Positions 1-40,748 are shown, counted from the stretch's first letter. The stretch: 40,748 nt of DNA from Candidatus Naiadarchaeum limnaeum (GCA_014189685.1 DVAB01000017.1:1-40748); one strand, 5' to 3'. Numbers and translations are program-made. Notes: generated by a model not told the origin, from the sequence alone.

Positions 1-414
1 AGGTCCCCCAGACTCTTTTATAATCTGCTCTGCCTTTAGCTTAGAGCCCCCATACATGCCTTTGGGATTGAGAACAACATCATATGTACTGATGTAAATA
101 ATTTTTTGTACAGAATTAGTTTTTGCTGCGTTTACTATATTTTGAGTTCCATAGACATTGACTTTTTCAAAGTCTTCTTTTTTTGTACTATTTATAACAG
201 CAGCAGCATGGACTATAATGTCTATTCCCTCCGTAGCATGGACCAAAGAACTGCTATCTAAAAGATCTCCTAAAACATTGATAACTCCTTTACTAAAATA
301 ATAGGTTGGAACCTTTCTAACTAGCGCCTTTATATTATGACCCTGGGCGACTAAGCTTTTGGTTAAGTGTTTTCCAAGAAAGCCGCTAGCACCAGTAACT
401 AGGAATGCCATCAT
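1..414 (-). CDS. NAD-dependent epimerase/dehydratase, partial (C-terminus beyond window)
   Basis: This is the N-terminal 138 residues of an extended short-chain dehydrogenase (NAD-dependent epimerase family); the rest lies to the left of the window. The Rossmann nucleotide-binding motif GASGFLG is at residues 8-14, and the catalytic YxxxK appears as YGGSK around residues 120-124. HAAA and NVYGTQN segments, typical of the family, lie between them. The start ATG (412-414) overlaps the stop codon of the upstream radical SAM gene as ATGA, so the two are co-transcribed. A second in-frame ATG follows directly. The substrate (nucleotide sugar, sterol-like or other) cannot be told from this fragment. 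Confidence 0.85.
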   Translation of the reverse strand, partial: MMAFLVTGASGFLGKHLTKSLVAQGHNIKALVRKVPTYYFSKGVINVLGDLLDSSSLVHATEGIDIIVHAAAVINSTKKEDFEKVNVYGTQNIVNAAKTNSVQKIIYISTYDVVLNPKGMYGGSKLKAEQIIKESGGP

Positions 415-1715
415 GATGACCAAAATAAGCGACGAAAATATGCCAAAATATAACGAGACCGCAAATAATATTGGGTAAACATTTTATCGTTATAGTGTTC
501 AATTTCATACTTGCTTAAATTTTTATGTTCGAAAACAGAGTGAAAAGAATCCCATTTATCAAGATTATCTTCAAAAATATTGTCTTTTAGATTTTCGTAA
601 AAAAGTGTGCCTGGGAACGGTGTTGCAACAGTAAAATTGGCAACTGGCGTGTTCAAGCGCTTAGCATATTTAAGTGTTTGGGCAATTGTTTCGTGATTGT
701 CATCAGGAAGTCCTATAATATAAAAGGCACATACTTTAATGTGTTTTTTATCACAATAGCTAATAATTTCCTCCTGATGTTTAATCGCAATTGGGATTCT
801 GTTAGCTAGCTTAATAATTTCTTCATTAGCAGACTCTATTCCAACTTTGATAGTTCTCATGCCTGCCTCATAAAATAAGTCAATAGTTTCTTTGTCGAGG
901 TGGTCCAATCTGGTTTCACACATCCATGGGATTTTTAATCCTCGTTTAATGATCTCTTCCGCAATAGCTTTTGCATTCTTTTTATGACCAGTGAATAGTG
1001 GGTCCCTGAACGTAATCGCCTTGGCATCATAGTTTTTTATTAAATACTCAATTTCGTCCACAACTTTTTGAGGCGATCTAATGCTATGCTTGTCGCCAAT
1101 GACCAAATAAGGGCAATAATTACAATGGTAAAAGCAGCCACGACTTCCCTGAACAAAAAGAGTTGGCCTTCCTTCAAGCAAGATAGAATTGCCAAACTTG
1201 TGATAATCGAAAAGGTCCCATGCAGGGTAGGGTAATTCGTCTAAAACCACTGGCCTTATTTGCACTTGGCCTTCTGGGATGTTGCCAGTTTTAGCTATGT
1301 CTATTAAAATACTTTCAGGATCACCTAGGGCAATAAAGTCCACATATGGCTCAAAGAGATGGGGCATTGCTTTAGGAAAAGGGCCCATAACGCCGATTTT
1401 AGCCTTGGTTTCCTTGCGAATGCGCCTAATGTACTGAATTTCATTGCTATAGTCTGCCATTGATGGCTGAATTAGATATAGATCGGCATCTATAATTTCA
1501 TTAGTTATTGCTTTAACTTCGTGGCCCTCCTTTCTGAATATGGCACCAGCATAGGCATAGGAGATTAAGGGCCAGATTTCGTTTCTTTTTCTGATACTTC
1601 TAAATATTTTTGAGAAAATAGAATTCCCTGTAGTAAAACCACCGCCAAAACCACCCGCATAGTCTTTATTCAAGACTAAATTTGGATTTTCTAATGTTAG
1701 TAGAGCAACTTTCAT
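411..1715 (-). CDS. Radical SAM protein with B12-binding-like N-terminal region
   Basis: A 434-residue radical SAM enzyme. The 4Fe-4S cysteines are C194, C198 and C201 in the motif CFYHCNYC. The N-terminal 140 residues look like the cobalamin-binding-like Rossmann region found in many such enzymes (segments AGAIFRKEGHEV and IGVMGPFP), but no clear DxHxxG cobalamin motif is visible. A GIES segment and an IIGLPDDNHET segment fit the radical SAM barrel. The reading frame is open 48 codons further upstream, but the ATG at 1713-1715 is preferred because a TATA box lies about 30 bases before it and the extension would overlap the next gene. The epimerase follows with a 4-base overlap. The substrate is unknown; modification of a lipid, sugar or cofactor is possible. 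Confidence 0.85.
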   Translation of the reverse strand: MKVALLTLENPNLVLNKDYAGGFGGGFTTGNSIFSKIFRSIRKRNEIWPLISYAYAGAIFRKEGHEVKAITNEIIDADLYLIQPSMADYSNEIQYIRRIRKETKAKIGVMGPFPKAMPHLFEPYVDFIALGDPESILIDIAKTGNIPEGQVQIRPVVLDELPYPAWDLFDYHKFGNSILLEGRPTLFVQGSRGCFYHCNYCPYLVIGDKHSIRSPQKVVDEIEYLIKNYDAKAITFRDPLFTGHKKNAKAIAEEIIKRGLKIPWMCETRLDHLDKETIDLFYEAGMRTIKVGIESANEEIIKLANRIPIAIKHQEEIISYCDKKHIKVCAFYIIGLPDDNHETIAQTLKYAKRLNTPVANFTVATPFPGTLFYENLKDNIFEDNLDKWDSFHSVFEHKNLSKYEIEHYNDKMFTQYYLRSRYILAYFRRLFWSS

Positions 1716-1740
1716 GACTGTTCTGTATAATACTAACCCC

Positions 1741-1750
1741 CCTATATAAA
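1741..1750 (-). promoter_or_regulatory. TATA box of the radical SAM operon
   Basis: The minus strand reads TTTATATAGG, centred about 30 bases before the ATG at 1715, which fits an archaeal TATA box with a leaderless or near-leaderless transcript. A second TTTATATAG lies about 10 bases further upstream. Confidence 0.5.
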
Positions 1751-1846
1751 TTTCTATATAAAGGTTGTGATTAAAAAGTGTAGCACATGTAAATCTTTTT
1801 AAATGAGTTAAGCATAAAGAACCAAAGTGGAAAATAGTGAGGTAAG

Positions 1847-2335
1847 ATGCTAACTCCAAAACAAATTGGTATAATTAATTTCGGATTGAGTATTTTGCTT
1901 GCAGTGATAGTCATTTCAAGCTATTTTACGATTCAGGATTTAGTTAGAAAGGAAGGCGGCGAATGCCCGCTTGGAAAAGAGTGCCCTGTTCATGAGGCTT
2001 TTCCAATTCAAACAATTATTGGTTTACTAGTTGTTTCAGCTCTTGCAATTACGGGATTAATGCTAATTGTGCAGCCTGAAACAAAATTCAGAATTCCACA
2101 ATTTGGAGAAAGAAGAAAATCTGAATTCGATATAATGCTATCTGCGCTTAGCAGTGATGAACAGAAAGTCCTAAGGATTTTAAAAGAGCAACCTGGAACT
2201 CCGCAAAATACTCTCCGCCTGAAAACCGATTTCTCAAAATCAAAGTTAAGCATGCTATTGAAAGATTTGGAAACGCGAGGATTGGTAAAGAAAGAGGCAG
2301 AGGGGAAGACTTTTAGAGTTTATTTGAAAAAGTAA
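1847..2335 (+). CDS. Membrane-anchored winged-helix regulator with extracytoplasmic Cys loop
   Basis: A 162-residue protein with two membrane helices (about 8-28 and 55-75) and a C-terminal winged-helix domain (about 95-160; LLKDLETRGLVKK is the recognition helix and wing). This layout matches archaeal membrane-bound MarR-like regulators. The loop between the helices holds two Cys and a His (CPLGKECPVH), which could sense metal or redox state outside the cell; that is inference. A GAGGTAAG ribosome binding site (1839-1846) precedes the ATG. It is divergent from the radical SAM gene and lies directly upstream of the metal/redox cluster that starts at 2454, so it is the likely regulator of that cluster. 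Confidence 0.8.
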   Translation: MLTPKQIGIINFGLSILLAVIVISSYFTIQDLVRKEGGECPLGKECPVHEAFPIQTIIGLLVVSALAITGLMLIVQPETKFRIPQFGERRKSEFDIMLSALSSDEQKVLRILKEQPGTPQNTLRLKTDFSKSKLSMLLKDLETRGLVKKEAEGKTFRVYLKK

Positions 2336-2343
2336 TTTAAAAT

Positions 2344-2390
2344 CGATTTGAACGATTTTGAACAATAATTAGACGATTTAGCTGATTTTA
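2344..2390 (+). promoter_or_regulatory. Paired CGATTT direct repeats, possible operator
   Basis: CGATTT occurs at 2344, 2353 and 2374, with TGATTT at 2383. This makes two copies of a CGATTT-N3-YGATTT unit offset by 30 bases (about three helical turns). They lie 30-80 bases upstream of the TATA box of the metal/redox operon, where an archaeal activator could bind. A T-run at 2394-2399 could end the upstream transcript. The assignment to the winged-helix regulator next door is inference. Confidence 0.4.
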
Positions 2391-2418
2391 AGCTTTTTTG
2401 GAGGACTGTTTAGACCTT

Positions 2419-2428
2419 AACATATATC
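2419..2428 (+). promoter_or_regulatory. TATA box of the metal/redox operon
   Basis: The sequence AACATATATC is centred about 30 bases before the ATG at 2454, giving a near-leaderless transcript for the first gene of the operon. Downstream genes are spaced by 0-50 bases or overlap. Confidence 0.4.
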
Positions 2429-2453
2429 GCATTACTATTTCATAGATTTGCAC

Positions 2454-2969
2454 ATGGAAGGAGAAAAGAAAAGCAATTATGCTGTAATTGCAGTCGCGAT
2501 TGTTTTTGTAATAGGATTGGCAGTTTATACACAGTACAGGATCAGCGCCACAAACACAGAGCTCGATAGAGTTGCAATAACAATGGCAACAGCAGCGCAA
2601 AGTGGAACTCAGCAAGCAGAGCCTCGGGGAATAAGCCAGCAGATGGAGATAAACTACAATACAGATGGATACAACACTTTGCTCAAATATTACAAATCTA
2701 TAAATCTAGATGCAGAGCAGAGCAAAAAAGTTGCAGGCTTAGATGTTGAGCTTCCTTGTTGCGGATTCCAGAAAATTGTAACAAAGACTGATGGAACTGC
2801 TGATTTTCCTGGAAGCTGTCATTGCGGCCACCACGATGCAATGTACGGATTGGCAAAGTACATGGTGCAAAAGGGATACAGCAGAGAGGAAATGCAAAAG
2901 GAGCTCGATGTTTGGAAAGAGGTTTTCTTCCCAACACAGGGCGGAGGCAACTTAGGAGGCTGCGCATAA
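2454..2969 (+). CDS. Membrane-anchored CC...CHCGHH domain protein, unknown function
   Basis: A 171-residue protein with one N-terminal membrane helix (about 9-27) and an outside domain. I do not recognise a named family. The domain has a vicinal Cys pair (PCC, C102-C103), then C122, C124, H126 and H127 in CHCGHH, followed by a helical segment ending in VWKEVFFP. The same order of motifs recurs in the protein at 7043-7996, so the two are paralogues. The Cys and His residues suggest binding of a soft metal such as copper, or thiol redox chemistry. The protein ends in GGGNLGGCA, with a Cys one residue from the end. The ATG at 2454 is preferred over an in-frame TTG two codons earlier. First gene of the operon. 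Confidence 0.75.
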   Translation: MEGEKKSNYAVIAVAIVFVIGLAVYTQYRISATNTELDRVAITMATAAQSGTQQAEPRGISQQMEINYNTDGYNTLLKYYKSINLDAEQSKKVAGLDVELPCCGFQKIVTKTDGTADFPGSCHCGHHDAMYGLAKYMVQKGYSREEMQKELDVWKEVFFPTQGGGNLGGCA

Positions 2970-2971
2970 TA

Positions 2972-3208
2972 ATGAAAAAAAGCGAATTTGTTTTGGTTGT
3001 GCTTGTAATTCTGCTGTTAGCAGTAACAGTGGTGCAGGCATATCAAATCACAAGCCTAAATTCAAAAGCAACTGCGCTTGCTACCGGCAACTTCAAAGTA
3101 GGTGGGGGGGCAGAATTCTCATCATATGATGAGATGATGGCTGAACACCACGGCGGCGAAGCACAAGCACCAACAGCACCTGCACAGGGAATTGGTGGAT
3201 GCGGCTAG
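2972..3208 (+). CDS. Small secreted or membrane-anchored His/Met protein with GGCG tail
   Basis: A 78-residue protein with a signal anchor or signal peptide (about 6-24) and a short outside part that contains MMAEHHGG and ends in GIGGCG. The cluster of Met, His and a near-terminal Cys resembles ligands for Cu(I), but no known family is recognised. It starts 2 bases after the previous stop, behind a strong ribosome binding site (AGGAGG at 2955-2960). The frame stays open upstream into the previous gene, but the ATG at 2972 gives the clean signal sequence. The tail resembles those of the proteins at 2454 and 7043. Confidence 0.7.
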   Translation: MKKSEFVLVVLVILLLAVTVVQAYQITSLNSKATALATGNFKVGGGAEFSSYDEMMAEHHGGEAQAPTAPAQGIGGCG

Positions 3209-3214
3209 AAACAG

Positions 3215-3793
3215 ATGAGCAAAGTAATATCAGATACAAAAATTTGCTTAGCCGCGCTACTTATTTTGGCTATCCTAATTGGGGGAAATTTCTTTATAAA
3301 AGGATTTTCTTCTCCCATAAATTTCAATAACGCAGTTGGAAAAGCAGCCCCTGAATTTAGTTTAGAAGATATTAATGCCAAAACAATAAAACTTAGTGAC
3401 TTGCGTGGAAAAAATGTTATCTTATTTTTCAATGAGGGCGCAATGTGCTATCCCTCTTGCTGGAATCAAATGCTTGAGCTGGCAAAAGATAGCAGGCTTA
3501 ACAATGAGAAAACAGCTTCTTTTTCAATTGTCATTGATACAAAGGAAGAGTGGGAAAGAATAACTAAGCAAATGCCAGAATTTTCTCAGACAAAGATCCT
3601 TTTTGATACGACAAAAAAAGTATCAACTGACTATGGAGTTCTTACGCTGCCTTCTTCAATGCATGTGGGCTCAATGCCTGGACATAGCTATGTCATTATC
3701 GACAAAAACGGAATACTCAGATATGTTTTTGATGATCCTAATATGGGGATAAGAAACGATATGCTATCCGCTGAAGTTACAAAGCTAATATAA
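3215..3793 (+). CDS. Membrane-anchored redoxin (AhpC/TSA or SCO-like) with CxxxC
   Basis: A 192-residue protein with an N-terminal membrane helix (about 9-28) and a thioredoxin-fold domain. APEFSLEDINAKTIKLSDLRGK is the usual redoxin entry, and the active site is MCYPSCW with C78 and C82 four apart. This CxxxC spacing, and a His in PGHSYVIIDKNG (H157), recall SCO-type copper chaperones, while the overall sequence is closer to the peroxiredoxin/redoxin group. It may pass electrons from the CcdA-like protein encoded 10 bases downstream, or deliver copper. Both roles are inferred from motifs and neighbours. Confidence 0.75.
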   Translation: MSKVISDTKICLAALLILAILIGGNFFIKGFSSPINFNNAVGKAAPEFSLEDINAKTIKLSDLRGKNVILFFNEGAMCYPSCWNQMLELAKDSRLNNEKTASFSIVIDTKEEWERITKQMPEFSQTKILFDTTKKVSTDYGVLTLPSSMHVGSMPGHSYVIIDKNGILRYVFDDPNMGIRNDMLSAEVTKLI

Positions 3794-3803
3794 GTTATAG
3801 GAA

Positions 3804-4676
3804 ATGGAACTACTGATTGGAACATCGCTCATAAGCGCTTTCATCGCGGGAATAGCTTCGCTTTTTGCGCCCTGCTGCATAACTGTTTTGTTGCCAACTT
3901 ATCTTGCATCAGTATTTAGAGAGCGAAAAACAGTTTTCTTAATGACTTTTATCTTTTTGCTTGGATTGCTTGCAGTTTTCCTTCCTCTTGGGCTTGGATT
4001 CGCAGGATTGGGGCAGCTATTTTCACAATACCATAATCTCATTTTTGCCATAGGAAGTTTATTCCTCGTATCCCTTGGAATTTCTTTACTAGTTGGAAAG
4101 CATTTTTCGCTTCCATTTTCTATGCAGGTTAATATGCCAACTCAAAGCACAACTTCGGTATTTGGCTTGGGGATATTTTCAGGATTTGCAACACTCTGCT
4201 GCGCGCCTGTTTTAGCAGGTGTGCTGGCACTCTCAATACTGCCTGGCTCAATATTTTGGGGTGGAATGTACTCATTGGCATATGTAATTGGAATGACACT
4301 GCCGCTTTTCTTTTTGGCATCTTTTTTGGATAAAACAAAAATAATGAGCAAACTTGGAATCTTGAAAAAGAGATTTTCGTATATGATTGCGGGGAATAAA
4401 ATAAATCTTTCAGTGGCAGATATGATTGCAGGCATTACTTTCCTTACAATGGGGGCAATCATTTTCTATCTTGCCCAAACAAACCAACTTATTTCGCATT
4501 CCTCAACACAGCTCTCAATCAATATATTCATGGCTAAACTCAACATTGCAGTTGGAAGTTTTGCTGAAAGCATCCCACTATTTGTATGGGTTTTGATATT
4601 TGCGGCTATTCTCGGTGTTATTGTGAAAATAGCACTTCAAAAAATAAAACAAACAAGGGGCAAGAAAAAATGGTAA
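3804..4676 (+). CDS. CcdA/DsbD-like thiol-disulfide membrane transporter
   Basis: A 290-residue protein with six to eight membrane helices, matching the CcdA/DsbD transmembrane family that moves reducing power from cytoplasmic thioredoxin to proteins outside. The two conserved Cys positions are each doubled: APCC at 22-25 and LCCAP at 131-135, where most family members have single Cys residues next to Pro. The C-terminus adds a further membrane helix (about 260-280) before a basic tail. The redoxin just upstream is the likely partner. The stop overlaps the next ATG. Confidence 0.8.
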   Translation: MELLIGTSLISAFIAGIASLFAPCCITVLLPTYLASVFRERKTVFLMTFIFLLGLLAVFLPLGLGFAGLGQLFSQYHNLIFAIGSLFLVSLGISLLVGKHFSLPFSMQVNMPTQSTTSVFGLGIFSGFATLCCAPVLAGVLALSILPGSIFWGGMYSLAYVIGMTLPLFFLASFLDKTKIMSKLGILKKRFSYMIAGNKINLSVADMIAGITFLTMGAIIFYLAQTNQLISHSSTQLSINIFMAKLNIAVGSFAESIPLFVWVLIFAAILGVIVKIALQKIKQTRGKKKW

Positions 4677-5176
4677 TCTGCATAGTTGCACTATTGGTAT
4701 TTGGAATAGCAGGGATTTTCAGCGCCACCCACAGGAAAATGTTTTATCAGGCGCTTCATTGCTTAAAGAGAAATATTATGCTGCGCCCCTGTGAAACAGG
4801 ATTTGACAGAAAATTAAAATATTCGATTGCGCGCCGAGTTTACAAATTCCCAAGATTGCATGATTTTGTTTACAGGCATTTTAATCTTTTTTCATGGCTT
4901 CTAGTCATTTTACTATTTGGAAGTTTATTCGTTAGCGCGCGCGGGCTTTATTATTTAGCCACTGAAAAAACCTGCGACCCCAATAATCCTGAGGGATGCC
5001 CATTGAGCAAAATAGCGGGCTATAATAAAACACAAGGCAATTGCGAAGTAAATATAGCTGCGGAGATAAAATCAAATCTATGTGAAGTCCCGCCCGGCTA
5101 TACCAACGAAAGCTGGTATGAGCACATGAGTCATCATCCAGATAGATATAAGGAATGTTTAAAAAATGAAACATAA
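4670..5176 (+). CDS. Cys/His-rich membrane protein, unknown function
   Basis: A 168-residue protein with two membrane helices (about 2-19 and 72-92). The part between is basic and holds RPCETGFD; the C-terminal tail contains C102, C110, C125, C138 and C163 plus EHMSHH. I know of no characterised function; similar proteins often sit beside CcdA-like genes, but I cannot check that here. The ATG at 4670 overlaps the CcdA stop (TAA at 4674-4676), showing translational coupling. The tail has motifs (CDPNNPEGCPL) that loosely resemble the Cys loop of the regulator at 1847 (GECPLGKECPV). Confidence 0.7.
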   Translation: MVICIVALLVFGIAGIFSATHRKMFYQALHCLKRNIMLRPCETGFDRKLKYSIARRVYKFPRLHDFVYRHFNLFSWLLVILLFGSLFVSARGLYYLATEKTCDPNNPEGCPLSKIAGYNKTQGNCEVNIAAEIKSNLCEVPPGYTNESWYEHMSHHPDRYKECLKNET

Positions 5177-5582
5177 GAAACAAGGAAAATTTACGAGCAT
5201 AGGAACAACTGCTTTTACAACCCTAGGAATCACTGCGCACAATTTCTGCCACTATTTATGTTTAGGCGTGGTGGCGCTTCTAAGTGTTGCCGGAGTAAGT
5301 GTAATTGGAATGCCTTTGATGTTCCTTGAAAGCTATGCAATTTATTTCTGGGCAATGGGACTGATTTTCTTAGCAGCTAGTTTCTATTTGCTCTATACAA
5401 GGCCGCTCTGCATTTCCAAAAACGCAATACTTGCAAATAGTGGGCTACTCATAATCGCAGTCCCGATAAAAGTAGGGAGTTTAAATTATGGATTTTGGGC
5501 AGGCGGGGGTTTGGTGGTTGCAACTGCCATATATTTATACTTAAAACCTAAATTCATAATTACAAGAGGAGGCAAAAAATGA
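5166..5582 (+). CDS. Small four-helix membrane protein, MerC/MerT-like features
   Basis: A 138-residue protein with about four membrane helices. A Cys pair in the first helix (FCHYLCLG) followed by a MPLMFLE segment gives a loose likeness to mercuric-transport proteins MerC/MerT/MerF, but the match is weak and no family can be assigned firmly. It overlaps the previous gene by 11 bases and the next by 4, so it belongs to the same operon. Transport of a soft metal ion, or anchoring a redox partner, is inference. Confidence 0.65.
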   Translation: MKHKKQGKFTSIGTTAFTTLGITAHNFCHYLCLGVVALLSVAGVSVIGMPLMFLESYAIYFWAMGLIFLAASFYLLYTRPLCISKNAILANSGLLIIAVPIKVGSLNYGFWAGGGLVVATAIYLYLKPKFIITRGGKK

Positions 5583-5830
5583 CAGTACAAAAACACGAGC
5601 TTGATACAAAAAGCCTTGCCATAACAGGAGGGATTATTGGATTTATTTCAGGAATTTTGGCAGCGATTATACACGGCGGAATTGGGGTTCAATCCTACAT
5701 GGGAATGGACAGAATGATGTGGGGGAGTCCGATGTTCGCAGGATGGGGGATTGTTTGGTTTACAATAATTGGCCTGTTTTATGGATGGCTTTTGGCAGTT
5801 GTGTATAATTATGTTGTAAAGAATTTCTAA
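5579..5830 (+). CDS. Small two-helix membrane protein (possibly DUF5676-like)
   Basis: An 83-residue protein with two hydrophobic segments (about 15-36 and 53-80) separated by a Met-rich loop (YMGMDRMMWGSPM). The ending (IGLFYGWLLAVVYN) recalls the DUF5676 family of small membrane proteins, which often lie beside heavy-metal ATPases; this is memory-based and uncertain. A strong ribosome binding site (GAGGAGG) precedes the ATG, which overlaps the preceding TGA. Confidence 0.6.
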   Translation: MTVQKHELDTKSLAITGGIIGFISGILAAIIHGGIGVQSYMGMDRMMWGSPMFAGWGIVWFTIIGLFYGWLLAVVYNYVVKNF

Positions 5831-5844
5831 AAGGGGTGATAAGC

Positions 5845-6600
5845 ATGAAATTGAAAGGAAAAGTAGCAATTGTTACAGGCTCTACTCGTGGAATTGGAAA
5901 AGCAATTGCAATAAGGTTTGCAAAAGAGGGCGCTAGGGTTGTGGTAAACGGTGTTTCTGATATAAAAAAGTGCGATGATGTTGTAAAAGAAATTAAAAAG
6001 TTTAGCGGAGAAGCAATTTCTATTCTTGCCGATGTCTCAAAAAAGGCAGATGTTGAAAAGATGATTTCTGAAACAGTGAAAAAATTCGGCCGCATTGATA
6101 TAATAGTTAACAACGCAGGAATTCTTGATATGAGCGATTTCCTCAGTTTAACAGAGGAGCACTGGGACCGCATTTTAGCTGTTGATTTAAAAGGAACATT
6201 TCTTTGCATGCAAGCTGCAGCAAAACAAATGATAAAACAGGGGAAAAATGGAAAAATAGTGAACATTTCAAGCATTGCAGGATTTGTCGGATTTACAAGG
6301 CTTGCTCATTACTGCGCAGCTAAGGCAGGAGTTATTGAATTAACAAAAGAGGTTGCGATTGAACTTGCGCCGCACAAAATAAATGTAAATGCAATCGCCC
6401 CGGGAGCAATTGAAACTGATATGACAAAAGATATTCTTGCAGACCCGCAGGCACTTAAAGGATTCCTTGGATTAATACCACTCGGAAGAATTGGAAAGCC
6501 AGAAGATATTGCAAGCGCAGCTTTGTTTTTGGCAAGTGATGATGCGAATTATGTTACAGGTGCAACTTTAATAGTAGATGGGGGATGGACGATACAATAA
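5845..6600 (+). CDS. Short-chain dehydrogenase/reductase, FabG-like
   Basis: A 251-residue classical SDR oxidoreductase. The NAD(P)-binding motif TGSTRGIG is at 11-18, NNAG at 89-92, the catalytic Ser at 142-143 (NISSIAG), and Tyr156/Lys160 in YCAAK. The ending LIVDGGW is typical of 3-oxoacyl-ACP reductase-like proteins. Ordinary archaea lack bacterial fatty acid synthesis, so a different substrate or gene acquisition from bacteria is likely. The ATG at 5845 has a ribosome binding site (AAGGGGTGAT); an in-frame GTG lies three codons earlier. Its place in a metal/redox cluster is unexplained. Confidence 0.85.
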   Translation: MKLKGKVAIVTGSTRGIGKAIAIRFAKEGARVVVNGVSDIKKCDDVVKEIKKFSGEAISILADVSKKADVEKMISETVKKFGRIDIIVNNAGILDMSDFLSLTEEHWDRILAVDLKGTFLCMQAAAKQMIKQGKNGKIVNISSIAGFVGFTRLAHYCAAKAGVIELTKEVAIELAPHKINVNAIAPGAIETDMTKDILADPQALKGFLGLIPLGRIGKPEDIASAALFLASDDANYVTGATLIVDGGWTIQ

Positions 6601-6643
6601 GCGTTGTAGAAAGAATAAATAGTATGAATTAATAAAGCGTGCT

Positions 6644-6787
6644 ATGGCAACCGACCCAGTATGCAAAATGGAAGTTCCTGAAAAGGAAATGGATTCAATT
6701 AGAACAAAGTATGGCACAAAAATACTTTTCTTTTGCAGCGATTCGTGCAAGAAAAATTTTGAGAAAGACCCTTCGAAATACACTTAA
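6644..6787 (+). CDS. Small YHS-domain protein
   Basis: A 47-residue protein that is a single YHS/TRASH-like metal-binding module. DPVCKMEV at 4-11 and FFCSDSCKKNF at 28-38 give the three conserved Cys of the fold, and the protein ends soon after KDPSKYT. Such modules occur alone or fused to Cu(I) ATPases, and one is fused to the ATPase encoded at 8010 in this cluster. It may act as a cytoplasmic copper carrier for that pump; this is inference. Confidence 0.8.
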   Translation: MATDPVCKMEVPEKEMDSIRTKYGTKILFFCSDSCKKNFEKDPSKYT

Positions 6788-6805
6788 ATTGAGAGGAGGT
6801 GAAAA

Positions 6806-6997
6806 ATGACTTTAAATGAAATCGCATTATTCCTGGCCGGTGGATTCACGTGGGATGTTGTATTGCATCTTGCACTTGCAGCTTCAAGAACTAAAGTAAA
6901 AATGTTCGGCATTACATTTACGGGGGGACACAATAAAACTCTGGCCATAACCAATGCAATTATAGCAGTATTGCTGCTGTGGTACGCGCTTGCCTAA
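6806..6997 (+). CDS. Small two-helix membrane protein, unknown
   Basis: A 63-residue protein with two hydrophobic segments (about 5-28 and 43-62) joined by a short basic loop. A strong ribosome binding site (GAGGAGGTG at 6793-6801) and position between two metal-related genes support that it is real. No family is recognised. Confidence 0.6.
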   Translation: MTLNEIALFLAGGFTWDVVLHLALAASRTKVKMFGITFTGGHNKTLAITNAIIAVLLLWYALA

Positions 6998-7042
6998 GAT
7001 AGGTATTTGAGTGGCCTTCTAACTATATTTAATTTTTAAAAA

Positions 7043-7996
7043 ATGGCTAAGCAAAAAAAAGGGCTAAAAACAAGCTCTAAATCTAAAAAGTATTTGGGAA
7101 TTGATAGAAAACGTCTCCTCATAGGCAGTGTGATTGTAATAGTTTCTATATTGAGCATGATTATCTTGGCACAGAAACAGCAAAACAAAGAAATTAAAAC
7201 TACTGAGAACGAAACTCTTGACTTTGCTGCTCTTGCAAATGAAGTTATTCCTCAGAATGGATTTGAAACAAATGCAAAATGGGGCTGTACAGGGAAAAAA
7301 CTTGTTGAAAGCGGTGCAATAAACCTTGAAAAATTTAAATTGCTCTATGAGAGAGGAGGCAGGCCGCTAACAGAGACGCAGTTAAGCATACTGACAAAAT
7401 GCACAGATGAAACCCTGAAAATAGACAACGGAAATGCTCATTTTATGCTAAATGTTCTCTGGGCACTTGGGCTTTCAAACAAAAATGCGCTTTTGGACAA
7501 AATAGCAAAAGAGGCTGATTTTGACATAGGAAATCTCGCAAGCACAGGAGGCTGGCCACTTGGAAATATCAGTGGCGGAGAATTGTGGGGAAAATACGAA
7601 ATTATAAAGTTAAATGCAGGGCAACAGAAAATTGTTGAAAAAGTTGCGCTAAATACATACCGGCCGTGCTGCAACAATCCAACAGCTTTTCCAGACTGCA
7701 ACCACGGAGCAGCTGCGCTTGGACTGATTGAGCTAATGGCATCGCAAGGGGCAACAGAAGATGATATTTTTGAGGCTTTGAAAATCTATAATGCATATTG
7801 GTTTCCGCAGCAGTACTATGAGAATGCAATTTATTTTAAACTTGCCGAGGGAAAAGAATGGAAGGACGTTGATCCGAAAGTTGTTTTAGGCTTTAATTAT
7901 TCAAGCGCCTCAGGATGGACGCAGGTTAGCAATTACTTACGAGCCCAAGGCATCTTTAAACAAGTAGAAGGGAGCGGAGGGCAGTGCGGGGTTTAA
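7043..7996 (+). CDS. Membrane-anchored CC...CNHG domain protein, paralogue of 2454 product
   Basis: A 317-residue protein with a basic N-terminus, one membrane helix (about 26-43) and a large outside part. The domain at about 200-256 has RPCC (C209-C210), FPDCNHG (C219, H221), AALGLIELMASQG and NAYWFP. This is the same motif order as in the protein at 2454, with CHCGHH reduced to CNHG. Two more Cys (C82, C120) lie in an N-terminal extension absent from the smaller paralogue. The protein ends in GSGGQCGV, again with a near-terminal Cys in a Gly-rich tail. Function unknown; metal binding or thiol redox is inferred. The YHS-ATPase gene follows after 13 bases. Confidence 0.75.
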   Translation: MAKQKKGLKTSSKSKKYLGIDRKRLLIGSVIVIVSILSMIILAQKQQNKEIKTTENETLDFAALANEVIPQNGFETNAKWGCTGKKLVESGAINLEKFKLLYERGGRPLTETQLSILTKCTDETLKIDNGNAHFMLNVLWALGLSNKNALLDKIAKEADFDIGNLASTGGWPLGNISGGELWGKYEIIKLNAGQQKIVEKVALNTYRPCCNNPTAFPDCNHGAAALGLIELMASQGATEDDIFEALKIYNAYWFPQQYYENAIYFKLAEGKEWKDVDPKVVLGFNYSSASGWTQVSNYLRAQGIFKQVEGSGGQCGV

Positions 7997-8009
7997 GCGT
8001 TTCATAGAT

Positions 8010-8216
8010 ATGGCCCATGATATAATCTGCGGAATGTATGTTGACGAGAATGCAACTCCATTTAAAGCTGAACAAGAGGGCGTGAAATATTATTTTTGCA
8101 GCAAAAACTGCCTTGAGGATTTTTTGCAGCCGCAGCAAGAGCTTAGCAAGTTGATGCTCGTTTCAATTTTTAGCATTTCACTTGGAATAACAACTGCAGT
8201 TTTTGAATCCATTTAG
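8010..8216 (+). CDS. YHS domain and first membrane helix of a Cu(I) ATPase, cut by TAG
   Basis: This 68-codon reading frame begins with a YHS metal-binding module (DIICGMYV, YYFCSKNCLEDF) and runs into a hydrophobic helix (about 48-65) that matches the first membrane helix of a Cu(I) P-type ATPase. It ends at TAG 8214-8216. The frame continues without shift after the TAG through the second helix and into the ATPase core at 8343. The two pieces therefore look like one gene of about 700 codons with an internal amber codon. Pseudogene, sequencing error, readthrough or two separately translated pieces are all possible. Confidence 0.7.
   Translation: MAHDIICGMYVDENATPFKAEQEGVKYYFCSKNCLEDFLQPQQELSKLMLVSIFSISLGITTAVFESI
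8214..8216 (+). other. In-frame TAG inside the Cu(I) ATPase gene
   Basis: The TAG lies between the first and second membrane helices. The codons after it (8217-8342) encode a normal second helix ([20 protein letters not shown]) in the same frame as both flanking pieces, and no ATG, GTG or TTG restarts before 8343. TAG also ends other genes in this window, such as 2972-3208, so general recoding is unlikely. Confidence 0.7.
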
Positions 8217-8342
8217 AGGGTAGCTCCATTTGGCTTAACAAATGAACTGCTTCTGTTCCTGCTAGCAACTCCGATTCAATTCATAGGAGGCTACAGATTT
8301 TATCGCGGAACAATAGATGCAATTAGAGCAAGACAAGCAAAC

Positions 8343-10109
8343 ATGGATTCTTTAATTGCAGTTGGGACAACAGCTGCGTGGCTTTACAGCACAATTGTAA
8401 CTTTCTTCCCATGGGTTTTTCCGCCAGCCGCTGGAAGCATAACTCAAGTTTATTTTACTGAAAGCGGATTGATAATTGGATTTATTTTGCTCGGGAAATA
8501 TATGGAATATCGCGTAAAGGGAAAAGCAGGCGAAGCAATCCGCAAACTTCTGGACTTGCAGCCGAAACTAGCAACTGTTCTTAGGGATGGAAACGAAATT
8601 GAGATTCCAGCAGAGCAGGTTAAAGTTAATGATGTTTTAATTGTAAAGCCAGGGCAAAAAATTCCTGTTGATGGAGTTGTTATTGATGGGCACAGCTCTG
8701 TTGATGAATCAATGATAACCGGAGAATCAATTCCAGTTGAGAAATCAATAAAAGATAAAGTAATTGGAGCCACAATTAATAAGCACGGAGTTTTGAAAAT
8801 TAAAGCAACGCAAGTTGGAAGTGAAACAACTTTACAGCAAATTGTTAAAATGGTGCAATCTGCTATTGTTTCAAAAGTTCCGATGCAAAGGCTCGCTGAT
8901 TTAGTTTCAAGCTATTTTGTGCCTGCGGTTATTTTAATTGCACTCGGAGCTTTTGCGTTTTGGTATTTTGTTTATGGGATGAGCTTTCCGCTCTCATTGG
9001 CAATTTTGATTTCTGTTCTAATTATCGCATGCCCTTGCGCATTAGGAATTGCAACTCCGGCAGCAATTATGATCGGAGCCGGTAAGGGGGCGCAAAATGG
9101 AATTTTGATTAAAAGTGGAGAGGTTTTGGAAAAAGCAAAAAAAATAAACACAATTATTTTTGACAAAACAGGAACCTTAACAAAAGGAGAGCCTTCTGTA
9201 ACTGATATTTTTGTTATTGGAAAAGGAAAAGAGAAAGAGCTTTTAGAATATGCAGCCGCTGTTGAGAAAGGAAGCGAGCATCCTCTGGGGGATGCAATTG
9301 TAAAAGCTGCTGAAAACAGGGGAATAACATTGTACGATGCAAAAAGTTTTGAAGCAATTTCTGGCATGGGAGTAAAAGCAACTTACAAAGGAAGGCAGGT
9401 TTTGCTTGGAAACAGAAAGCTAATGCAGGAATTTAAAATTCCAATTGAGGAAAAAGTAGAGCAAAAAATCTCTGCGCTTGAGGAAGATGGAAAAACAGTT
9501 ATGTTTGTGGTGATTCAAGGAAAATTAATTGGAATAATTGCAGCTGCTGATACTCTTAAAGAAAATTCCGCTCCAGCTGTTCAAAAATTACAAGCAATGA
9601 GCATTGATGTTTATATGCTCACAGGAGACAATCAGAGAACTGCAAATGCAATCGCTCGAAAATTAGGAATAAAAAATGTTTTAGCAGAGGTTTTGCCAAA
9701 GGACAAAGCAAATGTAATTTCAAGCTTGCAAAAACAGGGAAAATTTGTTGCAATGGTGGGCGATGGAATTAATGATGCGCCAGCTTTAGCGCAGGCAGAT
9801 GTTGGAATTGCAATAGGAAGCGGCACAGACATTGCAAAGGAAACAGGGGGAATTGTTCTTATTAAAAATGATTTGCGAGATGTTATTGCTGCAATTGATT
9901 TGAGCAAAAAAACTGTTTCAAAAATGAAGCAAAATTTGTTCTGGGCGTTCTTTTACAATGTTGCATTAATTCCAATTGCAGCAGGCATTTTATTTATTCC
10001 ACTTGGATTAAGGCTTAATCCGATCTTGGCAGCCATTGCAATGGCTTTAAGTTCAATAACTGTTGTGAGCAATTCAATGCTTTTGAATTTCTATAAACCC
10101 AAACTTTAG
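8343..10109 (+). CDS. copA: Cu(I)-exporting P1B-type ATPase, core part
   Basis: This 588-codon frame holds the core of a P1B-1 ATPase that pumps Cu(I) out of the cytoplasm. The ion-binding CPC is in IIACPCALG, the phosphorylated Asp in DKTGTLT, the nucleotide-domain HP motif in SEHPLGDAI, the hinge in [10 protein letters not shown], and the Cu(I)-specific C-terminal helices have YN and MALSS. The start given is the first ATG after the internal TAG; it has no ribosome binding site and would drop the first two membrane helices of the usual eight, so the functional protein most likely begins at 8010. The preceding YHS module replaces the usual heavy-metal-associated domain. Confidence 0.85.
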
Positions 10110-10114
10110 TAAGC

Positions 10115-10124
10115 TTTATAAATA
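10115..10124 (+). promoter_or_regulatory. TATA box of the cupredoxin gene
   Basis: TTTATAAATA is centred about 29 bases before the ATG at 10149, consistent with a leaderless transcript and showing that the cupredoxin has its own promoter. Confidence 0.5.
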
Positions 10125-10148
10125 TGAATTTGTTATGTGCGCCTAACC

Positions 10149-10610
10149 ATGAAAACTAAAGTTAGTATTGTGCCAATACTTGCAATAATTGCGGCACTCC
10201 TTATTGCAGGGTGTACATATTCTCAAGCCTCTAACGGAGCTGGAAATACAACAACTGCGACACCACCACCAACGACTCCACCAACCCCGCCAAGCCCACC
10301 AGCACCCCCGGGACCTACTGGAACTATAACAGCTCAAATAAAGGAATTCACAGTTGAAGGAAGCGAGTTCAAGTTTACCCCAAATTCAATTTCGGTTTCA
10401 AAAGGGGACAAAGTAAGCATAACTTTCAAAAATACTGGAAAATTCCCGCACAACCTTATCATTGATGAGCTGAATGTTGCAACAAAGACAATCAGCCCAG
10501 GGCAAACAGACACTGTTGAGTTCACAGCAAGCAAGAGCGGAACATTCGCAACCTATTGCAGTGTAGGCAACCACAGAGCACAAGGAATGGAAGGCTGGAT
10601 AGAGATTTAG
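10149..10610 (+). CDS. Cupredoxin (blue copper) lipoprotein
   Basis: A 153-residue type 1 copper protein. A signal peptide ends in the lipobox-like LIAGC (C22), so it may be lipid-anchored outside the cell. A Pro/Thr-rich linker (35-58) is followed by a plastocyanin-like domain with ligands H101 (FPHN), C137, H142 (YCSVGNH) and M147. It would carry electrons or bind copper at the cell surface. The ATG at 10149 is chosen over a GTG four codons earlier because of the TATA spacing and signal peptide. Its position just after the Cu(I) ATPase supports copper as the metal of the cluster. Confidence 0.85.
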   Translation: MKTKVSIVPILAIIAALLIAGCTYSQASNGAGNTTTATPPPTTPPTPPSPPAPPGPTGTITAQIKEFTVEGSEFKFTPNSISVSKGDKVSITFKNTGKFPHNLIIDELNVATKTISPGQTDTVEFTASKSGTFATYCSVGNHRAQGMEGWIEI

Positions 10611-10656
10611 TGCAAAGTTTTAATTAATTGGTTGTTTTATTTGAGTAGCGATAGCA

Positions 10657-11730
10657 ATGCTAGAAAAAAGAATTATTATGCACATCGATTTAGATGCCTT
10701 TTTTGCATCTGTTGAGGAGCGGGAGCACCCTGAGTACAGGGGAAAACCTTTGATTGTTGGGGCAGGTCCTATTGAAGGACTAAAAAGAGGAGTTGTAAGC
10801 ACTGCTAATTATGAGGCGCGCAAATTTGGGATTCATTCTGCAATGCCGATTTCTATTGCACACAAAAAATGCCCTGAAGGAATTTTTATTCCGGCAAACC
10901 ACGAACTTTATGAAAAAGTTTCGCAGAGCATTATGCTAAGATTAAAAAAATATGCTGATAAAACAGAACAGTATAGCATAGATGAAATGTTTTTGGATGT
11001 TTCTGACAAGACAAAAAACTTCAAACAGGCAGAAGAGATTGCAAAGAAAATTAAAAATGAAATAAAGGAAAATGAACAGCTTACCTGCTCAATCGGGATT
11101 TCCTCAAATAAATTAGTGGCGAAAATTGCTTCGGATTTTAAAAAACCAGCTGGATTAACAATTGTGCCACAAAACAAAATTCAGGAATTTTTAGACCCTT
11201 TAAGCCCGCGCAAATTAATTGGAGTTGGGCCAAAAACTGAAACGCGATTAAAAGATATGGGAATTGAAACCATAAAAAAACTTCGCGCCGCAAGCAAAGA
11301 AAAGCTGGTTGATGCATTTGGTGTGCATGGAGAGGAGATGTATTCCATGGCGCGCGGGATTGACAACAGCCCTGTTGAGGAGTACACTGAAATAAAATCG
11401 CACAATAGAAATTACACTTTTCAGGAGGACACGAAGGAAAAGGAACTTTTAATGAAAACGCTTGCGATTATGGCATCTGAAATTGAAAATGAACTGAAAA
11501 AAGAAAAAATGTTTTACAAAACAATTACTGTTCGCTGCCGCTATTCGAATTTTGATACGCATATTAAGAGTAAAACAATCAAGCTTCCTGTAAGTGATAC
11601 AGAAACAATGTTAAAAGTTGCTGAGGAGCTTTTGGATGAATTTTTGAAGGATGAAAGAAAGATAAGACAGATTGGGTTAAGAGTTTCAAATTTGACTAAC
11701 AAGAAAATAGAACAACAAAAATTGACTTAA
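10657..11730 (+). CDS. dinB: DNA polymerase IV (Y-family, Dpo4/DinB type)
   Basis: A 357-residue translesion polymerase. The catalytic acidic residues are D11 and D13 in HIDLDAFFASVEE, and D109-E110 in YSIDEMFLDVS. A helix-hairpin-helix-like segment (LIGVGPKTETRLKDMGI) follows, then the little-finger domain to the end. Length matches the family (about 350 residues), and no PIP-box is obvious beyond the C-terminal tail. It stands alone between the cupredoxin and the convergent surface-protein operon, overlapping the end of the latter by 4 bases. Confidence 0.95.
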   Translation: MLEKRIIMHIDLDAFFASVEEREHPEYRGKPLIVGAGPIEGLKRGVVSTANYEARKFGIHSAMPISIAHKKCPEGIFIPANHELYEKVSQSIMLRLKKYADKTEQYSIDEMFLDVSDKTKNFKQAEEIAKKIKNEIKENEQLTCSIGISSNKLVAKIASDFKKPAGLTIVPQNKIQEFLDPLSPRKLIGVGPKTETRLKDMGIETIKKLRAASKEKLVDAFGVHGEEMYSMARGIDNSPVEEYTEIKSHNRNYTFQEDTKEKELLMKTLAIMASEIENELKKEKMFYKTITVRCRYSNFDTHIKSKTIKLPVSDTETMLKVAEELLDEFLKDERKIRQIGLRVSNLTNKKIEQQKLT

Positions 11731-12776
11731 TAATTGTAAGTTATGACGGTTAGTGTATTGCTATCTTTTATAATCATAGGACCAAACGCAGTATCCAAAA
11801 TTGCAGATACCTTTACATCATACTGCGTGTTTTTTTGAAGTCCAGGAATTCCATCTGCAGCAGTTATTGAATGATAGAGGTATGGGGTGTAATCAACATG
11901 TTTCCACGCAGTAGCTCCTGATGGTTTAATCTGAACTTTGTAATAGGATGCGCCAGAATATTTAGTCCAGCTAACTGCTATTGATTCGTTTGTTTTCACA
12001 TCTAAATTTGGTGTTATTTGCTGGCTGGAGGTCAGGTTTGTTCCCATGGTTATTGTATTGCTTGTTGCAAGTGTTTGGTGGTTAGTTACATTTCCCTTCA
12101 TACCAATTACTTGGATATCATAAGATGTTCCGGGTTGCAAAAGAGTATTCACATTTGACACCATATAAGAGCTAATTATGAAAGGTGCCTCCAATATATC
12201 GCCAGCATATTGCCACTGTGTTGTGCCAGTTGGCTTGATATTTATTCTAAAGAAATCTGCTGCCACCTCATTATTATACCACCCTAGGGGGATTGAATGC
12301 TCTGTAGTTGTGCCTGAAAATAGAATTAGTTGTGGAGTAATCACTGGCGGCGGAGTTGTTCTCCCAGCAGTCCACACTGTAAGCTCGTTGCTCGTCGTGA
12401 GAACTGTAGTGCCAGACATTGCAAGCACTCTAGTATCATAAGTATTACCTTTCTTTACAATAGGAACACTGGCTATTGTGTGACTCGTAGTAGTCACGTC
12501 TGCAACGTTTGTCCAGGAAGTGCTGTTACTCGGCTTTATTTGAACCCTATAAAATCCAGTCCCTGAATATGAGTTCCAGTTAATTGGGATGGAAGTTTCT
12601 CCTGGGTTGCTAGATAGTAAAACTGTGAATGGCTGGGTAGAAGTTTGGCCTGTTTGTAATCCTGTTGGAAACCTGCCTGTTGAAAAGATAAGGATTCCTG
12701 CAACTACTGCAATTAGCAAAATGGCTAAGTAGCCTTTTCCTTTCATTATTGTTTTTAGGGATGATTCAATGGTCAT
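11727..12776 (-). CDS. Surface protein with N-terminal membrane anchor and FN3-like repeats
   Basis: A 349-residue protein with one membrane helix near the N-terminus (about 16-33) and three fibronectin-III-like repeats outside, each marked by a segment like SWTKYSGASYYKVQIKPS and ending in a TYDVKV or NTYDTRV strand. The repeats resemble those in the upstream 1105-residue protein, so the two probably arose by domain shuffling. The frame is open 36 codons upstream inside the previous gene, but the ATG at 12776 starts one base after that gene's stop. The ligand or partner is unknown. Confidence 0.75.
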   Translation of the reverse strand: MTIESSLKTIMKGKGYLAILLIAVVAGILIFSTGRFPTGLQTGQTSTQPFTVLLSSNPGETSIPINWNSYSGTGFYRVQIKPSNSTSWTNVADVTTTSHTIASVPIVKKGNTYDTRVLAMSGTTVLTTSNELTVWTAGRTTPPPVITPQLILFSGTTTEHSIPLGWYNNEVAADFFRINIKPTGTTQWQYAGDILEAPFIISSYMVSNVNTLLQPGTSYDIQVIGMKGNVTNHQTLATSNTITMGTNLTSSQQITPNLDVKTNESIAVSWTKYSGASYYKVQIKPSGATAWKHVDYTPYLYHSITAADGIPGLQKNTQYDVKVSAILDTAFGPMIIKDSNTLTVITYNY

Positions 12777-12777
12777 A

Positions 12778-15700
12778 CTAGTAGACTCCTGTTGAGTTGT
12801 TGCAGAATTTTGCGAGAGCTGGCGGAGGGTTGACGCAAAAAGTGGCTGAAATTGGTTTGCGCGTTGATGCTGTTGCACCCCCATTATCAGTAACTATTAA
12901 GCGAACAGAATAGCTTCCTACTTCAGTGTAAGTATGCGATACTGAGTTTCCAGTGCCTGTTGTGTAATCGCCAAAGTCCCAGTAATAGCTTGCTATTGTC
13001 CCATCTGAATCAGTTGAAGTAGATGAAAATGTGACTGTTAAAGGCGCATCTCCAGAGGTAGCGTTTACAGTAAATGCTGCTATTGGTGGCGTATCTCCTG
13101 TTGGTGCAGTAACTGTGATTGTCCGAACTGCAGAGCCAGAACGAGTGCCATTATTGTCCGCCACAGTGAGCTGTGCAATAAAACTTCCTACATCATAATA
13201 GGTGTAACTAACTGCTTGCCCATATCTACGAGTTGTAGTATCCCCAAAATACCACTCGTGAGAGGTTATTGTTCCATCTAGATCTGATGAGGTTGAGGTA
13301 AACGCAACTGTTAATGGAACTGTTCCTGAAGTTTTGTCAACTGTAAAAGTAGAAGATGGAGGAATGTTTGCAACTGAGAAAGTAGCAGTTACTGAATGTG
13401 CAGTAGCCATATAAACAATGCAGCTTCTCCCTCTTTTATAGTCGCAGTTGCCGCTCCAGCTTGAAAAAGTTGAGTTGCTAGCAGGAGTTGCGGTTAAGTT
13501 CACATTATATGCAGCGTCGAAAAATCTAGTAGGTGGTTCTACGAAGTCTGCAGAGCAGGTTGTGCCACAAACAATTCCTGCCGGGCTTGATGTGATTGTT
13601 CCTGAGCCTGTTCCTGATTTAGACACTGTTAAAGTCCTTTTTCCCCTTATTGTAAATTGTCCAGCAGCTGCTGCGCTATTCCCTGCATTGTCTTTGGCAG
13701 TGGCATAATAAGTGTGAGTTCCTGCTGCAGTGTATGAAGTATTAAAAATGCAGATTGGGACTGAGTTTGCATTGTAAGTAAACGGTGGCGCGCAGGTTTT
13801 TCTTAGTGTGCTGTCAATGTAAATTTTTGTTTCGCTCAGTCCGCTATTCGCATCATAAGCTGTTGCTGTAATAGTAATTGTCTGGCCTGTTGTTGGGTTT
13901 GCTGGAGTGAGCGAAGTTGAAATAGTTGGGTTTATAGGGTCTGGAGTTCGAGTTGGAGTTGTACTTGAGCCAGTGGTTTTGACTGTTATGGTGTTGCTAT
14001 CTGCCAATAAATATTTAGGTAAGTTTGTTCTGTAAAAACTTCCCGGAGTTCCGGACTCTGCAAGCACTTTAATCTTATAAGAAGTACCGCCCTTTAAATT
14101 TTTAATACTTCCTAAACCCCCTTCCTTATAACTTTTTATTTCATGTGAAGTACCAGTTATAGTATCAGAGACTAAGTAATATGCATAGGAGGGTGCGCCT
14201 GGTGGTTGAATTAAAAGTGCGTAAAATTCAGCTCCTGGAAAAGCATTCCACCTTACTTTAATTGATTTATCGCTAACACTATCGTAGGCAAGCAAAAATT
14301 CTGGAACTTTCTCAGTGCCACCAGCTGTTGTGACTGTTACTATATTGCTCTCCTTAACAGGAGTACTTCCTGAAAGTGCAACTGCTCTTATCTCATAAGT
14401 TGTGCCTTTGCTTAGGTTTGGTATACGATAAGAATGATAAAATTGGGGGTCTTTTGGACTCATAATGCCAGCATTTATCCATTGTGTTGCGCCAACAGGC
14501 TTGACTTCAAGGCGTATGAGGTCCACAACAGAATAGTATCTGTCCCAAGCAACAGGAATTGAATTTTCAGTTGGATAGCCTGCGGTTAGATTAAGGGGCG
14601 GAAGGTACTGCGCAACTGAAATACTGCCGGTGTGTATTTTTATATTGCCATCCATATCAACAGCTGCGAGTTCAATGCTGCGCGTGCCTGAATCTTTTGG
14701 AGCAATGAAATCAAGGTCGCATGATAAAGTTTTGCTATTTGCACTTCCTGTGGGTGGGCAAACAGCAGTGTATTTACCATCTATACCCAAATGTATACTA
14801 TCTAGTTTATTGTTGTCACTTGCTGAAACTCTGATTACGGCTGGCTCCAATGCTCTTGGTATTGAGGGAATAACAAGTATAGAATTAAACAGGGGTTGTG
14901 TTGTATCAGGAGGAGGAACATCGGCATAAGTTAAGGTAACTTTTAAATTATCGAGGTACTTGCACTTATTGTAAGCAATAGCTATATCCACTCCAGGAAT
15001 AGTGCCTAGGGAAGTGCTCAATAAACCTTTTCCCTCAACCGCACCTTCAATACCTTGGACAGAACCAGATACTACATATAAAACTACAGCAGCCTGACCG
15101 GCAGCTCTTCCTATTTGACCTGCTCCCTTAGAAATTGTTGCGGCATATTGGGATGATGATTTCTCAGCAACTCTTGCAATAACTTTGCCAGCGAATTTTG
15201 TATTAGCAGCTATACCACCTGGGCCTGTTGGGTCGGCAACATTTGGGATGCCAATCTTTCCAGTATATGTGTAGGCAGTTGCCCTATCTAATAGCCTTAT
15301 TATACCTTGTCCTTCTCTTGCGTAGAAAGGTGAAGCTTTGTCTGATCCGCCTATTGGAAATGCTTTTACACTCTTAATATCTGAATATGGCAAAGTTGCA
15401 GCGAATTTTATAGTTTGATGATCGTAAACTGCATTTGGAGTGGAAGCACTAAAAACTAGCTGCCCGCCGCTATCATAGGCTTCTACTCCGAGCCTTGCAT
15501 TACAAAGCTCATAACCCATTTTTCCTTCAACTGAAATTGTTCTAACTAAATTGTATTGTGGATTAAAGTAAGCAGTAAGATCTTCAGAAGATGTTCCCGT
15601 TGCTCCTGAGACAACTGTTCTAAAAAGCGGTTGTGTGTCACTATGCTCAACCCTTGCGATAAAGGAATCAATAAAAGGGCAATCAGGAGTAAAAAAATCA

Positions 15701-16095
15701 TCATCAGGCACTGGTGTTGCTACAAATTTAACAACATTTCTGCCTGAAAGTGGAATCTGCCCCTGAATGCTCGTATGCGGTCCCACTCTATTGCCTGTTT
15801 GATGTGCAACTAATTCATTATTCCCATCATAAACTTCCACGCGCACCGCTGCTCCACAGAGTTCGCCGCCAAGCATTACATCATAGTTAACTTTTGATGC
15901 ACCCACAAACTCAGAACCAGATACCAGCTCGGCTTCCTTAAGCCCGCGCCAGCTGCCTGACATAGATGTGATAATAGTAGCCGCACTTGCAGGAGGGGGG
16001 AAAGTTAAAAGAATTGCAAAAGCTGAAATAAAAACAATTACTAAAATTGGTATAAATAAGCGGCGCTTCTTTAACCGGAACATTTTTTGAAACAT
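12778..16095 (-). CDS. Large secreted surface protein with FN3-like, Ig-like and PKD domains
   Basis: A 1105-residue exported protein. A signal peptide (about 12-39) ends near ASAAT. The N-terminal 400 residues are not recognised. Two FN3-like repeats lie at about 500-700 (VKPVGATQWINAG, and the copy with FPGAEFYALLIQP), then an Ig-like segment, a bacterial-repeat/InlB-B-like unit with SSWSGNC, and two PKD domains (EWYFGD and YWDFGD cores). No C-terminal membrane helix or sorting motif is seen; the end is a short Cys-containing tail. It could be held by the membrane protein encoded one base downstream. A TATA box about 28 bases before the ATG gives a leaderless start. Confidence 0.8.
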   Translation of the reverse strand: MFQKMFRLKKRRLFIPILVIVFISAFAILLTFPPPASAATIITSMSGSWRGLKEAELVSGSEFVGASKVNYDVMLGGELCGAAVRVEVYDGNNELVAHQTGNRVGPHTSIQGQIPLSGRNVVKFVATPVPDDDFFTPDCPFIDSFIARVEHSDTQPLFRTVVSGATGTSSEDLTAYFNPQYNLVRTISVEGKMGYELCNARLGVEAYDSGGQLVFSASTPNAVYDHQTIKFAATLPYSDIKSVKAFPIGGSDKASPFYAREGQGIIRLLDRATAYTYTGKIGIPNVADPTGPGGIAANTKFAGKVIARVAEKSSSQYAATISKGAGQIGRAAGQAAVVLYVVSGSVQGIEGAVEGKGLLSTSLGTIPGVDIAIAYNKCKYLDNLKVTLTYADVPPPDTTQPLFNSILVIPSIPRALEPAVIRVSASDNNKLDSIHLGIDGKYTAVCPPTGSANSKTLSCDLDFIAPKDSGTRSIELAAVDMDGNIKIHTGSISVAQYLPPLNLTAGYPTENSIPVAWDRYYSVVDLIRLEVKPVGATQWINAGIMSPKDPQFYHSYRIPNLSKGTTYEIRAVALSGSTPVKESNIVTVTTAGGTEKVPEFLLAYDSVSDKSIKVRWNAFPGAEFYALLIQPPGAPSYAYYLVSDTITGTSHEIKSYKEGGLGSIKNLKGGTSYKIKVLAESGTPGSFYRTNLPKYLLADSNTITVKTTGSSTTPTRTPDPINPTISTSLTPANPTTGQTITITATAYDANSGLSETKIYIDSTLRKTCAPPFTYNANSVPICIFNTSYTAAGTHTYYATAKDNAGNSAAAAGQFTIRGKRTLTVSKSGTGSGTITSSPAGIVCGTTCSADFVEPPTRFFDAAYNVNLTATPASNSTFSSWSGNCDYKRGRSCIVYMATAHSVTATFSVANIPPSSTFTVDKTSGTVPLTVAFTSTSSDLDGTITSHEWYFGDTTTRRYGQAVSYTYYDVGSFIAQLTVADNNGTRSGSAVRTITVTAPTGDTPPIAAFTVNATSGDAPLTVTFSSTSTDSDGTIASYYWDFGDYTTGTGNSVSHTYTEVGSYSVRLIVTDNGGATASTRKPISATFCVNPPPALAKFCNNSTGVY

Positions 16096-16117
16096 CTTAA
16101 TCTATAGATGGTTTAAA

Positions 16118-16138
16118 TTATATATAAATTTATATAAT
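16118..16138. promoter_or_regulatory. Back-to-back TATA boxes of a divergent gene pair
   Basis: Two adjacent TATA elements lie in a 64-base gap. The minus-strand TTTATATATAA (16118-16128) is about 28 bases from the ATG at 16095, and the plus-strand TTTATATAAT (16129-16138) is about 27 bases from the ATG at 16160. Both transcripts would be leaderless. Confidence 0.6.
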
Positions 16139-16159
16139 ACACCAACCAAAACAATAGCA

Positions 16160-16915
16160 ATGGCAAAGATTCCTGACTTACCGCCCGCTTTAAAGAAAAA
16201 GCTACAAGAGTTAAACGCGCCGAACGCAAAAAAGCTTTATAAATTATATCTGGATGGAAATTTTGAGGGCATATTAGCCCTAATTTATTCGAGTGCAAAA
16301 GATTCTAGAAACGAAAAAATTGTAAGAATAACAGAAACTTTTCACAAATATTTTGAAAGAATTTCAGAGCTTTCTGCCGAGGCAGAGGAGGAATCGCTTT
16401 CTGGAATCAATTCTGTTCTTGATGATATAAAAAATTTGAACATCTCAAGAGAGATTAAGCCAAGTTTCGACAGAACATTATTAGCAATAAAGGGGTTGAC
16501 ACAAAAAAGCAAATGGCAAATCTGGAAAAAACCACATTATAGAAAAGAGTTGAAAAATGCTCTGGAAGAAATTTTCAAGCAGGCTGGAAAAAGCCCTTAC
16601 GCGGCTGAAATTGTTAATGGAATAAAACCAGTGGTTTTTGCTGAGATAGATAGCCCTGCGTTTGCGGAAATTATCCCAATAATCCTTTTGCTAATTGCAA
16701 GCATTGCAACAGGGATGCCGCTGTTTTTATTGGTAGCAGCAAAATGGAAGGTGGTTGCAGGAGTTGCCTTTGCAATAATATCACTTATTCTTGGAGTTAT
16801 AGGAATGATAAGCGCAACCTTGGGGGAAGCCTTGCAATCATTGGGCTTCATAATTTTTGGTATTTTAGCATTGTTTTATTATGGAAGAAGCGCATATCAG
16901 GGATGGGAGAAATAA
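16160..16915 (+). CDS. Hypothetical protein with helical N-terminus and C-terminal membrane helices
   Basis: A 251-residue protein not assigned to a family. The first 150 residues are charged and mostly helical (ALKKKLQELNAPNAKKL, ELSAEAEEES), followed by three or four membrane helices (about 166-187, 192-215, 222-243). The leaderless ATG is supported by the TATA box at 16129. It is divergent from the surface-protein operon, which may hint at a role in that system. Confidence 0.7.
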   Translation: MAKIPDLPPALKKKLQELNAPNAKKLYKLYLDGNFEGILALIYSSAKDSRNEKIVRITETFHKYFERISELSAEAEEESLSGINSVLDDIKNLNISREIKPSFDRTLLAIKGLTQKSKWQIWKKPHYRKELKNALEEIFKQAGKSPYAAEIVNGIKPVVFAEIDSPAFAEIIPIILLLIASIATGMPLFLLVAAKWKVVAGVAFAIISLILGVIGMISATLGEALQSLGFIIFGILALFYYGRSAYQGWEK

Positions 16916-16990
16916 TTATTTTATTTAACTAATTGATCAAAACTTATTTAAGCCTAATTTTCAAAGCATCTTTGAGCGGAAGCGAGACAA

Positions 16991-17061
16991 CGCGAAACGG
17001 AAGGTTTCGCGTGTGCAAAGGAATTTGATTCCTTTGCGAGATGCAAGGAAGCGAAGCTTCC
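16991..17061. repeat. Three tandem hairpins in the ZIP gene leader
   Basis: Three inverted repeats follow in line. CGCGAAAC and GTTTCGCG are separated by 5 bases (16991-17011). GCAAAGGAAT and ATTCCTTTGC have a 3-base TTG loop (17015-17037). GGAAGC and GCTTCC have a GAA loop (17047-17061). The block lies between a possible TATA box (ACTTATTTAAG near 16940-16955) and the ZIP ATG at 17075. It could be a structured leader RNA or a small palindromic insertion; similar hairpins occur inside glmS and at 28244. Confidence 0.7.
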
Positions 17062-17074
17062 GAAGCAGCATACT

Positions 17075-17833
17075 ATGACATTGGGGTTAATATTGCTCTC
17101 TGTATTGATTGTGAGCTTGGTTTCTTTAGTTGGAATTCTCACAATTTCAATGAGTGGCAGAAAGCTAAAAAACATAATTTTTATTCTTATAAGTTTCGCA
17201 GCAGGAACAATGCTGGGCGGAGCATTTTTTGATTTACTCCCGGAGGCTGCAGAAATTGAAGGTATTTTAATCGCAGACATATTTCTTTACACTCTCATAG
17301 GCGTGATAGTTTTTTTCCTGATTGAAAGTTTCATTCACTTGTATCACTGCCACGTTGGCTACCACAAGCCGCACGAATATAGACATAAGCCAATTGCCTA
17401 TCTAAGCTTAATCGCAGATGGACTGCACAATTTTTTAGATGGGATTGCAATTGCGATTAGTTTTCTTGTAGGGATCGAAGTTGGGGTTGCTGTAACAATT
17501 GCAGTTATTTTGCATGAAATCCCGCAGGAGATAAATGATTTCAGCATTTTGATATACGGAGGATTTAGTAATTTGAAAGCACTGGGCTTTAATTTTCTCT
17601 CTGCACTAACAGCTTTTATTGGGGCGCTTTTTGCATACTTTTTTTCAGCAAGCATGGGGGGCGGACTTACCGCATTCCTGTTAGCTTTTAGCGGTGGCGG
17701 ATTCATTTACATGTCAGCTGCAAACTTAATTCCCGAGATGCATAGGGAAGCACATTTTGATAAATCAGTACTGCAGCTTATTGTACTATTATTAGGAATC
17801 GCAATTATTTTTGTGATAACAAATTTTGCTTAG
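17075..17833 (+). CDS. ZIP-family divalent metal transporter
   Basis: A 252-residue membrane protein of about eight helices. The signature of the ZIP family is clear: HNFLDGIAIA in the fourth helix and HEIPQEINDF in the fifth, which form the metal-binding site, and a His-rich loop (HLYHCHVGYHKPHEYRHK) before them. ZIP proteins bring Zn, Fe or Mn into the cytoplasm. The leader holds three hairpins. The GDT1-type transporter gene follows after 6 bases, so the two are co-transcribed. Confidence 0.9.
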   Translation: MTLGLILLSVLIVSLVSLVGILTISMSGRKLKNIIFILISFAAGTMLGGAFFDLLPEAAEIEGILIADIFLYTLIGVIVFFLIESFIHLYHCHVGYHKPHEYRHKPIAYLSLIADGLHNFLDGIAIAISFLVGIEVGVAVTIAVILHEIPQEINDFSILIYGGFSNLKALGFNFLSALTAFIGALFAYFFSASMGGGLTAFLLAFSGGGFIYMSAANLIPEMHREAHFDKSVLQLIVLLLGIAIIFVITNFA

Positions 17834-17839
17834 AAAAAA

Positions 17840-18394
17840 ATGATAATAGAACTCCTAGCAACAATTGTAATAATTTTTCTCGCAGAACTTGCAGATAAAA
17901 CGCAGTTAGTCATTTTTTCATTGGGAATAAAATATAGAAAGCCATTGCAAGTTTTTTCTGGGGCACTTCTTGCCCATGGAATAATGGATGGGATAGCAAT
18001 AGTTGCAGGAAGTTTAGTTGCAAGTTTCTTTAAAATTGCTTTCTTAAAGGTAGGGATAGCGGCGCTCTTTATTCTCATTGGAATTTATATGATCTTTAAA
18101 GAGAAAAAAACAAAAAAAGTTCCGCCGCTTATAAAAAATGTCTTTCTTGCAGCTTTTGCACTTATATTTCTAAGCGAATTTGGGGACAAGTCACAAATCG
18201 CTGCCGGGCTTCTTGGGGCAAAATACAATTTGCCTTTAATTGTTTTTGCAGGAACAATGTTGGGATTGGCACTTGCAATAGGACTTAATTTGTTATTAGG
18301 CAAAAGAATTGCAAAATTCATTGGCTATGAAAAAGCTGAAAAAATTGCTGCGGGATTATTTATAGTCTACGGAATAATATTCCTTTTGTTATAA
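17840..18394 (+). CDS. GDT1/UPF0016 family cation transporter
   Basis: A 184-residue, six-helix protein made of two related halves, each with the family's acidic motif: ELADKTQ near residue 14 and EFGDKSQ near 114. GDT1/TMEM165 homologues move Mn or Ca, often against protons. Together with the upstream ZIP gene this suggests balance of manganese or another divalent metal. The TAA stop shares a base with the next ATG. Confidence 0.9.
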   Translation: MIIELLATIVIIFLAELADKTQLVIFSLGIKYRKPLQVFSGALLAHGIMDGIAIVAGSLVASFFKIAFLKVGIAALFILIGIYMIFKEKKTKKVPPLIKNVFLAAFALIFLSEFGDKSQIAAGLLGAKYNLPLIVFAGTMLGLALAIGLNLLLGKRIAKFIGYEKAEKIAAGLFIVYGIIFLLL

Positions 18395-18819
18395 TGGAAA
18401 ACATTGTAGAAATTTTGCAGAGTTCAAAAACAATTGCGGTTGTGGGCTGCAGCAAAAATCCGGGAAAGGACGCGCACGATATTCCTGCATTAATGCAATC
18501 AAAAGGTTATGGAATTATCCCAATAAATCCAACTGCGGATGAAATTTTAGGAGAAAAAGCGTATCCAAATTTATTGTATCTTCCTTTAGATTTAAAAAAG
18601 CAAATTGACATTATTGATGTTTTCCGGCCTTCAAACGAAGTTGCTGGAATTGTAGAACAAGCTTTGCAATTGCAAAAAGAAACTGGGAAAAAATATGTAA
18701 TCTGGACTCAGCTTGGAATTCAAGATGATACAGCAGCGGCAAAAGCGCGAGCCGCAGGATTAAAAGTTATTCAAAATCACTGCTTAAAAATAGAGTACAA
18801 TAAATTATTTCCTTTTTGA
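18394..18819 (+). CDS. CoA-binding domain protein (YccU-like)
   Basis: A 141-residue single-domain protein of the CoA_binding_2 family, with a Rossmann fold. The entry motif is IAVVGCSKNPGKDAHDIP, followed by GYGIIPINPTADEILGEKAYP, the most typical part of the family, and VIWTQLGIQD near the end. The biochemical role of the family is not well defined. It is translationally coupled to the transporter upstream and ends convergent with the glutaredoxin gene, overlapping it by 15 bases. Confidence 0.9.
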   Translation: MENIVEILQSSKTIAVVGCSKNPGKDAHDIPALMQSKGYGIIPINPTADEILGEKAYPNLLYLPLDLKKQIDIIDVFRPSNEVAGIVEQALQLQKETGKKYVIWTQLGIQDDTAAAKARAAGLKVIQNHCLKIEYNKLFPF

Positions 18820-19095
18820 TTTCTTTTTTGGCTTTATTTGTGTAACAGCATGCGAGCCTATTCCTAAAACCTCATCAAGCGCGCTTTTATTCCAGCCAAT
18901 TATTACGTGTTCCTCTGAATCCGTAATAACAATAACCGGAACTCCGCGCTGGCCACTCTTATTAACCATTACATCGCGCGCCTTCAGATCAGAAACAACA
19001 TCTTTTTCAGTATATTTTATATTGTTCTGTTTAAAGTACTCTTTAGTTGCTCTGCAATAAACGCAAGTTGGGGTTGTATAAATTATTACTTTCAT
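18805..19095 (-). CDS. Glutaredoxin-like protein
   Basis: A 96-residue thioredoxin-fold protein with a CVYC active site (C11, C14) after IIYTTPT, the cis-Pro loop GVPVIVI, and a basic C-terminal tail (KPKKKSKRK). It resembles NrdH/glutaredoxin-type electron donors. The start is the ATG at 19095, not a longer open frame that would run across the divergent gene. Likely cytoplasmic thiol reductant. Confidence 0.85.
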   Translation of the reverse strand: MKVIIYTTPTCVYCRATKEYFKQNNIKYTEKDVVSDLKARDVMVNKSGQRGVPVIVITDSEEHVIIGWNKSALDEVLGIGSHAVTQIKPKKKSKRK

Positions 19096-19147
19096 AATTT
19101 GAGTTAATCCCAATAAATTTATAAGTGTTGCGTAATTAAATATATAC

Positions 19148-19381
19148 ATGGCCCAAGTTCCAGTTATGATGGTAGAAGTTGAATTGACTTGCAAGAAATG
19201 CACTCGGAAAGAAAGAGTTGATGTTCCAATCGCCTGTGATGTTAGTACTGAAGTAAAAGGCGGTGCACTGGCTTGCAGTTTTATTGGGGATGTAAAACAA
19301 TATCTCAAAGAGTGCAAGGAGTGCGGCTCAAAACAGTTTAAGGTAGAGCAGAAAAAGATTCGCATGGGAACTGGCGCGTAA
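19148..19381 (+). CDS. Small zinc-ribbon protein
   Basis: A 77-residue protein with two CxxC pairs (CKKC at 15-18 and CKEC at 56-59) that could bind one zinc. The rest gives no family match. A TATA box (ATTTATAAG near 19118-19126) about 26 bases upstream supports a leaderless ATG. It is divergent from glutaredoxin and precedes the DtxR-type regulator. Confidence 0.7.
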   Translation: MAQVPVMMVEVELTCKKCTRKERVDVPIACDVSTEVKGGALACSFIGDVKQYLKECKECGSKQFKVEQKKIRMGTGA

Positions 19382-19401
19382 ATTTCTATTTTTAAAGTAG
19401 G

Positions 19402-19439
19402 TAAGGCAAACCTTATATATCCAGTTAGGCATCCTAACT
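19402..19439 (+). promoter_or_regulatory. Two DtxR-type operators flanking the TATA box of the regulator gene
   Basis: Inverted repeat TAAGG-CAAA-CCTTA (19402-19415) overlaps the upstream edge of the TATA box TTATATAT (19413-19420). A second, AGTTAGG-CAT-CCTAACT (19423-19439), lies between the TATA box and the leaderless ATG at 19444. They match the TTAGG/CCTAA half-sites of iron-dependent DtxR/IdeR regulators. Binding would block the promoter, giving self-repression. Confidence 0.75.
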
Positions 19440-19443
19440 TTGT

Positions 19444-19827
19444 ATGAGAAAATCTGAAATCGAATCAAGAGAGATGTATTTGAAAGCTATTTACAATATT
19501 CAGAGATATGAGCATAGAAATGCACGGCCAGTAGATGTCTCAAAATATTTGGAGGTCAGCAAGGCGAGTGTTTCTGAAATGGTTAAAAAAATGCGAAAAC
19601 AGAAATTGTTAGTTTACAAGCAGGGAACTGCAATTAGATTAACAAAGCAGGGTTTGATTGGTGCAAGAAAAGTAACTCATCATTACAAGGTACTTGAAGA
19701 TTTTTTTAAAAGAGTATTGAAACTTTCAGAAGAGCGCGCCGCAAAAGAGGCCTGTGATTTGGAGCATTTTTTCGCCGATGATACCATTACAAGATTAAAA
19801 AGATTAACAGATACTTATTCTAAGTAA
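19444..19827 (+). CDS. DtxR/MntR-family metal-dependent repressor
   Basis: A 127-residue regulator with an N-terminal winged-helix domain (about 8-70; VSKYLEVSKASVSEMVKKM is the DNA-reading helix region) and a short dimerisation/metal-binding helical domain with HHYKVLEDFF and ACDLEH, in line with the family's metal ligands. It lacks the C-terminal SH3-like domain, as in MntR. The operators before its own gene and before the FTR1 gene show it most likely senses iron and represses uptake. Confidence 0.9.
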   Translation: MRKSEIESREMYLKAIYNIQRYEHRNARPVDVSKYLEVSKASVSEMVKKMRKQKLLVYKQGTAIRLTKQGLIGARKVTHHYKVLEDFFKRVLKLSEERAAKEACDLEHFFADDTITRLKRLTDTYSK

Positions 19828-19831
19828 AAAC

Positions 19832-19858
19832 TTATATATAGGGTTAGGCATACCTAAC
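19832..19858 (+). promoter_or_regulatory. TATA box and DtxR-type operator of the FTR1 gene
   Basis: TTATATATA (19832-19840) is followed directly by the inverted repeat GTTAGG-CATA-CCTAAC (19843-19858), which matches the operator at 19423. The operator covers the expected transcription start, so bound repressor should block iron permease expression. Confidence 0.75.
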
Positions 19859-19871
19859 TCCGTGATATAAT

Positions 19872-20705
19872 GTGGGCTTACCTACATTTGTAATAACATT
19901 CAGGGAAACTTTAGAAGCTGCACTAGTTGTTGGAATTATTTTAGTTTATTTAATAAAAACAGAAAATACAAAGTATAACAAATTTGTCTGGGGCGGGACT
20001 TTTTCTGCAATTGTCGGAAGCGGAGTAGCAGCTTTTTTGTTCAGCAGATTCGCAGGCGGCTTCACAGGAGCTACTGAGCAAATTTTTGAGGGCGCAACAA
20101 TGTTTGCTGCTGCTCTCTTACTTACTACAATGATATTCTGGATGCTAAAGCAAAAACATCTAATTGCAGAGCACATAAGGGCGCAGCTCTCAAAGCACAT
20201 AGAGATGGAATATGAGATTGGAATTTTTGCTCTTGCTTTTGTAATGGTTTTGAGGGAAGGAGTTGAAACTGTTATATTTTTAAATGCAACTGCATTTATT
20301 GGACAATTTGATTTCCTAAGCGGAATTTTAGGAATTATAGTTGCAGTTGGGCTGGGATTTGTAATTTTTGCAGGAATAAAAAGAATTGATTTGAAAAACT
20401 TTTTCTCAGTTACAAGTGTGCTTTTAATTTTATTTGCAGCTGGACTAGTTGCCCATGGTGTTCATGAATTTGAAGAGGCGGGAGTTGTAAATCCGATAAA
20501 AACTCCAGTGTACAATATAAATCATATTTTGGATGAAAAAGGAGTTGTGGGAAGTTTCTTGAAAGCCTTGTTCGGATATAACGGAAATCCAAGTTTGATG
20601 GAAGTGCTAAGCTATCTGGGGTATATAGGATTGATAGCAATTGTCTATTATAATTTTGATAAAATTTTTAAAATACAGCAGCCAATTGCAACAACTAGTT
20701 CTTGA
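19872..20705 (+). CDS. FTR1-family iron permease
   Basis: A 277-residue membrane protein with about seven helices and two REXXE iron-binding motifs, RETLE at 11-15 and REGVE at 128-132, as in Ftr1/EfeU. It would import ferric or ferrous iron. The start is a GTG at 19872; an ATG two bases earlier (19870) is out of frame and meets a stop after seven codons. The DtxR-type operator upstream supports iron control. The final stop lies at the edge of an inverted repeat shared with the convergent gene. Confidence 0.9.
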   Translation: MGLPTFVITFRETLEAALVVGIILVYLIKTENTKYNKFVWGGTFSAIVGSGVAAFLFSRFAGGFTGATEQIFEGATMFAAALLLTTMIFWMLKQKHLIAEHIRAQLSKHIEMEYEIGIFALAFVMVLREGVETVIFLNATAFIGQFDFLSGILGIIVAVGLGFVIFAGIKRIDLKNFFSVTSVLLILFAAGLVAHGVHEFEEAGVVNPIKTPVYNINHILDEKGVVGSFLKALFGYNGNPSLMEVLSYLGYIGLIAIVYYNFDKIFKIQQPIATTSS

Positions 20706-20762
20706 CACAAAGGGTAGCATCAGAGAGCAATTAATTTATCTGCTAATCAACTACCCTTTGTG
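20706..20762. terminator. Long inverted repeat between convergent genes, possible bidirectional terminator
   Basis: CACAAAGGGTAG (20706-20717) is exactly repeated in reverse at 20751-20762, giving 12-base arms around a 33-base loop. The right arm overlaps the last codons of the minus-strand gene. Its place between convergent stops suggests transcript ending or mRNA end protection. Confidence 0.55.
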
Positions 20763-21181
20763 AACGCGCCAAGCAAATAGAGTGAAACAAACATAAGTAC
20801 AAGCCCAATTAGCATAAGCGGAGTCCTGTATGCTGAAAGGAATATTACAGTATTAAATCCAAGTGCTTGTGCAAGTATTGGAATGCAGGCAGGGCATTGA
20901 AATGCAAAAATTCCTAAAATCGAGCCTGCCTGGCTTGAAGCGCTTTTTAATTCGCAGGCCTGAATTTTTTGCCTGAATGAATGGTATTGTATTGACATTG
21001 TTATTCCAAAAAGAATTGAAAAAATCATGTAAAGCACAAAGTTCAACGGGCTGATAAAGGTAAACCATATATCTAGATTTCCAAGTGATTGAAAAGTCGG
21101 AAAAATTAGAAGCATAACGAATGTAGCTGCCACTGCGGTTGCCAAATAACGCTTCTCGGAAAGAATTTTAAAAAGTTTCAT
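20747..21181 (-). CDS. Four-helix membrane protein with CPAC motif, possible DsbA partner
   Basis: A 144-residue protein with four membrane helices (about 13-30, 40-63, 84-108, 111-140). The third helix begins with FQCPACIPIL (C96, C99), and C76 precedes it. The CxxC in a four-helix protein just downstream of a DsbA gene recalls DsbB and VKOR, which reoxidise DsbA, but the sequence does not look like either family. The ATG at 21181 has a ribosome binding site (GTGAG) and lies 10 bases after the DsbA stop. Function as a DsbA oxidase is inference. Confidence 0.65.
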   Translation of the reverse strand: MKLFKILSEKRYLATAVAATFVMLLIFPTFQSLGNLDIWFTFISPLNFVLYMIFSILFGITMSIQYHSFRQKIQACELKSASSQAGSILGIFAFQCPACIPILAQALGFNTVIFLSAYRTPLMLIGLVLMFVSLYLLGAFTKGS

Positions 21182-21191
21182 CTCACGAGCT

Positions 21192-21944
21192 TTACCGCGC
21201 CCATTCAATTTGTTTTGCAAATAAAGTATCGTGGTATTCCCAGTATTTTCCTTGTTCCCCTGCACAGAGAGCAGTCTCGGCAGCTTTCTGAGCAAGTGGA
21301 TGAATGCTTCTCAGTGGGAAATCTTTGTAAACAAAGAGAACTTTTCCAGTATCAACATAATCTTTCTTAATCTGCGGCAATGTATCTTTCCAGAATTTCC
21401 CACAGAACGGGCACTGAAAATCAGAAAATTCGAGCATTATAATTGGAGCGTCTTTTTTGCCAAGTGTTTGATCTTTTGAATTGACAAGGCTTAATGCCAT
21501 GGAGCGATTTGACGGAGTTGCTAGTTCTTTATCCAATATTGATTTAAATTCCTCGTAAGGAGCTGCACCTATTGGAACAAGCTGCCCATTTATAACAAAA
21601 GTTGGTGTTCCTGTTGCACCTAGTGCTAATGCAAGTTTGTAATCAGAATTTACATCTTCTGTGTATTCCCCATCATCAACACAGGATTCAAATTGTTGCT
21701 TGTTCAACTTTAGATCAGTTGCATATTTTGTAAATAGCGCATCTCGTGTCACTGTTATTCCTTGCGAGCTGCCCTCGCTACCATCTCCAGTAAATGATGT
21801 CTGTATGCCAGTGGAAGTTGTTCCAAAGCTCTGCTGAATTCCAAAATAATAGCCTGCAAACGCTCCTACAACCAAGCCAAAAACAAACAACAATATAGAT
21901 AGATGGGAACTTTTCACCTGGACGTGTTCGCTTTTTTGTTCCAT
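21192..21944 (-). CDS. DsbA-family thiol-disulfide protein with swapped halves
   Basis: A 250-residue membrane-anchored thioredoxin-fold protein. After the anchor (about 15-38) comes the part that is normally C-terminal in DsbA_4 proteins: the helical segment LFTKYATDLKLNKQQFESC, then the cis-Pro loop GTPTFVINGQ (P114) and the last helix to about 141. The part that is normally N-terminal follows: DAPIIMLEFSDFQCPFCGKFW with the active site C178-C181, then HPLAQKAAETALCAGEQGKYWEYHD, and the protein stops. This is a circular permutation of the usual order. The rest of a normal C-terminal half is absent downstream, where the next gene starts after 10 bases. It likely makes disulfides outside the cell with the downstream CPAC protein. 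Confidence 0.85.
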   Translation of the reverse strand: MEQKSEHVQVKSSHLSILLFVFGLVVGAFAGYYFGIQQSFGTTSTGIQTSFTGDGSEGSSQGITVTRDALFTKYATDLKLNKQQFESCVDDGEYTEDVNSDYKLALALGATGTPTFVINGQLVPIGAAPYEEFKSILDKELATPSNRSMALSLVNSKDQTLGKKDAPIIMLEFSDFQCPFCGKFWKDTLPQIKKDYVDTGKVLFVYKDFPLRSIHPLAQKAAETALCAGEQGKYWEYHDTLFAKQIEWAR

Positions 21945-21978
21945 TTTCTTGATTTATTTCCCCCGAGAGAAAATATGA

Positions 21979-21993
21979 GGAACGTATAGTTCC
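21979..21993. promoter_or_regulatory. Short inverted repeat in the dsbA-like leader
   Basis: GGAAC-GTATA-GTTCC lies about 35 bases before the ATG and downstream of an AT-rich TATA region (about 22025-22050). It could be an operator for a redox regulator, but five-base arms are short and chance is possible. Confidence 0.25.
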
Positions 21994-22075
21994 GAAATAT
22001 GCTTTCAGAGTGCTTGTTTTAGATTATATTTATATATTATTATAAGTTCAAACTGATAGCTCTCTAGCCTACTAT

Positions 22076-22246
22076 TTATTTTCCAGCAGCGCGTTTCTTC
22101 TGTCTCAAGCGATTGTGACCGCATTCCCTGCATTTTGCTTTCCCAAGCCTAACTTTTCTTGGGTCAACGCGATTGCGAGCATTGCACTTCATGCAAATAT
22201 ACATATTCTTGAACAGTCTTGCTTCTGCTTCTGGAAATCGGGCCAT
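22076..22246 (-). CDS. rpl40e: Large ribosomal subunit protein L40e (eL40)
   Basis: A 56-residue basic protein with a zinc ribbon formed by CMKC (18-21) and CREC (39-42), between [12 protein letters not shown] and RLRQKKR. This is the archaeal form of ribosomal protein eL40, which lacks the ubiquitin fusion of eukaryotes. Length and motifs match the family. It lies 13 bases after the convergent-direction stop of htpX on the same strand and may share its transcript. Confidence 0.92.
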
Positions 22247-22259
22247 GAATCCTTTGAAA

Positions 22260-23084
22260 CTACACTTTTATGCTTTTAAGCCTTTCTATCCGCTTTTCAA
22301 GAGGCGGATGTGTTAAAAATAAATGGATTAAAGATTCTCCTGCAAAGGGATTTACAATAAATAAGTGCGAAGTTGCAGGGCTTCCGCTCTTGAGTGGATG
22401 ATGTTTAACCCCGGCTGAGATTTTCTGCAATGCACTGGCAAGTGCTAATGGTTTTTCGCTCAGAATTGCTCCTGAATAATCAGCCCCATATTCTCTTTGC
22501 CTGGAAATTGCCATTCTTACTAAAGCTGCTGCAAGCGGTGCAACAATTATGAAAATTAAAAACATTAAAGCGTTTCCCCCCCTGTCTCTAGATGAGCCAG
22601 CAAAATATGCAAATCTTCCGATTAATGCAATCGCGCCTGCTATAGTTGCTGCAACTGTTCCAACTAAAATATCCTTGTTTGTTATATGGCTGATCTCATG
22701 TGCAAAAACTCCCTCAAGCTCATTCTCATTTAATAAATTTAAAATCCCAGTAGTTGCGCAAACAACTGCATTTTTTGGATTTCTTCCAGTAGCGAAAGCA
22801 TTAGGAGTTGCGCTTTGCATAACTGCAACCTTTGGCTTAGGGATTTTTGCTTTTTTTGCAAGCCGCTCAACAACGTGGTGCAGTTTTGGATAATCATGGG
22901 CAGAAACTTCTTTTGCTCCATACATCGCTAGAACAATTTTATCTGAGTAAAAGTATGAAACCACATTTATCAAGGCTGCAAAGATTAGGGCTGTTATAAT
23001 TCCATAAGTTCCAAAGAAACTCCCAACTAGCATAAATATGCCAATGAGCAATCCAAACAATAAAACAATTCTTGTGCTTCCCAT
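22260..23084 (-). CDS. htpX: HtpX-family membrane zinc metalloprotease
   Basis: A 274-residue M48 peptidase. Two N-terminal membrane helices (about 5-48) lead to the zinc site HEISH, with the third ligand Glu in REYGAD further on; two more helices lie between. HtpX degrades damaged membrane proteins. The ATG at 23084 gives the usual start; an in-frame TTG at 23096 overlaps the CTP synthase stop and would add four residues. It is in an operon with CTP synthase. Confidence 0.93.
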
Positions 23085-23092
23085 TTTTATTT

Positions 23093-24712
23093 TCAAGATT
23101 TTCTTTTTGTCTTTTTATAATTAATGCAGGCTTTTATAAATTCCGCATAAATCGGACTTGGTTTTTCTGGCCGAGATTTAAATTCGGGGTGATACTGGGT
23201 TCCAATAAAGAAAGGATGATTTGAAAGCTCTGCAATTTCCATTAATGGTCGTTCAGGATGTTTTCCTGAAAAAACAAGCCCCTTAGATTCAATTTTTTCA
23301 ATGTAATCCGGATTTACTTCATATCTATGTCTGTGCCTTTCATGAATTAAATTTGATTTGTAAATTTTTTCTGCAAGTGTTCCCTTCTTTATTTTGCACG
23401 GCCAGCTTCCCAATCTTAAAGTCCCGCCCATTTGCTTAATTTGATATTTCTCTGGCAAAATATGGAGAACGGGGTGTTTTGTTCGCGGAGCGCACTCGGT
23501 TGTATGCGCGCCTTTCATTCCACAAACATTTCGTGCAAACTCAATCGTTGCCATTTGCATTCCATAGCACAAACCTAAGTATGGAATTTTATGCGTGCGC
23601 GCATAACCCACTGCTAAAATTTTCCCTTCAACTCCGCGCGGCCCAAAACCCCCAGGAACTATTAAGCCATCAACAGTATCCAGAACTTCTAATTTGCTTT
23701 TATCCTTTTCAAAATCCTCTGTTTCAATCCAAGAAATTTCAACTTTTGCATTATTAGCCAATGCTCCGTGTTTAACTGCTTCTAAAATGCTAACATAAGA
23801 ATCGCCTAGAGCCGTGTATTTGCCTGCCATCGCAATCCGTACATTATTTTTTGGATTGAGCATTCTGTTGACCATATACCTCCACTTTCTCAAATCAGTG
23901 CCAACTTTCAAATTTAATTTTTTAGCAATTTTTTTGCCCAGGCCTTCTTTTTCCAGAATAAGCGGGACTTCATATGAAATTCTTGCATCCGGATCTGAAA
24001 TTACGTTTTCCTCTGGAACATTGCAAAAATTTGATATCTTTCTGCGCGCCTTTTCTTCTAAGGGCTTTTTGCTTCTTGCTACGACAAAATCAGGCTGGAT
24101 TCCACTTTCTAATAAGCGCTGAACTGAATGCTGCGTGGGCTTGGTTTTTTGTTCCCCAACAACATCCAGAACAGGAACTAAAGTAACATGAACAAAAACA
24201 ACATTTTCAGGGCCTTCTTCCATGCGCATCTGTCTTAAAGCCTCAAGAAATGGCATGCTCTCTATGTCTCCGACTGTCCCTCCGACCTCAATTACACAAA
24301 TATCATGGCCCCTTGCAACTTTTCTTATCTCATGCTTAATCTCATCGGTTACGTGCGGAATAATCTGGACTGTTTTTCCCAGATAATCACCTTCGCGCTC
24401 CTTATCAATAACAGCTTTGTAAACTTTCCCTGTTGTTATGTTGTGATCCTTTGTTAAGTCAATATTTAGAAATCGCTCGTAATTTCCAAGGTCCATATCA
24501 ACTTCGCCGCCATCTTCCAGTACAAAAACTTCTCCGTGCTCAAAAGGATTCATTGTCCCTGCATCGACATTTATGTAGGGATCAATCTTAACCATTGTAA
24601 CATCGTACCCATAACTCTGAAGAATTTTGCCAATAGAACTCGAAACTAACCCTTTTCCCAATCCGGAAATAACTCCGCCTGTTGTTGCGATATATTTTGT
24701 TTTAGAAGGCAT
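23093..24712 (-). CDS. pyrG: CTP synthase
   Basis: A 539-residue enzyme that makes CTP from UTP, ATP and glutamine. The synthetase domain (about 1-270) begins with [15 protein letters not shown] and has the [19 protein letters not shown] core. The glutamine amidotransferase domain follows, with GGFGPRG, the nucleophile Cys in GLCYGMQ and the His in QYHPEF. The ATG at 24712 (MPSKTKYI) is preferred over one six codons earlier because the TATA box lies 25 bases upstream of it. Confidence 0.97.
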
Positions 24713-24731
24713 ATTGAACAAAAGGCGCATA

Positions 24732-24742
24732 GGTATAAAAAG
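24732..24742 (-). promoter_or_regulatory. TATA box of the pyrG-htpX operon
   Basis: The minus strand reads CTTTTTATACC, centred about 25 bases before the ATG at 24712, which places the transcript start at the start codon. Confidence 0.55.
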
Positions 24743-24746
24743 TTTT

Positions 24747-25535
24747 CTATTTTTTAAAGAGCATAAGGCGCTCAGTTGAAAGAAAAGCTAAATACTTGCT
24801 TAAAAAGTCAAAAGGCGCGGAGATTAAGAAAATAAATGAAAGCCCTGCTTTAATTAATGGCAAAAAGCTGCTTTTTTCAAGTTTTTTGAAAAAAGCTATT
24901 GTATCTCGCACATCTCTGTATTTTGGACTAAAGCCATAGATTTTTTTAAGCAGTGTAAGATAAGCAAAATAAAGGTAAGGAAATCTAATTCCGCGTCCGC
25001 AGAGGAATCTTGCCCCAAAGTTTTCGAATGCACGCTTGTATTCTTTTACACTTCTACAAACAATATAATTTGAGCGCGTTTGCTTTGTCTGCCTTATTGT
25101 TTCAAAAATTGCAATCCTTCCTGGTTTTTTTGTAACTCTAATTAATTCGCTCACGGCTTTTTGAAAATCATTTTCATTTACAATGTGCTGCAGCGTAATA
25201 CAAGTATAAGTTAAATCAAAAGTATTGTTTTTAAACGGCAGTTTTGTAAGCGTACCAATTTTAAATTGGGTATTTGAAAATTTATTTGCGCTCCGCGCAT
25301 TTTGAATTGCAGTTTTTGAGCTATCAATTCCAAAAACTTTCTTCACGCGAGGAGCAAAAAAGAAACTCCACCGTCCTGATCCACAGCCTGCATCTAGAAC
25401 AACAAGCTTTTTATTGAGCTTGAGCCCATCTGAAAGAACTCGCTCAGTGTTTGAATTAAACTTTTTTGAAATATACGAACGCAGTGGGCTTGCTCTTTTC
25501 TCGGCAAACTCTTCCCAAATTTTATCAGCAGCCAT
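24747..25535 (-). CDS. SAM-dependent class I methyltransferase
   Basis: A 262-residue protein with the class I methyltransferase fold. The SAM-binding motif is [11 protein letters not shown] near residue 47-57, then [23 protein letters not shown] and the LQHI segment. The C-terminal third is hydrophobic and basic and may touch the membrane. The substrate is unknown. The gene lies between CTP synthase and a surface protein, with a 23-base gap to the latter. Confidence 0.88.
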
Positions 25536-25558
25536 AGAACTCCGTAGTTTGTTTTAAA

Positions 25559-26248
25559 TTAATAAAACTTGCGCCGCCTTTTCTGCTTTTTTCCCTCTTC
25601 TGATTGCCGGTATTGAAAGCCAAGAAAAACAACAATTATTATAACAAGTACTATCCCAACAAGCGCATTCGGCTGAAGTTTTTTCGGAGTTGCCTTAGAA
25701 GGTGCTGTTTGAGTCGGAGCAATTACAGAAGGGAGCGAGGGCAGGGGAGGAACAGCTTCTGCAATGCTAGGAGTTGGAGGAGGGGGCATAATTGCGGTGT
25801 CAGTTGTCTTTGCAGCTGCTGCAAGATAATCTATTTTAAACCTAGCTGATGATGCAGTTAATATTTCAAGAACTGTAACTATTATATCGTTATCTCCGTC
25901 CGTATCAACATCTAGATAGGTTGGATTATTTATTCTAAGCTCAACATCAAATGGTGTTGAAGCAACAGTGATTACAACAACGCCTCCTGCAAGGCTTTTT
26001 AACATAATCGTATGAGCCGAGCCGCCAACAAAAAATGTAACAGTATCGCCGATATTTAGCGTAGGGCTGGAAGTTGGTTTTTCCTCTGAGACTACTACAT
26101 TAGCATTGGTAATTTCAATATCTTGAGAGGATTGAGTATTATCAATTATAACTGTGCCTGCCGCTCGAGCAACGTCTGCAGTAGGAGCAGCATTCGTTAA
26201 GCTTACACTTATAGCCAAAACTATTATGAGCAAAATATACTTTTTCAT
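25559..26248 (-). CDS. Secreted protein with C-terminal membrane anchor, unknown
   Basis: A 229-residue protein with a signal peptide (about 1-20, NAAP), a beta-rich domain (about 25-145), a Pro/Ala/Thr linker (148-190) and a C-terminal membrane helix (about 193-210) with a basic tail ending in KKQKRRRKFY. The layout is that of a cell-surface protein. No named domain is recognised. A TATA box (GCTTTATAAAATG near 26281-26293) lies upstream. Confidence 0.75.
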   Translation of the reverse strand: MKKYILLIIVLAISVSLTNAAPTADVARAAGTVIIDNTQSSQDIEITNANVVVSEEKPTSSPTLNIGDTVTFFVGGSAHTIMLKSLAGGVVVITVASTPFDVELRINNPTYLDVDTDGDNDIIVTVLEILTASSARFKIDYLAAAAKTTDTAIMPPPPTPSIAEAVPPLPSLPSVIAPTQTAPSKATPKKLQPNALVGIVLVIIIVVFLGFQYRQSEEGKKQKRRRKFY

Positions 26249-26315
26249 AGCTTAAAGCCATGAAAAGATAAACCTGAACATTTTATAAAGCTTGCGCTTC
26301 AAGAATTGAACAAAA

Positions 26316-28142
26316 TTATTCAACAGTTACTGACTTTGCAAGATGTCTTGGTTTGTCCGGGCTCAACCCACGCGCAACCGTTGTGTAATAGGCCAAAAGT
26401 TGCAGTGGCAAAATTTGTAAAAGTGGATACATGAGTGGATTTTCGACTTCAGGAACTTTTATTGCAATATTTGCGTGCTCTTTTACAGAAGTATCCTTCT
26501 CATTTGTAATCGCAATAATAAAACCGCTGCGGGCTTTTACTTCCTGCATGTTGCTAATTGTTTTTTCATGAGATTCAGGAGTTAAAGAGAAAATAACAGG
26601 CACATTTTCCTCAATTAAACTCAGAGTCCCATGCTTTAATTCGCCTGCCGGCATACCTTCTGCATGGATATAAGATATTTCCTTTAGCTTAAGTGCACCC
26701 TCCAAAATTAATGGATAAGAAATTCCGCGGCCTAAAAAGTAAATGTCCTTTGCGCTTTTTATTTTCTCTGCAGTTTCCTTTATTATATTAGTTATGAGAG
26801 AGAGAGTTTTCGCCTGCAATGCAGGAATTTTCTTAAGAGGAGCCGGATTTTTTCCTGCTAAATAAAAAGCAAGGGCATACAAAACAATTAGCTGTGTTAC
26901 AAAAGTTTTTGTTGCAATAACTGCTATTTCTGGGCCGGCGTTTGTGTGAACATTAAAATCAGCTTCTCTTGTTATTGAGCTTCCAATTACATTTGAAATT
27001 GCTAAAACTTTTGCCCCGCGCAATTTTGCATCTTCAAGCGCAAGCAAAGTATCAGCAGTTTCGCCGCTCTGCGAAATTGCAATTATTAAAGTGTTTTTAT
27101 CTACAATATTTGCAAGGCTCCAAGAGAATTCAGAAGCCAAAACAGCTTCGCATTGGATTTTGCATAAATTTTCAAACAAATATTTTCCGATTAAAGCTGC
27201 GTGGTATGAAGTTCCTGCAGCGACAAAAATTATTTTCTTAACCGCAAACTTTGTTTGCGGGTAGCGAAACCTTGGGTTTCGCATGAATTTCTTTACTTTA
27301 TGCGCGATTTTTTCAATTTCAGGCAGAGCTGCTAACGTGTCCTCTGTTGCACGCGGGATCTCATTTATTTCTTTTAGCGCAAAGTACTCATAGCCACCTT
27401 TTTCAGCAGCTTCGGCACTCCACTTTATGTTTTGAATTTGCTTTTTAACAACGCGGCTGGATTTTATTTCTTTCACAACTGCGCTTTCTTTTGCAATCAC
27501 TGCATACTCCCCATTCTCTAAAATTACCGCGCGCCTTGTTTCACTCAAAAATGCAGGAATGTCGCTTGCCACAAAATTCTCCCCATCCCCCAAACCGATT
27601 ATTAAAGGAGCATTATTTCGAGCCACAATTATTTTGTCAGGCTCATCTGCGTTCAAAACAACAAATGCAAAAGCGCCATGAATTTTTTTCAGCGAGTCGG
27701 AAACAGCGCTTTCAAAATTCTTTTTTTTCTTAAAATTTTCTTCAATTAAATGAGCAAAAACTTCTGTATCTGTTTCGGATTTGAATTTGTGCCCTTTTTC
27801 AAGTAAATCATTTTTAAGGTCCAGATAATTTTCAATAATTCCGTTGTGAATTACTGCGATTTTTTCATCGCAGGAAGTATGTGGATGCGCATTCCTCATG
27901 CTCGGAACTCCATGTGTTGCCCATCTTGTATGCCCGATTCCAATTTGCCCGGGAAGGGAGGGAAGGTCTGTGTGCAAAATAACATCATTTATGAAACCCT
28001 TGTCTTTTTTCAAAAATAATTTGCCGCCATTAATTGTTGCGATTCCAGCTGAATCATAACCGCGATATTCTAAACGCTTTAAGCATTCAAGTATAATTGG
28101 CGCAGCGCGCTTTTTCCCAACATATCCTATAATTCCGCACAT
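26316..28142 (-). CDS. glmS: Glutamine-fructose-6-phosphate aminotransferase, with inserted segment
   Basis: A 608-residue enzyme that makes glucosamine-6-phosphate for amino-sugar synthesis. Cys1 after the initiator (CGIIGYVGK) is the glutaminase nucleophile; the two SIS sugar-isomerase domains follow, with AAGTSYHAAL and AISQSGETADTLLAL, ending in the conserved AKSVTVE. Just before the first SIS domain the chain has an extra, basic stretch (about 15 residues around MRNPRFRYPQTKFAV) encoded by two adjacent DNA hairpins, so it looks like an inserted palindromic element. The ATG at 28142 fits the TATA box 26 bases upstream. Confidence 0.95.
   Translation of the reverse strand: MCGIIGYVGKKRAAPIILECLKRLEYRGYDSAGIATINGGKLFLKKDKGFINDVILHTDLPSLPGQIGIGHTRWATHGVPSMRNAHPHTSCDEKIAVIHNGIIENYLDLKNDLLEKGHKFKSETDTEVFAHLIEENFKKKKNFESAVSDSLKKIHGAFAFVVLNADEPDKIIVARNNAPLIIGLGDGENFVASDIPAFLSETRRAVILENGEYAVIAKESAVVKEIKSSRVVKKQIQNIKWSAEAAEKGGYEYFALKEINEIPRATEDTLAALPEIEKIAHKVKKFMRNPRFRYPQTKFAVKKIIFVAAGTSYHAALIGKYLFENLCKIQCEAVLASEFSWSLANIVDKNTLIIAISQSGETADTLLALEDAKLRGAKVLAISNVIGSSITREADFNVHTNAGPEIAVIATKTFVTQLIVLYALAFYLAGKNPAPLKKIPALQAKTLSLITNIIKETAEKIKSAKDIYFLGRGISYPLILEGALKLKEISYIHAEGMPAGELKHGTLSLIEENVPVIFSLTPESHEKTISNMQEVKARSGFIIAITNEKDTSVKEHANIAIKVPEVENPLMYPLLQILPLQLLAYYTTVARGLSPDKPRHLAKSVTVE
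27242..27282. repeat. Two adjacent hairpins inside the glmS coding sequence
   Basis: CCGCAAAC-TTT-GTTTGCGG (27242-27260) and GCGAAACC-TTG-GGTTTCGC (27264-27282) are perfect 8-base inverted repeats with 3-base loops, separated by 3 bases. The second shares GCGAAAC/GTTTCGC with the first hairpin of the ZIP leader. They are in frame and add residues to the linker before the first SIS domain. Confidence 0.75.
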
Positions 28143-28162
28143 AGAATTCCAGTTTGCCGGCA

Positions 28163-28173
28163 TTATATATAAG
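28163..28173 (-). promoter_or_regulatory. glmS: TATA box of glmS
   Basis: The minus strand reads CTTATATATAA, centred 26 bases before the ATG at 28142, so the glmS transcript is probably leaderless. Confidence 0.6.
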
Positions 28174-28206
28174 CCCTATTAAAATTTTTTTAATACTACC
28201 AAAAAG

Positions 28207-28217
28207 TATTTATAAAG
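28207..28217 (+). promoter_or_regulatory. TATA box of the S-layer-like regulator gene
   Basis: TATTTATAAAG is centred about 28 bases before position 28240, so the transcript should begin at the small leader frame and not at the main gene start at 28332. Confidence 0.55.
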
Positions 28218-28239
28218 GCTTTCCAATTTGAATTGTGCC

Positions 28240-28341
28240 ATGCGGGCTTCGCGAAGCGAATGCCCTCAATGGAGGTATCGGAACCGGGTAAGGTTTAAAA
28301 AAAATTGCCTGGTTTCGAAGCAGGTTCCGATATGTATATAG
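28240..28341 (+). CDS. Possible leader peptide or structured leader of the downstream regulator
   Basis: A 33-codon frame starts with an ATG right at the expected transcript start and ends in a TAG that overlaps the next gene's first codons. Within it are a hairpin (GGGCTTCGC, GAA loop, GCGAATGCCC with one bulged T, 28244-28265) and a 9-base inverted repeat ATCGGAACC/GGTTCCGAT (28277-28285, 28323-28331) that ends at the main ATG. It could be a translated leader, an RNA switch that hides the start codon, or a palindromic insertion. The peptide resembles nothing known. Confidence 0.35.
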   Translation: MRASRSECPQWRYRNRVRFKKNCLVSKQVPICI

Positions 28342-29255
28342 TTGAAAAACAATCGCAAAAGTTGCTTACACTTCCTGCAAAGGAAGTAAAAGGGAAGAGC
28401 TTGTCTGTTTTTGGAAGCGAATTAGCAAATAGAATTTTAAAATTTCTTCCCGAAGGCCCCGCCTATCCAAAGGAAATTGCACAAAAACTAAATGTGCACG
28501 AGCAAAAAGTTTATTATCATATTAAAAATTTTGAGCGCAACGGATTAGTGAGAGTTGCGCGCACGGAAAACCGCCAGGGCGCGGTTGCAAAATATTATGA
28601 ATTAACAGAACCTGCATTTGTAGTACGATTTTCCGATTTACGAGAGACAACAAAAATCAGCGCTACAAATGAGAATGCACAAAAGTTTTTAGATCCATTT
28701 GTAAAAGATGGAAAATTAAACTGCACAATTATTATTGGCAGCCCGCAATCTCACGGCCCAGAAAGGGCGCGCTCAAACGATGGATATTACGCGATTGATA
28801 TTGCCCTTTTTCTTGGAAGCTACTTAAGCTATTATTCACCAGAACCTGTTGTAAAGCTTGACACTGAATTAAGAAACGGAGATTTAAAACAAAATATAAT
28901 TTCTCTTGGAGGGCCGATCGTGAATAAAATAACCGAACGCATGAATGCAAAAATGCCTGTGCGATTTGATTATAAAACAAAAAACATTATTTCAAAAGTT
29001 TCAGGAAAAACTTACAACGCAGATGAAACAGGATTAGTTGTTAAGATGCCAAATCCATATTCAAAAGGGCATTGGATAATTATTGTTGCAGGAAAAAGGT
29101 ATTCTGGAACTCGCGCTGCAACAATAGCTCTAACTAAACATACCGAAGAGCTTGCAAAAGGGAATAAAAAGGACAAAAAAGTTTTTGCAAAAGTTGTTGA
29201 GGGATTGGATTTAAATTCTGATGGAATTGTGGATGAGATTGAGTTTTTGGAATAA
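28332..29255 (+). CDS. Winged-helix regulator fused to S-layer-like C-terminal domain
   Basis: A 307-residue protein with an N-terminal winged-helix DNA-binding domain (about 24-98; YPKEIAQKLNVHEQKVYYHIKNFERNGLVRV) and a C-terminal domain similar to that of archaeal S-layer proteins (about 130-290; IIIGSPQSHGPERAR, ISLGGPIVNKIT, GLVVKMPNPY, VAGKRYSGTRAA), closing with DLNSDGIVDEIEFLE. No signal peptide or membrane helix is seen, so it should be cytoplasmic. The family is shared among archaea, but its target is not known to me. The ATG at 28332 is preferred over a TTG nine codons earlier. It is divergent from glmS, so a link to surface glycan supply is possible. Confidence 0.8.
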   Translation: MYIVEKQSQKLLTLPAKEVKGKSLSVFGSELANRILKFLPEGPAYPKEIAQKLNVHEQKVYYHIKNFERNGLVRVARTENRQGAVAKYYELTEPAFVVRFSDLRETTKISATNENAQKFLDPFVKDGKLNCTIIIGSPQSHGPERARSNDGYYAIDIALFLGSYLSYYSPEPVVKLDTELRNGDLKQNIISLGGPIVNKITERMNAKMPVRFDYKTKNIISKVSGKTYNADETGLVVKMPNPYSKGHWIIIVAGKRYSGTRAATIALTKHTEELAKGNKKDKKVFAKVVEGLDLNSDGIVDEIEFLE

Positions 29256-29285
29256 GTTTAAATTGGTATTGCCTAATTCTATCTT

Positions 29286-30047
29286 ATGGAACTAATCGAC
29301 TGCCACTCCCACATTAATTTAGAAGATTTTGATTCTGATAGAGCAGAAGTTTTGCGCTCTGCGGAAAAATCTGGAATAACTGCAATTTTAGATTCCGGCG
29401 GCACCTATTCTGAGTGCGAAAAAGTTTTGCAATTAGCAGAAAAATTTAAAATTTTAAAGCCTTCTTTGGGATGGCATCCTGCAAATATTAATTTGGAAGA
29501 GGCAAAAAGAACCACAGATTTTATCCGCACAGCCGCAAGTGAAAATAAAATTTATGCAATCGGAGAAATTGGGCTGGATTATTGGATTGTTAAAGAAGAA
29601 ACGCAGCGCGAAACACAGAAAGAGATTTTTAAAATTTATATTGATTTGGCAAAAGAACTTAATCTTCCAATTGTCACACACTCGCGCAGCGCAGGAAAAT
29701 ATGTTATTGAAATTTTAGAACAAGAAAAAGCAGAAAAAGTTTGTATGCACGCATTTGATGGAAAATTTGGAAGCGCAAAAAAAGGAATTGAGCTTGGATA
29801 TTGTTTTTCAATCCCGCCTTCGATTGTTCGAAGCGAGCAGAAACAAAAATTAGTAAAAAATTTGCCACTGGAAAATTTATTATTGGAAAGCGATGCACCT
29901 GTTCTGGGTCCAAATCCAAAAGAAAGAAATGTCCCTTCAAATATTAAAGTCGCAGTGCAGAAAATTGCAGAGATTAAAAAAGTAGATATAAGCGAAGCAA
30001 TTAAAACAACAACAAGAAACGCAAAAAAACTGTTCGCCTTAGAATGA
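29286..30047 (+). CDS. TatD-family metal-dependent hydrolase
   Basis: A 253-residue TIM-barrel nuclease of the TatD family. Metal ligands are HSH in DCHSHINLEDF (residues 6-8), the Glu in GEIGLDYW, His in THSRSAG, His in MHAFDG and Asp in ESDAPVLGP. TatD proteins cut DNA and act in repair or turnover. A TATA-like GTTTAAATTGG about 26 bases upstream supports a leaderless ATG. The stop overlaps the next start. Confidence 0.92.
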   Translation: MELIDCHSHINLEDFDSDRAEVLRSAEKSGITAILDSGGTYSECEKVLQLAEKFKILKPSLGWHPANINLEEAKRTTDFIRTAASENKIYAIGEIGLDYWIVKEETQRETQKEIFKIYIDLAKELNLPIVTHSRSAGKYVIEILEQEKAEKVCMHAFDGKFGSAKKGIELGYCFSIPPSIVRSEQKQKLVKNLPLENLLLESDAPVLGPNPKERNVPSNIKVAVQKIAEIKKVDISEAIKTTTRNAKKLFALE

Positions 30048-31378
30048 AAAAAATATTTCACAAATGGAAGGAGCTTGCCCTAATTATAGCAGTAATTCTT
30101 GCAGGGCTTGTTTTTCTTGCGCCTATTGAGATTGGAGCAAGGATTGTCGCTTCGATAATGGTTTTTGTTGCAGTCCTGTGGTTTACAGAGGCGCTTCCTC
30201 TTTGGATAACGGCTTTAATTGTGCCGGTGCTTTTGGTTGTGCTTGCGCGCATAAAACCGGTCAATGCATTCGCACCGTTTTTTGATCCGATAATTGCGCT
30301 TCTTCTGGGCGGCTGCGTGCTCGGGCAGGCAATACAGGTGCATAATTTTGACAAAAGGATTATTGAGAAGCTTATTTCATTTTTCGGAAAAAATTCCAAG
30401 ATTTTTCTTTTGGGACTTATGATAGTCACTGCACTTATCTCATTCTGGATATCAAACACGGCAACAGCAGCGCTTATGATGCCAATCGGGGTGGCAGTCC
30501 TGCTGGCAAGCCGCTTGAAGCCAGGCTCAAATTACGGAAGGGCGGTTGTTCTGGGAGTTGCATACGCAACAACGATAGGCGGGCTTGGAACGCCGGTTGG
30601 AACACCGCCAAACTTAATTGCAATCCGCTGGCTCGCTGAACACGGCATACACCTAAGCTTTTTGGGATGGACTATAAGGGCGCTTCCGCTTGTGGTAATC
30701 ATGATTCCGCTTGCATGGTTTGTACTAATAACATTTTACAAGCCTGAAATCCCTGTAATAAAATTTGCAGAAAAAGAAAAAAAGCCAATGAGCAGGGAGC
30801 AGAAAACTGTCTTCTGGGTTTTTGCTATAACTGTTTTGCTCTGGCTCACTGAAACTTTGCACGGGATTCACAATTCTGTGATTGCAATGCTCCCGGTTAT
30901 TACACTGTTTGGATTGAACCTGCTTGGAAAAAAAGATTTGTTTAAGATAGAATGGGATGTTCTCTTGCTGGTGGGAGGGGGGCTCAGCCTTGGAAACGCA
31001 ATTGTTCTCACTGGACTTGACAAGATTTTAGCCACAGGACTCGCAGGCGTGCTTGGCGGGCAGAGCGCTTTCATACTTTTCTTTGTACTGGCTTTGTTTG
31101 CAGTAGGATTTACTGCGTTTGTCGCAAACACTGGTGCTGCTGCGATCCTGATACCTGTAATGATACCACTGGCAAGCATACTGGGCGTAAGCCCGCTGGC
31201 AGTCGGGCTTGTTGTAGGCATGGTTGTTTCGTTTGACTTTATTGTTCCTGTTGGAACTCCTCCAAATGCAATGGCATATGGGACTGGATATGCAAAAGTC
31301 ATTGACATGGTAAAAGCAGGCTTGCTGCTTTCAATTTTAGGCTCGCTTGCTATTGAACTGATGGCATTTTTGTGGTGA
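30044..31378 (+). CDS. SLC13/DASS-family anion transporter
   Basis: A 444-residue protein with about 11 membrane helices. Two family signatures are present: SNTATAALMMPIG with GTPVGTPPNLIAI in the first half, and ANTGAAAILIPVMIP with VPVGTPPNAMAYG in the second. The family carries dicarboxylates, sulfate or phosphate with Na+. The gene is visibly richer in G and C than its neighbours, as judged by eye, with more CTG, CTT and GGC codons, which suggests recent transfer. It overlaps tatD by four bases. Confidence 0.9.
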   Translation: MKKIFHKWKELALIIAVILAGLVFLAPIEIGARIVASIMVFVAVLWFTEALPLWITALIVPVLLVVLARIKPVNAFAPFFDPIIALLLGGCVLGQAIQVHNFDKRIIEKLISFFGKNSKIFLLGLMIVTALISFWISNTATAALMMPIGVAVLLASRLKPGSNYGRAVVLGVAYATTIGGLGTPVGTPPNLIAIRWLAEHGIHLSFLGWTIRALPLVVIMIPLAWFVLITFYKPEIPVIKFAEKEKKPMSREQKTVFWVFAITVLLWLTETLHGIHNSVIAMLPVITLFGLNLLGKKDLFKIEWDVLLLVGGGLSLGNAIVLTGLDKILATGLAGVLGGQSAFILFFVLALFAVGFTAFVANTGAAAILIPVMIPLASILGVSPLAVGLVVGMVVSFDFIVPVGTPPNAMAYGTGYAKVIDMVKAGLLLSILGSLAIELMAFLW

Positions 31379-31383
31379 ATGAG

Positions 31384-31518
31384 ATGAGCGCAGTAGGTTA
31401 CGAAGGACACATCTGGGAAGAGCTCTTTGGAAAGATAAGCTTTAAAAAGGTCGCGCTATACTTATTTGCAATAATATTAATAGTGGGGATTGCTATAGCA
31501 TATTTAGTGCTCAAATAA
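31384..31518 (+). CDS. Small single-helix membrane protein
   Basis: A 44-residue protein with a charged N-terminus and one membrane helix (about 24-42). It starts 6 bases after the SLC13 stop; an in-frame GTG three codons earlier overlaps that stop. Base use resembles the transporter, so it may have moved with it and act as a small subunit. No family is recognised. Confidence 0.55.
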   Translation: MSAVGYEGHIWEELFGKISFKKVALYLFAIILIVGIAIAYLVLK

Positions 31519-31553
31519 TCCCCAGCGAAAAAAATGTTAGTGTGGTGGCATAG

Positions 31554-32216
31554 GTGAGGGGAAAAATATTAATCGCAATTGTATTTGCAATTATTTTGTT
31601 TTCTGCATACCAAATATTTGGACATTCCGCTAATGTTGAGAAGGCAAACACTGAAATTATTTCAGCGGGCGCACAAATTTCTAATACGAACTGGGAGGAA
31701 AGCATTAATTCTTACAGCTCGACTTTTGAAAATTCTTTAAAAAATTGTAATCCAGTTCGTAGCCCGCAGAAAAATTATGTGCAGATTTCAAATCCAACTG
31801 CAAAAGAACTTGCTTTTTCATTAACTAGAGATAGCAAAACAGATTTGGAAAAAGCAAATGCGTTTTTTGAATATGCTTCAGATGAAATAAAATATAATCG
31901 GTATGATAACTGGCGTACAACTTCTGAGGTTTTAGAGACAAAAGATGGTGACTGCACAGACAAATCAATTGTGCTTGTCTCTATGCTGAAAAATGTTGGC
32001 ATTGATTCTTACATTGTTTATGGAAATGAAATTGATGATTATTCGCATGCATGGGTTTCAGCTAAAATTGAGGGGAGATGGATGCAAATTGACCCAACAG
32101 CAAAAGAATTTTATTATATTTATTCATGCTTAGCGGATGAGAGCTGTGAATATAATAATTATTATTTGCCAATTGCTGGGATTTTTGATGAGAATGAAGT
32201 TTTGAAGTGTAATTAA
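31554..32216 (+). CDS. Secreted or membrane-anchored transglutaminase-like protein
   Basis: A 220-residue protein with an N-terminal signal anchor (about 5-22) and a transglutaminase-like domain. The catalytic triad is visible as Cys in DGDCTDKS, His in YSHAWV and Asp in QIDPTAKEF. Such archaeal proteins are thought to be peptidases or cross-linking enzymes at the cell surface. Start codon GTG. It ends convergent with the acetyltransferase gene, overlapping by 4 bases. Confidence 0.85.
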   Translation: MRGKILIAIVFAIILFSAYQIFGHSANVEKANTEIISAGAQISNTNWEESINSYSSTFENSLKNCNPVRSPQKNYVQISNPTAKELAFSLTRDSKTDLEKANAFFEYASDEIKYNRYDNWRTTSEVLETKDGDCTDKSIVLVSMLKNVGIDSYIVYGNEIDDYSHAWVSAKIEGRWMQIDPTAKEFYYIYSCLADESCEYNNYYLPIAGIFDENEVLKCN

Positions 32217-32758
32217 TCTGTTGGATGCCAGCCATCTTCCTTTAGCAATTGCAAAATACTATTATCCGCATAGTCAGAAGAGACACTATCTGGGATTCTA
32301 ATCTTTACTGAAAAATCATGATCAACTAGAAGAAACTTTATGTTACTTTCAGATTTTTCAATATTAAACCTGAGGCGCTCTGCGATTTCAGATAGTAAAG
32401 AATGTGGCTCAAGAAGAGGAACAAATACACGTTTTCTTGATTTGAGCATTCGCAAAAGGACAAAGGCAGAATATATCTTGAGGCCTCTAAAGTTATGCAG
32501 AACTGCTGCCCTTACATAATAACGCGCTTCATCTTTATCATAGTATATAGCAAAACCTATTATTTCGCCATTAAAAACCGCAACATATACCTGCTTTTTA
32601 TTTATATAATCTGAAAGATGCGTATCTATTAACGGAAACCATTTATTTGCTTTGCTTACCAAGTTATCTATATCTATAATTGCAGCAAAATCTTCTTTAG
32701 CAGCAAGCCTCATTGTTACTGGGCCCTTTGGAGACCTCTTAACCCAAACTTCGCTCAT
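32213..32758 (-). CDS. GNAT-family acetyltransferase, likely
   Basis: A 181-residue protein with the look of a GNAT fold: MRLAAKEDFAAIIDIDNLV at the start, VYVAVFNGEIIGFAIYY as the central strands, and YYVRAAVLHNFRGLKIYSAF in place of the acetyl-CoA-binding segment. The usual RxxGxG/A loop is only loosely matched (NFRGLKI), so the assignment is moderate. It is the last gene of the gatD operon, starting 1 base after the CPBP protein stop. Confidence 0.65.
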   Translation of the reverse strand: MSEVWVKRSPKGPVTMRLAAKEDFAAIIDIDNLVSKANKWFPLIDTHLSDYINKKQVYVAVFNGEIIGFAIYYDKDEARYYVRAAVLHNFRGLKIYSAFVLLRMLKSRKRVFVPLLEPHSLLSEIAERLRFNIEKSESNIKFLLVDHDFSVKIRIPDSVSSDYADNSILQLLKEDGWHPTD

Positions 32759-32759
32759 A

Positions 32760-33371
32760 CTACCAATTTAGATAATCGAATATAAAAGCTCCGCTATAAT
32801 GCGCAAAAAATCCTGGCAAAAATGATTTTGCTTTTAAGCAAACATATCCTAAAACAATTCCTGCGAAAAAACTATAGTATAATTCTCCGGCCGGCTTTCC
32901 GTAGTGTATAAAGAAGTATGGGATATTTTGCAGCAAAATCGCAAGATAATCATTTTTAACAGATTTTCTGAACAATTGAAGCGCGAATCCCCTGTAAAAA
33001 AATTCTAAAAAGAAAAATCCAGGCAAAGCTAAAAATTCAAACTTTAAAAATTCAGGAAAATTTCGCGCGAAAAACTGCGGATAAAAAGCATTAAACTCGG
33101 GGAGGCGCGCCGCATAGAGCATGATTGGAATTGAAATTAAAATAAGCGCGGCTGAATAAAAGAAAATTTCTTTTTTGCGTTCAATAGAAACTCCGATTTC
33201 TGAAAATCTTTGTTTGTATACAAACGAAAGCGCAAGAGGAACTAAAAGTAAAATTGCCCCTTGAAATGCTATACTAGCAAAAATTTCATTTGGGGAAAAT
33301 TTCCACAAAACGAATGAAATAATTGACACAAAAGCAAAAATCAAAATTGCTTTGAAATAATTATTTTCCAT
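32760..33371 (-). CDS. CPBP-family intramembrane protease-like protein
   Basis: A 203-residue protein with about six membrane helices. The family motifs appear as LEFFYRGF (one Glu of the usual EExxxR pair is replaced by Phe), FFIHYGKP and FFAHYSGAFIFD with the His residues of the metal site. CPBP/Abi proteins act as CAAX-type proteases. The altered first motif leaves activity uncertain. The ATG at 33371 overlaps the gatE stop; an in-frame TTG lies two codons earlier. Confidence 0.8.
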   Translation of the reverse strand: MENNYFKAILIFAFVSIISFVLWKFSPNEIFASIAFQGAILLLVPLALSFVYKQRFSEIGVSIERKKEIFFYSAALILISIPIMLYAARLPEFNAFYPQFFARNFPEFLKFEFLALPGFFFLEFFYRGFALQLFRKSVKNDYLAILLQNIPYFFIHYGKPAGELYYSFFAGIVLGYVCLKAKSFLPGFFAHYSGAFIFDYLNW

Positions 33372-35232
33372 ATCCAAGCTTCTTTTGCAGAATTTCCATT
33401 ATTAACTTTCCATCTGTGCGACCGCGGACCTCTTTCATTATATCGCCCATAAGAGGTTGCAAAGCGCTTTCGCCTTTTTCTTGAATTAATTTTGTGTTTT
33501 CTGAAACAATTTTATCAATTATTTTTTCCAAATCCGCGTAGGATAACTTCTCTAATCCTAAATCTGAGATTATCGCATCCAAATTTTTACCCAAATTGTT
33601 TAGCCACGCTTCCAAAACTTGAGGAATTGCCTCCTTGCTAAACTTTCCACCCTTGAGGGCATTAAATAAATCTAAAAAGTGCTTTGCGCTTAGTTCAACT
33701 TCTGGATTTAGAGAATTCCATGTGTTTGTAAGCGTATTTGCAATAATAGTTGGTTCAATTTTTGTTAAATCGAAAAGCTTTTCGAACAATTGAACTTTAT
33801 TTTCGTTGTAAAGTTCTGTTGCTAATTCATTTGATAATTTGTATTTTTTCTCAATCTGTTTAATCTGCTCCCAGGGGGGCTTTGGAAGTTTTTTCTTCAG
33901 CTCAGAAAGTTTTCTTGACTGGACAACTATTGGCATTAAATCAGTCTCTGGATACATCCTTGCGCCGCCAGGAAGCGGTCTTATATAAGAAGTTGTTCCG
34001 TCTGAATTTGCTTTTCTTGTTTCTCCAGGCAATTTTTCAAAGGCTAAATTTATTCTGTCAACAACTGCGTTTAATGCTTTTTCACTAACTTCTTTCAAAT
34101 CCACAATTAAAATAAAAGCATCTTTGTCTGTTAATGAAAGCGCTGCGCGCACTCGCATAACCTCATCAAAAGTAACTCCATAAGCTGGAAGCTCGTCTGA
34201 GTGAAATATTCCAGAAGTGCCCATTGATTTTGCATAATCCGCAAGTTCTGTTCCAAATCTTCGCCCAGGGGAAACTTCTTTTTTCAAAAGTCCTGCAAAC
34301 TTTGGAAGTTTAAGTGCATAAACTAATTTTCCAAATTCAATCGCACTTTTAATTATTTTTGATTGCGAAGTTGTAAAAATTTGTGAAATATCGTAAAATT
34401 TTTTCTCGGGATAAGGAGCATTCCTTAATCTTAAATCATCGCGCAAACTTAAAAGTGCAACTTGCCTTATAACTTCGTTTTCAACAGCTTTCGCAATCAG
34501 ATTTAATTCCTGAACTCCTTTTATCTCAACTCTTGCACCATGTGCAATTGAAACATTGAGGTCCTGCCTTATTGTCCCAATCCCGCGCTTTACTTTCCCT
34601 GTTGAGCGTAGCAAAAGACCAAGAGTTAAAGCAACCTCGCGCGCCATTTCAGGGGAAGTTATTTGTGGCGCAGTTGCAATTTCAATCAGAGGAACTCCCA
34701 ATCTATCGAGATTGTATACAACCTCGTCTGGCTTCGCACTTATTATTCGAGCAGCATCTTCTTCCACGCAAATTGTTTGTATTCCAATTTTATCCCCTGT
34801 GCGCAGTTTTAATTCTCCGTTTGTGGAAATTAAAGCTGTTCTTTGAAACCCAGAAGTGTTTGAGCCATCAATCACAGTTTTTCGCATAATATGGATTTCA
34901 TCAACAGGCTTAGCACGCAATAATGCAGAGAGCAAAATCGCAGTATCAAGCACATCGTAATTAATTTCATGCGGCGGCTCCTCATCCAATTCAACTAAAC
35001 AATTTGAATCATTGTAAAATTGATAAACATAACTCGCGCCGCGCAGAGCTGCTTGCATTGCTGCTGGATCAACTTCTCCTAATTCTCCGGCAACAGCGTG
35101 CAATTTCCTTTTTATTAAGATATCAGGTTCGCGCTCCTGTAAAATACTTGGGCAGTCGCAAAATAATTTTTCAGTGTCTAACTGCTGGTGGATTTCTAAT
35201 CCACATTTTAGGCCAAGGGATTTGTAGTCCAT
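33361..35232 (-). CDS. gatE: Glutamyl-tRNA(Gln) amidotransferase subunit E
   Basis: A 623-residue subunit of the archaeal GatDE enzyme, which turns Glu-tRNA(Gln) into Gln-tRNA(Gln). The hallmark N-terminal segment is LGLKCGLEIHQQLDT, followed by DEEPPHEINYD and GTIRQDLNVSI of the GatB/GatE kinase core; an aspartyl-tRNA synthetase-like insertion fits about 300-410, and the YqeY-like helical tail ends at GKLIMEILQKKLG. It follows gatD after 2 bases. Confidence 0.97.
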   Translation of the reverse strand: MDYKSLGLKCGLEIHQQLDTEKLFCDCPSILQEREPDILIKRKLHAVAGELGEVDPAAMQAALRGASYVYQFYNDSNCLVELDEEPPHEINYDVLDTAILLSALLRAKPVDEIHIMRKTVIDGSNTSGFQRTALISTNGELKLRTGDKIGIQTICVEEDAARIISAKPDEVVYNLDRLGVPLIEIATAPQITSPEMAREVALTLGLLLRSTGKVKRGIGTIRQDLNVSIAHGARVEIKGVQELNLIAKAVENEVIRQVALLSLRDDLRLRNAPYPEKKFYDISQIFTTSQSKIIKSAIEFGKLVYALKLPKFAGLLKKEVSPGRRFGTELADYAKSMGTSGIFHSDELPAYGVTFDEVMRVRAALSLTDKDAFILIVDLKEVSEKALNAVVDRINLAFEKLPGETRKANSDGTTSYIRPLPGGARMYPETDLMPIVVQSRKLSELKKKLPKPPWEQIKQIEKKYKLSNELATELYNENKVQLFEKLFDLTKIEPTIIANTLTNTWNSLNPEVELSAKHFLDLFNALKGGKFSKEAIPQVLEAWLNNLGKNLDAIISDLGLEKLSYADLEKIIDKIVSENTKLIQEKGESALQPLMGDIMKEVRGRTDGKLIMEILQKKLGYGK

Positions 35233-35234
35233 AA

Positions 35235-36542
35235 TCAGTAAAGGAAAGTCTCAGGTTCAATTCTTTCTGCAAATTCATTCGCAATGTTTGTGAGCATTAA
35301 TTCTTTTATTTTTGAAAGAGCTTTTGTCTTTCCGAGAACTAATCCCAATTTCACATACGCAACTTCTGGGAGCAAATCTTTTAAATAAACAGCACCAGCT
35401 TCTTGTATTAATCTTCCAGCTGAATAAACTAAGGGATCAGTTCCTCCATAGAGAGTTTGCGTTGTTATTCCAACAAAAACTTTTCCCTCAATCGCTTTTT
35501 TGATTGAATTCAACCATTTGTTCTCCTCTTTAAGCGGATTTGTCGAAACATGCCCAAATCCTGTTCCTGCAATTATTATTCCTTTGTAATCTTTTGAAAC
35601 ATAATAATCCAAAATTTCTGGAAGGGCGCCTGGATAATAATAAATCAACGCAACTTTTTCATCAAATTTTGCATCTGCCTCTACTTTTGAATTAGAGCGA
35701 GTTTTGTGCTTTGGATTTATAATTACAATATTCCCATCAGGGAAAATTTTCGCAAGCGGAAATTCATTTATTGGGCGGAATGTATCTCTGCGCGAGGAAT
35801 GCATTTTGCGAACTTTTGTCCCGCGCGAGGCAATGCAATATTCATCATCTGTTTTTCCGTGCATAACAACTGCAACCTCTGCAATTTCGCTTAAACAATA
35901 ATGCGCTGCGCAAACTAAATTCATGTTCCCATCAAAGCTTCCCCTATCAACAGAGCGCTGCGCCCCGACTAAAGCAACTGGCTTGTTCAAATTTTTCAGC
36001 ATAAAAGAAAGCGCGGCTGCGGTGTAATGCAATGTATCTGTGCCATGAGTTACTATGACTCCGTGCACTTGTGGATCATTTAGTTCCTTTGCAACCTCTT
36101 TTGCAATAACAGTCCATTCATTTGGAGTCATGTCCTCGCTCCATAGTGTAAATGGCTTCAAAATGTGTTTAACATTAACAATTTTTGCCAGATCAGGCAC
36201 ACCTTCTAAAAGTTCTTCAGGAGTTGTAAAAGGAAAAACCCCGCCTGTCCTATAATCAACTTTGCTTGTTATTGTTCCGCCTGTGGCAATTACAGAAATT
36301 TTTGGCTTTTCTTGGTCAAAACTTAGTGGCGATGAGCCATGAGCGGTTGGCTTTGGACCGGATAATTTTTCTACATTTTTAATTGCGCTGATAAGAATTC
36401 CTATGTTATAGCCATTATCAAGTTTCAAAACTATGTGCTCCTTATCCGCAAGCTCTGGCCGGGGCATAACTATGCCTTCATATGTATTTTGCTTAGCAGT
36501 AATTCGAACTCGATCCCCTGTGCCAAAATTGAATTTTTCCAT
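35235..36542 (-). CDS. gatD: Glutamyl-tRNA(Gln) amidotransferase subunit D
   Basis: A 435-residue asparaginase-like subunit that releases ammonia from glutamine for GatE. An N-terminal small beta-barrel (about 1-60) comes before the asparaginase domain with VIATGGTITSK (T90) and THGTDTLHYTA (T168, D169), the catalytic residues. The C-terminal half has the AGTGFGHVS loop. Its ATG is divergent from the gene at 36602; a TATAAAT-like element in the 59-base gap can serve both directions. Confidence 0.97.
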   Translation of the reverse strand: MEKFNFGTGDRVRITAKQNTYEGIVMPRPELADKEHIVLKLDNGYNIGILISAIKNVEKLSGPKPTAHGSSPLSFDQEKPKISVIATGGTITSKVDYRTGGVFPFTTPEELLEGVPDLAKIVNVKHILKPFTLWSEDMTPNEWTVIAKEVAKELNDPQVHGVIVTHGTDTLHYTAAALSFMLKNLNKPVALVGAQRSVDRGSFDGNMNLVCAAHYCLSEIAEVAVVMHGKTDDEYCIASRGTKVRKMHSSRRDTFRPINEFPLAKIFPDGNIVIINPKHKTRSNSKVEADAKFDEKVALIYYYPGALPEILDYYVSKDYKGIIIAGTGFGHVSTNPLKEENKWLNSIKKAIEGKVFVGITTQTLYGGTDPLVYSAGRLIQEAGAVYLKDLLPEVAYVKLGLVLGKTKALSKIKELMLTNIANEFAERIEPETFLY

Positions 36543-36601
36543 ACTGAGTATTAAATTGAGAATCTATTTATAATTTAGGCACCTTAGGGACAAATAGCAA
36601 T

Positions 36602-36955
36602 ATGCCACAAATTAAGAAGTTCACAAAAGCAGAATTTAGAAGAACAGTGCAAAAAACACTTGGTGATGGATGGTTTGGGGAGAGAATACTTAATTCTGCA
36701 TACAGAAAATACGAGGAATTGTTCACTCATATTCGCAATTTAAGTAAAAAAGAACCTCATGAGTTACTTATACTTCTGCAAGATTTTGGGGGTTTAAGAG
36801 ATCAGCATTTTGAGAAATTTATGATTCACGCACCAACAGAGGGCGTACAAATAGAGAAAGAACTAGCTGCCTATCTGGCATTTAAAGTAATCTGCGACGA
36901 GATAATGAGATTTGCATTTGCAAGAGTATATTCTTCTTCTTTTGCAAAGAGATAA
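36602..36955 (+). CDS. Hypothetical helical protein
   Basis: A 117-residue soluble, mainly helical protein of unknown family. It is charged, without Cys pairs or membrane segments; features such as AAYLAFKVICDEIMRFAFARV suggest an amphipathic helix. An AT-rich TATA region about 30 bases upstream and divergence from gatD support expression. Confidence 0.6.
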   Translation: MPQIKKFTKAEFRRTVQKTLGDGWFGERILNSAYRKYEELFTHIRNLSKKEPHELLILLQDFGGLRDQHFEKFMIHAPTEGVQIEKELAAYLAFKVICDEIMRFAFARVYSSSFAKR

Positions 36956-37006
36956 AATCGAAAATTAATAACTTATTTATAATTAGATATTAAATCACTA
37001 TCCTCT

Positions 37007-37984
37007 ATGAATATTGAGCGGGAGTTGGCAAGGCATGGCAAATTAGTTGACCGCGAAATCAATAGAGTGATTTCTGAAAATTTTCCGAAAAACCTTTATG
37101 AGCCGATAAAATACCATCTGGGTGCAGGCGGAAAAAGAATTCGCCCTGCTCTCTGTCTTTTGAGCTGCGAGGCTGTTGGAGGAAAAGTAAAAAATGTTCT
37201 ACCAATTGCAACCGCGATTGAAATGATACACGGCTTCAGTTTGATTCATGATGATATTGAAGACAGGGATGAGTTGAGAAGAGGAAACCCAACAGTTTGG
37301 AAAGTTTGGGGCGAAGCACTTGCTATAAATGCAGGCGATGGATTGTTTACAAAAGCATTTGAAAGCGCAGCGAATTTAAAGGGAAAAAATTCAAATGAGG
37401 CTTTGAAAATTTTTGCTCGCGCAGTTTTGGAGGTTTGTGAGGGACAGGCGTTGGATATAAGTTTTGAAAAAAGTGATGCTGTAACTGAAAAAGATTATTT
37501 GGAAATGACTTCTAGAAAAACTGGCGCACTTATGGAGGCTGCTTGCAAAACAGGGGCTTTAATTGGGGGTGGCTCGAAAAAAGAAGTTAATGCGCTTGCG
37601 AACTATGGAAGAAAAATCGGAATTGCTTTTCAGATTTGGGATGACTATATTGATTTTGCCTCAGAAAAAACCGGAAAAACTTTTGGGCTTGATATAAAGA
37701 AGGGAAAGAAAACTTTTATTGTGTGCCACGCGCTCGCAAGAATAAAAGGAGAGGATAGAGCAAGATTGTTTGAAATTTTAAAAGCTCCTGTATATGAAAC
37801 AACGGATGAGATGGTTAGAGAAGCTGTAGAAATTTTGAATAATAGTGGCTCGATTGATTATGCAAATGAGTATGCGCAAAAACTTGTGAATGAGGCAAAA
37901 GCTGAATTAAAAGTTTTGAAAAATACAAAGGCAAAACAAACCCTTTTGGAGTTTGCGGATTTTGTGGTTAGAAGGGAATATTAG
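37007..37984 (+). CDS. Geranylgeranyl diphosphate synthase, type I
   Basis: A 325-residue polyprenyl synthase. The first Asp-rich motif is D82-D83-I-E-D86 (HDDIED) followed by the RRG phosphate-binding loop; the second is WDDYID near 220. Phe77, five residues before the first motif, is the aromatic residue that limits chain length in archaeal (type I) GGPP synthases. GGPP is the precursor of archaeal membrane lipids. A TATA-like CTTATTTATAATT lies about 30 bases upstream. Confidence 0.92.
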   Translation: MNIERELARHGKLVDREINRVISENFPKNLYEPIKYHLGAGGKRIRPALCLLSCEAVGGKVKNVLPIATAIEMIHGFSLIHDDIEDRDELRRGNPTVWKVWGEALAINAGDGLFTKAFESAANLKGKNSNEALKIFARAVLEVCEGQALDISFEKSDAVTEKDYLEMTSRKTGALMEAACKTGALIGGGSKKEVNALANYGRKIGIAFQIWDDYIDFASEKTGKTFGLDIKKGKKTFIVCHALARIKGEDRARLFEILKAPVYETTDEMVREAVEILNNSGSIDYANEYAQKLVNEAKAELKVLKNTKAKQTLLEFADFVVRREY

Positions 37985-38030
37985 AGGGTAGATTTATAAA
38001 GAATGCTTACTTATTCTCACTAGTGCTGCG

Positions 38031-40721
38031 ATGGTGAATAATAACCGCTTAGCTGTGTTAACATTTCTAATAATTTTTTCTACAGCAATTGCTCCTGTTC
38101 TTGCTGATGGAACTGGACTATCGGTAACACAAGTTCAAACTCCGTTTAATTTTAGGGACGTTGGGAATTCCACGCCAGCAGTCTACACTATCTGGGCTAA
38201 TGTGGAAAACACTGGCGGAGGGACAGTTAGTTTTGTAAATGTTACTTTTATCTACCCATTTGGAATTAATCCACAAACTGCTGGAAATTGCTTTAATTCA
38301 GAGAGAACTTTTAACCTAACTCATGAAAGCTGCACTGTTGGATATTATAACTTGTCAGCAGGCGGGGGTTCGAATGCAACTCTAAATGTTATAGCAAATA
38401 TTTCAGCTCTTACAATGAGCTATGCGGGCCACAATGTTACTCGGCCAGAATACATTTATGCAACCTCCAATGCCTCAAATGGCTCAAGTGTGGTTTCATC
38501 AGCAACGCAGCATAATCAGACTCCTTTTTGGATAAACCCAAGGCCGTATGCTCATGTAGCGCTGTTTAATAACACTTCTGAAACAAATTACACCATAGAC
38601 TCAGCGAACTCAAATGGAACTGTTTATATAACAAACTGGAACCAGACAAGAAATGGCTATATTGCAATGACTCCGCTAGTGCAATACAACAGCACTTTGG
38701 GCTATCCGCTCCCGGTTTATAACACGTATGCACAAATCTTCTATATGGATAGAACACCAATGGAAGCTGCAGCTGATTCTAGTAGCCCTATTTATATGGA
38801 GCCGCTCAGCTATAACCTGACTTTTAGGATAGTCATTCCTTTTGTAAATAACAGCAGTGCAATAAATCAAACATACAATATACACTCTCCTGTAGCAGAG
38901 GGCAATTCAAACCAGAGGTTAGTACCGTTGCTAATAGAACAATTCACCCAGCCCGGCATGATGGGAGAGAATATTACATTTATATTCGCGCGCCCTGTAT
39001 CACTTAATGGACTGACTGGAGTGGCAAACGGTCCATTTTCTGTTTGGTATGCGGTAAACAACTCATCCAACCCATCAATAAAAAACGAAACCGGGGGCAT
39101 AAACAGAACAATTTACACAACTACTAATCTTTCAACAGAGAGGGGCATAGATATTGTTTATGCTATCTATAGTACAACTTACAATCCACAATCAGGGTAT
39201 TCTACACTAACAATTCGGGCAAGAAATGCTTCGCATTTGAACAACACAGATATAAGCATATTATTTACACTCCTTGACTGGCAAGCTGGTGTCCAAAGTT
39301 CCCCTATTACAATTAGAGTCCAAAACATAAGCGGATTTAATCATACACACCCCCCTAAATCTGGCGATAATATTACAACAACTTATCTAATAAATATTAC
39401 AAACCAGCTTGGTAATCATACTTTAAGCAATTTAAGCATACGATTTATAACGCCCGGCAACGTTTCTATTTTGAATGGCTCAAACGCAGGATTAACGCAT
39501 GTAATAACAGATCTCAACAATGCCAGCTTTAAGTATTCAACTAATAATTTGACTTATGCTTATGCTGCTCCGTGGGAAGGTGCTATTAATTTTACAAAAT
39601 CAGTAAATATGACAGACAGAACAGGACCAATGCAAGGCTCAGTGATAACCATGAACTTTACAATTGTAGATGTATTGCTTGGAAGCCATTTTAATAATTG
39701 GATACCAGGTGCGCCAGGAAATGTATCAAACCACAGCCGTGCTACATTAAACTTTACAATGTACATGAGCACTCCTGTTATGAACTTTACAAATAATACA
39801 CCAGGAACAGGTGGCAGTAGGAATTCTTACAACGCAACAATACAAATGCCAATTACTGGAAGAATGAATTTGAGCGATAAACTCCCTGGATTTGCTTCAA
39901 ACGTAACTGACTACAATATAACAATAGACGGAAAAACCTACAGCAACACCACAGATGGAAATATTTCTATTAGCAGTTTAATTATAAACAATTTAGAAGC
40001 CGGCGCTCATTCAATCTCTGTGAGCTATGTTGTTCCATCTGCTGGCGGAGGAGGGGGAGACAGTGGCTCCTCGGGTGGAGGAGGCGGTGGCGGAGGAGGG
40101 GTAGGAGGAGTTGCACTTCCGAGCGAGAGCAAAGCACTTGGAATGATTCCTGCCGGCACTACAGCCCTAGCAGTATTTGAAAAAGCAGAGGACTTGTATG
40201 TGAGCCAAATTGCTATAACTCCAAAAAGTGAAATTGCGAATGCAGTTGTAAAAATAACTAAATATTTCGAGAGGCCTGCTGCTGTTCCAGATCCGACAAA
40301 GGCTCAAATAAACCCAGTTGGGTTAATCGCAACTGGAATGGCCATTCTGGTTAGAGGAGAAAGTTTAAGCCTGCAGGCAGCTGAGCCGCGCAAAGCTGTA
40401 TTTGCGTACTTGAATATTGAAACGATTAATTTCAAGAGCGAAAGTTTAGAAAGAGCAGAGATACAGTTTTTAGTTAACAAGAGCTGGCTTACTAAGAATG
40501 GATTTGCAGAGAACGATGTTTCTCTGCTGAGATATTCCAAGAATTGGCAAAAATTAAAGACTGAAAGAGTTGGAAGCGTTGGGGATAAATTAACCTATAA
40601 AGCTGTTAGCTCAGGATTGTCAACATTTGCTATTTATGCAGAAGGAAAAGTATTGGCTGCAGAGGAAGTTGAAAAAGCTCCGGAAGTTGTAACTGAAGAA
40701 GAGCGTCACAGCCCCATTTAA
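38031..40721 (+). CDS. Large PGF-pre-PGF-like surface glycoprotein
   Basis: An 896-residue exported protein with a signal peptide (about 5-25). The middle is rich in Asn, Ser and Thr with dozens of N-glycosylation sequons. A Gly-rich hinge (about 675-695) leads to a C-terminal domain with ESKALGMIPAGTTALAVF, VSQIAITPKSEI, YLNIETINF and GLSTFAIYA, which matches the PGF-pre-PGF domain of archaeal surface proteins. No PGF-CTERM motif or membrane helix follows; it ends in a short acidic tail, so attachment to the cell is unexplained. A TATA box (TTTATAAAG near 37992-38000) precedes it. Confidence 0.8.
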   Translation: MVNNNRLAVLTFLIIFSTAIAPVLADGTGLSVTQVQTPFNFRDVGNSTPAVYTIWANVENTGGGTVSFVNVTFIYPFGINPQTAGNCFNSERTFNLTHESCTVGYYNLSAGGGSNATLNVIANISALTMSYAGHNVTRPEYIYATSNASNGSSVVSSATQHNQTPFWINPRPYAHVALFNNTSETNYTIDSANSNGTVYITNWNQTRNGYIAMTPLVQYNSTLGYPLPVYNTYAQIFYMDRTPMEAAADSSSPIYMEPLSYNLTFRIVIPFVNNSSAINQTYNIHSPVAEGNSNQRLVPLLIEQFTQPGMMGENITFIFARPVSLNGLTGVANGPFSVWYAVNNSSNPSIKNETGGINRTIYTTTNLSTERGIDIVYAIYSTTYNPQSGYSTLTIRARNASHLNNTDISILFTLLDWQAGVQSSPITIRVQNISGFNHTHPPKSGDNITTTYLINITNQLGNHTLSNLSIRFITPGNVSILNGSNAGLTHVITDLNNASFKYSTNNLTYAYAAPWEGAINFTKSVNMTDRTGPMQGSVITMNFTIVDVLLGSHFNNWIPGAPGNVSNHSRATLNFTMYMSTPVMNFTNNTPGTGGSRNSYNATIQMPITGRMNLSDKLPGFASNVTDYNITIDGKTYSNTTDGNISISSLIINNLEAGAHSISVSYVVPSAGGGGGDSGSSGGGGGGGGGVGGVALPSESKALGMIPAGTTALAVFEKAEDLYVSQIAITPKSEIANAVVKITKYFERPAAVPDPTKAQINPVGLIATGMAILVRGESLSLQAAEPRKAVFAYLNIETINFKSESLERAEIQFLVNKSWLTKNGFAENDVSLLRYSKNWQKLKTERVGSVGDKLTYKAVSSGLSTFAIYAEGKVLAAEEVEKAPEVVTEEERHSPI

Positions 40722-40748
40722 AAAAAAAAGAATAATAAAAAACAAAAA

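Follow-up and report, generated by a model that had tools for sequence, protein, structure and literature searches.

The window, by which we mean the whole 40,748-nucleotide stretch of Candidatus Naiadarchaeum limnaeum DNA analysed here (contig C51 of genome G000, 984 kb in 52 contigs), carries between positions 1847 and 10610 a run of 14-15 genes by ORF calls, all on the plus strand. Most gaps are below 50 nt or are short overlaps, the largest being the 118 nt between a regulator gene and the gene we call CC1, and the run is probably co-transcribed. This agrees with an earlier sequence-only reading, which had described about 14 co-directional genes with tiny gaps or overlaps. Domain searches and ORF calls found every element that it named, and also an SDR of the FabG type, absent from its list, inside the co-directional run. 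The features are as follows.

1847..2335, plus strand: membrane winged-helix regulator (Pfam DUF7343, 5.7e-11)
2342..2391, no strand: repeats CGATTTGAACGATTTTGAACAAT / CGATTTAGCTGATTTT in the regulator/CC1 interval, a putative operator (repeat search; may be chance)
2454..2969, plus strand: CC1 (alignments A1, A4, A6)
2972..3208, plus strand: small tail protein, sGGC (tblastn homologues in L028 and L016)
3215..3793, plus strand: membrane-anchored redoxin (AhpC-TSA, 6.9e-19)
3804..4676, plus strand: CcdA/DsbD-like membrane electron carrier (DsbD_TM, 6.7e-7)
4670..5176, plus strand: m168, an anchor module and a Cys/His/Met-rich module (C-terminal module in 19 loci)
5166..5582, plus strand: multi-TM MerT-like membrane protein (NCBIfam MerT, E 0.012, far under cut-off)
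5579..5830, plus strand: m83, 2-TM, resembling DUF5676 (Pfam, E 0.042)
5836..6600, plus strand: SDR oxidoreductase, FabG type (adh_short_C2, 1.4e-73)
6644..6787, plus strand: stand-alone YHS metal-binding module (YHS, 7.9e-11)
6806..6997, plus strand: m63, small membrane protein (ORF)
7043..7996, plus strand: CC2, anchored, with a C-terminal CC domain (hhalign to CC1)
8010..10109, plus strand: YHS - Cu(I)-type P1B ATPase, split by a TAG at 8214-8216 (domain, motif and PDB searches)
10137..10610, plus strand: lipoprotein-like cupredoxin (Cupredoxin_1, 7e-15; Copper-bind, 4.3e-12)

The earlier identifications hold for the membrane winged-helix regulator (a wHTH behind two hydrophobic helices), the CxxxC redoxin, the CcdA-like carrier and the cupredoxin. 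The YHS modules and the Cu(I) ATPase are likewise all present, but the second YHS module and the ATPase belong to a single gene, which an in-frame TAG interrupts. Six of the proteins (CC1, the small C-tailed protein, m168, the MerT-like protein, m63 and CC2) have no significant match in Pfam or NCBIfam.

The regulator consists of a TM helix, an extracytoplasmic loop with GGECPLGKECPVH, a second TM helix and a MarR-like/DUF7343 wHTH that presumably lies in the cytosol. Of 81 aligned relatives, 95% keep the loop cysteine C40 and 94% the loop cysteine C46. At E<=1 the Pfam search returned only DUF7343/MarR-type wHTH families and no TRASH domain.

In the window copy of CC1, an N-terminal TM helix and a linker precede a helical Cys/His domain (CCGF...CHCGHHDAMYGLAKY...KEVFFP) and a C-terminal GGCA. 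The family is defined by a CC...CxCxH domain, in which CC, CxC and His (Cys/Cys/Cys/Cys/His) are invariant in the alignment, together with a C-terminal GGC, and the window protein has both, the tail as a variant (A1, A6). AlphaFold2 models a typical member, at a mean pLDDT of 89, as a TM helix joined by a disordered linker to a helical domain; in the PDB, Foldseek gave this model no match at E<=0.001 and the highest VIA-align Z was 3.8, and the window domain alone (pLDDT 78) gave no significant PDB fold match. Sequence profile searches of Pfam, NCBIfam and the PDB found no match for CC1, and the PDB fold searches found no structural relative of known function. A weak PDB match to Erv1 (E 2.3) was set aside. 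CC1 appears to be a new protein family. CC2 contains the same domain (hhalign probability 95.5%, E 1.6e-8), with the motifs YRPCCNN...FPDCNHGAAA...YWFP and a tail, GGQCGV, whose Cys is invariant among the six aligned members. In the CC2 homologue of locus L038, the N-terminal stretch reads by eye like a rhodanese domain.

The redoxin carries MCYPSCW (C-x3-C) and PGHSY motifs and is 55% and 52% identical to homologues in L029 and L037, both near CC1. CYPSC and the His of PGH[ST]Y are common to several homologues, the His position being read from sequence only. Sco redoxins have the same C-x3-C spacing; against Pfam at E<=1, the window redoxin matches AhpC-TSA and Redoxin only, and not Sco/SenC. 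The CcdA/DsbD-like carrier, which scores above threshold for DsbD_TM (29.3 bits vs a cut-off of 27.1), contains two Cys-Cys pairs, APCCI and TLCCAP, and is 62% and 56% identical to its homologues in the same two loci.

Among the remaining membrane proteins, m168 fuses a DPANN membrane-anchor module (RPCETGFD), which in L039 precedes a DsbA-like domain, to a second module, C..PPGYTNESWYEHMSHHPDRYKECL, with many Cys, His and Met residues. The MerT-like protein has CH..C and CISKN motifs, is 35-45% identical to its homologues and clusters with HHP-module proteins; it scores 16 bits against NCBIfam MerT, where the cut-off is 130. A homologue of m83 adjoins a YHS gene in L037. The SDR occurs near CC1 in 5 of 100 loci and is possibly a passenger, and no homologue of m63 was found in the CC1 loci.

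Behind its YHS module (Pfam, 1.1e-11), the ATPase (E1-E2 ATPase, 1.4e-57) is closest in the PDB search to Archaeoglobus CopA (3j08, 1.6e-191; a zinc ATPase follows at 3.1e-91) and keeps CPC in TM4, DKTGTLT, SEHPL and M-x2-SS in TM6. Its predicted class is accordingly that of CopA itself, Cu(I)-type P1B-1, although the N-terminal domain is YHS instead of HMA and the frame is broken by the TAG in this assembly. The TAG falls between the first two TM helices. The homologue at L028:11615-13708 (59% identity over the YHS part, 69% over the ATPase part) reads straight through with ordinary residues at that site, and the homologue in L037 also lacks the stop. Reassignment of the codon was rejected since neighbouring genes terminate with TAG. 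The stop may disable export in this population or may be an assembly or sequencing error, and thus the window's own export step may be broken. The cupredoxin that follows has the ligand pattern PHN...C-x4-H-x4-M, whose His, Cys, His and Met spacing is that of a type 1 site (alignment A5).

CC1 served as the anchor for an analysis of conservation. A first CC1 alignment was too diverse, and the collection was scanned with a narrower one (A2). CC1 is present in 31 of 394 archaeal genomes, a sample that spans the domain and in which relatives do not count as independent, and on genome contigs in 202 stretches. From these, 80 loci were kept, which are archaeal and mostly named as DPANN, except for one bin labelled Bacteroidetes; the names include Woesearchaeota, Pacearchaeota, Aenigmatarchaeota, Diapherotrites, Micrarchaeota, Nanoarchaeota and other archaea. 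Within the same phylum (six genomes examined) only the window's own genome has CC1, and CC1 was not found in IMG/VR viral contigs.

We clustered the mechanically called ORFs from the window and from L028-L130, 104 sequences in all, and compared 100 loci within 6 kb of CC1 (near) and elsewhere (far). The near/far counts, whose ratios overstate the contrast about threefold because the far stretches total fewer ORFs (579 vs 1684), were 65/2 for the small tail protein, 64/1 for a membrane protein with AHCPLCT, 46/6 for the cluster of MerT-like and HHP-module proteins, 42/2 for DUF411, 33/0, 30/0 and 17/0 for three regulator clusters, 31/5 for the cupredoxin and 29/14 for the ATPase cluster. Other recurring neighbours are thioredoxin-like proteins and unnamed membrane families, beside CopG/DUF411, Cu ATPases and cupredoxins. 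CC1 is followed by the small protein 58 times, with a median gap of 4 nt, and a wHTH gene adjoins CC1 in 37 same-strand and 13 divergent pairs. The window order of regulator, CC1 and small protein matches the recurrent order exactly. The conserved core is regulator, CC1 and small protein, and the remainder is a mosaic. Earlier it had been suggested that conservation of gene order be checked: the core is kept, but the 14 genes do not form an invariant set, and their complete order was seen in no other CC1 locus examined. The genes nonetheless form a real cluster, beyond chance, parts of which recur around CC1 in 100 loci, and the window belongs to a widespread DPANN neighbourhood.

One signature of this neighbourhood is a shared C-terminus. 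The small protein is made up of a TM helix, a low-complexity linker and a C-terminal tail and nothing else, and an exact MVGGC end is found in 82 of 104 CC1 proteins and in 73 of 76 small proteins. Ends of the G[GA]C type number 163 among 2343 ORFs, and 159 of them belong to CC1 or the small-protein family. Genome-wide, MVGGC followed by a stop occurs 43 times in the 394 archaeal genomes; 37 of these lie in 20 CC1-positive genomes, every one within 1.5 kb of CC1, against six in the 363 genomes outside the CC1 set (p 8e-21). Of those six, five are short chance frames, and the sixth, a 56-aa TM-like ORF among unrelated genes in G331, is ambiguous. Because codons vary between the copies, selection acts on the peptide. 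The window's own tails are variants (GGCA in CC1, GGCG in the small protein, GGQCGV in CC2), as is that of CC1 in L028 (GACG). As a tentative reading, which we hold to be possible and no better than that, CC1 and the small tail protein, otherwise unrelated, would make a new kind of membrane-tethered relay: the MVGGC that both bear on flexible arms would fit into one common partner or site, by which Cu(I) or electrons would be handed on over the outer face of the DPANN cell membrane. Or else the tail would be a recognition tag for some modification.

The link to copper can be put in statistical terms. Of 28 CC1-positive genomes, 15 have a P-type ATPase no more than 10 kb from CC1; random placement predicts 1.4, and not one of 200,000 simulations gave as many as 15. 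CC1 and DUF411, which matches the CopG structure 6wis at 2.4e-20, occur together in 11 genomes (Fisher p 8e-8, kinship ignored); DUF411, with its CxCC motif, is present in 42 related loci and had no match in the window's genome. Among the 56 long loci (at least 14 kb, genes labelled by cluster and motif), copper genes were recognised in 47, and genes for thiol redox, namely for CcdA, redoxin, DsbA, triple-thioredoxin or CopG, in 42. No copper gene was found in the other nine, one of which, L050, lacks the core and is spurious. The proposal of a copper and thiol-redox system is thus supported as a theme by locus counts and ATPase linkage, though not as a fixed 14-gene set. The idea that the small proteins always accompany the ATPase fails, as a Cu-type ATPase is present in only 35 of the 56.

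Gene content, synteny, family boundaries, Cys/His conservation, the shared tail and the copper-gene linkage were all computed here. We hypothesize, with a probability of about 0.55, that they mark a membrane-bound copper and thiol homeostasis island at the cell surface of DPANN archaea. The two-TM wHTH regulator would sense outside copper or thiol state through its conserved Cys pair and control the operon. Two tethered protein families, CC1/CC2 and the small tail protein, would take up Cu(I), or a soft metal like it, at the outer face and hand it on; the direction of transfer and any specificity of CC1 for copper are part of what we infer, and sequence alone cannot separate Cu(I) from another soft metal. 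The CcdA-like carrier and the anchored redoxin would keep thiols reduced or interconvert copper redox states, possibly by copper reduction, a role that CopG and thioredoxin-like proteins may fill in relatives. The YHS modules and the P1B ATPase would expel cytosolic Cu(I), and the cupredoxin would receive or buffer copper, perhaps by being loaded with it.

The main rival is that the island is chiefly an extracytoplasmic thiol-disulfide (or persulfide) relay, in which CC1 and the tail Cys would receive their electrons from CcdA and redoxins, and copper genes, though frequent nearby, would be secondary, there because thiols are poisoned by copper. We consider this a serious but distinctly less probable reading. 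The frequency of thiol-redox genes in the long loci favours it, as do two loci in which CC1 accompanies a triple-thioredoxin protein and copper genes are absent (G021, on a 12.6 kb contig, and L055) and the rhodanese-like stretch in L038; the still higher frequency of copper genes, an ATPase linkage far beyond chance, the conserved His beside Cys and the presence of CopG speak for copper homeostasis instead. Rather improbable is a maturation pathway that would supply surface cupredoxins or CuA proteins with their copper and would not serve detoxification. The redoxin has Sco-like spacing, cupredoxins lie near CC1 in 31 loci, and those of L044 and L048 show the CuA pattern C-x3-C-x3-H-x2-M; yet most loci have no cupredoxin, no cuproenzyme was recognised in the island, and the redoxin's matches are to AhpC-TSA and Redoxin. 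DPANN CuA 'nosZ-like' proteins have been reported (PMC10936187), which the two CuA-pattern cupredoxins resemble, and from which the type 1 cupredoxin of the window differs; the available part of that paper does not describe the island. Handling of mercury or other soft metals, with MerT-like proteins importing metal for thiol capture, is improbable to a further degree: Cys-rich tails would suit Hg(II) and a family with weak MerT similarity is common near CC1, but the MerT score is far under its cut-off, MerA and MerB were not recognised among the labelled neighbours, and both the ATPase and the DUF411 protein linked to CC1 are of copper type. Chance, or operon hitch-hiking of unrelated small membrane genes beside a copper ATPase, might account for the passenger-like SDR and m63 and for the unique complete order, but is contradicted by the near/far contrast, the exact tail common to many DPANN genomes and the conserved core, and we give it very little credence.

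The proposed copper homeostasis island finds its closest parallel in bacterial cop/cut islands (CopA, CopG/DUF411 and the cupredoxin CopI), which likewise combine a Cu(I) ATPase with a plastocyanin-like protein and, as in relatives of the window, a CopG-type thioredoxin-fold protein. CopG is described in the accessible portion of PMC7558416 as a thioredoxin-like protein with a tetranuclear copper cluster, linked to copA; the islands in that portion are without CC1, the small tail protein, the AHCPLCT, MerT-like and EEH families and the membrane wHTH regulator, whereas the window is without CopG and multicopper oxidase. The earlier reading knew of no described archaeal system with such a set; searches of open-licence papers for copper, cupredoxins, CopA or thioredoxin in DPANN archaea likewise yielded no account of the island.

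DPANN archaea are abundant and mostly uncultured and have reduced genomes, yet many of their families retain the island. Many tiny uncultured archaea have in common an undescribed set of membrane-anchored, Cys-tipped proteins beside copper and thiol-redox genes, and this suggests a common way of handling surface copper. The island joins several unnamed protein families to copper and thiol genes, with a testable joint function, and gives the CuA and plastocyanin-like proteins of these reduced genomes a setting in which they can be understood; the MVGGC tail beside CC1 is a genome-wide signature by which it can be located. A further cluster near CC1 (cluster 61) consists of what we take to be PCYCGC-motif proteins. 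They were rejected as relatives of CC1 and CC2, with profile probabilities of only 1.9% and 0.7%, but are likewise small, anchored and Cys-rich, and lie near CC1 in four loci.

At three related loci CC1, the anchored Cys/His-domain protein of the island, is fused to a preceding multi-TM domain that carries a Cys-x2-Cys motif (CPSC or CPAC), and at two loci the CC1 island encloses a cupredoxin with the CuA pattern C-x3-C-x3-H-x2-M:

L028:2800-4314, multi-TM-CC1 fusion
L045:2260-3651, multi-TM-CC1 fusion
L048:8086-9474, multi-TM-CC1 fusion
L048:7676-8086, CuA-pattern cupredoxin
L044:11272-11655, CuA-pattern cupredoxin

The DPANN nosZ-like proteins reported in PMC10936187 share this CuA pattern. 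In a homologue of CC2, the second anchored CC-domain protein, the N-terminal stretch resembles by eye a rhodanese domain (L038:13519-14703).

The YHS-ATPase gene of the window is split by an in-frame TAG (8214-8216) and its homologues are uninterrupted; the TAG represents either a nonsense mutation or an assembly error.

Positions 17075-20705 of the window read like a second, putative metal-related stretch, judging by eye from ORFs that resemble a ZIP transporter, a GDT1-type exporter, a glutaredoxin, a DtxR-like regulator and an FTR1-type permease. At 20747-21944 a CPAC-containing membrane protein adjoins a DsbA-like protein, a pair that some CC1 loci also contain.

CC1 also occurs on a groundwater contig labelled Bacteroidetes (L125), a label that is likely a binning error. 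A TM-like ORF of 56 aa (L161:1958-2125) ends in ALPSMVGGC; in its genome CC1 was not detected and DUF411, the CopG-type copper protein domain, is present.
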